Of a DNA stretch of 64,000 nucleotides, positions 1 to 64,000 are shown in pieces; positions within the stretch are counted from its first letter, which is position 1; every line of letters begins with the position of its first letter. The notes under the pieces were generated by a model. The model made no database searches and had not been told where the DNA came from. It worked only from the letters and a program-made list of their open reading frames with translations. Source of the DNA: Gammaproteobacteria bacterium (GTDB lineage Bacteria > Pseudomonadota > Gammaproteobacteria > Acidiferrobacterales > Sulfurifustaceae); the NCBI GenBank assembly GCA_029863005.1, contig JAOTWF010000006.1, positions 1 through 64,000 on the forward strand. Reading direction: 5' to 3'. The translations under genes and the position numbers were made by a program.

Positions 1-1066
<1,066 letters not shown>

Positions 1067-1150
1067 GGAAGGATACCGTAAATTACGGGATTCGTCTGTT
1101 TCGACCGGGTCCGGTTCCACGGTCCGGTTTCTTACACCGGACGGGAGGGA

Positions 1151-1666
1151 TTATTTTGACTTGGCGTCGTAACGCTCCATCACCTTGGGCGTCAGGTCCA
1201 TTCCGTCTTCGGCATACAGCAAGCCGGACTCGGAGGCCTCCAAGACCAGACTCAGTTTCATTTCCTTGGCGATGCCCGCGATAATGCCGCGGATTTCACC
1301 CAGTGCCTTGGAGGTATAATCGCTGTCTTTCTTGTTGACCTCCTGCTTGGCTTCCTTGACCATCTTCTGGTAGACATCGGCCTTTTCCTGGAATTCCTGC
1401 TGCTTGGCTTTCTTCTGTTCCTCGGTCATCAGCAGTTGGTCTTTCTGAAATGCCTGCTGCAGCGCTTTAAGTTTTTCCTCTTCCTTGCTGATGGCGGCTT
1501 CCTTTTGCTTGATCATTTTTTCGAACTCGGCCTTGTTTTTCTTGCCGACCTTGCTTTCCAGGAGCACCTTGCGCACGTCCACGAAGGCAATGCCGGGCTT
1601 GTCGGCGGCGAGAATCGGAGCGTTCAATAACAGGAATAACGGCAGCACCAGTACTAATTTTTTCAT
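1151..1666 (-). CDS. Skp/OmpH-family periplasmic chaperone
   Basis: Predicted periplasmic holdase for outer-membrane proteins. The 171-residue product begins with a Sec signal peptide (MKKLVLVLPLFLLLNAPILA, then AD) and continues with GIAFVDVRKVLLES, the first strand and trimerisation segment typical of the family. Residues about 45-125 are very rich in Lys, Glu and Gln, as expected for the long coiled-coil tentacles. The C-terminus returns to the small beta body (LSLVLEASESGLLYAEDGMDLT). Length matches Skp (about 160). Skp usually sits beside bamA and lpxD; here it lies between a c-di-GMP enzyme gene and leuS, so it may be a paralogue rather than the bam-linked skp. The family call is firm; equivalence to skp is not. 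Confidence 0.85.
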   Translation of the reverse strand: MKKLVLVLPLFLLLNAPILAADKPGIAFVDVRKVLLESKVGKKNKAEFEKMIKQKEAAISKEEEKLKALQQAFQKDQLLMTEEQKKAKQQEFQEKADVYQKMVKEAKQEVNKKDSDYTSKALGEIRGIIAGIAKEMKLSLVLEASESGLLYAEDGMDLTPKVMERYDAKSK

Positions 1667-1828
1667 TTCTCCATCCTTGAAAATAAACAGAATCCGCCAC
1701 GGTGCGGGCGAGAGGGCAAAATCATATCATTATTGATCGCGGTCCGCGCAGGAATGATCACACTCAAAGCGCGAATGAGACAGCACCGGAAAAGAATAGT
1801 TCTGCGGGAGGAGGAGAACGAGCCTCGA

Positions 1829-4450
1829 TCAGGCCGAGGCGAGGCGAGATCCGTTTTTCAATAATTCCTCGAACTGCTGGGGGGCGAGGGGCTTGCTGTA
1901 ATAATAACCTTGCATCGCATTGCATTGATGCTTACGCAGGAATTCCAGTTGCTGGATGGTCTCCACCCCTTCGGCCACGACCTTGAGCCCGAGGCTGTGG
2001 GCCATGGTGATGATGGTGCTGGCAATAGCCGCATCGTCCTCGTCCCGGGGGATGTCGCGCACAAACGATTGATCGATCTTCAGCACATTGATCGGGAAAC
2101 GCTTCAGGTAGCTGAGACTGGAATAACCAGTGCCGAAGTCGTCGATGGATATCCGCACGTCCATGGCCACCAGTTCGCGCAAGGTGCTAATAGAGGCCTC
2201 CGCCTGCTGCATCACCAGTCCTTCCGTCAATTCCAGGTCGAGCAAGGCTGGGTTAAAGCCGGTTTCCTCCAGTATTTTGTAAATGGATGCTGGTAGATCC
2301 TTCTGGTGAAACTGCCGGGCGGAGAGATTTACCGCCACGTAAAGGGACGGGTAATCCATTTTTTGCCAACGCCGACATTGCGTGCAGGCCGTGCGCAGTA
2401 CCCACTCTCCGATGGGAATGATATAGCCAGTTTCCTCGGCCAGCGGTATGAACATCATTGGTGAAATCAATCCGCGCTCGGGATGGTTCCAGCGCAGTAG
2501 CGCTTCCATGCCGATGATGTGCCCGGAGTTGCTATCCACGATCGGCTGATAAGCCAGCGAAAACTCGCCGCGCTCAAGGGCGTAGCGCAAGTCATTCTCC
2601 AGCGCCAGGCGCTCGGTGACCTTGGCGGTCATATCCGCCATGTAAAACTGGTAGTTGTTCTTGCCGGATTCCTTGGCGCGATACATGGCCACGTCCGCGT
2701 TACGCAATAATTCCTGTGCGCCTTGGTCGTCGAAAGGATAAAGCGTAATACCCATGCTGGCGGTGACAAAAAGGTGATGGCCGGCAATGAGAAACGGCTG
2801 GTTAAAAACTTCCAGGATCTTCTGAGCGACGTGGATGGCATCATCCACGTGCCCCATGTCGGCTAACACCAGCGCGAATTCATCCCCGCTCAAGCGCGCT
2901 ACCGTATCACCCCGCCGCACCGTCCCGCTCAGCCGAATGGCGACTTCCCGCAACAGGGCATCCCCCATAACATGGCCGAGACTGTCATTGATGTTCTTGA
3001 ACCGGTCGAGGTCGAGAAAGACGACACCAACCAGGCGCTCTTTGCGATTAGCGTCTGACATGGCCAATTCCAACCGTTCAATGAATTGCGTGCGATTGGG
3101 CAGGTCCGTCAAGCTGTCAAAATGGGCCAGTTGCAGGAGCCGTTTTTCATCTTGCTTGCGTGCTGTGATATCACGCGTGATGGCCAGTACGAGCTTGGAT
3201 CCGTCATTCTCACCGGGCATGGAAACGGCATGTGTTTCCATCCAGCGGTGTGTCCCCTTGAGGCCGGTGAGTTCAAATTCCATGATGCCCTTTTCTCCAC
3301 GCAACACTTTTTCCATGAGGGCACGAAAGGGTTCGCGGTATTCCGGGTGAAGCAACGGAAATATCGGTTTGCCGATCACCTGATTCGAATGTCTCGCCTC
3401 GATCATGGCCAGTCCCGATGTATTCATCTGGACCAACACGCCATCTGCCGAGAGTACCTTGACGCATTCCGGCTCGGTTTCGATAATCGCGCGCAACTGA
3501 TTCTCGCTGCGTCGTAGCGCCAGCTCCGCGCGTTTGCGCTGAATCATGGAACCCAGTTGGGTCGCGGCACTGAACACCACGCTAACAAGATGTTCATCTT
3601 CCTGGCGCGTTTCGCGCTCAAAAAATTCAAGCACAGCAATCACTTCTTCCCCGGCCAACACCGGAATGCCCATCCCAACCTTCAGGCCCGCCTCAACTGC
3701 CGCCTCGGCGCGGAGGAAATTTCCATCGGTGGTAACATCTGTTATCCATGCCGGTTTCTTCGAAGCCCAGACCTGCCCGGGAAGTCCTTTGCCTCGGGAA
3801 TACGTTATAACAAGGCTCGCCTGGCGGAAGCGATCCATTCCCTTGATGTTGCAATGCCACGATGGCACGCATTCTAGTCGGTCGCTCTCGCCCACCATCC
3901 ACGCCTGTCCCAGTTTCCAGCCGGTGGACTCACAAACCTTGCGCAACACCACCTGCAACGCCTTGTGTTGATCTTCCGCCTCACTCACCGCCATTGTCAT
4001 GGTCTGCAACAGCCGCACCTCCTGTTCCGCGCGCAGGCGTTCGGCGATTTGCGTCTCCAGCGCCACGTTCTGGGACGTCAACTCGCCAATCCGTTCCGTG
4101 CGCTTGCGCAAATATCCCAGCATCAGCGCCATCGCGGGCGTTGTGACCCCCCACATCACGACACGAATAAAATTTTCACCGGAGTACTGAAAAGGGTGCC
4201 CAGGGACCGAAAAGTGAAAGGCAAAATAGACCCACGACAAGACCGCGCTGACCAGGGCATAAAGCGTCCCCCCGCAGAAGGCGGAATACGCCACCACCAG
4301 GAGCAGTATCGCGGGCGGATTGGGTATCTTGAATCCAGCGTGTTTCAGAATTTCAACACAAGCGATGACGATAACAGCGAGGATGGGCCCGCTTATGATT
4401 CGCCAAAGGTTTAGCTTGGCCTTACCCAAATCCTGCTCGGTGGTTGCCAC
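1829..4450 (-). CDS. Membrane sensor with GAF, PAS, GGDEF and EAL domains (c-di-GMP turnover)
   Basis: An 873-residue protein likely to make and/or degrade cyclic di-GMP. The N-terminus (about 15-115) has three to four hydrophobic helices resembling the DUF4118 sensor region of KdpD. A coiled coil (120-150), a GAF domain (155-300) and a PAS domain (312-430) follow. The GGDEF domain (about 440-600) has SGDEF at 521-525 instead of GGDEF, with an RRGD inhibitory-site pattern five residues before it. The EAL domain (about 615-870) keeps EAL at 649-651, [24 protein letters not shown] and AEGVET, so phosphodiesterase activity is likely. The first G-to-S change leaves cyclase activity uncertain. It starts at GTG, five bases after GAGG. 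It interrupts the lnt-leuS order seen in relatives. Confidence 0.92.
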
Positions 4451-4571
4451 TTTGCCTCGGCGATGGATTATTGAGTCTTAATGTTTAATAACCTTAAGGA
4501 TAGGTCATTCAAAGCAGCGAGCAAGAACCATGCTCGCGAGATATTTATAGCTACAGGCTAGAAATCAGGGG

Positions 4572-6113
4572 TTAGTGGGGCTTGATGCGAAAGGGATGGA
4601 AAGATAAAGCCGTGGATACGGTAATAAGCGCCAGCAATATCACGGCTAGCCAATTTCCATATATTACATAAGGGGTTGCCCCCTGCATGGGCTGTACCTT
4701 GGCCGTCAGCACCTGGACCTGGAACTGGGTCGAAATCGCCAGGATCTCTCCCCGGTGGCCGATGACAGCCGACGGGCCGGTGTTGGCGGCACGCAGCATC
4801 GGGCGACCCGTTTCGAGCGCGCGCATGCGCGCCATCTGGAGTCGTTGCCTTGATGCGAGCGAATCGCCGAACCAGGCATCCTCGCTGACATTTACCAGCA
4901 GCGACGCCTGCGGCAGGGTGCGGATCACTTCCTCGCCAAAGGCATCTTCGTAACACACCGACACGCCGATGGATTGTCCCGCCGCCGTGAGCAGTGGCTG
5001 GTCGGGCGCGCCGGCGCTGAAATCCGACATGGGGATTTGCAGGTTCCGCATCAGCCAGCGGAACAGTGGATCGAGCGGAGGGTACTCACCGAAAGGCACC
5101 AAATGTTGTTTGCGGTAAATGCCCGGCAGAAGGCCGAGGGAGATCACCGCGTTATAGTAATGTCGCTTGTCGCTTTCACGTTCCATCACGCCTATCAAGA
5201 AATCCACTTTCGTCGTCTGGCTGAAACCTCGCAGTTTTTCCAGATAATCGGTATCGATTTCATCCAGGTACGCCGGAATCGCGGATTCCGGCCAGACGAT
5301 CAGATCCGAGGGGGGCGCCTGCTCGCTCAGAGACCAGTAGCGGTCCAGGATGACGCGACGGCTGCCCGGTTGCCATTTGCTGTCGAGCGAAATATTTCCT
5401 TGAACGAGCGCTACGCGCAGTGGTTGATTTACCGGTTGCGTCCATTCGATCAGACCCGCGATCCACCCGGTAAGCCAGATCAGCAACAGCAGCGGAAAAG
5501 ATCGCCGGAAAAATTTCGCTGGGGTTCGCATGCCCTCGGCCAGCAGGCCGGCGCTGACCGCGCACAGGAAACTAATGCCATACACCCCGAGCCAAGCGGC
5601 ATAACCGGCGAGCGGTGTCGCCACCTGACTGTAACCAAGATGCAGCCAGGGAAACCCGGTCAGGAACCAACCCCGTGTCCATTCGGCCAACACCCACAGC
5701 GCCGGGATCGCCAAAATGAAATGCCAAGCGCCGGGATTCGGGAGGAACTTTGCCTGGAGCCAACCGACGAGCGCGGGATAAATCGACAGCCCGGCCACGA
5801 ACAGGAACACCGCCAACCCGGCGAGTGGCGCCGGCATATTGCCGTAATAATGCAGGCTCACGTACACCCATGACACGCCAACGCCGAACATCCCGAGACC
5901 GAAGAGAAATCCGCGAAACGCTGCGCGTCCCGGCGATGCCGCCTCCCAGACCAGAAACAGCAAGGCGGGGCACAGGATCGCAAGCGGGAATAGATCGAAC
6001 GGTGAGAAAGCGAGCGGTAGCAACAGCCCGGCAATGAAGGCCACCGCATCGGCCACCGCCGGTTTAAGCGGAATGAGACTACTTCTTGGTTTTTTGCCGG
6101 CCTGGTTGTTCAA
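4572..6113 (-). CDS. lnt: Apolipoprotein N-acyltransferase
   Basis: Inner-membrane enzyme that adds the third acyl chain to the N-terminal cysteine of lipoproteins. The 513-residue product has about six N-terminal transmembrane helices (to about residue 220), a nitrilase-fold periplasmic domain and a C-terminal helix (about 488-503). The catalytic triad is visible as E276 (WPESAIP), K335 (YRKQHLVPFGEYPP) and C387 (VSVCYEDAF). It follows corC in the usual order. The start shown is a TTG that overlaps the end of corC by 35 bases. It has no strong ribosome-binding site and no ATG lies nearby, so translational coupling is likely and the exact start is uncertain. Confidence 0.96.
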   Translation of the reverse strand: MNNQAGKKPRSSLIPLKPAVADAVAFIAGLLLPLAFSPFDLFPLAILCPALLFLVWEAASPGRAAFRGFLFGLGMFGVGVSWVYVSLHYYGNMPAPLAGLAVFLFVAGLSIYPALVGWLQAKFLPNPGAWHFILAIPALWVLAEWTRGWFLTGFPWLHLGYSQVATPLAGYAAWLGVYGISFLCAVSAGLLAEGMRTPAKFFRRSFPLLLLIWLTGWIAGLIEWTQPVNQPLRVALVQGNISLDSKWQPGSRRVILDRYWSLSEQAPPSDLIVWPESAIPAYLDEIDTDYLEKLRGFSQTTKVDFLIGVMERESDKRHYYNAVISLGLLPGIYRKQHLVPFGEYPPLDPLFRWLMRNLQIPMSDFSAGAPDQPLLTAAGQSIGVSVCYEDAFGEEVIRTLPQASLLVNVSEDAWFGDSLASRQRLQMARMRALETGRPMLRAANTGPSAVIGHRGEILAISTQFQVQVLTAKVQPMQGATPYVIYGNWLAVILLALITVSTALSFHPFRIKPH

Positions 6114-6975
6114 CCGGAGTCACTTTCAGGAGGTAAACGCGGCGACTGTCGGCGCGTAGAACCTCGAAACGCAGGTTATCGATTTCGATTTTCTCGCCGC
6201 GGCGCGGGACATGACCGAGCCGGTTCATGACCAAGCCACCGACGGTCTCGATCTCCTCGTGGGCAAGCTTTGTATTCAGACGTGAATTGAGATCGGCCAG
6301 TGTCACCAGCGCCTTCACCACGTATTCACCGCCGTCACGCGGCATGATCATGACATCATCGTCAATGTCGTATTCGTCCGATATTTCCCCCACGATCTGC
6401 TCCAGAACGTCTTCGATGGTCACGAGGCCAGCCACGCCGCCGTATTCGTTGACGACGATTGCCATATGGTTGCGGCTGGTGCGAAATTCACGGAGCAGCA
6501 CGTTCAGCCGCTTGCTTTCCGGCACAAACACGGCCGGGCGCAGCATGTCATGTACGTTGAAACTCACGCGTTTTTTTTTGTCGAGAAACAGGTAACGCAG
6601 CAGGTCCTTGGCCAGCAGTATGCCGATCACCCTGTCCTTGTCGCCGTCCACCATCGGGAAGCGGGAGTGACCGGATTCCATGACCAAAGGCAGGTACGTC
6701 TCCGGGGGACTGTCCTTGTCGACCACGTCCATCTGCGATCGCGGCACCATGATATCGCGTACCTTCATTTCCGAGACCTGCAACACGCCCTCGATCATGT
6801 CGAGCGAATCGCGGTCGAGCAGGTCCCGCCCAGCTGCTTCTCGCAGTGACTGGACCAGGTCTTCACGCGAGGCCGGTTCGCCCAGCAGCGCGTGACTCAG
6901 ACGGTCGAGCAACGACCGCGGAGCGATTTCGGGTTCGGCGGCTGTTTCTGGCTTATCTTCGGTTTTCTTGTTCAT
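6079..6975 (-). CDS. corC: CorC/HlyC-family CBS-domain protein (YbeX type)
   Basis: A 298-residue cytoplasmic protein without membrane helices. It has a short N-terminus, two CBS domains (about 65-190, starting MKVRDIMVPRSQMDVV) and a C-terminal CorC/transporter-associated domain (about 205-290, ETVGGLVMNRLGHVPRRGEKI). It corresponds to E. coli YbeX, linked to magnesium/cobalt homeostasis and ribosome-related phenotypes; the molecular activity is not settled. The start overlaps the stop of ybeY as ATGA, and its end overlaps lnt, so ybeZ-ybeY-corC-lnt is one translationally coupled operon. Confidence 0.94.
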   Translation of the reverse strand: MNKKTEDKPETAAEPEIAPRSLLDRLSHALLGEPASREDLVQSLREAAGRDLLDRDSLDMIEGVLQVSEMKVRDIMVPRSQMDVVDKDSPPETYLPLVMESGHSRFPMVDGDKDRVIGILLAKDLLRYLFLDKKKRVSFNVHDMLRPAVFVPESKRLNVLLREFRTSRNHMAIVVNEYGGVAGLVTIEDVLEQIVGEISDEYDIDDDVMIMPRDGGEYVVKALVTLADLNSRLNTKLAHEEIETVGGLVMNRLGHVPRRGEKIEIDNLRFEVLRADSRRVYLLKVTPVEQPGRQKTKK

Positions 6976-7427
6976 GAAAGGTAAGGGTTGGTGAATCCCA
7001 ACTCCCCGAGAATGCGGATTTCCTGTGTTTCCATCACAGTAGCATCCCGGCGTTTCTGGTGATCATAACCCCGAAGGTGCAGTATACCGTGGACCACCAT
7101 GTGCGCCCAATGCGCGCGCGGAGATTTATTCTGCTGGCGCGCCTCGCGACGCACCACCGGCGCGCAAATAACCAGATCGCCCAGTATATCGCTGTGCAGC
7201 CCGGATGGGGGTTCGAATGGGAACGACAGCACGTTGGTCGGCCCGCGGCGGCGGCGGAAACGGCAGTTCAGCAAGGCGGATTCCGCATCTCCCACAATAC
7301 GCACGCCCAGGGCGACACGCGAATGCTTCATGTCGCGCAACGCCGCGCGGGCCCAGTGCCGAATGGTCGGGGAAGCGGGCAATCCGGCGCGGCCCGTGCC
7401 GTACTGCACGCTCACATGTAGTTTCAT
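6972..7427 (-). CDS. ybeY: Endoribonuclease YbeY (rRNA maturation)
   Basis: A 151-residue UPF0054 metalloprotein involved in 16S rRNA 3' end maturation and ribosome quality control. The zinc-binding signature HMVVHGILHLRGYDH is complete (the HGxLHLxGYDH pattern), and the conserved TNVLSFPFE strand lies before it. The start codon overlaps the ybeZ stop in an ATGA, and its own stop overlaps the corC start the same way. The N-terminal 30 residues are somewhat diverged but the length is normal. Confidence 0.95.
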   Translation of the reverse strand: MKLHVSVQYGTGRAGLPASPTIRHWARAALRDMKHSRVALGVRIVGDAESALLNCRFRRRRGPTNVLSFPFEPPSGLHSDILGDLVICAPVVRREARQQNKSPRAHWAHMVVHGILHLRGYDHQKRRDATVMETQEIRILGELGFTNPYLS

Positions 7428-8413
7428 TTCGTCGGGGGAGGCTGGCTTTCAGCGCCCTTTTGATGACTTTCGTAGGCTTCGACGATTTTTTGCACCAGAG
7501 CGTGGCGCACGACATCCTGTGGGGTGAAGTGAGTGAAAGTTATGCCATCCACGTCGCGCAGAATATCAATCGCCTGCACCAGGCCCGATAACTGGGTGCG
7601 ACGCAGGTCAATCTGCGTGATGTCGCCCGTGATCACAGCGGTGGTCCCGAATCCGATGCGCGTCAGGAACATTTTCATTTGCTCCGCGGTGGTGTTCTGC
7701 GCCTCATCGAGAATGATGAAAGACTCATTCAGCGTCCGGCCGCGCATGTAAGCAAGCGGCGCCAATTCGATCACGCTTTTTTCAAGCAGTCGGACCACCT
7801 TTTCGAAACCGAGCATTTCATTGAGCGCATCGTATAACGGGCGTAAATACGGATCGATCTTCTGCTCCAGGTCTCCGGGCAAGAAGCCTAAGCGCTCGCC
7901 CGCCTCGACCACCGGTCGCACCAGCAAGATCCGCTCGACCCGGTTGCTTTCCAGCGCTTCGACGGCGCAAGCCACGGCGAGATAGGTCTTGCCGGTGCCG
8001 GCCGGTCCGACGCCGAAATTGATGTCATGTGTCAGAATGTTGCGAATGTACTGACGCTGGCGTGGACCGCGGCCGCGAATGATGCGCTTGGGCGTACGTA
8101 GCGTGCTTTCACGATCGTTCTCCTCCTCCGGCATACGCAGGGCGAGTTGCTGCAAAGCCGCGTGCACGCCGGCGAGCGTCAACTCCCCTTTGCCTTCGGT
8201 CACGCCGTACAGATTCTGCAGTAACTGGGAGGCGGCGAGGCTGCCCTCCGAGTCACCCGTGACACGGAAGAGATTGCCGCGATTGGCAATCTCGACACCA
8301 AGATATTCCTCGATCTGCCGTAGATGCTCGTCGTGGCTGCCACAGAGACTGGCGAGACGCCGGTTATCGGCGGGCGTGAGATTGATTTCGATGTACTTGG
8401 GCTTAGGCTTCAA
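7424..8413 (-). CDS. ybeZ: PhoH-like ATPase YbeZ
   Basis: A 329-residue cytoplasmic ATPase of the PhoH family, usually encoded with YbeY and thought to act with it in RNA metabolism. It shows a KH-like N-terminal region (about 1-110), a Walker A motif (GPAGTGKTYLA, about 137-147) and a Walker B-type FIILDEAQNTT. The likely start is TTG at 8413, since the product begins KPKPKYIEINLTPADN and matches the family N-terminus; no ATG lies nearby. The 60-bp gap from miaB is AT-rich. It forms an operon with ybeY, corC and lnt. Confidence 0.95.
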   Translation of the reverse strand: MKPKPKYIEINLTPADNRRLASLCGSHDEHLRQIEEYLGVEIANRGNLFRVTGDSEGSLAASQLLQNLYGVTEGKGELTLAGVHAALQQLALRMPEEENDRESTLRTPKRIIRGRGPRQRQYIRNILTHDINFGVGPAGTGKTYLAVACAVEALESNRVERILLVRPVVEAGERLGFLPGDLEQKIDPYLRPLYDALNEMLGFEKVVRLLEKSVIELAPLAYMRGRTLNESFIILDEAQNTTAEQMKMFLTRIGFGTTAVITGDITQIDLRRTQLSGLVQAIDILRDVDGITFTHFTPQDVVRHALVQKIVEAYESHQKGAESQPPPTK

Positions 8414-8473
8414 GCGGGTAATGCAACTCCGAGAGAAAATAAGAGTTAATTAACAGCAAAAGTGGGTGATAAA

Positions 8474-9823
8474 TCAAGCGCTCCGTGCGCGCGGCTCAGC
8501 CAGCAGCCGCCCGCGCAGGGAATTCGTCAGCGCCTCGGTGATTTCCACGTCGATAAAACGGCCGATCAACGCGGAGTCCAAACATTCAAAATTGACCACG
8601 CGATTGTTCTCGGTGCGCCCACACATCTGCCGGGCAGACTTGCGCGCCGGCCCTTCGACCAGAATACGCTGCACGGTTCCCACCATCCGCCGGCTGATAG
8701 CAGCCGCCATTTCGATGTTGTGTTTTTGCAGGCGCGCCAGGCGCATTTCTTTGACCTCATGCGGTGTGTCATCGGCCAGTTCCGCCGCCGGCGTGCCGGG
8801 ACGTGCGCTGTAAAGAAAACTAAAAGAAGTGTCGAAATTCATCTCCTCCATCAAAATCAGGGTGGCGGCGAAATCGGTCTCGGTCTCACCCGGAAACCCG
8901 ACGATGATGTCCGTCGTGACGCTGATGTCCGGGCGCACCTCGCGCAGCCGGCGGATTTTCGATTTGTATTCGAGCACAGTGTGCCCGCGCTTCATGTGCG
9001 CGAGAATGCGGTCAGACCCGCTCTGGACCGGCAGGTGCAAGTGGCCCGCCAGCTTTGGTAAGTCGGCATAAGCATTGATCAGCCGATCACTGAACACCTG
9101 GGGGTGCGAGGTGGTGAAACGCAGGCGGCCAATTCCATCGATTTCCGCCAAGTAATAAATCATAAGGGCCAGATCCGCGAATTCACCAGTGTGCATCGCC
9201 CCGCGGTAGGCATTGACGTTCTGTCCCAGCAGGATCACTTCACGCACGCCGTGTTCCGCCAGGTGCACGACCTCCGCGATCACGTCGTCGAACGGCCGGC
9301 TGAATTCCTCTCCACGGGTGTAGGGCACAACACAGAAACTGCAGTACTTGCTGCAACCTTCCATGATGGAAACGAACGCCCGCACGCCATCGACGCGTGG
9401 GTCGGGCAGGCGGTCGAATTTCTCGATTTCCGGGAAGGAGGTATCCACGGCCGGTTGCGATGATGCCAGCACGTTGTCCAGCATCTGTGGCAGCCGATGC
9501 AGGGTCTGTGGGCCGAAAACCATGTTCACGAACGGGGCGCGCCGGATGATCCCGGCACCTTCCTGACTCGCCACACATCCTCCGACACCGATCACCAGAT
9601 CGGGTCGAGCCATTTTGAGTTCGCGCCACATCCCGAGCTGGGAGAACACCTTTTCCTGAGCCTTCTCGCGAATAGAACAGGTATTGAGCAGCAGCACATC
9701 AGCCTCGGCCGGGTTGTCGGTGTGTTCAAGACCGTGACTCGCCGCGAGCGCGTCCGCCATGCGCGCGGAATCGTATTCGTTCATCTGACAACCGAAGGTC
9801 TTGATGTGCAGCTTGCGGGGCAT
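8474..9823 (-). CDS. miaB: tRNA-2-methylthio-N6-dimethylallyladenosine synthase
   Basis: A radical-SAM methylthiotransferase that adds the 2-methylthio group at A37 of tRNAs reading UNN codons. The 449-residue product has the UPF0004 N-terminal domain with its three cluster cysteines ([28 protein letters not shown]). The radical-SAM CxxxCxxC follows as CSKYCSFC, and a TRAM domain lies at the C-terminus (about 380-445). Length and motifs are normal. It is the first gene of the miaB-ybeZ-ybeY-corC-lnt order. A terminator from the upstream small gene lies at 9904-9934, so miaB probably has its own promoter in 9824-9903. Confidence 0.97.
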
Positions 9824-9903
9824 AAATGGAAATATTCTTCCAGTCCGGAATCTAAATCTACCGTCGGAAGGTGAAAATGGCCAGCCGCTTGATTTTCAGA
9901 CAC

Positions 9904-9934
9904 GAAAAAATACGGGCGGCATTCGCCGCCCGTA
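9904..9934 (-). terminator. Rho-independent terminator after the 53-residue membrane protein
   Basis: On the minus strand TACGGGCGGC and GCCGCCCGTA form a 10-bp perfect stem with a GAAT loop, followed at once by six Ts. It lies 22 bases beyond the stop of the small gene and insulates it from miaB. Confidence 0.88.
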
Positions 9935-9956
9935 GTCAGAGGACCGTTAATAACCG

Positions 9957-10118
9957 TCAGGGCCCGGATTTCTCGCTGATCTGTGACAAAATTGCCATGA
10001 CCAGCGCCGCCGCCGAGAGAGCAAAAAGATAGAAGATATTTTCCAGGAGTTGGGAGTAGGTCGACGCCAGGTAAGTGATTATCGACGGGGTGCCAATCCA
10101 AAAACTTAGTTTCAACAT
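9957..10118 (-). CDS. Small hydrophobic membrane protein, 53 residues, unknown function
   Basis: I do not recognise a family. The ATG at 10118 is preceded by a very strong GAGGAGG ribosome-binding site, and a textbook terminator (9904-9934) follows the stop, so this is probably a real monocistronic gene. The product MLKLSFWIGTPSIITYLAST has one long hydrophobic stretch at about residues 28-45 (IFYLFALSAAALVMAIL), so it is probably a single-pass inner-membrane peptide. The first 20 residues are amphipathic. A longer reading from 10268 is possible but lacks the ribosome-binding site. It sits between marC and miaB with no functional hint from either. Confidence 0.62.
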   Translation of the reverse strand: MLKLSFWIGTPSIITYLASTYSQLLENIFYLFALSAAALVMAILSQISEKSGP

Positions 10119-10370
10119 GATGCTGTCCTCCTCAGGAAATGCTATCTGCAGGAGGGGCAAAGGCCCGTCATTCCTTTCTGCCCGCAGATCGTCCCTTGGG
10201 AGAAAGTCTTGGTCGAGTGCGTTAAAACCACAAGATAGGCCCGACGCATGGCGCTCCGACGGGGACAACCGGTGATTTCTTTGTCTCTCAGCGTCTTAGA
10301 CCGCACGCGGCAAACAGGCGTATTGGCCAGGCCGACAAGCGGCATACTAGCGTATCCCGCATGTGAATAC

Positions 10371-11003
10371 CTAACCGAGGCCGGGAAACAACTGGATCAA
10401 ACCACCAGCAATAAACTCGACCGCCACCGCGGCCAGGATCAGGCCCATGACACGGGTCGTGACGGTGATGCCGTAGCGTCCCAGCCGATTCGCGATGGGC
10501 TCCGCCAGCGACAGCGCCGCCCAGACGCTCGCCGCGACCAGTAACGCGGCCACCACCAGAAACGCGACATCCCAGAATGACTGAGTGCGGTGCGCGTACA
10601 CAATCGTCGTGCTAATGGCCCCAGGACCGGCAAGCATCGGGATCGCCAGCGGGACCACTGCGCTGGTGTCCTTGTCTTGCGCTTCAATATTTTCCTCGGG
10701 CGAATGCCGGGTCTCACCCGGATACCCGCGCAACATTGCGAGCGCCATCATCATGATCAGGATGCCGCCGCCGACGCGGAATGACGGCAGGCTGATGCCG
10801 AAGAAACGCAGCAGCGGCTCACCAAGAAAAATGCTGATAATCAGCACAACTGTCACTGCCGTGGCCGTGATACGCGCGGTTTTTTTGCGCGTACCCGATG
10901 CTTGATCACGGGTCAACGTGATAAAGACGGGGATTGCCCCGATTGGATTGGTGATCACCAGCAACGCCGTGAGGATGTGTATATAGTCGGACCAGTGTGT
11001 CAT
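10371..11003 (-). CDS. MarC-family integral membrane protein
   Basis: A 210-residue inner-membrane protein with about six transmembrane helices. Conserved family segments are visible: NPIGAIPVFITLT near residue 20, and the AIPMLAGPGAISTTI loop near residue 120, rich in Gly and Pro. The family (also called NAAT/YhgN/MarC) has no firmly established substrate; early annotation as multiple-antibiotic-resistance protein was not supported. It lies 17 bases downstream of soeC on the same strand and might be co-transcribed with it. A second family member is at 47486-48145. Confidence 0.9.
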   Translation of the reverse strand: MTHWSDYIHILTALLVITNPIGAIPVFITLTRDQASGTRKKTARITATAVTVVLIISIFLGEPLLRFFGISLPSFRVGGGILIMMMALAMLRGYPGETRHSPEENIEAQDKDTSAVVPLAIPMLAGPGAISTTIVYAHRTQSFWDVAFLVVAALLVAASVWAALSLAEPIANRLGRYGITVTTRVMGLILAAVAVEFIAGGLIQLFPGLG

Positions 11004-11020
11004 GAATGGCGCCGGCCGGA

Positions 11021-11998
11021 TCAGGAAATGGTCTGGTAATAAATATTCTGCGGGTGATTGGCCTGAGCAAAGAAATACCAGCGCTCCGCCAGCAGTCCCA
11101 GGTACTGAATGACAAAGGCACTGGACAGCATCGGGACGCTGCGATCAACCATGCCGTTGAACAGCAGCACGAGCGGCACCGGAAATACCAGCACCAGGAA
11201 TACCCACTTGATCGAACGGAATAACCACGGTGCCGCACCGTGGAAGAAATCGCGCGTGTTGAACGATCCGCCCATGAAACCCTGGGACTTCTGCACGATG
11301 CGCGCGTGACGCACGCCGATCGCCGTCTGGATCGTGGACTTGTACTTGAGACGGCGGTTGCGGATGAGCGAGGCCGCGCGCGTCACCCAGACGGCAAGCG
11401 TGATGATCACGGTCCAGGCGCCAAAAAAGTAAACCAGGGCCGGCGCCTGGTACGCGGCATAGGCCGTCGCGAGCAGGAATCCCGAGGCCAGTCCGAATAG
11501 CGTGTAATTCACCACTGTCAGCCAACTCGCCCATTCCTGCAGAAATTTGATGCACGCGTAGATCATGCCGGTGCACAGAAACAGCAAGAACGCCAGCGCG
11601 ACCGCGGCAGCACCCACGACGAGCGCCAGGTCACCGTCTACGCTGGTGGCAAAGCCTAAATCTTTCAGCCGCAGATTGAGATGATGTACCACACCATAGA
11701 CAGCCACGGCACCCATCAGGGCCGGCAGCACAATGACTTCGCGCGACAGCCACGAGGTGCGCCAACGCGCCGCCGAGCGCCAGGCTCGCTCCGGGTGACC
11801 GAGGTGAAAGAACGACGCCACCAGTCCGCCGATTAGCAGTGCCAAGGCGATAGCGCTGCCCTGCACATAGAAATGGCTCGGCGGTACTGGCAGAAGCTCG
11901 ACAGTCGAGTAGACCTGCGCCGTATAGAGGGCCAGAAACAAGCCCTGGCCGGCGCCGATCAGCGTTGTCAGAAAGATGACCGAGAAGGCAGGATGCAT
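11021..11998 (-). CDS. soeC: Membrane anchor subunit of sulfite dehydrogenase (NrfD/DmsC type)
   Basis: A 325-residue integral membrane protein with eight to nine predicted helices, probably anchoring SoeAB to the inner membrane and passing electrons to quinone. It begins MHPAFSVIFLTTLIGAGQGL, a start typical of DmsC-type anchors, and has conserved HLGHPERAWR in the second loop. It follows soeB by 18 bases on the same strand. The three-gene order catalytic-FeS-anchor without a Tat signal fits SoeABC of purple sulfur bacteria better than DMSO reductase. The DmsC-family assignment is firm; the substrate is inferred from the whole operon. Confidence 0.82.
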   Translation of the reverse strand: MHPAFSVIFLTTLIGAGQGLFLALYTAQVYSTVELLPVPPSHFYVQGSAIALALLIGGLVASFFHLGHPERAWRSAARWRTSWLSREVIVLPALMGAVAVYGVVHHLNLRLKDLGFATSVDGDLALVVGAAAVALAFLLFLCTGMIYACIKFLQEWASWLTVVNYTLFGLASGFLLATAYAAYQAPALVYFFGAWTVIITLAVWVTRAASLIRNRRLKYKSTIQTAIGVRHARIVQKSQGFMGGSFNTRDFFHGAAPWLFRSIKWVFLVLVFPVPLVLLFNGMVDRSVPMLSSAFVIQYLGLLAERWYFFAQANHPQNIYYQTIS

Positions 11999-12016
11999 GC
12001 GTGGCTCCTAGATAGG

Positions 12017-12748
12017 CTACCAACTCGTGACGTCATCAAGCGACGGCTCATGCACATCCGGCTTGGGCCGAACACCCTCTTTCTTGAGAGGGTTGTCGGC
12101 ACGCATCAGCTCATCGTCGTGGATCTTGATGCGTGTCTTGCGGCGCGGCAGGTAATGGTTGGCCGGCTTGGTGCCCCACTCCGGCATGAGCGCATAACCC
12201 CCGTTCTCGCTGATCGCCACCGATACCTCGGAATCGGGATCGTGCACGTCACCGAACAGGCGCGCATTCGTCGGGCAGGCCATGACGCAAGCGGGCTTGC
12301 GCTCCGCCTGCGGCAATGACTTATCGTAAATGCGGTCGACGCACAGAGTGCATTTCTTCATGACTTTCTGGTGCTCGTCGATCTCGCGCACGCCATAGGG
12401 GCAGGCCCACGCGCAATATTTGCAGCCGATGCACTTGTCGTAATCGACCAGCACGATGCCGTCTTCCGGACGCTTGTAACTCGCCCCGGTGGGACACACC
12501 GGAACGCACGGCGGATCCTCGCAGTGCAGGCAGGACTTCGGGAAATGCACGGTTTCGGTATTCGGGAATTCCCCCACCTCAAAAGTCTGCACCCGATTGA
12601 AGAAGTTGCCGGTCGGATCTTCACCGTACGGACGGTCATCGGACATGTAGCCAGCCTCGCCCGAGGTGTTCCATTCCTTGCAGCTGGTGACACAGGCGTG
12701 GCAGCCGACACAAACATTGAGGTCGATGACTAAGGCGAGCTGGATCAT
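12017..12748 (-). CDS. soeB: Four-cluster ferredoxin subunit of sulfite dehydrogenase
   Basis: A 243-residue electron-transfer subunit of the DmsB/PhsB/SoeB type. Four [4Fe-4S] cysteine groups are visible: CVGCHACVTSC near residue 12, CLHCEDPPCVPVCP, CIGCKYCAWACP, and CTLC paired with CVMACP. It would carry electrons from the molybdenum site of SoeA to SoeC. No Tat or Sec signal is present, consistent with a cytoplasmic complex. The ATG lies one base after the soeA stop, so the two are co-translated. The C-terminal tail (from about residue 200) is charged and has no cluster ligands. Confidence 0.86.
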   Translation of the reverse strand: MIQLALVIDLNVCVGCHACVTSCKEWNTSGEAGYMSDDRPYGEDPTGNFFNRVQTFEVGEFPNTETVHFPKSCLHCEDPPCVPVCPTGASYKRPEDGIVLVDYDKCIGCKYCAWACPYGVREIDEHQKVMKKCTLCVDRIYDKSLPQAERKPACVMACPTNARLFGDVHDPDSEVSVAISENGGYALMPEWGTKPANHYLPRRKTRIKIHDDELMRADNPLKKEGVRPKPDVHEPSLDDVTSW

Positions 12749-12749
12749 G

Positions 12750-15629
12750 TCAGGTTCCCATGAGCTTGCCGGTCACATAGGCCAGCCAGTTTTTATGGCG
12801 TGTCGGTTCACCGGGCACCGGTGAAAGCGTGTCAAACTGCGGCGAGGAAACCTGTTCTTCGTCCGGACCGGCCTTGACCAGGCACACCCGTACGTCATAC
12901 CAGCCGGCCTGCCCGGTGACTGGATCGGAGTTGGAGAGATACTCGCCCTCCGGCTGCGGCGGGAGTTCCTCGGAGATCAGATGGTTGAGCAAAAAACCCT
13001 TACGCGCTTCGTTCGCGCGCGGTTCGAGATTCCACGCGCCGGGTTGCTTGCCGATGGCATTCCAGGTCCAGACTGTACCCGGCTCGGTGGCTTCACTGTA
13101 GCGGCACATGCCACGCACCTTGCCCCAAGGCGACTCTACCCACACCCAGTTGCCGTCGTCGATGCCCTCGGCAGCGGCGGTTTTTGGATTGACGAACAGG
13201 TAATTGTGCGTGTGAATCTGGCGTAGCCAGGCGTTCTGCGAATCCCAAGAGTGATACATGGCCATCGGCCTTTGTGTCACCGCATTGAGTGGATATTTCC
13301 GCTTATCGGTAAGCTGCGATTCAAGCGGTTCATAGTAAAACGGCAGCGGGTCGAAGTAGGTCTCGATGCGTCGGCGCAGATGCGCCGGCGGTTGCTTGCC
13401 CTGGGTCTTTCCCTGCGCGGCAAGACGGAACTGCTGCAGAATATCGGAATAGATATGGATCAGAATCGGCTCGGCGTAGCGCGTCAGACGGTGACGTTGC
13501 GCCCATTCGAGATAACCCTTGTTCCAGTTGCGCATGTATTGATAAGACTTGGGCAACACATGGTGGTAAAGGCAGTTGTTTTTGGCGTACATCTCCCACT
13601 GGTTCGGGTTGGGCTCGCCTTTCATGAATTTCTCGCCGCCCTTGCCGCGCCAGCCGGCGAGAAACCCAATGCCCGAGCCCGGCTCAATTTCATAGTTGAT
13701 GATGAAATCCGGGTAATTTTTAAACTTGCGCTGCCCGCGCGTATCGACGAATGCCGGGAATTTGAGACGCGAGCCGAGCTCGATCAGCACGTCCTGGAAT
13801 GGCTTGCACTCTCCCTTGGGCGGGACCACCGGAATGCGGACGGAATCCATCGGGCCGTCGAATTCGGATACCGGCCGATCGAGCATGCTCATGACGTCGT
13901 GCCGCTCCAGATAAGTAGTGTCCGGAAGCACGAGGTCAGCGTACGCCACCATTTCTGACTGGAATGCATCGCACACGACGATGAACGGAATTTTAAATTC
14001 TCCGTTCCCGTCCTTGTCGTTCAGCATTTTACGCACCTCGACCGTGTTCATGGTCGAGTTCCAGGCCATGTTGGCCATGAAGATCATCAGCGTATCGATC
14101 TTGTAGGGGTCACCGCGCCAGGCGTTGGTGATGACATTGTGCATCAGACCGTGCACCGACAGCGGGTACTCCCAGGAGAAGGCCTTGTCGATGCGCACCG
14201 GCGTGCCTTCCTTGTCGACGAACAAATCATCAGGATCGGCCGGCCAGCCGAGCGCCAAGCCGTCCAGCGGTTTGTTCGGTTGTACCGCTTCAGGACCCTT
14301 GGGGGTCTTGGCGCAGGGCGGGATCGGGCGCGGGAACGGTGCCTTGTGGCGAAAGCCACCCGGCCGATCAATGGTGCCGAGAATGCTCATTAATATAGAA
14401 AGCGCGCGGATGGTGTGAAAACCGTTGGAATGCGCGGCCAGCCCCCGCATGGCATGGAAGGCCACGGGGTTACCGGTCACGGTCTCATGGTCCTTGCCCC
14501 AGATGTCGGTCCAGGCGATCGGCAACTCGATTTTCTGGTCACGCGCCGTGACACCCATTTCATTTGCCAGCCGCCGTATGGTTTCCGCCGGGATACCGGT
14601 GATCTTGCTCGCCCACTCGGGCGTGTAATCCTTGACGCGATCCACCAACAGCTGGAATGACGGTTTTACCTTGGTTCCATCCGGCAATGCGAACTCGCCG
14701 AGCAGAAATGGGTCGACCCCTGGCGTGTGCGTGATCACGGCCTTGTTGCTTAGGCGGTCCCACCACAACTTGTTTTGCGGATCGAAACAGCCTTCCTCCT
14801 CCGGCACTTCGGCGCGCACGAACATGCCATGCTCGCTCGAATCCTTGGACATGTTCACCAGTTGTGCGGCATTGGTGTATTGCACCAGGAAATCGCGATC
14901 GTACAGGCCCTGCTTGATGAGCGTATGAATGAACGCGAGAAACAATGCGCCGTCAGTGCCAGGCTTGATCGGCACCCATTCATCCGCAATCGCCGAGTAG
15001 CCGGTGCGAACCGGGTTCACGGAGATGAACTTACCGCCGTTGCGCTTGAACTTGGAGATGGCGATCTTGAGCGGATTGGAGTGATGATCCTCAGCGGTGC
15101 CAATCATGACAAACAGCTTGGCGCGGTCGAGATCCGGCCCGCCGAATTCCCAGAACGAACCGCCGATGGTGTAGATCATGCCCGCGGCCATGTTGACCGA
15201 GCAGAAGCCGCCATGTGCCGCATAGTTGGGTGTTCCGAACTGCCGGGCAAACAGGCCGGTGAGCGCCTGCATCTGGTCGCGGCCAGTGAACAAAGCGAAT
15301 TTTTTCGGATCGGTGGCGCGGATATTCCCGAGACGCTCTTCCAGCAGGGCGAAGGCCTCATCCCAGGAAATTGCCTCGAAGGCGTTGGCACCACGCTCGG
15401 CTCCGGCCTTGCGCTTGAGCGGCCGGGTCAGGCGCGCGGGAGAATGCTGCTTCATGATGCCCGAGGCGCCCTTGGCGCAGATCACACCCTTATTGATGGG
15501 ATGATCGGGATTGCCTTCAAGGTAACGCACCTCGCCGTCCTTGAGCGTCACGCGGATCCCGCAGCGGCAGGCACACATGTAACAGGTCGTGTTCATGGTC
15601 TCGCGGCGGCCAGCAGAGGTTTGGGTCAT
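12750..15629 (-). CDS. soeA: Cytoplasmic molybdopterin oxidoreductase, sulfite dehydrogenase catalytic subunit
   Basis: A 959-residue member of the DMSO-reductase family, probably oxidising sulfite to sulfate on the cytoplasmic side. The N-terminal [4Fe-4S] site is C16-x2-C19-x3-C23-x27-C51, and C143 in GGFCSVN is the likely molybdenum ligand. The C-terminal molydopterin-dinucleotide-binding domain starts near residue 780 (YPLNAVTQRPMAMYHS). No twin-arginine signal is present from the ATG at 15629 or from the internal ATG at 15596 (MNTTCYMC), which argues against a periplasmic reductase. soeB and soeC follow directly. Thiosulfate or polysulfide reductase are alternatives, but those usually carry a Tat signal. 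Subfamily choice is inference from signal, operon and the neighbouring SQR-like gene. Confidence 0.82.
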   Translation of the reverse strand: MTQTSAGRRETMNTTCYMCACRCGIRVTLKDGEVRYLEGNPDHPINKGVICAKGASGIMKQHSPARLTRPLKRKAGAERGANAFEAISWDEAFALLEERLGNIRATDPKKFALFTGRDQMQALTGLFARQFGTPNYAAHGGFCSVNMAAGMIYTIGGSFWEFGGPDLDRAKLFVMIGTAEDHHSNPLKIAISKFKRNGGKFISVNPVRTGYSAIADEWVPIKPGTDGALFLAFIHTLIKQGLYDRDFLVQYTNAAQLVNMSKDSSEHGMFVRAEVPEEEGCFDPQNKLWWDRLSNKAVITHTPGVDPFLLGEFALPDGTKVKPSFQLLVDRVKDYTPEWASKITGIPAETIRRLANEMGVTARDQKIELPIAWTDIWGKDHETVTGNPVAFHAMRGLAAHSNGFHTIRALSILMSILGTIDRPGGFRHKAPFPRPIPPCAKTPKGPEAVQPNKPLDGLALGWPADPDDLFVDKEGTPVRIDKAFSWEYPLSVHGLMHNVITNAWRGDPYKIDTLMIFMANMAWNSTMNTVEVRKMLNDKDGNGEFKIPFIVVCDAFQSEMVAYADLVLPDTTYLERHDVMSMLDRPVSEFDGPMDSVRIPVVPPKGECKPFQDVLIELGSRLKFPAFVDTRGQRKFKNYPDFIINYEIEPGSGIGFLAGWRGKGGEKFMKGEPNPNQWEMYAKNNCLYHHVLPKSYQYMRNWNKGYLEWAQRHRLTRYAEPILIHIYSDILQQFRLAAQGKTQGKQPPAHLRRRIETYFDPLPFYYEPLESQLTDKRKYPLNAVTQRPMAMYHSWDSQNAWLRQIHTHNYLFVNPKTAAAEGIDDGNWVWVESPWGKVRGMCRYSEATEPGTVWTWNAIGKQPGAWNLEPRANEARKGFLLNHLISEELPPQPEGEYLSNSDPVTGQAGWYDVRVCLVKAGPDEEQVSSPQFDTLSPVPGEPTRHKNWLAYVTGKLMGT

Positions 15630-15859
15630 GTGAGAGGGGCAATCCAATAAGGTGGTCGGGCACAAGGATAGGAATGCCAACTACGATACTAAGCCCGGAC
15701 CCCATGCGCAATTAATAAAATTGAATGCGGCAATAAGACGGACGCGAATCCTTTTTTCAAATGGTGGTAAGGGGTCTGTTGGATGGGCTCACCGACGTGT
15801 CACGCGGATCCGGAGAAAATGGCGCGATGAAAAAGGGAATACGTCAACACGAAGAGAAT

Positions 15860-15936
15860 TGGTGGCTAGGGGCGGAATCGAACCGCCGACCTCAGCATTA
15901 TGAGTGCCGCGCTCTAACCGTCTGAGCTACCTAGCC
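15860..15936 (-). tRNA. tRNA-Met (anticodon CAT)
   Basis: The reverse strand gives a complete cloverleaf of 77 bases: acceptor GGCTAGG pairing with CCTAGCC, D-arm GCTCAG...GAGC, anticodon loop CTCATAA (CAT), T-arm GGCGGTTCGATTCCGCC, and encoded CCA. The GGCTA...TAGCC acceptor, the D-arm and the overall sequence resemble elongator tRNA-Met. A tRNA-Ile with a lysidine-modified CAT anticodon is less likely but cannot be excluded by eye. Confidence 0.9.
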
Positions 15937-16082
15937 AAAAAAACAGACCGCGCGGTGAGCGCGGCGGAGGGCGGATTTTAAGCCCTATACTGCTTCAAGC
16001 CAAGCGCGGGAAGATTTGGGCAAGAGAGATGCATGAATTCCCAACGCTCGCGGTCCGACGGCGCGTATTGACCGGCCACGGT

Positions 16083-17744
16083 TCAGTCTGCGAACAACCG
16101 CACCAGATCGCCGCGGGTGATGATTCCCTGGATGCGGCGCTCGTCGTTGATCACGATCAGTTGCTTGATCCGGTCTGTCTCCATGCGTTCGATGGCGGTC
16201 TCAAGCGTGTCCTCCGCGCGCAGCGTGATCGGATGAGACGTCATGAGATCGTCCACGATCGTGCCCATGGACTTTTTGCGGCGCGGATGATGCACGTCGA
16301 GCGCCGATAGAAAATCCGCTTCGGTGAGCATGCCAACGAGCCGCTCATCGACGTCCACGACCGGCAGTCCGCTCACATGGTATTTCGTCAGCAATGTAGC
16401 CGCCTCGGACAGCGGTCGCCCTTGCTGGATGGAAATGACCTTCTTGACCATGAAGTTTTTCACCGGCGTACTGTGCGCGCGTCGTACCTGCGCCGCGCGC
16501 GTGATGTCCTTGCCGAGAAAACTCATGTGCGCGGTCAGCAGTGGCATGCGCGACAGCCGTCCAGGCAGGAGCAGGTTCCAGTAGGCCCACTTGAACAGAA
16601 TCTTTCCCCAGTGATTGAGATAGCTTTCCTGCAGCAGTGAGAGCGGCCCGATCCAAGGCAACGGGAACTTCCCCGGGAGCGGTTCGACGTCGTAGTTGAA
16701 GTCGAGCAACATTGCCTTGTGATGCCCAGTTTCAACGAAGCAGTTGGCATGCCCGTCGAACGAGGCCAAGGGCTTGCGCCCGTCCATTTCCCGCAGCAGA
16801 TTTTCGACCAGCGTCTCAGCCTCGAAGTGCGCCACAGAGCCGGCCTTAGATGTGGCGACATTGGAATTGTCTCCGATGACGTAGACGTGCTCGTCCTTGC
16901 GGCTCTTGAGTGTGCGGGGATCGGTGAGCGCATAGCCGCTTTCGTCCGCGAGGCCGGCGTCGGTAAGCACCGACGGGCCGAGGTTGGGCGGGATCATACA
17001 CAGCAGATCGTAGCCTACACTTTTCCCTTCGAAGGAATGCAGGGTATTGGTTTGCGCATCCAACCGCTCGACGGTGAAATCGGTGACGATTTCGATTCCC
17101 TTGCGGCGAGCAACGTCGGTCAGGATTTCGCTCGCCACCGGCTTGGTGAAAGCGCCCGATAACGGTGTGACCAGCGTAATGCTGATCCGGTCGCGCCGGC
17201 CCAGACGCTGATAGTAATAGTCGGCCAGAAACACAAACTCGATCGGCGCCACCGGGCACTTGATGGGCATGTCGGCGATGTTGAGCACCAGCCGGCCACG
17301 ATCCAGGTCCGCCAGCGCCTGTTGCATGCGCAGTGCACCATCGACGGAATAAAAGGTGTGTGCGCCACCGCTGTCCATCGCGGTAGAAAGCCCGTCGATT
17401 TCCCCAGTGCCCAGACGGCAGCCTAGCGCCAGCACCAGCCAGTCGTATTCGAGCGTCTCGCCGCTGGTTTGCACCCGGCGCGCGGCAGTGTCGATTGACT
17501 CGACTTCGGCCTGGATGAATCGGGCGTTCCGCGGCAGTGGATCGCGGATCGGGCGTGTGATGTGTTCGCGGCGCTCATAGCCGTAAAGGCGGAACGGCAG
17601 AAACAACATGCCCGGCTGGTAGACGTGCTCAGTCGCGCGGTCCACGACAGTGATCGCCCACTCGTCGCGGGCCAGCTTGCTCGACAGCATGTTGGCAATG
17701 AGCGCGCCGGCAGTACCAGCACCGAGGATCAAGATTTTTTTCAT
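16083..17744 (-). CDS. Sulfide:quinone-oxidoreductase-like flavoprotein fused to a CBS-domain pair
   Basis: A 553-residue two-part protein. Residues 1-415 resemble SQR/flavocytochrome-c sulfide dehydrogenase flavoproteins: FAD-binding GAGTAGA near residue 8, GDNSNV near 293, and cysteines at 109, 163 (IKCPVAP), 249 and 335 (NCFVETG). Those at 163 and 335 match the usual SQR catalytic pair. A hydrophobic and aromatic stretch (about 358-400) could bind the membrane. Residues 427-553 form two CBS domains (VKNFMVKKVISI...; VDDLMTSHPITL...), usually adenosine-nucleotide sensors. The ATG at 17744 has GGAGGGG upstream; an ATG at 17765 lies before that site. It is downstream-strand neighbour of soeABC across tRNA-Met. 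SQR-type activity and CBS regulation of it are inferred. Confidence 0.8.
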   Translation of the reverse strand: MKKILILGAGTAGALIANMLSSKLARDEWAITVVDRATEHVYQPGMLFLPFRLYGYERREHITRPIRDPLPRNARFIQAEVESIDTAARRVQTSGETLEYDWLVLALGCRLGTGEIDGLSTAMDSGGAHTFYSVDGALRMQQALADLDRGRLVLNIADMPIKCPVAPIEFVFLADYYYQRLGRRDRISITLVTPLSGAFTKPVASEILTDVARRKGIEIVTDFTVERLDAQTNTLHSFEGKSVGYDLLCMIPPNLGPSVLTDAGLADESGYALTDPRTLKSRKDEHVYVIGDNSNVATSKAGSVAHFEAETLVENLLREMDGRKPLASFDGHANCFVETGHHKAMLLDFNYDVEPLPGKFPLPWIGPLSLLQESYLNHWGKILFKWAYWNLLLPGRLSRMPLLTAHMSFLGKDITRAAQVRRAHSTPVKNFMVKKVISIQQGRPLSEAATLLTKYHVSGLPVVDVDERLVGMLTEADFLSALDVHHPRRKKSMGTIVDDLMTSHPITLRAEDTLETAIERMETDRIKQLIVINDERRIQGIITRGDLVRLFAD

Positions 17745-17927
17745 GGGCAATCCCCTCCGCCTCATGGAGCAAGATATTTATGATACGCCCGAGCAATAAG
17801 GGAATTCCTGATACAGGTCAAATGCCGCGGCGCGCGCGCAGAAGACGCCACTAAACATCGATAATTATAAAATATATGCCCTTGCGATCATTGCGCCTTC
17901 ATAGCGAGTCCGCACGTATCGACACTT

Positions 17928-19019
17928 TTAAACATTGAAGCGGAAGTGCATGACATCGCCGTCGTGAACGACGTAATCCTTTCCTTCGAGACGCAGCTTC
18001 CCGGCTTCACGCGCACCGTGTTCGCCCCGGTAGTGGACGTAGTCTGCATAGGATACGGTTTCGGCACGGATGAACCCGCGTTCGAAATCGGTGTGGATCA
18101 CGCCCGCGGCCTGGGGCGCGTGTGCTCCCCGGCGTACGGTCCACGCCCGCACTTCCTTGGGGCCGGCGGTAAAAAACGTTTGCAGCCCGAGCAATTGGTA
18201 ACCACCGCGGATGACACGGTTCAAACCCGGTTCCTTGAGTCCCATGTCAGCCAGGAAGACCTGTTTTTCTTCAGCGTTCATGTCAGCCAGTTCCGCCTCG
18301 ATCCGGGCGCAAATCGGCACCACCACGGAATTCTCCGAAAGCGCGAGCTTTTCCACCTGATCGAGATAGGGATTGTGGCTGAATCCCTTTTCATTCACAT
18401 TGGCAATATACATGAGCGGCTTATCGGTCAGCAGGCACAGCGGTATTAACAGATTATGCTCTTCTTCACTCAACCCCATGCTACGCACCGGTTTGCCGCC
18501 GTTCAGATGCTGGTGCACACGGACAAGCAGCTCACGCAGCTTGATATCATCCTTGCTGCCGCTTTTGGCAGTCTTGTCGGTGCGCTTCACACCCTTGTCG
18601 ACGGCCTCCAGATCGGCGAGTGCGAGTTCGGTATTAATAGTTTCGATGTCCGTGAGCGGATTGATTTTTCCCGAGACGTGCACAATGTTCTCGTCCTCGA
18701 AACAGCGCACGACATGCGCAATCGCATCCACCTCGCGAATATGGGCAAGAAACTTGTTTCCAAGCCCCTCGCCTTTTGAGGCACCAGCCACCAGCCCCGC
18801 GATATCGACGAATTCAATCGTGGTCGGGAGAATTTTTTCAGGTTTGGCGATATCAGCGAGGGTTTGCAGGCGCGGGTCCGGCACCTCGACAATCCCGACA
18901 TTCGGATCGATCGTGCAGAACGGATAGTTCTCCGCTGCGATACCTGCCTTGGTCAGCGCGTTGAACAACGTGGATTTGCCGACGTTCGGCAGGCCGACAA
19001 TGCCGCATTTGAAACCCAT
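17928..19019 (-). CDS. ychF: Ribosome-binding ATPase YchF
   Basis: A 363-residue Obg-related P-loop ATPase that prefers ATP over GTP and binds ribosomes, with roles in stress responses. The P-loop GLPNVGKST is near residue 8, [20 protein letters not shown] is the G3 region, and the C-terminal TGS domain (about 280-363, [18 protein letters not shown]) is complete. In this family NVNE takes the place of the NKxD guanine-specificity motif. It follows pth by 13 bases, the standard pth-ychF pairing. Confidence 0.97.
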
Positions 19020-19032
19020 CTTGAAATCCCGT

Positions 19033-19617
19033 TTAGGTGATATGCGTGTGCAGGCTGTTCATCACTTTTTGAAACTCGCCGTGCACAATCTCACCCAGAT
19101 GTGCCTTGCCATGACCGATGGCGGCATCGATCAATGTCTGCTCGGAAGGGGGAGCTTTTTTCAGAACATACGAAACCACCTGCGCGGCATTGCCCGGATG
19201 TCCGATCCCGAGGCGCAGACGGACGTAATCGGAAGTTCCCAGTTTTTCAGTGATGTCGGTAAGGCCGTTGTGTCCGCCGTCGCCGCCACCGACCTTCAGC
19301 CTGATAGTTCCCGGCGGAAGGTCCAGGTCATCGTGCACCACCAAGATTTCCGGCGGCGGTATTTTGTAGTAATGACTGAATTTCGATACCGCGTCGCCAC
19401 TGTGATTCATAAACGTCTGCGGTTCCAGCAGCCAGATTTCCCGGCCACTCAAGCTGATTTTCCCGGCGTTCGCCGTGAATCGGGATTCGGCACGCAACGC
19501 CACACCGGTGGCATCCCGCAGGACGTCAAGAAAACGGAACCCGGCATTGTGCCGGGTCTCCGCGTATTCCGCGCCCGGATTTCCCAGGCCGACGATGAGG
19601 GAAATCCCCTGCGCCAC
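19033..19617 (-). CDS. pth: Peptidyl-tRNA hydrolase
   Basis: A 194-residue enzyme that recycles peptidyl-tRNAs released from stalled ribosomes. It begins with the family signature [19 protein letters not shown]; the catalytic His is the one in TRHNAG. LMNHSG-type and HDDLDLPPG motifs (here [10 protein letters not shown] and [16 protein letters not shown]) are present, as is GGHNGL. The start is GTG with GGAGG six to seven bases upstream. It lies between rplY and ychF on the same strand. Confidence 0.97.
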
Positions 19618-19638
19618 GTTGTGCCTCCGCGATAGGGA

Positions 19639-20418
19639 TTACTTGCCTTCCTTCTTGGCTTCGGGTTTCTTGGCCTCCGGCTTCTTCGCATCCGCCTTGG
19701 GGGCTTCACCCTTTTTCGCTTCGCCAGGCTTGGCCTCGGCGACCTTGGCTTCGCCAGGCTTGGCCTCACCCTCGACCGGTGCGACTCCCGCCACGGCTTC
19801 GCCTTCCACCGGTGCGACGATCACCGGGGCTTCTTCCACCACCTTGATGACCGAGATGGCCGCCACCGCAAGGTTGTCGCCGCCGTGCGCCAGGCTCGTG
19901 ATCGCCACGCCATCCGGCAGCTTGATGTCCTTGAGATGAACTGACTCGTTGAGGTTTAAAGCCGACAAGTCCACGGTGAGGAATTCCGGCAGGTCCTTGG
20001 GCAGACAGGTGATGTCGATTTCATTCATGAGATGCGTCACGATGCCCCCCTCCAACTTCACGCCTGGGGCCACGTCGCCACCCACGAAGTGGATTGGCAC
20101 TTCCATGTGGATCTTCTCGGTGGCGCTGATGCGTTGCAAATCCACGTGCATCACGATGGGCTTGAAGGGATGCATGTGGAAATCACGCAGAATAGCCTGG
20201 TCGGTATCGCCCCCCACGTTCACTGTCAGAATCGAGGTGTGGAATTTTTCGTTCGCCAAGTGGCGCGCCATCAGATTATGGTCCAGCGCTACCGTCATAG
20301 GTTCTTTTCCCGCGCCATAGAGGACGGCGGGAACCTTACCACTACGGCGAAGGCGGCGGCTCGCACCCGTTCCTTTCGCTGAGCGTGGCTCGGCAGTCAA
20401 CTCAAATTTTGTGCTCAT
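19639..20418 (-). CDS. rplY: 50S ribosomal protein L25/general stress protein Ctc
   Basis: A 259-residue TL5/CTC-type L25 that binds 5S rRNA. Residues 1-95 form the L25 domain (KFELTAEPRSAKGTGASRRLRR) and about 95-190 the beta-barrel C-terminal domain found in long L25 proteins. Residues about 190-259 are an unusual low-complexity tail built from repeated Glu-Ala-Lys-Pro units (PVEGEA twice, EAKPGEA, KKPEA twice). Such tails occur in proteobacterial long L25 proteins but this one is long. It lies between prs and pth, the standard order. A strong hairpin (20446-20475) precedes it. Confidence 0.95.
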   Translation of the reverse strand: MSTKFELTAEPRSAKGTGASRRLRRSGKVPAVLYGAGKEPMTVALDHNLMARHLANEKFHTSILTVNVGGDTDQAILRDFHMHPFKPIVMHVDLQRISATEKIHMEVPIHFVGGDVAPGVKLEGGIVTHLMNEIDITCLPKDLPEFLTVDLSALNLNESVHLKDIKLPDGVAITSLAHGGDNLAVAAISVIKVVEEAPVIVAPVEGEAVAGVAPVEGEAKPGEAKVAEAKPGEAKKGEAPKADAKKPEAKKPEAKKEGK

Positions 20419-20445
20419 TGTCAGTCTCCAGATTAATTAAACAAT

Positions 20446-20475
20446 CCCTCCATTCCTGCGACCAGGCATGGAGGG
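20446..20475 (-). terminator. Hairpin between prs and rplY (possible weak terminator or attenuator)
   Basis: On the minus strand CCCTCCAT-CCTG pairs with CAGG-ATGGAGGG: 12 pairs with one internal mismatch and a 4-nt loop. It is followed by ATTGTTTAATT, which is T-rich but broken. It sits about 28 bases before the rplY start and 38 bases after the prs stop, so it may set the ratio of prs to rplY transcription. That role is inference. Confidence 0.5.
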
Positions 20476-20513
20476 CACAGAATGGCCCTGGGCCAAAGCC
20501 CGGTGCCGTAACA

Positions 20514-21464
20514 TCAGTCCATGAACAACTCGCTGACCGAATCCTCTTCCGCGATGCGCCGCATGGACTCGGCGAGCAGTTCGGCCACGCTCAGCTGGCG
20601 GATGCGCCGGCAGGCCTTGGCCTCGGGTTTAAGCGGGATGGTGTCGGTCACCACCAGCTCATCAAGCTGGGATTTGCTGATCCGATCCACCGCTTTTCCG
20701 GATAACACCGGGTGCGTGCAATACGCCAATACCTTTTTTGCGCCATTTTCCTTGAGCGCGGCCGACGCCTCACACAAGGTTCCGGCGGTGTCCACCAAGT
20801 CGTCCATCAACACGCAGGTGCGTCCTTCGACTTCGCCGATGATATGCATCACCTTGGCTTCATTCGGTCTGGGGCGGCGTTTGTCGATGATCGCCAAGTC
20901 TGCTTCCAAATGCTTGGCCATCGCCCGGGCCCGCACCACGCCGCCCACGTCGGGGGACACCACAAGCAGGTCCTTGATCTCCTGACGCCAGATGTCGCCG
21001 AGCAGCACCAAGGACGCGTAAACATTGTCCGTCGGGATATTGAAAAATCCCTGGATCTGGTCGGCATGCAGATCCATCGTCAACACCCGGTGTGCGCCCG
21101 CGGTGGTGATCATGTCCGCCACCAGTTTGGCTGTAATCGCCACGCGTGCCGTGCGCGGCCGCCGGTCCTGACGCGCATATCCATAATAAGGTATCACCGC
21201 CGTGATGCGCCTTGCCGAGGAACGTTTCACCGCATCTATCAGGATGAGCAGCTCCATCAGGTTGGCGTTGCAGGGCGAGCAAGTCGATTGGATGATGAAC
21301 ACATCCTTGCCACGCACATGCTCCATGACCTCAGCCTGGATTTCGCCGTCCGAAAAACGGCCAACGACCGCCTTGCCGAGCGGCAAACCCAGATGCCGTA
21401 CTACCAGTTCCGCCAGTGCCGGGTTGGCGTTCCCGGTAAACACCACCATGTTGTCCAAGGACAC
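20514..21464 (-). CDS. prs: Ribose-phosphate pyrophosphokinase
   Basis: Makes PRPP from ribose 5-phosphate and ATP for purine, pyrimidine, histidine and NAD synthesis. The 316-residue product shows [14 protein letters not shown] at the N-terminus, YARQDRR in the ATP site, the HADQIQGFF loop and the PRPP-binding motif DLVDTAGT. The start chosen is GTG at 21464, six bases after GGGGAG, giving VSLDNMVVF; upstream extension would run into the tRNA-Gln spacer. It lies directly downstream of ispE and tRNA-Gln, the usual gammaproteobacterial order. Confidence 0.96.
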
Positions 21465-21503
21465 GTGATCTCCCCTGCTAGTCGGATGGTCCACGACAGA
21501 ATC

Positions 21504-21578
21504 TGGTTGGGGCGCCAGGATTCGAACCTGGGAATGCCGGAATCAAAATCCGGTGCCTTACCGCTTGGCTACGCCCCA
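21504..21578 (-). tRNA. tRNA-Gln (anticodon TTG)
   Basis: A 75-base cloverleaf on the reverse strand: acceptor TGGGGCG with CGCCCCA, D-arm AGCCAAGCGGTAAGGC, anticodon loop TTTTGAT (TTG), T-arm CCAGGTTCGAATCCTGG, and encoded CCA. The ispE stop codon lies inside its first ten bases, so ispE mRNA and tRNA share sequence. It sits between ispE and prs, a conserved placement. Confidence 0.97.
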
Positions 21579-22420
21579 AGGTGAGCTGTCGCCGCGCCTG
21601 CCGATAATGGATGCCGGTTCAGTCCCCGGGCCACGAAGCCGGTTAACGGTTTGGGAATTCTTTCCAGAAGCTGGTGGCCCAGATCCGCGTTCGTCACTTT
21701 CAGAAACGCGCATCCGCCGGATCCCGTCATGCGCGGGGTGCCAAACCCGGAAAGCCATCGCATCGCGCGGTCCACTTCCGGATAACGCTTACGCACCGCC
21801 ACTTCCAGGTCGTTTCGCAAGCCGCGCCCTTCGTGAAAGTCGCGTATTGTGAGGGGCGGGCTATATCGTGTCAATTCGAATTCCGCGAAAACCTGCGCCG
21901 TGGAGACAAGCACGGGCGGAACCGCCACCAGATACCATGCCTCATCCGGTGCCACCGGGGTGAGTATTTCGCCAATTCCCTCGGCCCAGGCAGCATGGCC
22001 ATGAACAAACACCGGCACGTCGGCCCCGAGCTTTAATCCCAGTGCCGCCAGATTCGGAATAGACATTCGCGTATTCCATAACTCGTTCAGGGCCAGCAAG
22101 GTCGTGGCGGCGTCCGAACTTCCACCACCGAGTCCGCCACCGAGGGGAAGCCGCTTGGTGAGATGAATACGCGCGCCTTGTGTAACGCCACAGGATTCCT
22201 TCAGGAGACGGGCCGCACGCAGTGTCAGATCATGGTCTTCGCTGACACCCGCCACAGGCACGGTGCGTGTTACCAAACCATCGTTGGTTAGGTCATAAGA
22301 TAGTTCGTCCGCGTAGTCGAGAAACTGAAAAACGGTTTGCAGTGTATGGTAGCCGTCCGCACGACGACCGGTGATGTGCAAAAAAAGATTCAGCTTGGCG
22401 GGCGCCGGCCAGGTTCGCAT
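21569..22420 (-). CDS. ispE: 4-diphosphocytidyl-2-C-methyl-D-erythritol kinase
   Basis: GHMP kinase of the non-mevalonate isoprenoid pathway. The 283-residue product starts MRTWPAPAKLNLFLHITGRR, matching the family N-terminus, and has the ATP-binding LPLGGGLGGGSSDAAT loop (about residue 93-108) and a late TGSGGCAF motif. An in-frame TTG two codons upstream has better spacing to AGGGA, so the true start may be 22426. The 3' end overlaps tRNA-Gln by 10 bases. lolB is 18 bases upstream, in the usual order. Confidence 0.96.
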   Translation of the reverse strand: MRTWPAPAKLNLFLHITGRRADGYHTLQTVFQFLDYADELSYDLTNDGLVTRTVPVAGVSEDHDLTLRAARLLKESCGVTQGARIHLTKRLPLGGGLGGGSSDAATTLLALNELWNTRMSIPNLAALGLKLGADVPVFVHGHAAWAEGIGEILTPVAPDEAWYLVAVPPVLVSTAQVFAEFELTRYSPPLTIRDFHEGRGLRNDLEVAVRKRYPEVDRAMRWLSGFGTPRMTGSGGCAFLKVTNADLGHQLLERIPKPLTGFVARGLNRHPLSAGAATAHLGA

Positions 22421-22438
22421 GCGCAAAAGCGTCCCTGA

Positions 22439-23074
22439 TTAAGGTATGAAAGTCCAGCGTTCAATGCTGAGTCGCACTTCCAGAAACTCTTCTCCGGCAG
22501 CGGGATCTTCACTCGGAGCGTCTCGTCGCGTGATAAATAGTTTGCTCGGCAGATCATATTCTCCATACCGGGTGTATTCGAGAAACTGAATGTCCCAACC
22601 CGATTGCACCAGCCTTTTCAGGCGACCCTGGTCGTCCAGTTGCTGCGTCGAGGCGGTCGCTGGCACAGGCAATCCGACCACCCAGTAATTCAATCCGTTG
22701 AGCGGCAGCGCCCAACCCGTGGCGCGATACAGCAGGGTTTCCGGGTTTTCCGCACGCCAGACACGCTGGTCAGCATCACGCAACTCGGCGCCATGGCTGT
22801 CCTGCACCAGTCGCAGGTGGCCGCGACCAAGCGGGCCCGTGAAATCCAGACGAACTTTTTCTCCGTCACGATCCCACCGCAAGGAGGCATGCCAACCCTG
22901 ATTGGCCGCGCGCAGGGCTAGCCGTCCCAGTACCTGCCACGCGGTGATCTGCCGCAATTCGACTTGACGTATCCGCCACGCCGCATCGATATCCTCGACT
23001 GGCGAAGATGGGAGAGAAGTGGCACAACCGGTAATGAAGGAGACGAAAAGGACGAGGCTGACACTGGGCCTCAT
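22439..23074 (-). CDS. lolB: Outer-membrane lipoprotein LolB
   Basis: Receives lipoproteins from LolA and inserts them in the outer membrane. The 211-residue product has a lipoprotein signal peptide with lipobox ITGC (cysteine near residue 17), then the LolB fold: WQVLGRLALR, a basic strand series, and LNYWVVGLPVP, where the exposed hydrophobic loop is expected. Asp is absent at +2 (C-A-T), consistent with outer-membrane sorting. Its ATG overlaps the stop of the TPR gene (ATGA), so the two are coupled. Confidence 0.93.
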   Translation of the reverse strand: MRPSVSLVLFVSFITGCATSLPSSPVEDIDAAWRIRQVELRQITAWQVLGRLALRAANQGWHASLRWDRDGEKVRLDFTGPLGRGHLRLVQDSHGAELRDADQRVWRAENPETLLYRATGWALPLNGLNYWVVGLPVPATASTQQLDDQGRLKRLVQSGWDIQFLEYTRYGEYDLPSKLFITRRDAPSEDPAAGEEFLEVRLSIERWTFIP

Positions 23075-24804
23075 GGTTTGAATTTTTTGATAATGCCGTT
23101 CAGCGATTCGTTGTTGGGGGTTTCGCGTAGCGCGCGGTTCCAGACCGATTCGGCTTCATGCCGGTCGCCGGTAACCCACAACACCTCGCCGAGATGTGCC
23201 GCGATCTCGGCGTCATTGCGAATTTCAAGTGCGCGTCGCAGATACTTCAAGGCTTCCTTGCTGTTCCCGAGACGGTATTGCAACCATCCCATGCTGTCCA
23301 TGATGAAGGCATCATCGGGCTTGAGCGAGATGGCCTGTTGCAACAGCTCATGCGCTTCATCGTAACGGGTGGTACGGTCCGTAAGGGTATAACCCAGGGC
23401 ATTCAACGCGTTTACGTTTGTTGGATCCTTCTTGAGAATTTCACGCAAATCGCGTTCGGTGATGTCCAGCTTGTTAAGTTTTTCCGCCACCAGCGCACGC
23501 GCATACAGCAGATCCTTGTCGCCCGGTACAGTTTTGACCGCCTCATTCAGCACCGCCAGGGCTTCATTGAATTTCCGGGCATCACGCAAGATTTGCTCGT
23601 GCGCCAGCGCAATCTGAACACGTTGGGGATCGGTCTGCACCTTCACCCCATCCAGGTGTTGACGCGCCCGGTCGAGATCACCCTGCTTGGCCAAGGCCAC
23701 GCCAAGACGGGTTTGGGCCTCAAAAAAGTACTCACCTTCCTTCACGGTGAGATACCAATCGACCGCCTTGTCAAACTGCTTGCGCTGCTCCGCCACCTGT
23801 CCGAGGTAAAGGCGTGCCTGGTCATTCTGGGGGCGCAGCGCCAGCGCTCGCTTGAGATACTTCTCCGCTTCTTCCAGACGGTTGTTCTGTAATGACAGCA
23901 GGCCGACGGCATAAACGGTGTCAGCGTCATCGGGAACGCTGGCAGCGACGCGCTTGAATTCCTCAAGAGCTTTTTCCCATTCCTTCTGGTCGACCAGGAA
24001 ACGTGCGTAATTCAGCCGAACGACGTTTGCGTCGCGATTGTCGTTCAGGAAAGATTCGTAAAAGGCGCGCGCCTTTTGTGGTTCCTTCAGTGACAGCAGG
24101 ATGCGCGCCTTGAACAACGCTGCCTCCTCCCAATTCGGGCGATATTTCAGGGCCTCATCGGCCGAGACCAGCGCCCGGTCGAGCTCGCCGCCCCGGACCA
24201 TCAAGTGCGCCATGGAAAAGTGCGCCGAGGGGAGCGTAGGATTCAGCGCCACCAGGGATCGCATGAGATCAATGGCCGCCGAGCGGTTGCTTGAACGCCC
24301 GAGCACGGCCGCGACGCGCAGATATGCCTGATCGAGATTTCGGCGTGTTTCTTCCGAACTAAAAAGCGTTTCAAAATGCTCCCTGGCTTCCTCGACACGG
24401 TCGAGCTCGAGGAGGGCCGTGATCAGGGCCTCCCTCGCTTCGGTTTCATGCGGGCGGAGTTCAATCCATAATCGAGCTGACTGATGTGCTTCCTCGTAGC
24501 GTTTGGCATACAGGGACGCCAGCGTGGCGCGCTCGGCGATGCGTGGGTCGCGCGTCTCCCTGGCGACCTTGCCCAAGGTGGCGGCGGCCACGCCGATTTT
24601 GCCTTGCTGGCCGGCGATCTCTCCCAGCAGCAAGTCATAGAGAATATCCGTTGTCAGCTCGACCGATGGTAATGACTCGTCAATTTTCACAGGTTTGGTT
24701 GGGGCGGAATCGGCAGGTGGCGCGGTTTTGACCACGCTGGCGCAGGCCGTCATCCACAACACGATAGACAGAGTCGATAGAAAGCGGGCAGCTTGAGTAG
24801 TCAT
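23071..24804 (-). CDS. Tetratricopeptide-repeat lipoprotein
   Basis: A 577-residue protein with a lipoprotein signal (lipobox MTAC, cysteine near residue 21) followed by about twelve TPR units from residue 50 to the end. Typical repeat cores are visible (YAVGLLSLQNNRLEEAEKYLKRALALRP; ALGYTLTDRTTRYDEAHELLQQAISLKP). It is the gene commonly found directly upstream of lolB in proteobacteria. It is probably an envelope scaffold, but the partner is unknown. It is first in the minus-strand lolB operon, and the 184-bp gap to the divergent CstA-like gene must hold both promoters. Confidence 0.88.
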   Translation of the reverse strand: MTTQAARFLSTLSIVLWMTACASVVKTAPPADSAPTKPVKIDESLPSVELTTDILYDLLLGEIAGQQGKIGVAAATLGKVARETRDPRIAERATLASLYAKRYEEAHQSARLWIELRPHETEAREALITALLELDRVEEAREHFETLFSSEETRRNLDQAYLRVAAVLGRSSNRSAAIDLMRSLVALNPTLPSAHFSMAHLMVRGGELDRALVSADEALKYRPNWEEAALFKARILLSLKEPQKARAFYESFLNDNRDANVVRLNYARFLVDQKEWEKALEEFKRVAASVPDDADTVYAVGLLSLQNNRLEEAEKYLKRALALRPQNDQARLYLGQVAEQRKQFDKAVDWYLTVKEGEYFFEAQTRLGVALAKQGDLDRARQHLDGVKVQTDPQRVQIALAHEQILRDARKFNEALAVLNEAVKTVPGDKDLLYARALVAEKLNKLDITERDLREILKKDPTNVNALNALGYTLTDRTTRYDEAHELLQQAISLKPDDAFIMDSMGWLQYRLGNSKEALKYLRRALEIRNDAEIAAHLGEVLWVTGDRHEAESVWNRALRETPNNESLNGIIKKFKP

Positions 24805-24988
24805 ATATATAGTAAGTCTAAGGCTCTCGAGGCGATTCGAATACCCGTATGACCGCTAATGCCGGGAAAATTCGGTTACCATTTAAATTAACCCTCACAG
24901 CCTCTAACATCCAGAAAAATGTTGCAACTGGCTGTTAGGATGATATTGGAATGATCTTGGACTTGGCATGTAGCCGCGGAATCAAGTC

Positions 24989-26686
24989 ATGAATGCGTTG
25001 TTTCTGCTGTTGGCCGCCCTGGTGGCGTTTGTCTTCGGGTATCGATTCTATTCGAGGCTTCTATCGCTCGGCGTTTTCCGCCTTGAAAATAATTATAGTA
25101 TACCAACGCCAGACAGCCCTCCCCGGGAAGACCACCTTCGCCTCAAACGTCATCTGATATTTGGCCATCACCTGGCTTCGTTGGCCGCCGGCGCCGCCAT
25201 TATGGGAAGCGTGATTTCCCTACTATGGGGATGGATACCCGCGTTTCTCTGGGTGGTCGTCGGCACGGTCATTGCCGCCGGTACCTACGGCCTCGGCTCA
25301 TTGTGGTTGTCCCTGCGTTACCCCGGGCTCAACATGGCGGAAATCGCGGCGAGCCTGCTCGGCCATCCAGCGCATATCCTGTTCGCACTGTTCGCTTTCC
25401 TACTGTTGCTTATTCTCAACGCCGCTTGCGCCACGCTGGCAGCACAGCTGCTGTCTGCGTACCCGCAAGCGGTATTGCCATTCTGGGTGATCGTCGTGCT
25501 GGCCTATGTATTGGGAGGGTATCTACGCGGTCACGAGAACTTCAAATTCATTCCTGCCTCGTTGATCGCCCTGACCTTAAGTCTGATGGCCATCTGGTTA
25601 CTGGGAAAATTCCCTTTAGCCTTCACCGGCACACTCAATCTGGAGACGAGCGGATCCTTTGTGACCTTTGATGCCAACGTGTTGTGGGTGCTGTTGCTGT
25701 TTCTTTACGGTTACCACGCCACGCGACTACCGATGTGGAAGCTGATACGTCCCCGCGGTTACCTCACGGCCCTGCTTCTTGGGATTCTGCTCTTCGTTTG
25801 TTACCTCGCCGTGGTGATCAACCATCCAAAGCTGGTTGCTCCGGAATTTCACGCCGGTCCCGACATTCCGGCGACGCTTCCCTGGTTGTTTATCACGCTG
25901 ACCTCGGGCGCTGTGGCGGGTGTCCACCTGCTGATCGCCAATGGAATCACCGCACGTCAGATGAAGCGTGAAACCGATGCACGTTACATCGGTTATGGCG
26001 GGGCGCTGGCACTGGGTCTGCTGGCGCTCAGCGCTATTATCATCGGCAGCACCGGTTTTGCCGATACGACCGAATGGGCCCAGCATTATGCCTCGTGGGA
26101 GGGTGTCCGTGATCTGCGCCAGGCCTTTGATCTTTACATCAATGGTTGCGCGAGGCTGGCCGATGGCATCGGGCTAAACCCATCCCTGGCCCGCACCTTG
26201 GCGGCCGTGGTCATGATCGGGCTCTTGATCGCCACTCTGGAGGCCGGTCTGCGTGTGCAAAAACATCTGCTCACAGGCGTAACAGAACGGTTTCCGTCCT
26301 TGTACTTCCTGCCCGGAAAGGAAAGAACACAGATCGTCAGCGTCGTTATCCTTTCGGCAGTGCTGGCGCTGCACCAACCCCACGGGCTTGGCGGCCTGAC
26401 CTGGTGGCCCCTTTTCGGGATGGCTGACCTGATGCTGGCCGTGCTGGGATTTTCCCTCTTGGCCGTGGCTTTGCGGCAAAGTGGAAAGCCAACGATCTGG
26501 GTGGTCGCACCATTGATCTTCATGGCGATCGCGGCTCACTGGGCCATGGCGGCAATGATTTCCCATTGGTGGTCGGGCAATGAGATGCTGCTTCTCATGC
26601 TGGGGACGGTGTTGCTGGCGGTTGAAATCGGCCTGATCTTGCTTGCCCTGCGATCGTGGAAGACCGCTGCCTCGTCCGCGATCTGA
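24989..26686 (+). CDS. CstA-family carbon starvation/peptide carrier
   Basis: A 565-residue inner-membrane protein with about 14-16 hydrophobic helices. The N-terminus resembles CstA (FGYRFYSRLL...; DDxxP-like region here SPPREDHLRLKRHLIFGHHLASLAAGAAIMG, with the conserved GHHxxxIAGAGPI-type loop altered to GHHLASLAAGAAI). E. coli CstA and BtsT (about 700 residues) take up pyruvate or peptides; this protein is shorter and quite diverged, so the substrate cannot be stated. It stands alone between the divergent lolB operon and hemA. Confidence 0.78.
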   Translation: MNALFLLLAALVAFVFGYRFYSRLLSLGVFRLENNYSIPTPDSPPREDHLRLKRHLIFGHHLASLAAGAAIMGSVISLLWGWIPAFLWVVVGTVIAAGTYGLGSLWLSLRYPGLNMAEIAASLLGHPAHILFALFAFLLLLILNAACATLAAQLLSAYPQAVLPFWVIVVLAYVLGGYLRGHENFKFIPASLIALTLSLMAIWLLGKFPLAFTGTLNLETSGSFVTFDANVLWVLLLFLYGYHATRLPMWKLIRPRGYLTALLLGILLFVCYLAVVINHPKLVAPEFHAGPDIPATLPWLFITLTSGAVAGVHLLIANGITARQMKRETDARYIGYGGALALGLLALSAIIIGSTGFADTTEWAQHYASWEGVRDLRQAFDLYINGCARLADGIGLNPSLARTLAAVVMIGLLIATLEAGLRVQKHLLTGVTERFPSLYFLPGKERTQIVSVVILSAVLALHQPHGLGGLTWWPLFGMADLMLAVLGFSLLAVALRQSGKPTIWVVAPLIFMAIAAHWAMAAMISHWWSGNEMLLLMLGTVLLAVEIGLILLALRSWKTAASSAI

Positions 26687-26822
26687 GTGATGACAACGTG
26701 TCTTCCGGGCTATATCCGTCTGCAGTGAATGCGCCCATCATCTGGAATTTTGACGGGGCTCCTTGACACTGCACCCTGTTGGGTCAAAATCCCGGGCTTC
26801 CAGGGTCATTTCCGGTTTTTCC

Positions 26823-28079
26823 ATGCATCTGCTCGCCTTTGGCATTAACCATCACACCGCGCCGGTAGAGATCCGCGAAAAAGCGGCGTTCTCCTCCGAC
26901 CAGCTGATCAGCGCGTTGCATGATGTCACCGCTGGGGGTGGCGCCAGCGAGGCCGCCATCGTTTCCACTTGCAATCGTACTGAACTTTACTGCGGTTTGG
27001 AGTCGGCGCGCGCGGAGCATCTCATCGACTGGTTCTGTCATTACCACCGGCTGAAACCTACGGACATTCAGCCATATCTTTATCGCCACCCGGACCAGGC
27101 GGCGGTCAAGCACGCCTTCCGTGTCGCCGCCGGACTTGATTCCATGATCCTGGGCGAACCGCAAATTCTCGGGCAGATGAAAGAGGCCTTTGCCACCGCG
27201 CACAAGGCCGGCGCCACGGGCAAGATACTGAATCGGCTGTTTCAGCAGACCTTCTCGGTGGCCAAGCAGGTGCGCACCGATACCGCCATTGGCGCCAGCG
27301 CGGTATCCGTCGCCTCGGCCGCGGTGCGACTGGCCCGGCAGATTTTCACCATGCTCTCGGAACAGACCGTGCTGTTGATTGGCGCGGGTGACATGATCGA
27401 GCTGTGCGCCCGGCATCTCAAGGAACAGGGGATTGGCCACATGATCGTCGCCAACCGCACGCTCGAACGCGCCCAGCAGGTGGCTGCCCCATTCAACGCC
27501 GAGGCGATTTCGCTCGCGGAAATGCCGATACGTTTGGTGGATGCGGATATCGTGATCTCCTCCACCGCCAGTCAATTACCGATTTTAGGAAAGGGAGCCG
27601 TGGAAAGCGCACTCAAGGCACGCAAGCACCGCCCCATGTTCATGCTGGATATCGCCGTCCCGCGGGACATTGAATCCGAAGTAGCCGAACTCGACGACGT
27701 TTACCTTTATACCATTGACGACCTCAAGGAGGTCGTGCAGGAAAATATGGAGTCACGCGAAGCCGCGGCACGCGTTGCCGAAAAAATCATCGAAACAAAA
27801 GTAGTGGATTTCATGCAATGGGTCACCTCGCTGAACGCCGTCCCCGCGATCCGTGCTTTGCGAGAATCCGCCAATGCCCTACGCGAAACCGAGGTCGAAC
27901 GCGCGCGCCGGCGGCTGGCCCACGGAGAAGACCCCGCCCGGGTGATTGAGCATCTGGCGCGTGCGCTGACCAATAAATTTACGCACACACCCACCGATGT
28001 GTTGCGCCGCGCCGATCATGAGGGCAACAAGGCCCTGCTGGATGCCGCCCGCCGCCTCTTCAACCTGGACGAAGAGTAA
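26823..28079 (+). CDS. hemA: Glutamyl-tRNA reductase
   Basis: First committed enzyme of C5 tetrapyrrole synthesis: reduces glutamyl-tRNA to glutamate-1-semialdehyde with NADPH. The 418-residue product from the ATG at 26823 begins MHLLAFGINHHTAPVEIREK, matching the family; a longer upstream reading (26763) has no homology. The catalytic Cys lies in STCNRTELYC near residue 50, the NADPH-binding region is GAGDMIELCARHL, and the C-terminal dimerisation helix is complete. An inverted repeat ATTTTGAC/GTCAAAAT (26747-26790) lies just upstream. It is followed by prfA and prmC. Confidence 0.97.
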   Translation: MHLLAFGINHHTAPVEIREKAAFSSDQLISALHDVTAGGGASEAAIVSTCNRTELYCGLESARAEHLIDWFCHYHRLKPTDIQPYLYRHPDQAAVKHAFRVAAGLDSMILGEPQILGQMKEAFATAHKAGATGKILNRLFQQTFSVAKQVRTDTAIGASAVSVASAAVRLARQIFTMLSEQTVLLIGAGDMIELCARHLKEQGIGHMIVANRTLERAQQVAAPFNAEAISLAEMPIRLVDADIVISSTASQLPILGKGAVESALKARKHRPMFMLDIAVPRDIESEVAELDDVYLYTIDDLKEVVQENMESREAAARVAEKIIETKVVDFMQWVTSLNAVPAIRALRESANALRETEVERARRRLAHGEDPARVIEHLARALTNKFTHTPTDVLRRADHEGNKALLDAARRLFNLDEE

Positions 28080-28085
28080 GCATTT

Positions 28086-29168
28086 GTGAACCCCTCCATT
28101 GAAACAAGGCTCTCCGGCCTTGCAGAACGCTTTGAGGAAATCGAGCGCCTGCTCGCCGACCCCAAGGTTATCGGTAAGCAGGACCAGTTCCGCAAGCTGT
28201 CTCAGGAATACGCTGAGATCAATCCGGTGGTAAAGCTGTATAGCGACTATCTCGCCGCCAGCGATCAACTGGAATCCGCGCGCGCCATGCTCAAAGACGA
28301 GGACGCCTCCATCCGCGAGATGGCGCAGGAAGAACTCGCGGATGCCCAGCAACTGATTGTCAATCTTGAAGCCGAAATCCAGACCCTGTTGCTGCCGAAG
28401 GACCCGAACGACAATCGCAACATCTTTCTCGAAATACGTGCCGCCGCCGGTGGCGATGAATCGGCCCTCTTTGCCGGCGACCTGTACCGCATGTACAGCT
28501 ATTATGCCAACGCACACGGCTGGAATGTGGAAGTGATGAACCACAGTCCCGGCGAACACGGCGGTTATAAGGAAATCATCGCACGTATCTCAGGAAAGGA
28601 CGTGTACTCGCGACTCAAGTTCGAATCCGGCGCACACCGCGTGCAGCGCGTTCCGACTACCGAGGCCCAGGGCCGCATCCACACCTCCACCTGCACCGTG
28701 GCGGTATTGCCGGAGGCCGAGGAGATCGACGCCATCGCCATAAATCCGGCGGAGTTGAAAGTGGACACTTTCCGCGCCTCCGGCGCTGGCGGCCAGCACG
28801 TCAACAAGACCGACTCGGCCATCCGCATTACGCACCTGCCCAGCGGCATCGTGGTCGAATGCCAGGACGAGCGTTCGCAGCACAAAAACCGCTCGCGCGC
28901 CATGTCGATCTTGTCGGCGCGCCTGCTCGAGGCCGAACAGCGCAAACAACGCGAGCAGGAGGCGGCAACGCGCAAGAGCCTGGTCGGGACCGGTGACCGC
29001 TCGGAGCGAATTCGCACTTACAATTTCCCCCAGGGTCGGGTGACCGACCACCGTATCAACCTCACGCTCTACAAACTCGACCAGGTCATGGAAGGAAAGC
29101 TCGACGAGCTCATCAACGCGCTGCGCACGGCCGACCAGGCCGATCAGCTTGCGGCGCTGAACAGCTGA
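28086..29168 (+). CDS. prfA: Peptide chain release factor 1
   Basis: Terminates translation at UAA and UAG. The 360-residue product has the GGQ catalytic motif in [15 protein letters not shown] (about residue 234) and the RF1 PxT-type anticodon motif in the [14 protein letters not shown] region. The start is GTG at 28086, six bases after the hemA stop. Standard hemA-prfA-prmC operon. Confidence 0.98.
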
Positions 29169-29169
29169 A

Positions 29170-30033
29170 ATGAAACCGGCTGCCCTGAATCCATCCATCG
29201 TGACCGTTGTCGCGGCCTTGCGCAAGGCGCTACATGATCTGAAATTGACCAGTCCCACGCCGTGTCTCGATGCGGAGGTGCTGGTGATGCACGTCTGTGG
29301 CCTCGATCGCCGCCATCTGATCACGCGCGACCAGATGGCACTGACCGGTGACCAGCAACTTAAACTGGAAAGACTCCTCGAGCGGCGCAAACAAGGGGAA
29401 CCCGTTGCCTACCTCATCGGCATGCGCGAGTTTTGGTCCATGGAACTATACGTATCACCGGCGACACTGATTCCACGGCCAGAAACCGAATTGCTGGTGG
29501 AAAAAGCGCTGGAACAAATTCCGCTGGCCGCGGAATGTACGATTGCGGACCTTGGCACCGGCAGCGGGGCGATTGCGCTGGCACTGGCCAAAGAACGGCC
29601 GCGTTGCCGCGTCATCGCCACCGATATTTCGCCAATGGCGCTTAAAGTGGCGAATACCAACGGAAAAATTTCCGGCCTGACGCATATTGAATTTCGAGTA
29701 GGTGACTGGTTTGCACCGCTGGCCGGGGAAACTTTGGATATCATCGTGAGCAACCCGCCGTATGTACGCGCCGACGATGTCCATCTGCAGCAGGGCGACG
29801 TGCGCTTTGAACCGGCAATTGCGCTTGTGTCCGGAAAAGATGGCCTCGAGGCCATCCGCCGCCTAGCAGAAAATGCGTGGAAATTTCTCAGACCCAACGG
29901 CTGGCTGATGTTTGAACACGGGCTGGATCAAGCCGGTGCCATCGAAGAGCTTCTGCACCATCACGGTTATCGTGATATTGTTTTCCATCAGGATCTGGCC
30001 GGGCACACTCGTGTCGCGACATGCCACCGGTAA
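29170..30033 (+). CDS. prmC: Release factor glutamine methyltransferase
   Basis: Methylates the Gln of the GGQ motif in RF1 and RF2. The 287-residue product has the N-terminal helical RF-recognition domain, SAM-binding DLGTGSGAIALALA, and the catalytic NPPY (VSNPPYVRADD). It begins one base after the prfA stop, so it is coupled to its substrate gene. Confidence 0.97.
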   Translation: MKPAALNPSIVTVVAALRKALHDLKLTSPTPCLDAEVLVMHVCGLDRRHLITRDQMALTGDQQLKLERLLERRKQGEPVAYLIGMREFWSMELYVSPATLIPRPETELLVEKALEQIPLAAECTIADLGTGSGAIALALAKERPRCRVIATDISPMALKVANTNGKISGLTHIEFRVGDWFAPLAGETLDIIVSNPPYVRADDVHLQQGDVRFEPAIALVSGKDGLEAIRRLAENAWKFLRPNGWLMFEHGLDQAGAIEELLHHHGYRDIVFHQDLAGHTRVATCHR

Positions 30034-30053
30034 TTCGACCCGGTTCAATTACG

Positions 30054-30791
30054 ATGGATGATAAACAACTGCTGCGTTACAGCCGGCACATCTTGTTGCC
30101 GCAGATCGACGTACGTGGCCAGGAGAAACTTCTTGCCGCGCGTGTCTTGATCATCGGGCTCGGCGGATTGGGTTCGCCAGCCGCGATGTATCTGGCCGCC
30201 AGCGGCGTGGGCCATCTTGTCCTGGTGGACCACGACAAAGTGGACCTTACCAATCTTCAGCGCCAGATCGTGCATGCCACCGCGCGTGTCGGCCAGGAAA
30301 AGGTTGCTTCGGCCGCGCGCGGTCTCAAGTCGATAAATCCAGGTGTGCGGGTTACGCCGATCAATCAAAAACTGGAAGGCGCCGCGCTCGAAGAGCAGGT
30401 TCGTCAGGCCGATGCCGTCATTGATGCGACCGACAACTTCGCCAGCCGCTTCGCCATTAACACGGCCTGCGTGCGGGCGGGCAAGCCGCTCATCTCCGGC
30501 GCCGTGGTGCGCTTCGAGGGTCAGGTTGCCGTTTTCCTTCCGGGGGGGCCTTGCTATCGCTGTTTGTATTCCGAGGGCGGCGGGCCAGATGAAGCTTGCG
30601 CCACCCTTGGCGTGCTCGCTCCGGCTGCCGGCATCGTCGGTTCAATTGAAGCGGTTGAGACCATCAAGGTTCTGCTCGGATTCGGCCAGACGTTGGCCGG
30701 CCGGCTGCTCCTCTTTGATGCACTCAACATGGAATGGCGCGAGATGAAATTGCGCAAGGACCCAGCCTGCCCGGTGTGTGGAAAAGCATGA
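30054..30791 (+). CDS. E1-like adenylyltransferase, MoeB/ThiF family
   Basis: A 245-residue enzyme that adenylates the C-terminal Gly of ubiquitin-like sulfur carriers (MoaD or ThiS in known cases). Visible features are the nucleotide-binding GLGGLGS (about 35-41), the Arg finger region NLQRQIVH, DATDNFASR, zinc ligands C167/C170 and C239/C242, and C182 in the CATLGVLAP crossover loop. The family is often called moeB next to prmC, but the carrier partner is not encoded nearby, so I leave the symbol blank. The ATG at 30054 matches the family start (MDDKQLLRYSRHI); an upstream ATG at 30021 overlaps prmC. Its stop overlaps the JAMM gene start (ATGA). Confidence 0.9.
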   Translation: MDDKQLLRYSRHILLPQIDVRGQEKLLAARVLIIGLGGLGSPAAMYLAASGVGHLVLVDHDKVDLTNLQRQIVHATARVGQEKVASAARGLKSINPGVRVTPINQKLEGAALEEQVRQADAVIDATDNFASRFAINTACVRAGKPLISGAVVRFEGQVAVFLPGGPCYRCLYSEGGGPDEACATLGVLAPAAGIVGSIEAVETIKVLLGFGQTLAGRLLLFDALNMEWREMKLRKDPACPVCGKA

Positions 30792-31210
30792 ACGCCGTCC
30801 AACTCCCACGCTCGATCGTCGACGAGCTGATACGCTTGGTGCAAGCATCGCCGCAGGAGGAAATTTGCGGTCTGATGTCACGTGACCGCCACGGCTTCTG
30901 GAAATGTTATCCCGTTCCCAACCGGGCCGCCGACAGGAAGCATTGCTTCACGCTCGATGCGAAAACACAAATCGACGCCATGCGTACCATGCGCCACCAT
31001 GGTGAGGAACTGGCTGCCATTTATCACTCTCATCCTAATTCACCACCGTTCCCCTCGCCCGCCGATATCGCGCAACATGAATATCCCGGCGTGCTTTACC
31101 TGATTATTTCGCTCAGTGCGCGGGGCAAGCCGACATTGCGTGGATTTCATATCCATGAGCAAACCGTTGAGGAAATCGCCATTGATCCCGAGGAGGCCGC
31201 GTCGCGCTAG
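30788..31210 (+). CDS. JAMM/MPN+ zinc metalloprotease
   Basis: A 140-residue single-domain JAMM protein. The zinc site is complete: Glu in EEICG (E24 or E25), H80 and H82 in YHSHP, and D93, giving HxHx10D with Ser at 90. Bacterial members such as Mec+ and QbsD remove residues from the C-termini of ubiquitin-like sulfur carriers, which fits its ATGA overlap with an E1-like gene. No carrier gene is adjacent, so the substrate is unknown. The longer upstream reading from 30734 lies inside the E1-like gene and is not preferred. Confidence 0.88.
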   Translation: MNAVQLPRSIVDELIRLVQASPQEEICGLMSRDRHGFWKCYPVPNRAADRKHCFTLDAKTQIDAMRTMRHHGEELAAIYHSHPNSPPFPSPADIAQHEYPGVLYLIISLSARGKPTLRGFHIHEQTVEEIAIDPEEAASR

Positions 31211-31273
31211 CAACGGCGCCGATGGTGGCTATACTCTTTAACAAAAGCCACCTCGGCTTCCCAAGGAGAGCCC

Positions 31274-31849
31274 ATGTCTATCGCTACCTTCGTCTTTCTC
31301 GGTATTTTCGCCGCCCTGTTTCTTTACGCCGTGACCATGTACAACAATTTCGTCCGGCTCAAGAATAACGTCGCGCAGTCCTGGTCGAATATCGACGTGC
31401 TCATGAAGCAGCGCCATGACGAACTGCCCAAACTGGTCCAGGCCTGCAAAGAGTACATGAAGCATGAACGCGGAGTGCTGGAGGCGGTGACGGAGGCACG
31501 GGCGGCCGTCGGGAAGGCGCGCGAGGCCGGTGACGTGACCGCCGTGGGGGCAGCCGAGACCCAGTTGCGGGCCGGATTGATGAATCTCTTTGCCGTGGCG
31601 GAGAATTACCCCGAGCTGCGTGCGAACGAGAATTTCCAGCACCTGCAAAACCGCATCTCTCAGCTCGAGGCACAGATCGCTGACCGCCGCGAGTTTTACA
31701 ATGACTCGGTCAATGCCAACAATATCCGCATCGAGACTTTCCCGGACAACGTAATCGCCACGCTCTTTCGCTTCCAGTTGAAACCGTTGCTCAAATTCAA
31801 GGAAAGCGAGATCAAGGACGTCAACGTCAAGGCGCTCTTTAATACTTAA
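31274..31849 (+). CDS. LemA-family membrane protein
   Basis: A 191-residue protein with an N-terminal transmembrane helix (about 5-22) preceding a long four-helix, coiled-coil-rich domain. The LemA signature is clear: VRLKNNVAQSWSNIDVLMKQRHDELPKLVQ. The family function is not established. It has a GGAG ribosome-binding site (AAGGAGAGCCC) and is followed after three bases by the GIDE-domain gene, a pairing seen repeatedly in bacteria. Confidence 0.94.
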   Translation: MSIATFVFLGIFAALFLYAVTMYNNFVRLKNNVAQSWSNIDVLMKQRHDELPKLVQACKEYMKHERGVLEAVTEARAAVGKAREAGDVTAVGAAETQLRAGLMNLFAVAENYPELRANENFQHLQNRISQLEAQIADRREFYNDSVNANNIRIETFPDNVIATLFRFQLKPLLKFKESEIKDVNVKALFNT

Positions 31850-31852
31850 GAA

Positions 31853-32842
31853 ATGTCGTCTTCCGGTCTGCTGGCGTCGTGGTTGTCGGAACTTGCCCAC
31901 CAAATCAGTCAGAGCGATCCCGTTGAGGTTGGCATCGTCATCGCAGTGCTGGCCACCGGTTGCGGATACTGCTCATGGCGCACTTGGCGCCATGTCAGCC
32001 ATGTCCGCCTGATTGAAGATACTCCCACCGCCAGGATCCGCTCCGCGCCACAGGGTTACGTGGAACTCGAAGGTGTGGGCAAGCTCATGGACGGTCCACC
32101 GATCATTGCCAAACTTTCCGGCCTGCCTTGTGTCTGGTACCGCTACAAAATCGAACAGCAGGTAAAGTTCCATTACAAGGGACACACACAAACCCGTTGG
32201 GAAGTTATCGAAAAAGACGAAAGCACCGAAACTTTCTGGCTGGAAGATGATACCGGGCGCGTGGTAATCGACCCCGAGGGCGCGGACGTCACCCCGCGAC
32301 ACAAGGACAACTGGCGATCCGGCTCCAGCCTGGGAGGCATCACCCGTCAACCCGCCGGTGCATCCCGTCTTTTTGCGACTGATGTAGGTCACGGAAAATA
32401 CCGCCTGACCGAAGAGCGCATCAACAATGGCGAACGGCTCTACGCCCTCGGGCTCCTAAAAAGTGTCAGCAGCTATACCAGCCTGCCGACCGTGGACGAA
32501 GACGTGCGCGAACTGCTAAGGGACTGGAAGAAGGATCAATCCACGTTATTACAGCGATTCGACCTCAACCGGGACGGGAAAATCGACGAGATTGAGTGGC
32601 GCCTCACCCGCGCGCAGGCCCGACGCGAAACGCGGAAAAACCGCCAGGAATATGTCAGTACTTTCACCGACGGACTCAACGTCATGGGCCCGACCCATGA
32701 CCGAGCACGGCCGTATATTCTGTCGGCATTCACTCAAGCAGAATTGGCCAAGCGCTACCAACGGTGGGCCATGTTCTACGCTGTGGCTAGTTTTTTTCTG
32801 GGATTGGCCGCGGTCTGGGTTTTCAACGCGAAATTTATTTGA
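31853..32842 (+). CDS. GIDE-domain membrane protein with an EF-hand
   Basis: A 329-residue protein with membrane helices near both ends (about 24-40 and 306-325). Residues about 60-185 resemble the GIDE/BAM domain of eukaryotic MUL1 (GYVELEGVGKLMDGPPIIAKLSGLPCVWYRYKIE). No RING finger is present, so ligase activity is not expected. Residues 237-248 (DLNRDGKIDEIE) are a perfect 12-residue EF-hand loop with Asp1, Asn3, Asp5, Gly6, Ile8, Asp9 and Glu12. Paired with LemA, it probably forms an envelope complex; calcium binding is predicted from the loop only. Confidence 0.82.
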   Translation: MSSSGLLASWLSELAHQISQSDPVEVGIVIAVLATGCGYCSWRTWRHVSHVRLIEDTPTARIRSAPQGYVELEGVGKLMDGPPIIAKLSGLPCVWYRYKIEQQVKFHYKGHTQTRWEVIEKDESTETFWLEDDTGRVVIDPEGADVTPRHKDNWRSGSSLGGITRQPAGASRLFATDVGHGKYRLTEERINNGERLYALGLLKSVSSYTSLPTVDEDVRELLRDWKKDQSTLLQRFDLNRDGKIDEIEWRLTRAQARRETRKNRQEYVSTFTDGLNVMGPTHDRARPYILSAFTQAELAKRYQRWAMFYAVASFFLGLAAVWVFNAKFI

Positions 32843-32843
32843 T

Positions 32844-32880
32844 CCCCTCTCCCCTTGCGGGAGAGAGATCGGGTGAGGGG
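32844..32880. repeat. Dispersed-type palindromic intergenic repeat (CCCTCTCCC...GGTGAGGG)
   Basis: CTCTCCC pairs with GGGAGAG around a 5-nt loop (47-53 with 59-65 of this block), and the outer CCCCTC matches GAGGGG at the other end. The layout resembles the short intergenic palindromes ending in GGGTGAGGG that are scattered through many proteobacterial genomes. Only one copy is in this window. Confidence 0.5.
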
Positions 32881-32888
32881 TGGTTATT

Positions 32889-32907
32889 GAGTCGGCGAAG
32901 CCGACTC
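32889..32907. terminator. Hairpin between convergent GIDE-domain gene and slmA
   Basis: GAGTCGGC and GCCGACTC form an 8-bp perfect stem with a GAA/TTC loop. It overlaps the slmA stop codon. No T-run follows on either strand, so it may only block exonucleases or act with Rho. Confidence 0.45.
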
Positions 32908-33490
32908 AACTAAAAATACCCTTCCGCAACATTTCCCACTGCTTATCCCATCCTGCTACGGGAGAAGATTGAAATTCACTCCGCACATATCGGGTAATCG
33001 CCCCCTCGACCACAGCCAAAAATAGCGCGGCAGTATCGGCGATAGGCACGCGCAGATTTTCGCTGATTTCCGCCTCGCGCAGGATTTGTTTCAATTGGGT
33101 TTCAATGCGTTCATAAATTTGTACTACACGCTTTCGCAAGCGTTCCGTTTCCCCGACTAACACATCGCCATACAGCATGCGCGCCATGCCGGGATTCTTG
33201 TCGGCAAAGCCAAGTAAGAGATACAGAATATTTTGCACGCGTTCTTCCGCACGAGATTCCTCCGCGAGAATCTTGTTGATGCGGGTAAACAGTGTTTCCT
33301 CAATGAATTCGAGCAGGCTTTCGAACATTTTCGCCTTGCTGGCAAAATGCCGGTAAAGCGCGGCCTCAGAAACGCCGACGGCGCGTGCGAGCTGGGCCGT
33401 GGTAATATGCTCGCCCTGATTTTTCTCGAGCATATGCGCCAGCGTTTCGAGGATGTTCTGGCGGCGTTCGCCGCGGCGCGGTCGGGCCAT
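32906..33490 (-). CDS. slmA: Nucleoid occlusion factor SlmA
   Basis: A 194-residue TetR-family protein that binds chromosomal SBS sites and inhibits FtsZ assembly over the nucleoid. The N-terminal HTH is intact (ITTAQLARAVGVSEAALYRHFASKAKMFESL, here given in parts: residues about 28-58). The rest matches the SlmA all-helical dimer domain (LYGDVLVGETERLRKRV). It lies 10 bases downstream of argB on the same strand. SlmA is restricted to gammaproteobacteria and close relatives, which supports the taxonomic call. Confidence 0.94.
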   Translation of the reverse strand: MARPRRGERRQNILETLAHMLEKNQGEHITTAQLARAVGVSEAALYRHFASKAKMFESLLEFIEETLFTRINKILAEESRAEERVQNILYLLLGFADKNPGMARMLYGDVLVGETERLRKRVVQIYERIETQLKQILREAEISENLRVPIADTAALFLAVVEGAITRYVRSEFQSSPVAGWDKQWEMLRKGIFS

Positions 33491-33500
33491 GGGCGTGTGG

Positions 33501-34454
<954 letters not shown>

Positions 34455-34495
34455 TCACGTCAAAGTCAGCCGGGATTTAACGATATATAAATAAA

Positions 34496-34519
34496 GAAAG
34501 GCCGCTTGCGCGGCCTTTC
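34496..34519 (-). terminator. Terminator after hsp20
   Basis: GAAAGGCCGC and GCGGCCTTTC form a perfect 10-bp stem with a 4-nt loop, followed on the minus strand by TTTAT. It lies 32 bases beyond the hsp20 stop. The A/T-rich flanks allow activity in both directions. Confidence 0.8.
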
Positions 34520-34550
34520 TCACTCCGGGATCCTTCCCGGTCACAACTGA

Positions 34551-35012
34551 TCAAGCTACATCCACTGTAATCTTCTTAGGCTTCACTTCTTCGGCCTTGG
34601 GCAGGGTCAGTTCCAGCACCCCGTCCTTGTAGTTGGCCTTTACACCCTTTTCGTCGACCTGCGTGCCGAGCCGCAGACTGCGCACGTATTTGCCATAGCG
34701 ACGCTCCTGGCGCAGGACGCGTTCGCCTTCCTTCTCTTCCTTCTCGCTCTTGGTCTCGGCGGTAATGGTGAGAATGCCGTTTTCCAGGGTCACGTCGATG
34801 TCCTCTTTCTTCGCGCCCGGAACATCGGCCACGATGACATAAGCGTCATCGCGTTCCTTTACATCCATGGCCGGGAACAGGTCTTCGCCCCGCGCCTCTT
34901 CCACCCAGCGCATCGGGCTCAGAAACCCCTGAAACATCCGGTCAATATCGTTGTCCCACAGCCCCCAACGGGTTGCCGGAACACGATCATCACGCCTCAT
35001 CAGTCTGGTCAT
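34551..35012 (-). CDS. Small heat-shock protein, Hsp20/alpha-crystallin family
   Basis: A 153-residue ATP-independent holdase. The alpha-crystallin domain spans about residues 45-150 (FPAMDVKERDDAYVIVADVPG...) and ends with the conserved NYKDGVLELTLPK strand. The C-terminal I-x-I is seen as KKITVDVA-like. The ATG at 35012 follows a strong GAGGAGG site; the longer reading to 35090 has none. An inverted repeat TCAAT...ATTGA abuts the ribosome-binding site, possibly masking it at low temperature. It is monocistronic, with a terminator downstream. Confidence 0.92.
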   Translation of the reverse strand: MTRLMRRDDRVPATRWGLWDNDIDRMFQGFLSPMRWVEEARGEDLFPAMDVKERDDAYVIVADVPGAKKEDIDVTLENGILTITAETKSEKEEKEGERVLRQERRYGKYVRSLRLGTQVDEKGVKANYKDGVLELTLPKAEEVKPKKITVDVA

Positions 35013-35166
35013 AATGCACCTCCTCAATATATAAATTGAATTTGAATTCCCGGCATCCGCTGAACCTGAAATTACAATCCTCACGTTCATCCTGCCGTTT
35101 GCGATTATTTAATGGGGACGACGGGGAAAATTTCAAGCGCGAAAAAACGCGGAAAATCAGATAATT

Positions 35167-35188
35167 TAAAAACGGCCAGCGCGGCCGT
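35167..35188 (-). terminator. Terminator after hslU
   Basis: On the minus strand ACGGCC-GCGCT-GGCCGT forms a 6-bp stem, followed by TTTTTAAATT. It begins at the hslU stop codon and closes the hslVU operon. Confidence 0.8.
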
Positions 35189-36528
35189 CAAAGGATGTAG
35201 CGCGCAAGATCCTCGTTGCCGACCAAGTCGCCCAGATGCCGGTCAACGTAGGCGGCGTCTACCACGGTTTTGTCACTGCTTCGGTCGGCAGCCTCAAATG
35301 AAACCGTCTCCAGCAGGCGCTCCATGACCGTATGCAGGCGGCGCGCGCCGATATTCTCGGTGCGCTCGTTCACTTGCCACGCCACCTCGGCAATGCGGCG
35401 CACACCGTCTGGCGTGTATTCGAGCCGATGCCCTTCGGTCGCCAGGAGCGCGCTGTACTGCTCGGTGAGCGAAGCGTCGGGTTCGGTCAAAATGCGCTCG
35501 AAATCGTCGGCGCTCAGCGGATCGAGTTCGACCCGGATCGGCAGGCGACCCTGCAATTCGGGAACCAGGTCCGAAGGCTTGGCCAGATGAAACGCGCCCG
35601 AAGCGATGAACAGGATATGATCGGTTTTAACCATCCCGTATTTGGTTGAAACCGTGCAGCCTTCCACCAGCGGCAGCAGATCGCGCTGCACTCCCTCGCG
35701 CGAGACATCCGGCCCGCGAGTGTCAGAACGGCCGACGATCTTGTCGATCTCGTCGAGGAAGACGATCCCGTGCTGCTCGACGCGCTGCAAGGCCCGCCCT
35801 TTGATGTCTTCCTCGTTGATGAGGCGGGACGCCTCTTCTTCGGCCAGCAGCTTCCGCGCTTCGTGGATTCTGACCTTCCGCGGGCGTGCGCGGCGACCAC
35901 CCAGGTTTTGAAACAGCCCCTGTAATTGGCTGGTCATTTCTTCCATGCCAGGCGGCGTGATGATTTCAACACCCATGGCCGGAGCCGACAATTCGATTTC
36001 AATCTCCTGATCGTCGATGGAGCCCTCGCGCAACTTCTTGCGGAACATCTGGCGTGCGGCACCCTCATTGGGACGCGAGGCCTCGCCCACGGCAAGGCCG
36101 ACTTCGCGCGCTGGCGGAACGAGGATGTCCAGAATCCGGTCTTCGGCGGCGTCTTCGGCGCGGATGTGAACTTTGGTCATTTCCTCCACGCGCGTTAGCT
36201 TGACGGCCATGTCCACGAGATCGCGGATGATCGAATCCACCTCGCGGCCGACATAACCCACTTCCGTGAATTTGGTGGCCTCCACCTTGATGAAGGGCGC
36301 ATTGGCGAGCCGTGCCAACCGACGCGCGATCTCGGTCTTTCCAACGCCGGTCGGTCCAATCATTAATATATTTTTCGGCGTGATTTCAGCACGCAGCATT
36401 TCGTCCTTAACCTGCGCCCGCCGCCAACGGTTGCGCAGGGCAATCGCGACAGCGCGCTTGGCGGCCATCTGCCCAACGATGTGCTTGTCCAGTTCCTGAA
36501 CGATTTCGCGCGGTGTCATTTCCGACAT
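35188..36528 (-). CDS. hslU: ATP-dependent protease ATPase subunit HslU
   Basis: AAA+ unfoldase that feeds the HslV peptidase. The 446-residue product begins [20 protein letters not shown] and has Walker [14 protein letters not shown] (near residue 57), the central pore GYVG, Walker [11 protein letters not shown] and a C-terminal YIL tail that inserts into HslV. The ATG at 36528 is preferred to the TTG two codons upstream. It starts three bases after the hslV stop. Length is normal for the family (about 440-450). Confidence 0.97.
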
Positions 36529-36530
36529 GG

Positions 36531-37073
36531 TCAAATCTGTAACTCTTCGATGGTGAGGCTTCGATTGGTATAAATGCAGATGTCAGCAGTGATATTCAAG
36601 GCCTGCTCGACGATGGTGCGTGCGTCGAGTTCCGTGTTTTCCATCAGGGCGCGCGCCGCCGCCTGTGCATACGGCCCGCCGGATCCGATGGCGATAAGCC
36701 CACCCTCGGGCTCGATGACATCCCCCTGACCGGTGATGACAAGCGAGGCGGCCTTATCCGCCACCGCCAGCAGCGCCTCGAGTCGCCGCAGAATACGGTC
36801 AGTGCGCCAGTCCTTGGCCAGTTCCACGGCGGCACGCGTCAGTTGTCCCTGGTGTTTTTCCAGTTTGCCCTCGAAACGCTCAAAAAGCGTGAAGGCATCG
36901 GCCGTGCCACCGGCGAATCCGGCAATCACTTGATCCTTGTACAACCGCCGGACCTTGCGTGCGTTCGCCTTCATGACAGTATTGCCCATGGTCACTTGGC
37001 CGTCCCCGCCGATAACCACGTGACCATGGCGGCGCACCGATAAAATCGTTGTTCCATGAAGCAGGGTGCTCAA
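36531..37073 (-). CDS. hslV: ATP-dependent protease peptidase subunit HslV
   Basis: Threonine peptidase of the HslVU complex. The product begins with the seven-residue leader MSTLLHG before [10 protein letters not shown], so Thr8 should become the catalytic N-terminal threonine after autoprocessing. E. coli HslV has only the initiator Met, but short leaders are known in other proteobacteria. The start is TTG with GAGGAA six to seven bases upstream; no in-frame ATG is available. The rest ([21 protein letters not shown]) is standard, 180 residues in all. First gene of hslVU. Confidence 0.96.
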
Positions 37074-37323
37074 ATCCAGTTCCTCGGTGATGAAATTACT
37101 GACCCGCCTGTCTTAATCGACATAGAGTGCAATTTATTATCGACTCGATGTGCCGGTATCCAGGCTTGCTAAACGGAAAAGCACGGAAGTTGGCGCAGAC
37201 CTTAAAGGATCAGCGCTGTTTCAATCCGAGAAATTCCCCTACTGGTCAAATCATTCCACTTTGCCTTGTGGCTGGCAAGTCTGCCTGAACCTCGGAATGG
37301 TGGAGGCGGGGATGGATGGAAAG

Positions 37324-37947
37324 TTATGGAACGGTTCCGGAGGCCACGGTGTTCTGCGATGAATGCACTCTGGTCCAAAACCGGTAACCCAGGAGCAACG
37401 TCAGGATGATGGCATAGACCAGCGGTTCGCGGATGTCGGATTTCACCAACCACAGGAAATGCACCACACCGCCGATGCCGATGGCATAAACCAGGCGATG
37501 TAATGTTTGCCAACGTTTCGCGCCCAGCCGTCGGACCATGGCGTTCGTGGACGTCACGGCCAGCGGGATCAGCATCAGGAAACTGGCAAATCCCACCGTG
37601 ATATACGGCCGCTTGATCACGTCTTTAATGATATCGGTGAGTACGAAATTCTGATCGAGCCAGGCATAGGAGAGAAAATGCAGACAGACATAAAAAAAGG
37701 CGAACAGCCCCAACATGCGCCGGTAGCGCAGCAGCCCATTCCAGCCAGTGAGTTTTCTCAACGGCGTGACCGCGAGCGTGATCATGAGGAAACGGAGCAC
37801 CCAATCACCGGTGTACCGGTTGAGGGTTTCGATGGGATTGGCGCCAAGATCGTTATTAACAGTCCGGTAAATGATCCACGCCAGCGGGACCAGGGCAACA
37901 ACGAATATTGCAGGCTTAATCAATTTATGGATAGCAGGACTCAGCAT
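37324..37947 (-). CDS. msrQ: Heme b membrane subunit of the MsrPQ system
   Basis: A 207-residue inner-membrane protein of the YedZ/ferric reductase-like family with about six helices. It passes electrons from quinones to MsrP. Histidines suited to heme ligation lie in CLHFLSYAWLD and TLHRLVYAIGIGGVVHFLW. It lies 19 bases downstream of msrP on the same strand, the usual order. Confidence 0.94.
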   Translation of the reverse strand: MLSPAIHKLIKPAIFVVALVPLAWIIYRTVNNDLGANPIETLNRYTGDWVLRFLMITLAVTPLRKLTGWNGLLRYRRMLGLFAFFYVCLHFLSYAWLDQNFVLTDIIKDVIKRPYITVGFASFLMLIPLAVTSTNAMVRRLGAKRWQTLHRLVYAIGIGGVVHFLWLVKSDIREPLVYAIILTLLLGYRFWTRVHSSQNTVASGTVP

Positions 37948-37966
37948 AATCGGTGTCGGACATGAT

Positions 37967-38935
37967 TTAAAAATACTTTTTCAGATCCATGCCGGTGTAC
38001 AACGATGCCACTTGGTCAGCATAACCGTTGAACATGAGGGTCTTGCGCTTGGGTGAGAACAGCGTGTCTTCGCCGATGCGCCGTTCACTTGCCTGACTCC
38101 AACGCGGATGATCAACCGTGGGATTGACGTTCGAATAAAAACCGTACTCCCGCGGATTAGACCTGAACCAGGTAGTCAGGGGCTGTTTCTCCACGAACCG
38201 GATTTTTACGATGGACTTGATGCTCTTGAATCCATATTTCCATGGCACCACCAACCGGATCGGCGCACCGTTCTGATTGGGCATCAGCTCGCCGTACAGA
38301 CCCACGGCCAAGATCGTGAGCGGGTGCATGGCCTCGTCCAGGCGCAGGCCTTCGACGTAAGGCCAGTCGAGTCCGGCGCCGAAGAGTCCCGGTTTCTGGC
38401 CGGGCATCTGCTCGGAATCGTGCAATGTAATGAACTCGACATACTTCGCGCGCGAGTTTGGTTCTACCCGGCGGATCAGATCGCGCAACGCAAAACCTAC
38501 CCACGGGACCACCATGGACCAGGCCTCGACACAGCGCAGTCGATAGATGCGTTCTTCCAGCGGGAAGTGTTTTAGTAAATCTTCAATCTGATATTTCGCC
38601 GGTTTTTTGATCTCCCCCTCGACGGAAACCGTCCAGGGAGACGCGCGGAAGTTTTTTGCATAGCGCGCGGGATCGCTTTTATCCGTGCCGAATTCGTAGA
38701 AATTATTGTAACTTGTGATGTCCTTGTAGGAAGTCAGCCTGTCAGCGGTCGACAGTGGGCTTTTCTTCACATTGGTTATTTTTTGGCCGGCCTCTGACGA
38801 GTAAGGCAGGAGCCCTGCCGTGGCGCCGGCGGCCGCGATGGCGGCGGCCTGCTGCAGGAAGCGGCGGCGTTGGTGATATATCTCCTTGGGCGTGATTTCA
38901 GAGGCAAGAATATCGGCGGTCTTATTGATCAGCAT
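37967..38935 (-). CDS. msrP: Periplasmic methionine sulfoxide reductase catalytic subunit
   Basis: Molybdopterin enzyme that repairs oxidised methionine in periplasmic proteins. The 322-residue precursor has a twin-arginine signal ([20 protein letters not shown], about 22-41). The sulfite-oxidase fold keeps the Mo-ligand Cys in [10 protein letters not shown] (about residue 135) and the conserved [18 protein letters not shown] region. No C-terminal change is seen. Operon with msrQ; the divergent promoter region is 38936-39058. Confidence 0.96.
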
Positions 38936-39058
38936 GGTCTTCCCATTAAACGGTCAGCAGCCGGTAACATCAACTATGGACACTCCCAGCCTGGAATAGT
39001 TGCACATCAGCCAACGCGAACCAAACTGGGTAATAGCGGACTAAGTCTCATCTCCTGA

Positions 39059-39874
39059 ATGTCCATAGAAAATATTACTTACGCAGCTAATAGACGAATG
39101 TTGGGGAAAACTCCTTTACTCCTGGTGGCAGGACTGCTGGTACTGACGACGAACACCGCACTGGCCGGCGGCACCTGTTCGGCCAGGAGTGGTGACACCT
39201 CAATATCCTTACTAGAGCTTTACACCTCAGAGGGTTGCAGCAGCTGTCCTCCCGCCGATCAATGGCTGGCCACGTTGCGGATCAACGGGCTTTATCCGGG
39301 GAAGGTGGTTCCCCTCGCGTTGCACGTGGATTACTGGAACTATCTGGGCTGGGAAGATCCCTATTCACAGAAGGTATTCACGCAGCGCCAATACCAAGCG
39401 GCGCGACGGACAGATTCGCGCACAGTCTATACGCCCCAGTTTCTTCTGAATGGACAAGAATTCCTGCGCTGGCGCCAAATGGGTAAAGCTGCGATTGAGC
39501 GCGCCAGCTCGGTCCGACCACGCGCTGACATTTCTCTGACTCTTTCACGCCATGCGAATGAAGTGGAAATCACGACTGATGTCCGGACGGATCCTCGTGG
39601 AGGACGGGCTGAGTTTTATATTGTACTGTTTGAAAACAATCTCACCACCCAAGTTCCTGCGGGAGAGAATCAGGGGGAGACCCTAAGACATGATTTCGTC
39701 GCCCGGCGTTGGCTTGGACCTATCCCATTAAGTGTGAACGATGCAGCATCATTCACGCACCGATTAAGTCTGGACAAAGCGTGGAAAGTGGACGATATGG
39801 GCGTAGCGGCCTTCGTGCAAGATCGTGAAAATGGAGAAGTGTGGCAGGCGCTGGCTCGGCCATTTTGTTCTTGA
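39059..39874 (+). CDS. Secreted DUF1223 protein (thioredoxin-like CxxC)
   Basis: A 271-residue exported protein. From an alternative ATG at 39098 the N-terminus is a clear signal peptide (MLGKTPLLLVAGLLVLTTNT, ending near ALAGG), giving 258 residues; neither start has a good ribosome-binding site. The mature domain opens with VELYTSEGCSSCPPADQWL-like sequence (here LLELYTSEGCSSCPPADQWL), the DUF1223 signature with a CxxC motif, suggesting a thioredoxin-related fold. The function is unknown. A bidirectional terminator follows. Confidence 0.86.
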   Translation: MSIENITYAANRRMLGKTPLLLVAGLLVLTTNTALAGGTCSARSGDTSISLLELYTSEGCSSCPPADQWLATLRINGLYPGKVVPLALHVDYWNYLGWEDPYSQKVFTQRQYQAARRTDSRTVYTPQFLLNGQEFLRWRQMGKAAIERASSVRPRADISLTLSRHANEVEITTDVRTDPRGGRAEFYIVLFENNLTTQVPAGENQGETLRHDFVARRWLGPIPLSVNDAASFTHRLSLDKAWKVDDMGVAAFVQDRENGEVWQALARPFCS

Positions 39875-39889
39875 TCCCACTAAATTGAA

Positions 39890-39917
39890 AACCCGCCGGG
39901 CACGTTTCCGGCGGGTT
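39890..39917. terminator. Bidirectional terminator between the DUF1223 gene and htpX
   Basis: AACCCGCCGG and CCGGCGGGTT form a perfect 10-bp stem with an 8-nt loop. On the plus strand it is followed by three further Ts; on the minus strand by TTC. It lies between two convergent genes. Confidence 0.88.
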
Positions 39918-39939
39918 TTTAATTGGATGTAATTTGCGT

Positions 39940-40824
39940 TTAGGACGACTGCTGCAAGGCGGTGATGCGCTCGTCCAGCGGCGGGTGCGACATAAACAAT
40001 CGCTTCCAACCATGATTGCGCTGACCGGATATACCAAAGGCAGCCATTTGGTCGGGCAGTTGCGCCGGTTCGTGCGCTGCCTTGAGGCGTTGCAGCGCCG
40101 CGATCATCTTTTCGCGGCCTGCCAGTTTGGCGCCTCCCCGATCAGCGCGAAATTCACGCTGGCGGCTGAACCACATGACGATCATGCTTGCCAGGATACC
40201 GAGCACGATCTGCGCCACGATACTGGTGACGAAATATCCAATACCGAAACCGCGTTCATTCTTGAGCAGAACGCGATCGACGAAAAAGCCGATCACGCGT
40301 GATAAGACGATCACAAAAGTATTGAGTACGCCCTGAATCAGTGCCAGAGTAATCATGTCGCCGTTCGCAACATGGGTAATCTCATGTCCCAGCACCGCCT
40401 CGGCCTCATCTTTATCCATGGCCTGCAGTAGGCCGGTACTTACCGCGACCAGTGCCGCGTCCCGGCGCATGCCGGTGGCGAAAGCATTAATGTCCGGGGC
40501 ATCATAGACCGCCACCTCGGGCATGCCGATACCGGCCTGCTTCGCCTGGCGGCGCACGGTTTCAAACAGCCATTGTTCCGTACTGTTGCGCGGTTGCTCG
40601 ATGACCATGGCGCCGGTCGCGCGTTTAGCCATCCACTTGGACATGGCCAGCGAAATGAACGAACCGCCAAAACCAATTACCGCCGCGAAAATAATGAGCG
40701 TTTGCAGATTCAGGCCGCCCGGAATTTCCTCGATGCCCAGCACCCGAATTAAGGCACTGGCCGCAACACTAAGCACCAGCAGAACGGCAATGTTGGTAGC
40801 AACGAACAGCAATATGCGCTTCAT
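39940..40824 (-). CDS. htpX: Membrane zinc metalloprotease HtpX
   Basis: Inner-membrane heat-shock protease for membrane protein quality control. The 294-residue product has N-terminal helices (about 5-22, 36-55), the zinc motif HEITH near residue 146 and two more helices after it (about 160-220), with the third ligand Glu in the [14 protein letters not shown] segment. Length and layout match HtpX. The upstream region 40825-41058 is shared with the divergent unknown gene. Confidence 0.96.
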
Positions 40825-41058
40825 GGGTGAGTAAATTCTCCTGTCAGGTAAACTATTTCAAAATCATTAGATGGGGTCGGCATTCCATGAGTTCAATCCC
40901 TCCTCAGAGAGTCCGGATTTCAGGTCCCACGGCCGCTACGTTAATCCCGGGTAGCTGCTATATTAATCTATTATGAAGCGGCAGGAGAAAGCCAGCCTGC
41001 CCGGTAACTTTTCCTTCTCCGGCCTTCCCGGAGAGGCTGTACACACCCTTAGGCAGCC

Positions 41059-42282
41059 ATGAAGCTCGAAGACAAAGTGGCCGAACCCCAATACCGCGAG
41101 GCGCTCATCTCGATGACGGCGCTGTCCTTCATCGAGGAACATGCCCTATTGCGAACGGATCAGCTGGAGGATGCCAAGAACAGCCTGCAGGCGCTGTTTC
41201 TCCACACGAGTGGTGAGGAAACCATGTTGCGCAAGTTGATAGAGATTCTCAAGACGACCAAACAGATTCACCAGTCGTTTGCCAGCATATCGAATGTTCT
41301 GGCCGGGATTACTCGCGGGGTCCAGACCGTGGATGCCAAGGTCGCCGCCTACAAGCAAGCACTGGCCACGATGACCCTGAGCGCCGAAGAGAATGCCGCC
41401 TTTGCAGGCCCATTTCTGTCGTTCTCGCAGTCTTTGTTACAGAAAATGGATGCCTTTGACAACAAGCTGCGCCAGTACGTGGAGCTGAGAGAGACCGAGG
41501 CACGTTACACCAGCATTTATCATATTGCCATGGAGGCGCGTGAACGACTGAAACAGCGGCTCGCCGGCGTCCTCGGTTCGAAGACTGGCAGCGAGATAGA
41601 AAACCGGATCCGGGAGAACGTCGTTAGTTCGTTCGATTACAGCGAGGCGGAGAGCAACCTCCAGTTTGCCCGGCGCGATGCGCATATAGAGTCCGAGGAA
41701 ATTCTGGAACTGCTGGAAGATATCCGAACCATGTGCCAGATGGCCAAGAATCCCTCGATGCGCGAAAAAACCGAGGATTCGATCAGTCTTACTGTCACGG
41801 CATCCTCCTACTCGGCTACGCCGGAAAGCAAAAAAGCGAAACCGAAACCAGAATACCCTGACGTTTTCGCACTGTTTGCCAAGGCATTGCGCGCGCATCC
41901 ACGACTGCTGCACATCAAGGACATCGTGCTGGAGTTATTCAAGCTCTATCAGCACTCCTACGGAATGTTCCGTCTGGATTGCAACAAGCTCAACATGGCG
42001 ATTGAAACGATGTTCGATAATTCTCAGGCTTACTTCGAGGCCAAGGAGGAAGACAGGGACATCCGCACTAAACGCGAGAAGCTGAAGATGATTGAGGGGC
42101 TGATTCCCTTTCTCGAGCACTCTTCCACAATCGTAATGGAAAGCGATTCGATCAGCTACGGAAAATTTTCCCGCCGGATTTCCGAAATCATCTCGGAGAA
42201 ACGCGCCCCCTGGACGCATATTGCCGAGCATCTGCTGCGATCCAAAGTGCAGGCCGAAGCAGACTTGAGCACGCGTTTGTAG
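41059..42282 (+). CDS. Hypothetical cytoplasmic helical protein, 407 residues
   Basis: I do not recognise a family. The protein has no signal peptide or membrane helix and is predominantly charged and helical, with likely coiled coils at about 40-75, 135-170 and 190-230. A Ser/Thr/Lys/Pro-rich linker (about 243-265) separates the N-terminal part from a C-terminal helical part (about 266-407). Codon use and composition look like the neighbours, and the frame is open throughout, so it is a real gene. It is monocistronic: htpX diverges upstream and an exporter operon converges downstream with an 18-base gap. Confidence 0.75.
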   Translation: MKLEDKVAEPQYREALISMTALSFIEEHALLRTDQLEDAKNSLQALFLHTSGEETMLRKLIEILKTTKQIHQSFASISNVLAGITRGVQTVDAKVAAYKQALATMTLSAEENAAFAGPFLSFSQSLLQKMDAFDNKLRQYVELRETEARYTSIYHIAMEARERLKQRLAGVLGSKTGSEIENRIRENVVSSFDYSEAESNLQFARRDAHIESEEILELLEDIRTMCQMAKNPSMREKTEDSISLTVTASSYSATPESKKAKPKPEYPDVFALFAKALRAHPRLLHIKDIVLELFKLYQHSYGMFRLDCNKLNMAIETMFDNSQAYFEAKEEDRDIRTKREKLKMIEGLIPFLEHSSTIVMESDSISYGKFSRRISEIISEKRAPWTHIAEHLLRSKVQAEADLSTRL

Positions 42283-42300
42283 CCGAATCGCGCCACCTCT

Positions 42301-42987
42301 TCATTCTACCGTGGCGATACGGCCGTCCAGCAGTCGTATCTGCCGGTGGGTTTGTTTCGCTAAATGCGCCTCGTGCGTGACAACGATAACCGTCTGCCCA
42401 TTCTTTTCCGCTAGGCGTTTGAAGATATCGAATACCTGCCGGGCATTTTTGCTGTCGAGATTGCCGGTAGGTTCGTCCGCCAGGATCAGCGACGGCCGGT
42501 TAGCCAGTGCCCGCGCGATCGCCACGCGCTGGCGTTCTCCCCCGGAAAGCTCTTCGGGAAGGCGATGCGAGTATTCCTCCATGCCGAATTCCGCCAGCAG
42601 GGAGCGCGCCTCACGCTCGATATCGGCCTCTGGCCGCGTCCCTTTTTTACGCATGGGAATCATGACATTTCCTAGAGCCGTGAATTCGGGCAGCAGGAAA
42701 TGAAACTGAAATACGAATCCCAAATGCACGAGACGCATTCTTGCCTGCGCCTCACGATTCAGCAGAGTGGTGTTCGCGCCTTCAAAGAAAATCGCGCCCT
42801 GAGACGGCACATCCAGCAGTCCGAGCAGATACAGCAGCGATGACTTGCCGGATCCGGAAGCCCCAACGATGGCGATGAACTCACCTTGTCGTACGGAGAG
42901 ATTGATGTCCCGCACCAAGGTCACGGGCACTGGACCCGGGAGAATCCGGGTGACGTTACGAACTTCAATCAGCGCTTGTCCGGCCAT
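42301..42987 (-). CDS. ABC transporter ATP-binding protein, MacB/LolD type
   Basis: A 228-residue ATPase. Walker A is GASGSGKSS, the signature is LSGGERQRVAIARAL, and Walker B is LILADEPTGNLD; the N-terminus MAGQALIEVRNVTRI matches LolD/FtsE/MacB ATPases. The ATG at 42987 lies three bases after the permease gene stop; longer readings run through that gene. With the permease and the membrane-fusion protein it forms a MacAB-like tripartite exporter split into three genes, or a LolCDE-like extractor. The substrate is unknown. Confidence 0.93.
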   Translation of the reverse strand: MAGQALIEVRNVTRILPGPVPVTLVRDINLSVRQGEFIAIVGASGSGKSSLLYLLGLLDVPSQGAIFFEGANTTLLNREAQARMRLVHLGFVFQFHFLLPEFTALGNVMIPMRKKGTRPEADIEREARSLLAEFGMEEYSHRLPEELSGGERQRVAIARALANRPSLILADEPTGNLDSKNARQVFDIFKRLAEKNGQTVIVVTHEAHLAKQTHRQIRLLDGRIATVE

Positions 42988-42989
42988 GG

Positions 42990-44234
42990 TCAAACACCGC
43001 CCCGGATGATGTCCACCGGATTGACGGCCGCCGCCTTGCGCGCCGGCAGGTAGGAGGCGGCAAGCGAGGCAATCAAGGCAAAGCACCCGGCAATCAGATA
43101 ATGCTTGAAGGTGTAATACAGGACGAATCCCTCCGACTTGACGAAACCCTCGATGCTGAAGCGGACCGTTGCGAGCAGTTCGGTCAGACCATAACCGAGC
43201 GCCCAACCGATCAGTGTCCCGATAACACCGACGGCCAGGCCTTCGAGCAAAAATATCCCACGGATCGCGCCTTCATCGAAACCGATGGACTTGAGGATAG
43301 CGATATCGTGTTCCTTCTCGTGGATTACCGTGGTGATGATGTTGAAAATACCGAAGGCCGCGACGATCAGGATGGCGCTGACCGTCGAGTACATGATGCC
43401 ATTCTGGATCACGAAGATACCAAGCACATTCTTGTTGGTTTCTTCCCAGGATTCGGTGCGATAGTCGTAGCGCACCTCGAGCGAACGGGCCAGGGCCGCC
43501 GCCTGATTGATGTCGCCCAGACGGATACGAATCTGATTAATCACATTGGCGCGATCCTGGAGAATTTGCGCCTTCTTCAGGAGCGTGAAAGATTCGTAAT
43601 TGTCCTTCGCCGTTATACCGCTGCGGAACACGCCCACGACCTTCATTTTCAAAATGACGCCTGCCGGCGAGATCACGGACAGCGTATCGCCCAACGACAC
43701 GCCGATCTTGTCTGCCAGGCCACTGCCGAGAATGATACCGTTCGCCGTGGTATGCAGGCCATTGAGGCTGCCGGCGATCAGGTCCTGTTCGAGAAAGGTG
43801 ACCCGTCGTTCTTTATCCGGGTCGATGCCGTAGAGCGTCGCGGACAAATCCTTCGTGCCGTACCGCAAAAAAATCTGGCCCGCCAACGTGGGTGCCACGG
43901 CCACGCCGGGTTGGCGCGCGATGGCGTCGATTACCGCCATGCCGTTCTTGATCCCACGTCGTTCTTCGCGAGGCCGCAGGTTAAAGAGGCGAACTGCGCC
44001 TTCGGCATATTTCAGCTCCACCGGTTGCCGGGGCGGCGTGCGGTACTCATCCTTCATGATGATGTGCGGCGAGACGTCTATGATCTTGGCCACGAAATAA
44101 CGCTGGAATCCCTGCATCATGGCCGCCATGGCGATAAAAAATCCCACCCCCATGGCCACGCCCAGCACGGAAACCAGCGTCTGGCGCTTGCGGTGGATGA
44201 GATGGGTGACGGCGATATCCAATATCAGGTGCAT
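42990..44234 (-). CDS. ABC transporter permease, FtsX/MacB/LolE type
   Basis: A 414-residue permease with one N-terminal helix (about 18-38), a large periplasmic domain (about 40-285) and three C-terminal helices (about 290-400), the FtsX/MacB topology. The conserved N-terminal VTHLIHRKRQTLVSVLGVAMGVG and C-terminal LPARKAAAVNPVDIIRGG box are present. It lies between the membrane-fusion protein and ATPase genes on the same strand. Confidence 0.93.
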   Translation of the reverse strand: MHLILDIAVTHLIHRKRQTLVSVLGVAMGVGFFIAMAAMMQGFQRYFVAKIIDVSPHIIMKDEYRTPPRQPVELKYAEGAVRLFNLRPREERRGIKNGMAVIDAIARQPGVAVAPTLAGQIFLRYGTKDLSATLYGIDPDKERRVTFLEQDLIAGSLNGLHTTANGIILGSGLADKIGVSLGDTLSVISPAGVILKMKVVGVFRSGITAKDNYESFTLLKKAQILQDRANVINQIRIRLGDINQAAALARSLEVRYDYRTESWEETNKNVLGIFVIQNGIMYSTVSAILIVAAFGIFNIITTVIHEKEHDIAILKSIGFDEGAIRGIFLLEGLAVGVIGTLIGWALGYGLTELLATVRFSIEGFVKSEGFVLYYTFKHYLIAGCFALIASLAASYLPARKAAAVNPVDIIRGGV

Positions 44235-44256
44235 GTCTCTGTCACCCGCGAATTCT

Positions 44257-45276
44257 TCAGGGGGCGGACGCGCGCACGTGCTGACCGTCTTTCAGTGTGG
44301 CAGGAGGAGAGAGCAACACGACATCGCCTTCGGCCACACCGGATAGGACCTGCGCCATCCGGTCGCCCACGACACCAACCTTGACCTCCCGGCGCCAGGC
44401 ACGCGTGTCGCGCACTATCCAAAGATAGTTGCCCGTCAGCGCGGAAACTGGAACCAGCAGTGCGTCGCGTTCTTCGCGCACGAGAATATTGACCTCGGTC
44501 GTCATCCCGATCTTGAGCGGCGTGCTCTCCGGCAATTCCACCCGCACGCGGTAGGTCTTGTTGATCGGGTCGCCCTTGGGCGTGATTTCCGTCACTTCGC
44601 CTTCCAGGGGCTGGTTGGCGAAGGCATCGGCCTTGATGAGCACGCGCAGGTGCGGACGGATACGCGGGATGTCCTCTTCGTCCACCTCCGCCACGACCCA
44701 CAGGCGATCGGATTGACCGACCCAGAACAACACGCTCGCGCTGGTGACGATTTCGCCAGCCTGTCCATCCTGACGCAGGACCTTCCCCGTTAACGGCGAG
44801 GTGAGGGTAAGATCCGCCAACACCTGGCGCGCGGCATTGAGTGTCTCGAGCGCCTGCTCGTGGTCGCTCACGGCCTTCTCGTAGTCTTGCCGGCTGATGA
44901 GCTGCTTGTCGAAAAGTTTTTTACGCCGTGACTCCTCGTCACGCAGGAATTCCTCGCGTGCCGCGAGTTGCTTGACATTGGCACGTGCCTCGCGGTCATC
45001 CAGTCGCGCCAGCACCGAGCCGCGCGCCACCTGATCACCTTCCTTGGCCAGGATTTCAGTAATACGTCCAGTGATTTTGGAACCCACCTTGGCCCACCGT
45101 ACAGGCTCCACCGTGCCCGTGGCATAAACCGCTTCAACCGCCGGGCCGCGCGTCACGGAGGCTGTTTGGACTGCCGGACGCGAACGCAATATCCATACGG
45201 CCAACACCGCCACCACCACAATGGCGATGGCCAGGTAGAAAACATATTTCTTGAAATAAAACGGGAGTTTGGTCAC
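44257..45276 (-). CDS. Periplasmic adaptor (membrane-fusion) protein, MacA/RND type
   Basis: A 339-residue adaptor with a single N-terminal helix (about 10-30), a lipoyl-like domain split around a coiled-coil hairpin (about 95-150), and a beta-barrel and membrane-proximal domain after it. The typical VKVGVVGDRMAQVLSGVAEGD motif is near the C-terminus. It would couple the inner-membrane ABC pump to an outer-membrane channel; no TolC gene is nearby. First gene of the three-gene exporter operon. Confidence 0.91.
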   Translation of the reverse strand: MTKLPFYFKKYVFYLAIAIVVVAVLAVWILRSRPAVQTASVTRGPAVEAVYATGTVEPVRWAKVGSKITGRITEILAKEGDQVARGSVLARLDDREARANVKQLAAREEFLRDEESRRKKLFDKQLISRQDYEKAVSDHEQALETLNAARQVLADLTLTSPLTGKVLRQDGQAGEIVTSASVLFWVGQSDRLWVVAEVDEEDIPRIRPHLRVLIKADAFANQPLEGEVTEITPKGDPINKTYRVRVELPESTPLKIGMTTEVNILVREERDALLVPVSALTGNYLWIVRDTRAWRREVKVGVVGDRMAQVLSGVAEGDVVLLSPPATLKDGQHVRASAP

Positions 45277-45360
45277 GTGTCGCTAGCATCGCGCCAGACG
45301 CATCAAATGGCAAGCGCCCGCCAACTTCACTTCTGATCAGGTGGTACGAACACAGCGGAG

Positions 45361-45669
45361 TCAGAGTAATGACTTACCGCAGTTCCAGCAGATCTCGAAA
45401 GCCGGAGGATTGTTCTCGCCACAGTGAGTGCAACGCGTTGGCGTCGAGGAGGCGGGTGCACGTTCGAATTCTGCCAAGACAGCACGCGCGTGCGCCTCCT
45501 GCTCCGGTTCCATGATCCAGATTTCAGGATACGTGTGGGTAAACGGTAGCTCGCCGAGGCCACCCTGCGCATGTTCATTGAGAACGCGCGCCTCGATCCC
45601 GGCGTGTGCAAGCCGATGCAGAAGGAGATGGGCCTCCGGCAGGTTGGCCGCGGTACACAGGCGCCGCAT
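45361..45669 (-). CDS. DUF2007 protein with C-terminal zinc ribbon
   Basis: A 102-residue protein. Residues 1-70 match DUF2007 (LCTAANLPEAHLLLHRLAHAGIEARVLNEHAQ...; PEIWIMEPEQEAHARAVL), a small alpha/beta fold sometimes described as a putative signal-transducing domain. Residues 78-102 are a zinc ribbon with CTHC and CWNC pairs. The fused arrangement is common, but the function is unknown. It precedes the exporter operon by 84 bases on the same strand and might be its first gene. Confidence 0.82.
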   Translation of the reverse strand: MRRLCTAANLPEAHLLLHRLAHAGIEARVLNEHAQGGLGELPFTHTYPEIWIMEPEQEAHARAVLAEFERAPASSTPTRCTHCGENNPPAFEICWNCGKSLL

Positions 45670-45797
45670 GGGCAGCGCCTAACCGCCGGATCCGGTGCCG
45701 CCGCTCAAAAAATGGCGGAAGTTACACCCCGAGATAAAAGCATTCATGGCGGCTACGTTGCCCATCCCTATAGCGCGTACGCCTTGGACACTGGGCG

Positions 45798-46007
45798 TTA
45801 CGCCTCCATGCGAAAGCCGATTTTGACCTTGACCTGCCAGTGCGCGACCTTCCCGTTCTCAAGATGGCCTCGGGTTTCGATCACTTCAAACCAGTCCAGA
45901 TTTCGCAGGGTCTTGGCAGCGCGGGCAATAGCGTTTTGGATGGCTTTGTCCGTGCCTTGAGTCGATGAACCTACCAGTTCCACTATCTTATAGACATGCT
46001 CACTCAT
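45798..46007 (-). CDS. Dodecin flavin-storage protein
   Basis: A 69-residue protein that assembles into hollow dodecamers binding flavins (or CoA) in the cytoplasm. [20 protein letters not shown] is the standard start; the conserved Trp for flavin stacking is in NLDWFEVIE, and [13 protein letters not shown] closes the fold. The ATG at 46007 has AGGAGG upstream; a longer reading lacks one. Monocistronic. Confidence 0.95.
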
Positions 46008-46208
46008 GCTCGTTTTCCTCCTGGGTGCGTTGAGATGGGGCCATTGTGGCACCTTCTCCCGCTCCTGTCCGCTGCCGGGAGGCGCCAGCTATCCCTAATT
46101 TGGTTTCTTGGGAGTCGGAAAATTCTGTCCTACACTTAAATACAGTCACGGCCGTAGCAACGGTTTGACACTCAGATCACGAATTTGCAGGGAATCGACA
46201 GGTTAAGG

Positions 46209-47480
46209 ATGACCAAGAAAAAAATCAATGTGCAGGATCTTAAGGTAGGGATGTACGTCCGCGAACTGGATCGTCCCTGGCGTGAAACCCCCTTTCTCTT
46301 CCAGGGCTTCGAAATTCGCGACGAGGATGAGATCCGTGAGCTGCGTCGCTACTGCCAGTACGTATTAATCGACACCCCAGAACTCCACCAGAAAACGCAT
46401 CCGCGAACCCAGGTGGAAAAAGTAATTGCCGTGAAGCAATTGCAACGCAAACAGACCGAACGCGATATTCTGATCAAGGTTTCAACCCAACCGCATCTCA
46501 AACCGACCTATCGCGACAAGAGCACTCTGGAGCAAGAAATCGGGGTCGCGCGGGAAATCCATCATGAAACCCGGGAACTGGTGTATACCCTGCTGGAGGA
46601 TGTCCGGCTCGGGAAAAACATCAACAGCCTGGGCGCCAAAAAGGTGGTCGGCGAGATGGTGGAAAGCGTCATCCGCAATCCCGATGCCCTCACCACCTTC
46701 GCGCAACTGAAAAAGAAGGACGAATACACCGCACAGCACAGCATGCGTGTCTGCATCCTAGCATTGTCCTTCGGACGGCACCTCGGTTTCGATCACAACG
46801 AACTCAATCTGCTTGGCATTGGCGCACTGTTGCACGACATCGGGAAAATGAAGGTGCCGAGTGAGATACTGAATAAACCCGGTGTGTTGAACGAATACGA
46901 ATACACCCAGATGAAGAGTCACGTTCCCCACGGTGTGGCGATATTGGAAAAAACACCCGGCATCCCGCGACCGGCGATCGAGGTTGCGCGTTGTCATCAC
47001 GAAAGATACGCGGGTTCTGGCTACATCGGCGGTCTCAAGGGGGATCAGATCGGGCTGTACGGCATGATTGGCGGGATCGTGGATTGTTACGATGCGATTT
47101 CCAGCGATCGCGCTTATCACACCGGGATGTCGGCGCATGCGGCGCTGAAAAAGATGTATGAATGGCGCCACCGCGACTTTCATCCCGGCCTGGTGGAACA
47201 GTTCATCCAGTGCATGGGGATTTATCCCATCGGCAGTGTGGTGGAACTTAATACGGGCGAGATCGGTGTGGTCGTGACCATGAACCGTGTCCGCCGCCTG
47301 AAACCCCGGGTGGCACTCGTGTTGCAACCCGATTTCGACCCGGTCCAGTGTTCGACGACCGTGGATCTTAAGGACTACAAGACCCGTGACGGCCGCCCGT
47401 GTGAGATTGACCGCGTGCTCGAACCGGGCATCTATGGCATCAACCCAGTCAATTACCTCTCAGTCAGCACCGCGGCCTGA
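46209..47480 (+). CDS. HD-GYP-family phosphodiesterase with DUF3391 N-terminus
   Basis: A 423-residue response-type protein. Residues about 6-115 are DUF3391 (INVQDLKVGMYVRELDRPW). The HD-GYP domain spans about 165-350, with metal ligands in HS(184 region), HDIGK (H209-D210) and HHERYAGSGYI. The GYP motif itself is changed: the segment reads GSGYIGGL, so Pro is Ile at 273, and the later RAYHTGM differs from the usual RPYR. It probably hydrolyses c-di-GMP or related dinucleotides, but activity is uncertain. Start ATG at 46209; the 24-base upstream extension is not needed. Confidence 0.88.
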   Translation: MTKKKINVQDLKVGMYVRELDRPWRETPFLFQGFEIRDEDEIRELRRYCQYVLIDTPELHQKTHPRTQVEKVIAVKQLQRKQTERDILIKVSTQPHLKPTYRDKSTLEQEIGVAREIHHETRELVYTLLEDVRLGKNINSLGAKKVVGEMVESVIRNPDALTTFAQLKKKDEYTAQHSMRVCILALSFGRHLGFDHNELNLLGIGALLHDIGKMKVPSEILNKPGVLNEYEYTQMKSHVPHGVAILEKTPGIPRPAIEVARCHHERYAGSGYIGGLKGDQIGLYGMIGGIVDCYDAISSDRAYHTGMSAHAALKKMYEWRHRDFHPGLVEQFIQCMGIYPIGSVVELNTGEIGVVVTMNRVRRLKPRVALVLQPDFDPVQCSTTVDLKDYKTRDGRPCEIDRVLEPGIYGINPVNYLSVSTAA

Positions 47481-47485
47481 TATCT

Positions 47486-48145
47486 TCAGATCGACAGCCC
47501 CGGTGAGGCGCTCTCCTGGAGCAGCAGAAAACCCTCCTGCCATCCGTTTAGCACGAACTGAACCGCGAGTGCGGCGAGGATCACGCCCAGCACGCGGCTG
47601 ACGACGTTCGCGCCGGTTTCCCCCATGAAGGCCATGATGCGCGCCGAGAAAAGCAGGGAAGCCAGCGTGATCAGCAGCACCACTACGATCACGGCCAGCA
47701 CCGAACCGATAACCAGCGGATCATCGCCCTGCTCGCCCACCATCAACAGGACCGAGGTCAGTGCACCCGGACCGGCGATCAGCGGGATGGCCAGCGGAAA
47801 GACCGAAATATCCTTTCTCGTTTCCGCCTCACGTTGTTCACGCGCAGTGGTGGATCGAACCCCGGAATGACGGGCGAAAACCATTTCGACCGCCAGCAGA
47901 AACAACAGTGCCCCGCCGGCGATCTGGAACGCCGGCATGCCGATGCCGAGTGCATTCAATAGGGAATCGCCGACCAACACGAACACCACAAGAATCCCAC
48001 CCGCAATGAGCGTGCCGCGGAATGCCGTGCGTCGCCGGGCGGCTTCCGATTCACCCTGGGTGAGCGCCACAAAAAGGGGGGCGATCCCCACGGGGTCGAC
48101 GACAACCAGCATGATGATAAGCGAATCGACAAACAGGTCGAACAT
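47486..48145 (-). CDS. MarC-family integral membrane protein (second copy)
   Basis: A 219-residue, six-helix protein of the MarC/NAAT family. VVDPVGIAPLFVALTQGES near residue 20 and FPLAIPLIAGPGALTSVLL near 115 are the conserved segments. The ATG at 48145 has GAGGAG upstream. It is a distant paralogue of the copy at 10371-11003. It converges with the HD-GYP gene with a 5-base gap. Confidence 0.9.
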   Translation of the reverse strand: MFDLFVDSLIIMLVVVDPVGIAPLFVALTQGESEAARRRTAFRGTLIAGGILVVFVLVGDSLLNALGIGMPAFQIAGGALLFLLAVEMVFARHSGVRSTTAREQREAETRKDISVFPLAIPLIAGPGALTSVLLMVGEQGDDPLVIGSVLAVIVVVLLITLASLLFSARIMAFMGETGANVVSRVLGVILAALAVQFVLNGWQEGFLLLQESASPGLSI

Positions 48146-48379
48146 GGTCTCTCCTCTCGGCAACAAGGCGCCAACTTTAGCGCGTGCGCATAATCCCCGA
48201 AACAGCCAGCCGGGAAAAATGAAATACCGTGAAATGACGCAGAAACAAGGGGGAAAAAATCCCGCCGCTCAAGAACAGGCCGCCAGGGAGAAGTGGCGAC
48301 CGTGCGGAGAAGCTGAGCGGCGGTTTGCCCTACTGAGGCAATAACGTCCGCACTTTTGCAGATTCACAGTTGCGTAACA

Positions 48380-48393
48380 TTGACACAAGTCAA
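48380..48393 (+). promoter_or_regulatory. FNR/DNR-type palindrome upstream of the CBS-protein gene
   Basis: TTGAC-ACAA-GTCAA is a perfect dyad of the FNR/CRP superfamily type (FNR consensus TTGAT-N4-ATCAA). A -10-like TAGAAT at 48415-48420 puts the transcription start at about 48427-48428, so the dyad centre lies at about -40.5 to -41.5, the class II activator position. Confidence 0.6.
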
Positions 48394-48414
48394 GACAGAG
48401 ACAAACTGACGTTC

Positions 48415-48420
48415 TAGAAT
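48415..48420 (+). promoter_or_regulatory. -10 element of the CBS-protein promoter
   Basis: TAGAAT matches four of six consensus bases and lies 24 bases before the start codon. No -35 box is visible at 17 bp spacing, as expected if the adjacent palindrome recruits an activator. Confidence 0.45.
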
Positions 48421-48443
48421 AATTTTAAATTAAGGAGGAAATC

Positions 48444-48893
48444 ATGCTCGTAGGGAATATCTGCAACCGCGATGTTGTTATTGTCCGGACGGAATCCTCC
48501 ATAGTGGAAGCGGCACAGTTGATGCGCGAATATCATGTCGGCGGACTGGTGGTGGTGAAAGAAAAAGCGGGAAAACAGACCCCTACTGGCATCGTCACGG
48601 ATCGCGATTTGGTGCTCGAGGTCATCGCCGAAGGCGTGGACATGAACGAGGTCAGCGTGGGCGACATCATGAGCGACCAGCTCGTGACGGCGCGCACAAG
48701 CGATGACTTGCTGGAAACAATCAAGATAATGCGCACCAAGGGCATCCGGAGACTGCCCGTGATAGACGATGATAACGGGCTGGCCGGCATCCTGACGGTG
48801 GATGACCTGATCGACTTGTTCTCGGAACAGATCGCCGACCTCGCCCGGTTGATCGCGTTGGAACAGAAGCGGGAAAAAGAGAAACGCAAGTAA
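48444..48893 (+). CDS. CBS-pair signalling protein
   Basis: A 149-residue protein consisting of two CBS domains only (about 8-65: VGNICNRDVVIVRTES; 75-135: VGDIMSDQLVTARTSDD). Such stand-alone pairs bind adenosine nucleotides and regulate partners. The tail is highly charged (QKREKEKRK). AAGGAGG precedes the ATG. An FNR/DNR-type dyad lies at class II spacing upstream, so oxygen or nitric-oxide-linked control is likely. It converges with nfi. Confidence 0.9.
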   Translation: MLVGNICNRDVVIVRTESSIVEAAQLMREYHVGGLVVVKEKAGKQTPTGIVTDRDLVLEVIAEGVDMNEVSVGDIMSDQLVTARTSDDLLETIKIMRTKGIRRLPVIDDDNGLAGILTVDDLIDLFSEQIADLARLIALEQKREKEKRK

Positions 48894-48902
48894 TCCACAC
48901 CA

Positions 48903-49568
48903 TCAAGAAATGACTGAAGCAAGCCGGTGCGCGGATCGGGTGGTTTCCGGCAGTCGGTAGCGTGTCGTGCAGCACAAGACATAATCGATAGCAGAAGCAA
49001 GACTGATCCGGTGTCCTACAGATACGTAAAGCGGTTTCACGCCGGTTCGCGTGCACAACACCGCGCCAATGACCTCACCATTGTCTACGAGTACCTCCCA
49101 ATCGCCCTTTCTTTTCGGCACAGCACCATGCGTTCCGATCAGTCGCGATTTAGCCACGCCAATGCAGGGGATATCCGCCAACAGGCCCACATGACACGCC
49201 AGTCCGAAGCGCCGCGGATGGGCCAGGCCCTGGCCGTCGCATAACAACAAATCCGGCTGAATTCGCAGCTTCTTCAAGGCCGCCAGCACCGGGGGCGCTT
49301 CACGAAAAGACAGGTAACCGGGAATATAGGGAAAACGCGTAGCACGACGAGCGATCGCCTCTTCACGCCATGTCAGGCCGGGATAGTCCAGTACCACGAC
49401 GGCGGCGCGAGTGACCGTACCGTTTTTCTCGAATCCCACGTCAACACCGGCCACGGTACGGATCTTCCCGAACTTGTCCTGCGTGATCACCTGCGTGCGC
49501 AGCTGTTCCTGAATTTTGCGCGCTTCACTAATCCGCCGGGGCCAACTTACCGGCTCCGAAAGACTCAT
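48903..49568 (-). CDS. nfi: Endonuclease V (deoxyinosine 3' endonuclease)
   Basis: Repairs deoxyinosine by nicking one base 3' of the lesion. The 221-residue product has metal-binding D in VAGVDVGF, the wedge PYIPGYLSFREAP with catalytic Glu, and LLLCDGQG with Asp. GVAKS and KPLYVSVGHRIS are the other family motifs. Length is normal. It is convergent with the CBS gene with a 9-base gap. Confidence 0.96.
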   Translation of the reverse strand: MSLSEPVSWPRRISEARKIQEQLRTQVITQDKFGKIRTVAGVDVGFEKNGTVTRAAVVVLDYPGLTWREEAIARRATRFPYIPGYLSFREAPPVLAALKKLRIQPDLLLCDGQGLAHPRRFGLACHVGLLADIPCIGVAKSRLIGTHGAVPKRKGDWEVLVDNGEVIGAVLCTRTGVKPLYVSVGHRISLASAIDYVLCCTTRYRLPETTRSAHRLASVIS

Positions 49569-49934
49569 GGTTGTTTACCTCAATTCACCTTATTTAGACC
49601 TGACACACAGGGTTACATAGGATACCGGCTGAATTCACGATCAGGTGACATTAATTAATAATGGGTCGGTGCTACAACAAATGCACTGGCTATTCCGCGG
49701 GTATTCCTGTAAGGTGCGCGCCGGCTGAATGACTCGGGCATCAATACCGGGATCAGCCGATAAGTTCATCGCTCTCTGACCCACCTTCTGGTTTCAGTTT
49801 CCCTGGAATTTCAGCAATAACACGGTTGGCGACGATGTGTTCGCGCCAGCAGTGCTGTCACGCCGTTACCGGAATCCGGTAAACGGCGGTCTGCCGTTAC
49901 GCGCCAATTATTTATTGCATTCTAAGGAAACATT
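49569..49934 (+). promoter_or_regulatory. Long leader/intergenic region before the RhlE-type helicase
   Basis: No gene is seen. The left half is AT-rich (49580-49680) and may hold divergent promoters. At 49861-49898 the segment AACGGC (49882-49887) can pair either with the upstream GCCGTT (49862-49867), as part of a 12-bp stem with one bulge around an AAT loop, or with the downstream GCCGTT (49893-49898). The two hairpins exclude each other, a switch-like arrangement. No T-run follows directly. Confidence 0.5.
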
Positions 49935-51254
49935 GTGACTTTTGAAAAACTGACGCTACATCCCGCCATTCTCAAGGCCATCAGCGAGAGCGGTTATACC
50001 ATTCCAACTCCGATTCAGGCGCAGGCAATCCCGCCGGCGTTGGAAGGCCATGACCTCATGGCCTCGGCCCAGACCGGTACCGGCAAGACGGCGGCATTCG
50101 TCATGCCCACGTTGCAACGGCTGAGCACGCCGTCAACAAAATATTCTCGCGGCCCGCGCGTGCTGGTGCTGACGCCAACACGCGAGCTCGCCAACCAAGT
50201 GACAGCGGCTGCCATCAAATATGGCAAGCACTTGCGCTTTCGCATCGGTAGCGTGGTGGGCGGCATGCCCTATCCGCCGCAGATGCGGCTGCTCTCCCAA
50301 CCTCTGGACATTCTGGTGGCAACACCGGGCCGGCTGCTGGACCACATGGAACGCGGACGCATCGATTACTCGCGCCTGGAAGTGCTGGTGCTGGATGAGG
50401 CCGACCGCATGCTCGACATGGGTTTCATTCACGCCGTGGAGGAAATTGCGGCCGCCACACCAGCCACCCGTCAAACGCTGCTGTTTTCCGCGACGCTCGA
50501 AGGCAATATCTCTAAGCTGGCGAGCCGTCTGCTGAAAAATCCCAAGCTCATCCAGATCGCGACGCCTCAGGAACGACATGAGAATATTGAGCAACGGCTG
50601 CATCATGTGGACGATGGCGCGCACAAGCACCGCCTGTTGACGCATCTGCTGGACGATATCAACATGAACAAGGCCATCGTGTTCACCGCCACCAAACGGG
50701 GAGCGGATCGTCTGGCCAAAACCCTGTACGCCAAGGGACATCCGGCAACGGCACTGCACGGTGACATGAACCAGAATCAGCGCAACCGTGCGATCACCCA
50801 TTTGCGTTCAGGCACGGTCCGTTTGCTGGTAGCAACCGACGTGGCCGCACGCGGCATCGACGTCTCCGGCATTACGCATGTCATCAATTTCGATCTCCCG
50901 AAAAGTGCCGAAGATTATGTTCACCGTATCGGCCGCACCGGCCGTGCAGGCGCCAGGGGCATCGCTATCTCGTTCGCCGCGCCAGATAATTTCCAGCAAT
51001 TACGCGATATCGAACGTTACACCCGCCAGAGCATTCCGGCCCATATCATTCCCGGACTGGAACCGACCCTCCGTCCGCGACAGCACGCCCCTTCGGGTCA
51101 TCGTCGAGGCGGTCCGTCCAGCCACAAACCGCGCCACCCAAACGGAGCGCCGCGCCATCTCAAAGGGAAAAAAAGTGGCAACCATCCTCGGCACACGCAA
51201 GGCCAGCGCCAGGGTTCAGGTGGCAACGGTCGCGGCGCCAAGGTGTACAACTAG
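49935..51254 (+). CDS. rhlE: DEAD-box RNA helicase, RhlE type
   Basis: A 439-residue ATP-dependent RNA helicase. Motifs in order: Q motif (FEKLTLHPAI...TPIQAQAIP), I AQTGTGKTAAF, Ia PTRELANQV, II DEAD (VLDEADRMLDMGF), III SAT, and VI HRIGRTGRAG. The C-terminal 70 residues are basic and Gly/His/Pro-rich, typical of RhlE. GTG start at 49935 with AAGGAAA upstream. It is followed by an RRM protein gene, and such pairs often act together in cold adaptation and ribosome assembly. Confidence 0.93.
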   Translation: MTFEKLTLHPAILKAISESGYTIPTPIQAQAIPPALEGHDLMASAQTGTGKTAAFVMPTLQRLSTPSTKYSRGPRVLVLTPTRELANQVTAAAIKYGKHLRFRIGSVVGGMPYPPQMRLLSQPLDILVATPGRLLDHMERGRIDYSRLEVLVLDEADRMLDMGFIHAVEEIAAATPATRQTLLFSATLEGNISKLASRLLKNPKLIQIATPQERHENIEQRLHHVDDGAHKHRLLTHLLDDINMNKAIVFTATKRGADRLAKTLYAKGHPATALHGDMNQNQRNRAITHLRSGTVRLLVATDVAARGIDVSGITHVINFDLPKSAEDYVHRIGRTGRAGARGIAISFAAPDNFQQLRDIERYTRQSIPAHIIPGLEPTLRPRQHAPSGHRRGGPSSHKPRHPNGAPRHLKGKKSGNHPRHTQGQRQGSGGNGRGAKVYN

Positions 51255-51516
51255 CCAGCGCGGTACACCTGTCCCCGGCAAGAGAAAAATTGTATGACGT
51301 CCTTCGGGCGCTTGGACGCCGGCAAAACACAGGCGTATGATCTGTCTCGGATGCCGAAAAAGCTGGGTCACTGAAACCCACCATTCCTTAACTGGAAACC
51401 AAGGAACTGGTTCACGCCCGATCATTCGCCTATCCGGCCGCGCACTTTCACAGCCATCGTTTCCGAAAGCGAAGCACGGTCCACGACGCCTCACCCTTTC
51501 AATTCAGGAGTTAGAC

Positions 51517-51876
51517 ATGAATATCTTCGTAGGAAACCTGTCTCGCGACGTCACGGAAGAAGATTTGCGTGCAGCCTTCAGCGCCTTTGGACAGGTCAGC
51601 AAGGTCACCATTCTCAAAGACAAGTTCAGCGGCGAGCCACGCGGTTTCGGCTTCGTGGAAATGCCGGCCAAGGCCGAAGCGCAGGCGGCCATCAACGGCA
51701 TGAACCAGAAAGACCTCAAGGGTCGCGCGCTGAATGTAAACGAGGCCCGGCCCAAGACGGAACGATCCGCCGGTGGCGGCGGTGGCGGTGGTGGTGGGCG
51801 CGGTGGTTGGGGCAATCGTGGAGGTGGCGGAGGCGGTGGTGGCAATCGTGGAGGTGGTGGAGGACGCCGCTGGTAA
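51517..51876 (+). CDS. Glycine-rich RRM RNA-binding protein
   Basis: A 119-residue protein with one RRM: RNP2 IFVGNL at 3-8 and RNP1 RGFGFVEM at 42-49. The tail (86-119) is almost entirely Gly with Arg, Trp and Asn (GGGGRGGWGNRGG). It resembles the cold-induced Rbp proteins of cyanobacteria and many proteobacteria. The ATG at 51517 has AGGAG six bases upstream; a longer frame is not credible. A strong terminator follows at 51941. Confidence 0.93.
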   Translation: MNIFVGNLSRDVTEEDLRAAFSAFGQVSKVTILKDKFSGEPRGFGFVEMPAKAEAQAAINGMNQKDLKGRALNVNEARPKTERSAGGGGGGGGGRGGWGNRGGGGGGGGNRGGGGGRRW

Positions 51877-51940
51877 GCATTGCCGATTCAGATTCGAATT
51901 CTTAACCTCTTACCTACACTTGTTGACCTACTGTGAGGCA

Positions 51941-51978
51941 ACCGTGCAGCCGACACTAGGCTGCACGGTGATTTTTTT
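51941..51978 (+). terminator. Terminator after the RRM-protein gene
   Basis: ACCGTGCAGCC and GGCTGCACGGT form a perfect 11-bp stem with a 7-nt loop, followed by GA and seven Ts. It lies 65 bases after the stop. Confidence 0.93.
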
Positions 51979-52045
51979 GGTTACCCGTATGGCTTCCGGC
52001 AAGCGCTGCGGCGGCCGCGTTGGATAGTTTGAATGGAATAGAACG

Positions 52046-53533
52046 ATGTCTGATCAGGCAAGTCATGGCGCGCAGCTGCTGACCCTGACCCGCGCCGCGC
52101 GTCTTGTGGGCGTCTCCCGCGGCGCCCTCCAGAAAAAAATCAAAAAAGGCGAACTGGAAACCTTCGAGGGCATGGTCAAGCCGGAGGACTTGCTGCACGC
52201 CTACCCGGACATGCAGCTGGAGGATAATACCGCGCTGGAGCATTTCACGCAGATCAAAGACGATGCCTTTATCCACCGCGTGCGCGAACGCATGCTCCCC
52301 GAACCGGAAGTGCTGGCCGAACGTCTCTCCGGGCTAAGCAAGGAACTGGCGAATACGCGGGCACAGGTGGAACGCTACAAAACTATCACTGACTGGCTTT
52401 ATGACAAATTCAACGAGTATGAAAAATCCGGCGGAAATGAAATACGCCATATCATCGGGCCACTCAAGCTCTGGCTGCGACATGAGCTGGAGAAACAGTC
52501 ACCGAGCGACTATCTTCAATCCTACACCGTCAAGGAGAGTTTCCTCCGGCTCATGACCGCCCAAGTCCGTCTCCTCCCGGGTCAACGCGAATTTTTCGTG
52601 GAGGGCTCGGACACCATTCTGGATGCCGCGCTGCGTGCCGGCATATCCCTGCGCTACGGCTGCAGCAACGGCAATTGTGGCCTGTGCAAGGCCAGGGTGG
52701 TTTCCGGGAAGACGCATCTGATGCGGCACACGGATTATACCTTCACCGAGTCGGAAAAAAATCAGAGTTACGTGCTGCTCTGCGCACACACCGCCGTGAC
52801 CGATATCGAGATCGAGACCAGTGAAATCGGCGGTATCCAGGATATCCCGAAGCAGGAGATTGCCACGCGTGTTAAGAAAATCGAACCGCTGGGAGACGAT
52901 CTGGCGCTGCTGCACCTTCAGACGCCGCGCACCAAGCGGTTGCAATTCCTCGCCGGCCAGTCGGTAACGCTTGAGAGCAGCAACGGCGCCGAAGCGGACT
53001 ACCCAGTGGCCAGCTGCCCATGCGATGACCGGAATCTCCAGTTCCACCTGCTCCGTCAACGAGATAACCGGCTTGCTGAATATGTCTTCAAGAAACTGAA
53101 ATCCGGGGATATCGTTTCACTCGTCGGACCGAAAGGTGATTTCACCCTGAATGAGGACTCTCCGCGCTCCCTGATTTTTCTTGCCCACGGCACGGGCTTT
53201 GCTCCGATCAAGAGCCTGATAGAACATGCCATGGCGCGGGACATGGCCGAATCCATGCATTTGTACTGGGTGGCCGGTGAAAACGGACATTACCTTAACA
53301 ATCTCTGTCGCTCTTGGTCAGACGCATTGGATAATTTTCAGTACACCCCGTTGCCGGCGGAGAAGGCAAATACAGTCTCGGTGCTCAAGCAAGTCATCAA
53401 AGATCACCCGGATATCGGCGAATTCGATATCTACGCTGCCGGATCTTTGGAGTTCCTGAAGGTCGTCGAGACTACTCTGGTGGCAGGCAGTCAGTTCCCC
53501 GCGATGCGACTTCGTACTTGCCACGTCGAATGA
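52046..53533 (+). CDS. HTH-[2Fe-2S]-ferredoxin:NAD(P)H reductase fusion protein
   Basis: A 495-residue protein of unusual architecture. Residues about 11-55 form a helix-turn-helix of the MerR/excisionase type (LTRAARLVGVSRGALQKKIK). Residues 60-150 are helical, with a coiled coil near 90-115. A plant-type [2Fe-2S] domain spans about 172-260 (C206, C211, C214, C246). From about 265 to the end it resembles ferredoxin-NADP reductase: a flavin-binding barrel (LLHLQTPRTKRLQFLAGQSVTL) and the NAD(P) fold (IFLAHGTGFAPIKSLIEHA). The C-terminal half matches phenol hydroxylase/CDP-glucoseen reductase components. A redox-responsive regulator is one reading; an electron-transfer enzyme with a protein-binding N-terminus is another. 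Confidence 0.8.
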   Translation: MSDQASHGAQLLTLTRAARLVGVSRGALQKKIKKGELETFEGMVKPEDLLHAYPDMQLEDNTALEHFTQIKDDAFIHRVRERMLPEPEVLAERLSGLSKELANTRAQVERYKTITDWLYDKFNEYEKSGGNEIRHIIGPLKLWLRHELEKQSPSDYLQSYTVKESFLRLMTAQVRLLPGQREFFVEGSDTILDAALRAGISLRYGCSNGNCGLCKARVVSGKTHLMRHTDYTFTESEKNQSYVLLCAHTAVTDIEIETSEIGGIQDIPKQEIATRVKKIEPLGDDLALLHLQTPRTKRLQFLAGQSVTLESSNGAEADYPVASCPCDDRNLQFHLLRQRDNRLAEYVFKKLKSGDIVSLVGPKGDFTLNEDSPRSLIFLAHGTGFAPIKSLIEHAMARDMAESMHLYWVAGENGHYLNNLCRSWSDALDNFQYTPLPAEKANTVSVLKQVIKDHPDIGEFDIYAAGSLEFLKVVETTLVAGSQFPAMRLRTCHVE

Positions 53534-53542
53534 GACCGGCGG

Positions 53543-55471
53543 CTACAGGTTGTCGATGGGTATCGGTGTGATCGGATCGGCCGGAGTAAAACCGAAAACA
53601 CGGGAATAAAAATAGAACTCCGCCTCAAGCGCACGTCGGATATTTTCCGCGCGGCGGAAACCGTGTTGCTCTCCATCAAACGGCACGTACGCCACTGGAA
53701 CGTTCCGTGCGCGCAAGGCGTTCACCATTTCCTCCGTCTGATTTGGCGGCACCACCTTGTCCTCCAGTCCCTGAAAGAAAATTATTGGACAGGACAGCCG
53801 ATTCGCTTGATGAAGAGGTGAACGCTCACGGTATAGTTCTTTTCGCTGAGGATAGGGGCCGATCAGGCGCTCCAGGTAATACCGCTCAAATTTGTGTGTA
53901 TCGCGCGCCAGCGCTTCGAGATCGCTCACCCCGTAGTAAACGGCACCGGCGCGGAACATCCGGTGGAAGGTCAACGCACACAAGGTGGTATAACCCCCGG
54001 CACTGCTGCCGCGTATGGCCAGACGTTTTGCGTCCACCAACCCGCGTTCCACAAGATAGCGCGCGCCCGCCAGGCAATCCTCGACATCGGCTATACCCCA
54101 TTGGCCGTCGAGCTGCCGGCGGTAGGCGCGACCGTAACCCGTCGATCCGCGGTAGTTCACATCCAACACGGCAAACCCGCGGCTGGTCCAGAATTGCGTC
54201 CGCAGGTTCAAGGCCCGGGACGTCGCCGACGTCGGGCCACCATGGCTTAACACCAGCAGAGGCGGTTTCTCGTCCATCGATGCCTCGAAATCACGGTTCA
54301 CGGGCGGGTAATACAAGGCATGCGCCGTCGCGCCACGGGTGGAGGGATAACTCATTTCCTGAGGGACAGAGAGATAACCGGACTCCGAAACATCCTCCGT
54401 GGACCGGCGCAGGATCTGATATTGCCGTGTCACGAGATCGAGCCGCACGATGGCCGCGGGCATCACGGGTGAGGATGCAACGAAAATGGCCTTGCCTTCA
54501 CCGGCCAATACGCCGCTGATGTCGCTGAACGGCGTTTCCATTTCTTCCATTCGCCGCGTACCAGTATCTAGCACCGCGAGGCGCCAGTTTCCCGCGCGGT
54601 GGTAAGTGCATACCAGCCGCTGCGCCGATTCGAAGGCATAAGTGGACATGCCGAAAATCCACTGGGGGAGACCGAACTCCGCTTCCATGGGCGCGAGTGC
54701 CTCGATGCGCCCATCACGCATACGGTAAAGGTTCCACCAGTTGCTCCGGTCCGAGACAAAATAAAGCGTGCCATCGGGCGAAAACATGGGCTGAAAAACC
54801 GATTCCTCGCGGCCGCCGGCAACACAACGGGAATTGACGGGCCGCCCCTGCGGTCCCCGCTCTGCCAGCCATAACTGGGTCCCGTCCCACGGCATATCGG
54901 GGTGATTCCAGGAAAGCCAGGCCATGTGCTGCCCGTCCGGACTCAGGCGCAGTGATGCATAAAAGGCCTCCCCCATTACCAGCACGCGTGCTTCGCGTCG
55001 ACCATCCGGGTCAATCGAAACAATAGCATTGGCGGCTTCACCGTCCGCGACGTGGTCTTCGCGGATGCAGACAATCTCGCGATGCCAGTGGTCGAATACA
55101 CCGTCGGCGTATCGTTTCCCGGAACCCGAAGTGATGGGTTGCGGTGTCAACCCTGGCGCCAGGCGGTAGAGAAGCTGGTCACGGTCATTGCTGAAATACA
55201 GCACGCCATCCTGCACGAGAAACGCCCCGCCGCCATATTCATGCACGCGCGTGCGCGCACTGAAAGGCGCCGGCAGCATCTCTTCCATGGAGCCCGCGCG
55301 CCAGTGGAGAACGACGTATCGTCCGCCTTCCCCCGGGCGCATCTCACTCCAGTAGATGTCCGGGCCATCGAGGGCGATTTGCCCCAAACTGACGGCGCTT
55401 CCGACAACACGGTCCGTGGTGATCGGCGATTTCCAGGAACCGTACGCGGCGAGTGTCTTGCGGTGGTTCAC
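53543..55471 (-). CDS. S9-family prolyl oligopeptidase/acyl-aminoacyl peptidase
   Basis: A 642-residue serine peptidase. Residues about 20-370 form a beta-propeller (repeated strand motifs, e.g. GGGAFLVQDGVLYFSNDRDQLLYR). The alpha/beta-hydrolase domain (about 390-642) has the nucleophile in GSSAGGYT (near residue 489), Asp in FFQGLEDKVVPP and His in DGEQHGFR. No signal peptide is seen, so it is probably cytoplasmic. Its start overlaps the YjbQ stop as ATGA. Confidence 0.93.
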   Translation of the reverse strand: MNHRKTLAAYGSWKSPITTDRVVGSAVSLGQIALDGPDIYWSEMRPGEGGRYVVLHWRAGSMEEMLPAPFSARTRVHEYGGGAFLVQDGVLYFSNDRDQLLYRLAPGLTPQPITSGSGKRYADGVFDHWHREIVCIREDHVADGEAANAIVSIDPDGRREARVLVMGEAFYASLRLSPDGQHMAWLSWNHPDMPWDGTQLWLAERGPQGRPVNSRCVAGGREESVFQPMFSPDGTLYFVSDRSNWWNLYRMRDGRIEALAPMEAEFGLPQWIFGMSTYAFESAQRLVCTYHRAGNWRLAVLDTGTRRMEEMETPFSDISGVLAGEGKAIFVASSPVMPAAIVRLDLVTRQYQILRRSTEDVSESGYLSVPQEMSYPSTRGATAHALYYPPVNRDFEASMDEKPPLLVLSHGGPTSATSRALNLRTQFWTSRGFAVLDVNYRGSTGYGRAYRRQLDGQWGIADVEDCLAGARYLVERGLVDAKRLAIRGSSAGGYTTLCALTFHRMFRAGAVYYGVSDLEALARDTHKFERYYLERLIGPYPQRKELYRERSPLHQANRLSCPIIFFQGLEDKVVPPNQTEEMVNALRARNVPVAYVPFDGEQHGFRRAENIRRALEAEFYFYSRVFGFTPADPITPIPIDNL

Positions 55472-55875
55472 TCGCTAAGGTGCGCCACGATCCTGCGTGC
55501 GCCGCGGTGGCGCCGGTGCTCCCACAGGTAAACCCCCTGCCAGGTGCCGAGCGCCAGCCGCCCTCCGGTAACCGGAATAGCGAGATGCGTCGCCGTGAGC
55601 GCCGACTTAATGTGCCCCGGCATGTCGTCCGGGCCCTCACTCTGGTGGGTATAGAGCGGATCATTTTCCGGTGCCAGCCGGTTAAACCAATGCTCCAGAT
55701 CACGCCGCACCGCGGGATCGGCATTTTCCTGGATCAGCAGACTGGCCGAGGTGTGCTGCACAAACAGCGTGCACAATCCTTCCTTCAGCCCGGCTTCGCG
55801 CACCATGTCCTCGATGCGGTCGGTGATTTCATGCAGTCCCTGTCCGGGAATGTCAACGTTCAGCTGACGGATCAT
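55468..55875 (-). CDS. UPF0047/YjbQ family protein
   Basis: A 135-residue protein of the YjbQ family, whose members have weak thiamine-phosphate synthase activity in E. coli. Family residues include the HTSASL motif (FVQHTSASLLIQEN) and the late His in GTWQGVYLWEHR. It overlaps the S9 peptidase start by four bases and follows the Rdx gene by seven. Confidence 0.9.
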   Translation of the reverse strand: MIRQLNVDIPGQGLHEITDRIEDMVREAGLKEGLCTLFVQHTSASLLIQENADPAVRRDLEHWFNRLAPENDPLYTHQSEGPDDMPGHIKSALTATHLAIPVTGGRLALGTWQGVYLWEHRRHRGARRIVAHLSE

Positions 55876-55881
55876 GATTTA

Positions 55882-56166
55882 TTACGTTCGGTCGCTGTGG
55901 CCAAGATCTTTTGTTGGCGCGATGCGGTCACGAATGAGCTGCTTGATTTCCTTGGGTTCGGGGAAACCTCCGGCCTCTTTCTTGTTCCATAACCGCTCGC
56001 CATCAAGCCGCACCTCGAAGATCCCGCCGCTACCGGGAACGAGTGCCACCTCGCCGAGCTCGTCCGCAAACGTTGTCAGGAGCTCCTGGGATAGCCAGGA
56101 GGCGCGCAAAATAAACCGGCATTGATTGCAATATTCGATTTCTACGCGGGGTTTACGCGATTTCAT
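55882..56166 (-). CDS. SelT/SelW/SelH-family thioredoxin-like protein (Rdx type)
   Basis: A 94-residue protein with the redox motif C13-N-Q-C16 near the N-terminus (VEIEYCNQCRF). The family's CxxU is CxxC in this bacterial form. GSGGIFEVRLDGERLW and EPKEIKQLIRDRI complete the fold. First gene of the Rdx-YjbQ-S9 operon. Confidence 0.9.
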   Translation of the reverse strand: MKSRKPRVEIEYCNQCRFILRASWLSQELLTTFADELGEVALVPGSGGIFEVRLDGERLWNKKEAGGFPEPKEIKQLIRDRIAPTKDLGHSDRT

Positions 56167-56340
56167 TCTGCATCACCGGGGAGAATCCACATGGCAGTAT
56201 AAGCCGGTTCCGAGAGACTGTCTTGCCGCTATCCGGCACAATCCTTTGGCGCGACGGGCAATCTCGATTCGCCCTTGGGTGTCGGGCTCATACTGCGTTA
56301 TAGTGATGGCCTCTTCCCACCCTAAATCCATGAGGATCCC

Positions 56341-56826
56341 ATGATGAAGGCAGCCCAGGGTACGGTTGTGTCCATGCATTACACCCTGACCGATGACAGC
56401 GGCGAAGTGCTCGATTCGAGCCGCGGCGGTGAACCACTTAATTACCTGCACGGCCACAGCAACATCATTCCGGGCCTGGAAAAGGCACTCGAAGGCGCCG
56501 ACACCGGTTTTAAATCCAAGGTCACGGTGGCGCCGGCGGAAGCCTATGGCGAAAAGAATCCGGAGGCCGTTTTCGAGGCACCGAAGGAACATTTTCCGCC
56601 CGACATGAAACTGGAAGTCGGCTCGCGTGTGTCGGCCGACGGGCCGAACGGGCCGATTACCTTCACCGTCGTCAAGCTGACGGAGACCGGCGCGGTGCTT
56701 GACGCCAATCACCCGCTGGCAGGCAAGACTTTGCATTTCGACGTTGAAGTAACGCAGGTTCGAACTGCCACGAAAGAGGAAATCGAGCACGGCCACGTGC
56801 ACGGCGAAGACGCTCATAATCACTGA
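56341..56826 (+). CDS. slyD: SlyD-type FKBP peptidyl-prolyl isomerase
   Basis: A 161-residue isomerase/metallochaperone. The FKBP domain (about 1-70 and 125-145) is interrupted by the insert-in-flap chaperone domain (about 75-125). LDSSRGGEPLNYLHGHSNIIPGLEKALEG is the catalytic region. The tail is His-rich (EHGHVHGEDAHNH), suited to nickel binding. Two adjacent ATGs (56341, 56344) are possible starts. Confidence 0.93.
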   Translation: MMKAAQGTVVSMHYTLTDDSGEVLDSSRGGEPLNYLHGHSNIIPGLEKALEGADTGFKSKVTVAPAEAYGEKNPEAVFEAPKEHFPPDMKLEVGSRVSADGPNGPITFTVVKLTETGAVLDANHPLAGKTLHFDVEVTQVRTATKEEIEHGHVHGEDAHNH

Positions 56827-56884
56827 GCGGGAGATATTCTGCCGCCAGCGACAGGCCCCGGGTCATGGCGCCTGTCAGCGAAAG

Positions 56885-57238
56885 TCAGGATAAAATCACA
56901 GCCTGCTCATCGGACAGGCCGAGTACCTTCGCGGCAACGGTGAACGCTTCCGCGCAAAAGGCATCGATATCGGCCCAAGCACCCGAACAACCGATTTCCT
57001 CGTCCATTCCATGGGTGATGACACGCAGGCGATAGATACCCTCCTGCTGACGGCTACGTGGATTCTTCTCCGCCGTCACGTAGAAGACAGGCCGGCTTTC
57101 TCCCTCGCGCACCAGCGCAAGAATATATTGGTATTTCGCCTCGTCGCCGCTCTCGATATCGCTCAGCAAGGTGCCGGTGTACTCACCGAACTGGTAACGT
57201 CGTTGCGGGATCGCTGTCAGGATTCTCGGCGCATTCAT
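56885..57238 (-). CDS. Hypothetical protein, 117 residues
   Basis: I do not recognise it. The product is soluble, with strands and helices predicted throughout: TLLSDIESGDEAKYQYILAL and PVFYVTAEKNPRS suggest an alpha-beta fold, and two cysteines (CSGAW, FCAEAF) lie near the end. The ATG at 57238 has AG-rich sequence upstream. It is convergent with slyD and lies next to a degraded region. It is probably real since it is over 100 codons with even composition. Confidence 0.6.
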   Translation of the reverse strand: MNAPRILTAIPQRRYQFGEYTGTLLSDIESGDEAKYQYILALVREGESRPVFYVTAEKNPRSRQQEGIYRLRVITHGMDEEIGCSGAWADIDAFCAEAFTVAAKVLGLSDEQAVILS

Positions 57239-57431
57239 ACGTCATGTCCCTGAGAGGTACTATCGCCTGCCCTAATTCAGGCAGTATTCCAATATTTTAC
57301 AACAACACACCCGCGCGGCATCCCTTGTCAGGATTACCGGGCATGAACGATTGGTGAATAAACGGCACTGCACTCGCGAGAGAAGATGCGCGCTCAGCGG
57401 GATTGACCTGAACGCGGACGGAGCAGCAACG

Positions 57432-57830
57432 CTACCGGACTTCTTTCCATGTCGAAGGTGTGTCATCAGGCGACTGCTTCATTTCCCATGCGAAGGCGCC
57501 CGACCATTTAATCAGATTGTCATAGGCAAGAGAACGACCGAAAAAATATCCCTGTACCTTGTCGCAGCCAAATGAGTTCAGCAATTCCAGAGTTTCCTCG
57601 TTTTCCACACCTTCCGCCACCACCTGCATACCCATATTGTGGGCAAGATCGATGGTGGAACGCACGATGACGGCGTCGTTGCTATCGTGCTTCACATCAA
57701 TCACGAAGGACTTGTCGATCTTGATTTCGTCCACAGGCAATTGCTTGAGGTAAGCAAGCGAAGAATAGCCTGTGCCGAAGTCGTCAATCGATATACATAC
57801 TCCCAATGAGAGGGATTTCAGGAAAATTCT
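57432..57830 (-). pseudogene. EAL-domain remnant (C-terminal part only)
   Basis: The reading frame ending at 57432 encodes the last 130 or so residues of an EAL domain: [39 protein letters not shown] and QGYFFGR. The N-terminal half, including the EAL motif and metal-binding Glu and Asn residues, is missing. It is not preceded by a start codon with a ribosome-binding site; its frame begins inside a truncated rhodanese-like gene. It is the debris of a deletion and probably not functional. Confidence 0.75.
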
Positions 57831-57981
57831 GAACAATCTCCAGTACACCCTCCGCGTCCACTTTCGTGGTTCCGGGAATCGTGTCAGGTGCGAGAATCTT
57901 TGCTTCGCTCCAGACAGGACCGGCGAAACCGAACATTAATATCGCGAGAAATAAACACGGCAATGTTGTCCGGTATGCCAT
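57784..57981 (-). pseudogene. Truncated secreted rhodanese-like protein, N-terminal part
   Basis: A 65-codon frame from the ATG at 57981, with GGAGGG upstream. It encodes a signal peptide (MAYRTTLPCLFLAILMFGFA, cleavage near VWSEA), then a segment like the start of exported rhodanese-like domains (TIPGTTKVDAEGVLEIVQNFPEI). It runs out of frame into EAL-domain coding sequence and stops. The catalytic Cys loop is absent. The promoter and ribosome-binding site may still be active. Confidence 0.6.
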
Positions 57982-58156
57982 GACTGACCCTCCTTCGAGG
58001 TTTATGCCTATTAACAGCAATGTTTGTGCCAGCCATGGAAAAACAGCAGTTTTTTAGCTCCATAGGCTGTTGGCCAGCATGCCGGGGAACGGATAGTTTG
58101 GGTGGGGGGAAGCATTTCAGGAATAACCCGGGTTTTGTATGATTCCACTCCGCTGA

Positions 58157-58592
<436 letters not shown>

Positions 58593-58619
58593 ACAACAAC
58601 TACCACAGGAGAATATCCT

Positions 58620-59924
58620 ATGACTGTCGGCAAACCCTCGAGACTGATCATCGCCTCGCTGCTGCTTGTCGCCTCACCGCTGGTCCTGGCCGCGGAGACG
58701 CCCACCCTCAACATGGCCAACACGGCCTGGCTGCTGACCTCCTCGGTTCTCGTACTGTTCATGACCATCCCGGGACTGGCCCTCTTCTACGGCGGACTGG
58801 TTCGAACGAAAAATGTTTTATCCATTCTGATGCAGTGCTTCGCCATCACCTGCATGGTATCCATCGTGTGGGTGCTGTTTGCCTACAGTCTTGCCTTCGG
58901 CGACGGCGGCGGAGCCAATGCCTGGATTGGCGGTATGGCCAAGTCACTGATGACCGGGATCGGCGTGGACACGCTCAAGGGCGACATCCCGGAAACCGTA
59001 TTCGCCATGTTCCAGATGACCTTCGCCATCATCACCCCGGCGCTCGTGGTCGGCGCCTTTGCGGAACGCATGAAGTTTTCTGCCATGCTGATCTTCAGCT
59101 TGTTGTGGCTTTTGGCGGTTTACGTCCCCGTGTGCCATTGGGTCTGGGGCGACGGCTGGCTGCAAAAAATGGGCCTCCTGGATTTTGCCGGCGGGACCGT
59201 GGTGCACATCAACGCCGGTGTGGCGTCGCTGGTGGCGGCACTTGTGCTTGGTCGGCGCAAGGGATTTCCGGAAACCGCCATGCCACCGCACAATCTCACC
59301 ATGACCGTGATTGGCGCGTGCATGCTGTGGGTGGGCTGGTTCGGTTTCAATGCCGGCAGTGCGCTAGCCGCCAATGGCACCGCCGGCATGACCATGCTGG
59401 TCACGCACATCGGCGCCGCCGCCGGTTCTCTGACTTGGATGTTCTGCGAATGGATCCGCTTTGGGAAACCCTCCGTGTTGGGCATCGTCACTGGCATGGT
59501 GGCGGGATTGGGCACCATCACGCCGGCCTCGGGATTTGTCGGCCCATTGGGGGCGCTCGCCATCGGCATCACTGCGGGGCTTGTCTGTTTCATCGCGACC
59601 AACTACATGAAGCGCTCACTACACGTAGATGATTCCCTCGACGTGTTTCCTGTCCATGGCGTGGGCGGCATGATTGGCACCCTGCTGACCGGCGTGTTCG
59701 CCGCCACGGCCCTCGGCGGTGTCGGATTCGCCGAAGGCATCACCATGGGCAAACAGGTCATAACTCAGTTGACCGGAATCGTGGTCACCATGGTCTGGTG
59801 CGGGGCGGTAACCTTTGTGCTGCTAAAGCTGGTCGATATGTTCGTGGGCCTGCGTGTCACGGTCGAACAGGAAACCGAAGGTCTCGATACCGTGCTGCAT
59901 AACGAAACCGGCTACAACCTGTAA
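58620..59924 (+). CDS. amtB: Ammonium transporter AmtB
   Basis: A 434-residue ammonium channel with a signal peptide (about 1-24) and eleven predicted helices. Conserved pore parts include the twin histidines (GTVVHINAG and DVFPVHGVGG) and the Asp/Phe gate regions (YGGLVRTKNVLS). The family C-terminal tail with a P-II contact site is present (GLRVTVEQETEGLDTVLH). It follows the frameshifted P-II gene by 27 bases and is followed by a terminator. Confidence 0.96.
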   Translation: MTVGKPSRLIIASLLLVASPLVLAAETPTLNMANTAWLLTSSVLVLFMTIPGLALFYGGLVRTKNVLSILMQCFAITCMVSIVWVLFAYSLAFGDGGGANAWIGGMAKSLMTGIGVDTLKGDIPETVFAMFQMTFAIITPALVVGAFAERMKFSAMLIFSLLWLLAVYVPVCHWVWGDGWLQKMGLLDFAGGTVVHINAGVASLVAALVLGRRKGFPETAMPPHNLTMTVIGACMLWVGWFGFNAGSALAANGTAGMTMLVTHIGAAAGSLTWMFCEWIRFGKPSVLGIVTGMVAGLGTITPASGFVGPLGALAIGITAGLVCFIATNYMKRSLHVDDSLDVFPVHGVGGMIGTLLTGVFAATALGGVGFAEGITMGKQVITQLTGIVVTMVWCGAVTFVLLKLVDMFVGLRVTVEQETEGLDTVLHNETGYNL

Positions 59925-60337
59925 GCATTCTGCAACGAGAAAAGCGAGCGTCTCGGCGCCCGCTTTTTCTCGCTTGGCGGCCTGGGGGTCGTCCGATTAT
60001 CGATCCCCTTTCGGAGATGGCCGAGCAACGGATTACCAGACGAAGTCGCCACGGATCCGAGCTTCGAATCAGATATATTTTCACTTTTCACAATATGAAA
60101 ATTGGTTTTAGCAACTTTCGTGCCGTCGTCTTGGCAAGGCATTTGAAAATGACACGATGTCCTGCTTTTGACTGTACACAAATACGATATTCGATATACT
60201 GAAACCGCAGTGGTGCACTGCCGATTGTTGTTATGTTGGTATTTACGGGTATCCCCGACAGGTCCTGGTTTACTCCACCATTACAGCACGTAATTAATTT
60301 TTTCAGATTAAATACTAATTAAACGAGGTTATTCGAC
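59925..60337 (+). promoter_or_regulatory. Long intergenic region and likely 5' leader of the cold-shock gene
   Basis: No gene is seen in these 413 bases. The amtB terminator takes the left end. A -10-like TATACT lies at 60195-60200, which would give a transcript leader of about 130 nt for csp, in line with the long leaders of cspA-type genes. GCAGTG-GTG-CACTGC (60207-60221) would be the first hairpin of that leader. The upstream TTGACT (60168-60173) is spaced too far for a standard -35. Confidence 0.45.
59943..59969 (+). terminator. Terminator after amtB
   Basis: AGCGAGCG pairs with CGCCCGCT with one A-C mismatch around a 6-nt loop, followed by TTTTCTC. It lies 19 bases after the amtB stop. 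Confidence 0.65.
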
Positions 60338-60544
60338 ATGCGCATGGGGACGGTAAAGTGGTTCAACGAGGCTAAAGGTTTTGGTTTCATCTCGCCACAG
60401 GATGGCAGCGCGGATGTTTTCGTGCACTACTCTGTGATTCAGGCCGAAGGTTACAAGAAGCTGGCCGAAGGCCAGAACGTGGAGTTTGAAAGTCAGAAGG
60501 GACCCAAGGGAATGCAGGCCACGGTGGTCAAACCTCTCGCTTAG
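60338..60544 (+). CDS. Cold-shock-domain protein, CspA family
   Basis: A 68-residue single-strand nucleic-acid-binding protein. RNP1 KGFGFI and RNP2 VFVHY are intact ([18 protein letters not shown]). Length and charge are typical. The leader is long and AT-rich just before the ATG, which suggests cold induction. A bidirectional terminator follows. Confidence 0.95.
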
Positions 60545-60582
60545 CCTATGTTTAGTCTTCGACCGGTTCGCCGGTCATAAAT

Positions 60583-60611
60583 AAAAACCCCGACTGGATG
60601 TCGGGGTTTTT
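60583..60611. terminator. Bidirectional terminator between csp and the next gene
   Basis: AAAAACCCCGA and TCGGGGTTTTT form a perfect 11-bp stem with a 7-nt loop. T-runs follow on both strands, so it serves csp (plus) and the gene at 60631 (minus). Confidence 0.93.
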
Positions 60612-60630
60612 ATTTTTCACACAGATTATT

Positions 60631-61872
60631 TTAGCGTTTGACGATCCGACCGGTGTCGAAGTCAACCTTTTCCCTGTCTCCCAGCGCGCGATCGAGCGCC
60701 CACCCGCCGGTCTTACGCCGAAAAAGGTAAACTGTTTTGATCTTTTCACCGCCGGCGTTGAGCTTATAGCTCGCTTCACAGACACCGATTTTGAATTTCT
60801 CGCTGTGCCGCGACATGAACTCGGGCTCGTAAATATTCTTGTCAGGAAATTTCTTTTGAATGTCTGATTCCAGCCGCTTGGCGGCGAGATACGTCAACAT
60901 CCTCGCCGGCGAGTCTTTCGCGCCCGGGGTTTTGGTGGGATGGGCTTCATCCAGCTGGTTACCGCTTAGCACGCGCAGTACTTTCCAGGCACCGGCCGTT
61001 TTCTCGAACTGGAAACGCTGCAAGTTGGCGGTGCCCTGACCGAGGCGATACTCCGCCTCGAGGTAACCGGTCATGTTCATACCGGCGGAATCAGGCGGAG
61101 TATATCGTCCGTCGCGGAAGCTGAGCACTTCGAGCGATTTATTTGGATCGTCTTTCAGCAATTCGCGCAGCGCCAGATACTGAAGCGTCTCCACCGAGTC
61201 GGCGGATAAATCGGGTTTGCCGTCCACGATGCGAAAACCCCGGATGTCCGCCTCGAAGGTGCCGGCCACATTGCTTTTCGTTTCGTCCGGCAGACTGAGT
61301 TGGATTTTACCAGGCAGCTTCTTGCCTTTCTCCACGCCGAATTCGAGCACCATAGAGTACTTGTTGTTGAAATTCTGCTCCGAGAGTGATTTCTGTCCTT
61401 CTTCCTTCCACGCCAACGCCACTTGCGGGGCCGAAGGCCCCCCTGCTTCCGTCACCTTAAAAGTTTTTCCGGCGGGTGTTTCCCATCCCGCCCCTGGTAG
61501 CATTACTTTCACTTCGATATCAGCGGTGACGTCCTTACCCATCCGTAACCCAAGAACACCGCCTTCGAGATAGCTGTTATCGACGACAAAAGGTTTTCCA
61601 TGGGCCTGTCCCTTCGCGGGCACGGCGGGGATTTCGACAACGGCAGGCTTGGTCGCGACAGCCGGAGCCGGAGCGGCCGGCCTGACAGCGGGCGCCGGAG
61701 CGCGGGCTGCCGGTGCCCGAATCGTGGCCGGTTCACTTTCAAAAAAGTTGCTAATGAAATCCAGACCGCCGTCCTGCTGCATGAGATAGGCCCCCGCGCC
61801 ACCGATAATGAGCACAACGAGAATGACGATTTGAATCAGGGATTTTTTATCGAGATTCATTTTTAGATCCAT
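60631..61872 (-). CDS. Hypothetical membrane-anchored protein, 413 residues
   Basis: I do not recognise a family. It has one N-terminal transmembrane helix (about 13-32: LIQIVILVVLIIGGAGAYL), a Pro/Ala-rich linker (about 50-90) and a large periplasmic domain (about 95-413) rich in strands and Lys/Glu. A tract such as YSMVLEFGVEKGKKLPGKIQLSLPDETKS looks like an immunoglobulin- or lipocalin-like beta domain, and no catalytic motif is seen. AGGTGAGG precedes the ATG at 61872. It is monocistronic. Confidence 0.7.
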   Translation of the reverse strand: MDLKMNLDKKSLIQIVILVVLIIGGAGAYLMQQDGGLDFISNFFESEPATIRAPAARAPAPAVRPAAPAPAVATKPAVVEIPAVPAKGQAHGKPFVVDNSYLEGGVLGLRMGKDVTADIEVKVMLPGAGWETPAGKTFKVTEAGGPSAPQVALAWKEEGQKSLSEQNFNNKYSMVLEFGVEKGKKLPGKIQLSLPDETKSNVAGTFEADIRGFRIVDGKPDLSADSVETLQYLALRELLKDDPNKSLEVLSFRDGRYTPPDSAGMNMTGYLEAEYRLGQGTANLQRFQFEKTAGAWKVLRVLSGNQLDEAHPTKTPGAKDSPARMLTYLAAKRLESDIQKKFPDKNIYEPEFMSRHSEKFKIGVCEASYKLNAGGEKIKTVYLFRRKTGGWALDRALGDREKVDFDTGRIVKR

Positions 61873-62069
61873 GCCTCACCTGCCTGTGATTTCCATTATT
61901 GATCCGTCACATTTCTCAAGGCTTCCCGGTTCAAAACAATGACCCCGTCTGAACCAGGGCAGCGCTTCTGGTAATTTCAATCCGCCGCAATAATCCTTAA
62001 GGATAGTATGCCCGGCACTGTCCGCCAATTACTATTATCACGTCAACGGCGGTTTTTTTCCTGTCAAAC

Positions 62070-63209
62070 TCAGAAACCGAAGTAAAGCCCCAAACCCGTG
62101 TAGCGCAAAGGTTCGCGGTAAAATTGGCCATTGGGCGAATGTCCGCGGAAATGCTCAAACATCAGGCGCACCCGCCGTGGGCTGCCGCTGCGTAACTCGA
62201 ACCCGACCTGGTAAGAGCGGCTCCGACGCCAGTGGAGTTCTTCGGAAGTCTGTATGTCCGCGGCGGCGATAAGACTCAACCTTCCCGCTGCGCGCGCCTT
62301 GATATATTCAACGCCGCCCTGAAAATGTTTGGGTGCGAGATCCGGTTCGCTGTTCAAAATATAGCCACCGCCGCCATACAGACGCCATCGCTCCCATTCA
62401 TGAGACACGATGAACTCCATGTCCTCATAGCTCAAATTGACCCGATTGATTCCCGGATTGCCCAGAATAAACTCATCTCCAAGGTGAGAACTTTGATGAT
62501 AGAGGCGCAACACGTATGACCACGGGCCCTTGCGATAACTGATCGGGAGACCGATCCAGTAATCCGCGTTAATCAAATCGCTCGACGGCGCTTCGAGATT
62601 GAAAAGCGCGAACACCCCACCCTGAATCCCGATTTGAGAGCTGCCGGAGCTTCCAAAAAAACCCGAAGCTAGGCCGAAATATTCGCCGAACGCGACACTG
62701 GCTGCAGAAAATTCACTCGCAGGACTGCGATAGTGCAGATAGCTTACTGAAAATCGGGGTTGGCGTGGATCAGCCAGTAACGGTGCAAACAGTTCCTGCT
62801 CAGGCAAGGCGTAAAGATCCACCGGAATCTGGGTCGGACGTTCCGTTTCTGTTTTGTCCTGTTCCATGGCATCGTCGGTTTTATCGCAATTCGTGGATAA
62901 GTCCCACTGGATGCTTTTCACCCGCCCGGTTTTGGTGAGTAAATATGCCACGTCGCGTTTCTGAGACGGGCCGAGACAGGTGTGAGATGTCAGTGTCACC
63001 ACGCCTTCCACCGATATCACCTGTGAGCGCAGGCCCAGACCCGGAAAACGGCTGTCGAGCAATGAATCGACATAACCGCGGAGATATTCTTCCTGTTCGC
63101 TGGCGAATACAGGCGCGATTCCCGCCCCCACGAGTAACGCTATCAGAAATATCCAGCCCGTTGGCCTCTGATTGACAGTAAATAAATGAAGACACTGGCG
63201 ATTTGCCAT
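62070..63209 (-). CDS. DUF1207 outer-membrane barrel protein with BON-like N-terminus
   Basis: A 379-residue exported protein. After a signal peptide (about 15-36, ending ASEQEE), residues about 38-120 resemble a BON-type domain (YVDSLLDSRFPGLGLRSQVISVEGVVTL). The remainder (about 150-379) is a beta-barrel of the DUF1207 type: FSVSYLHYRSP, GGVFALFNLEAPSSDLINADYWIGLP, FEHFRGHSPNGQFY, and the final aromatic GLYFGF. It is likely an outer-membrane channel or porin-like protein of unknown substrate. The divergent upstream region is shared with cfa. Confidence 0.78.
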   Translation of the reverse strand: MANRQCLHLFTVNQRPTGWIFLIALLVGAGIAPVFASEQEEYLRGYVDSLLDSRFPGLGLRSQVISVEGVVTLTSHTCLGPSQKRDVAYLLTKTGRVKSIQWDLSTNCDKTDDAMEQDKTETERPTQIPVDLYALPEQELFAPLLADPRQPRFSVSYLHYRSPASEFSAASVAFGEYFGLASGFFGSSGSSQIGIQGGVFALFNLEAPSSDLINADYWIGLPISYRKGPWSYVLRLYHQSSHLGDEFILGNPGINRVNLSYEDMEFIVSHEWERWRLYGGGGYILNSEPDLAPKHFQGGVEYIKARAAGRLSLIAAADIQTSEELHWRRSRSYQVGFELRSGSPRRVRLMFEHFRGHSPNGQFYREPLRYTGLGLYFGF

Positions 63210-63405
63210 GCCGGTATTTTACACATAATCCTTATAGGCATGTGCCGGGGAAATCGCGTTGAGCATTGTTGTAAAACAATTTTTACCCGATATGCGAACC
63301 AATACGCCGTATATTCAGTTTACCTGTCAACAATATGAGTTCGGTCATTTGATAAGCTCTTCCATGACGGGGTAGGATAAACAGGATTCAAAAGGGGCTA
63401 GTCTC

Positions 63406-64000
63406 ATGGACAAAGAAGTCGGAAAAACCAGGCTTTCCTCGCTCGATATACCCGCGCTCACTGGCAGAAGAGCCGATGCCTCCCTGCCTCATACGCCGTC
63501 ACGTGTCAGCGCGCTGGATCGGTGGATGGCACGCAAGCTGCTCGATCTGCTCGGTAACCCGCCGTTGACCTTCGTGATGTGGGACGGGGAAAAAATCTAT
63601 TCCTCGGACAATCCTTATATCGCCACATTGCATTTTCACGATAGCGATGTATTGCAGAAATTGCTGATGAACCCCGCGCTGCATTTCGGCGATCTCTACG
63701 GTGCCGGCCGAATCGAGGTGGAAGGTGATCTCGTGGACTTTCTGGTCACAGTCTATCGCGCGTTGGCGACCTCTCCGAAATACCAGAAACTCAAGGAAGC
63801 GCAGACGCGCCTATTCAACCGACCGCGGTCGAACCGCCTCACGGATTCACGCGACAATATTCATCATCACTATGACATCGGCAACGATTTTTACGAGCTG
63901 TGGCTGGATCGCGAGGCCATGCAGTATACCTGCGCCTATTTCCCCGAACCGGACCTAACCATTGAAGAAGCACAGCGTGCCAAGATGAATCACGTCTGTC
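63406..64000 (+). CDS. Cyclopropane-fatty-acyl-phospholipid synthase, N-terminal part (cut by window edge)
   Basis: About 198 codons before the window ends. The reading from the ATG at 63406 shows the CFA synthase N-terminal domain (LLGNPPLTFVMWDGEKIYSS) and then NIHHHYDIGNDFYELWLD, the start of the SAM-dependent methyltransferase domain, with YTCAYF. The enzyme would add a methylene group across unsaturated acyl chains in membrane phospholipids. The SAM-binding glycine-rich loop lies outside the window, so completeness is unknown. Confidence 0.9.
   Translation, partial: MDKEVGKTRLSSLDIPALTGRRADASLPHTPSRVSALDRWMARKLLDLLGNPPLTFVMWDGEKIYSSDNPYIATLHFHDSDVLQKLLMNPALHFGDLYGAGRIEVEGDLVDFLVTVYRALATSPKYQKLKEAQTRLFNRPRSNRLTDSRDNIHHHYDIGNDFYELWLDREAMQYTCAYFPEPDLTIEEAQRAKMNHVC

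Follow-up and report, generated by a model that had tools for sequence, protein, structure and literature searches.

The window, a stretch of 64,000 nucleotides, encodes a putative type III sulfide:quinone oxidoreductase (SQR) with a pair of CBS domains at its C-terminus (Table 1). Both parts are well known and the front part falls within the type III family by sequence; what is new is the CBS tail on such an SQR, whose activity is predicted. According to the comparison of homologous loci, the fusion is real and old and has arisen once. In our preferred reading, which has about an even chance of being correct, SQR-CBS is a membrane-associated, cytoplasm-facing type III SQR to which an adenine-nucleotide-responsive Bateman module was joined a single time. 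A search of the open-access literature, with most subscription papers lying outside it, retrieved no paper on a CBS-tailed SQR, which agrees with the sequence-only reading, whose author knew of no such tail on any characterised SQR.

The gene was already described as an open frame at this place, and it is located on the minus strand, which the earlier description had left unstated. Its 553 codons contain no internal stop, and the plus-strand frame across the same interval is interrupted by several stops. A further in-frame ATG at 17765 would extend the protein by seven amino acids. The protein contains four cysteines, at residues 109, 163, 249 and 335.

Table 1 Features of the window and genes adjoining fused copies at other loci
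Feature	Position	Strand	Size and evidence
SQR-CBS fusion gene (type III SQR)	16083..17744	minus	one ORF, 553 aa, ATG start at 17744
SQR part, residues 1-412	16509..17744	minus	NF049943 residues 2-412; fold match to SQOR; catalytic and motif residues
Two CBS domains (Bateman module), residues 426-552	16089..16469	minus	Pfam PF00571, two stretches, 96 bits
SoeA-like molybdopterin subunit of sulfite dehydrogenase	12750..15602	minus	950 aa; Pfam Molybdopterin/Fe4S4/Molydop_binding
SoeB-like 4Fe-4S subunit	12017..12748	minus	243 aa; Pfam; 93% to G006 copy
SoeC-like membrane anchor	11021..11998	minus	325 aa; Pfam DmsC; 80% to G006 copy
ychF, upstream flank of insertion	17928..19019	minus	comparison with relatives
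tRNA-Met (CAT), just downstream of SQR-CBS gene	15860..15936	minus	ARAGORN; marks insertion site
COQ10/RatA-like START genes	L012:4305-4736, L037:8745-9203, L098:3850-4332, L099:7606-8076, L100:5395-5856		
UbiA-family genes	L037:9881-10744, L098:2303-3976, L099:5926-6774, L101:3529-4485		

The assignment of the front part to the type III SQRs (NF049943; SqrC; the SQR of Caldivirga maquilingensis) is supported at the family level, and sulfide:quinone activity is predicted from shared features: the cysteine pair, the FAD motifs and the C-terminal helices. A domain search with Pfam identified Pyr_redox_2 together with the two CBS domains (E 1.6e-27), and NCBIfam identified the type III sulfide:quinone reductase model of the selenoprotein subtype (NF049943) with 539.5 bits against a cut-off of 525. 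The fused relatives L009 and L037 reached 565 and 560 bits, respectively. The closest solved structure by sequence was human mitochondrial SQOR (E 1e-40), a type II enzyme which is about 24% identical to the SQR part and has no CBS tail. An AlphaFold2 model of the whole protein, based on an alignment of 37 window and locus proteins (mean pLDDT 87.7), likewise resembled human SQOR most closely (8dhk; Z 48.3, rmsd 2.4 Å over 395 residues), with lower Z values for flavocytochrome c and type I SQR (40-41) and for NDH-2 (36).

The FAD motifs and the catalytic cysteines proposed from the sequence were found at the expected residues: a GxGxxG motif at 8-13, KCPVAP with Cys163, GD at 291-292 and HANCF with Cys335. 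Cys163 and Cys335 are kept in all of the approximately 85 type III relatives among the matches listed, and equivalents occur also in four paralogues that are more distant (L002, L003, L090 and L091); the FccB-like protein L004 deviates at the second cysteine site. Selenoprotein members of the type III SQRs hold selenocysteine in an HxxU motif (PMC13188914). Since this motif aligns in our alignment with the HANC of Cys335, a catalytic role of the latter is supported. The C-terminal helix at 375-392 carries Trp386 and Trp389 and is, by analogy, the predicted quinone-holding region; in other SQRs the quinone is held near the C-terminal helix (PMC9666304). In a type III SQR, both membrane binding and activity depend on the C-terminal helices, as the work is summarised by a citing paper (Lencina 2020, cited in PMC9666304).

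Unfused type III SQRs end at about residue 408-421, whereas in the fused clade the chain continues for about 140 residues that contain the two CBS domains. They also differ at residues specific to the fused clade, namely Cys109, which is invariant there and rare among unfused type III SQRs, and GD(N) at 291-293 in place of GD(A). The fused clade shares invariant Pro253 and Pro257 as well, and of the fused copies checked L037 alone lacks Cys249. Such a set of private residues (Cys109, GDN, Pro253, Pro257), in a family whose members are little characterised, would suit a related flavoenzyme with two dinucleotide-binding folds that is not an SQR and uses another sulfur substrate or acceptor. This is very unlikely, given that the curated type III cut-off was exceeded, that Cys163, Cys335 and the C-terminal aromatic residues are kept, and that genes of quinone type (COQ10-like START, UbiA family) adjoin fused copies elsewhere. 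Neither a position outside SQR and FCSD nor a loss of the cysteines, named beforehand as evidence against a role in sulfide oxidation, was seen.

In a phylogenetic reconstruction with human type II SQR and the type I SQR of Acidithiobacillus ferrooxidans as references, SQR-CBS grouped with the unfused type III SQRs, apart from the single type I SQR, FccB and the host paralogues. Of types I-VI and FccB, named for comparison in the sequence-only reading, the tree covered types I-III and FccB; human type II was positioned on a long branch beside type III. With a GxGxxG motif that begins as early as residue 8, the N-terminus is too short for a signal peptide. Lack of a leader is consistent with a protein facing the cytoplasm, a location that was likewise argued for the type III SQRs of cable bacteria (PMC13047784). 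An identity as FccB was rejected based on the leaderless FAD motif at residue 8 and on the neighbouring genes ychF and tRNA-Met, with no gene for a partner cytochrome. Separately from SQR-CBS, the host encodes an FccB-like protein (L004, G000:C26:31395-32390) whose N-terminus resembles a leader. Two other SQR-like genes of the host, L002 (G000:C125:8253-9380) and L003 (G000:C94:2103-3215), are both more distant, and the closest solved structure for L002 is the type I SQR of A. ferrooxidans.

Thirteen further distinct sequences show this full-length architecture, with 55-61% identity over the entire length, and they span different orders and a second class; the layout is therefore far beyond chance. 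A scan of 84,980 species genomes yielded at least eight fused loci (L009-L015, L037) and at least 72 unfused loci, and whole-genome searches added the fused loci L089, L092, L093, L094 and L096. A frameshift or an assembly error joining two genes, the artefact that might have been suspected behind the fusion, has a precedent in L037, where the frame is broken in the linker between SQR and CBS (L037:8272-8290), through either misassembly or a genuine split of the gene. For the window this explanation is next to negligible and was rejected: the frame is unbroken and 12 of the 13 other sequences are encoded in one open frame. All 14 fused sequences form one clade with full support (100/99 with 96 rows, 100/100 with 37 rows), which indicates that the fusion arose once, and the copy in the window is the deepest branch at the base of this clade. 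Unfused type III members from many phyla are 45-52% identical to the SQR part among the matches listed. A CBS gene beside unfused SQRs was rejected as the source of the tail, as only two distant matches, about 5 kb away, were found. The fusion is rare and patchy. It occurs in four of 369 genomes of the class, the own genome included (about 1%), and, apart from the own genome, in one of 398 genomes of the phylum, a member of a different class. None of eight congeners has the fused gene, and no fused match was found in 72,556 plasmids, so plasmid carriage was not seen.

In other proteins, CBS domains usually bind adenosine compounds, e.g. AMP or ATP. The CBS pair recognised earlier in the C-terminal region begins directly after the C-terminal helices of the SQR part and contains the putative ligand motifs GMLTEAD (Asp477) and GIITRGD (Asp546), each with an [ST]xxD sequence (TEAD at 474-477 and TRGD at 543-546). 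Tandem CBS pairs with [ST]xxD are also present in IMP dehydrogenase, Mn-dependent pyrophosphatase, AMPK gamma and AcuB; unlike SQR-CBS, these proteins work on neither sulfide nor quinone. Both [ST]xxD motifs are kept in all ten aligned tails, which share 43-55% identity with the window copy. The glycines ahead of these motifs, like a GT-VDD-MT block before the second CBS domain, are invariant or nearly so, and the Met-Thr at the start of that domain is invariant. Judged by this conservation, the tail is under constraint. The window copy is the deepest branch and has approximately 14 residues fewer between the CBS domains than the other fused copies; both points count against the preferred reading. 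With phmmer, the tail matched the CBS-pair protein 3ddj (E 8e-20) among solved structures, and the nearest solved CBS pairs include AcuB (AMP/ADP/ATP, Ap4A), CBSX2 (AMP) and MJ0100 (MTA/SAM). In the model of the whole protein the tail has a pLDDT of about 71-94, apart from a disordered loop (483-499) that separates the two domains. A model of the tail by itself was poor (mean pLDDT 70.7; Foldseek E 1e-9, TM about 0.36), and the reading of the tail is hence restricted to its motifs.

The [ST]xxD motif fixes a ribose only, and CBS pairs bind SAM/MTA, ATP, Ap4A and others. With MJ0100 and AcuB among the nearest solved pairs, the tail might sense SAM/MTA, NADH, c-di-AMP or Ap4A and couple sulfide oxidation to the sulfur-amino-acid or stress state of the cell. 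The motif itself cannot tell these ligands apart and the genomic context points to none of them, and we regard this as unlikely. Some CBS pairs act in assembly only, a further point against the preferred reading, and CBS pairs commonly dimerise. The tail could accordingly be a Bateman module that is no sensor and sets the oligomeric state or the membrane contact of an otherwise ordinary type III SQR. Its position immediately behind the C-terminal helices would suit such a role, as would the need of type III SQR for its oligomer in membrane binding, according to the title of Lencina 2020 (cited in PMC9666304). It is nonetheless rather unlikely, since both [ST]xxD motifs and the glycines, needless for a purely structural part, persist in the ten tails at the low identity given above.

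In the preferred reading of a nucleotide-responsive SQR, sulfide would attack the disulfide or trisulfide that links Cys163 to Cys335, and the two cysteines would oxidise sulfide to polysulfide via FAD, from which the electrons would pass to a quinone near the C-terminal helices. Cytoplasmic AMP, ADP or ATP would bind to the tail, and the ligand-bound tail would raise or lower SQR activity or membrane binding. The tail could act on both, because it is placed at the C-terminal helices that both need. Binding of AMP or ATP by the tail with an effect on SQR activity, as suggested by the motifs, is its candidate function. If true, bacteria with SQR-CBS may tune sulfide oxidation to their energy state. 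This would reveal how a sulfur lithotroph keeps the inflow of electrons from a toxic substrate in balance with its demand for energy. In sulfide metabolism, cystathionine beta-synthase would then be joined by a second case in which CBS domains serve regulation. With a conserved SQR and a putative nucleotide-sensor module in one chain, adenylate control is testable directly with one purified protein. No report of adenylate allosteric control of sulfide oxidation was found in the open-access literature. The SQR-rhodanese and rhodanese-persulfide dioxygenase fusions likewise carry an extra domain on an enzyme of sulfide oxidation (PMC13047784); these add catalytic sulfur-transfer domains, whereas SQR-CBS adds a candidate sensor module.

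The host is a sulfur oxidiser, as deduced from the presence of dsrAB, aprA, soxB and soeABC-like genes. For Sulfuricaulis limicola, no sqr is listed (PMC5024460). In eight relatives (L140-L147), ychF is directly followed by tRNA-Met, mostly within 60-190 bp and with no SQR gene between them. The same site being empty in these relatives, the SQR-CBS gene was inserted at ychF/tRNA-Met. The order ychF/tRNA-Met/miaB is ancestral, and sulfur genes flank the tRNA on both sides, as if the site were an insertion hot spot. A foreign base composition was rejected: G+C (0.603) and GC3 (0.767) of the gene do not differ from those of its neighbours and give no sign of recent import, a sign which the empty site does provide. 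Past tRNA-Met, 480 bp downstream of the SQR-CBS gene, starts a trio of genes that was named Soe-like according to subunit make-up and context, not by a curated Soe model. A conserved operon with soeABC was rejected, as the trio is located beyond the tRNA, does not adjoin the other fused copies and occupies the same place in the congener G006 without an SQR gene. SQR-CBS and soeABC are neighbours through insertion at one place, though both serve sulfur oxidation.

Different neighbours accompany the fused gene elsewhere. A START/SRPBCC protein (PF03364) of about 150 residues is encoded directly downstream in five of the 13 other fused loci, in two of which its gene overlaps the stop of the fused SQR. 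These proteins scored far below the cut-off of the RatA-like model, and their closest solved match is 1t17, which we take to be the COQ10-like START protein of Caulobacter. In four loci, the fused SQR is followed a short way downstream by a gene of the UbiA prenyltransferase family; this gene is joined to a PNPOx-like domain in L098 and preceded by a rubrerythrin-like gene in L037 and L099. No START or UbiA homologue was present in 837 kb around the 72 unfused type III genes listed. Together, the START and UbiA neighbours point to a quinone-linked role for the fused clade. Neither partner is present in the window, and the sole START match in the host genome is an ordinary RatA/COQ10-like gene. 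A tentative extension to the whole fused clade, possible though doubtful, is a switch by energy charge, in which the tail would read AMP/ATP and gate the quinone site, with a dedicated COQ10-like START protein and a UbiA-family enzyme supplying the quinone in several members. Energy control of sulfide oxidation would in that case be direct and allosteric. NiFe hydrogenase subunit genes are located near two fused copies (L009:2343-5341, L013:2215-4924). NqrA- and NqrB-like genes along with further matching genes adjoin the fused SQR at L099:10312-16194, and matching genes are present in L037.
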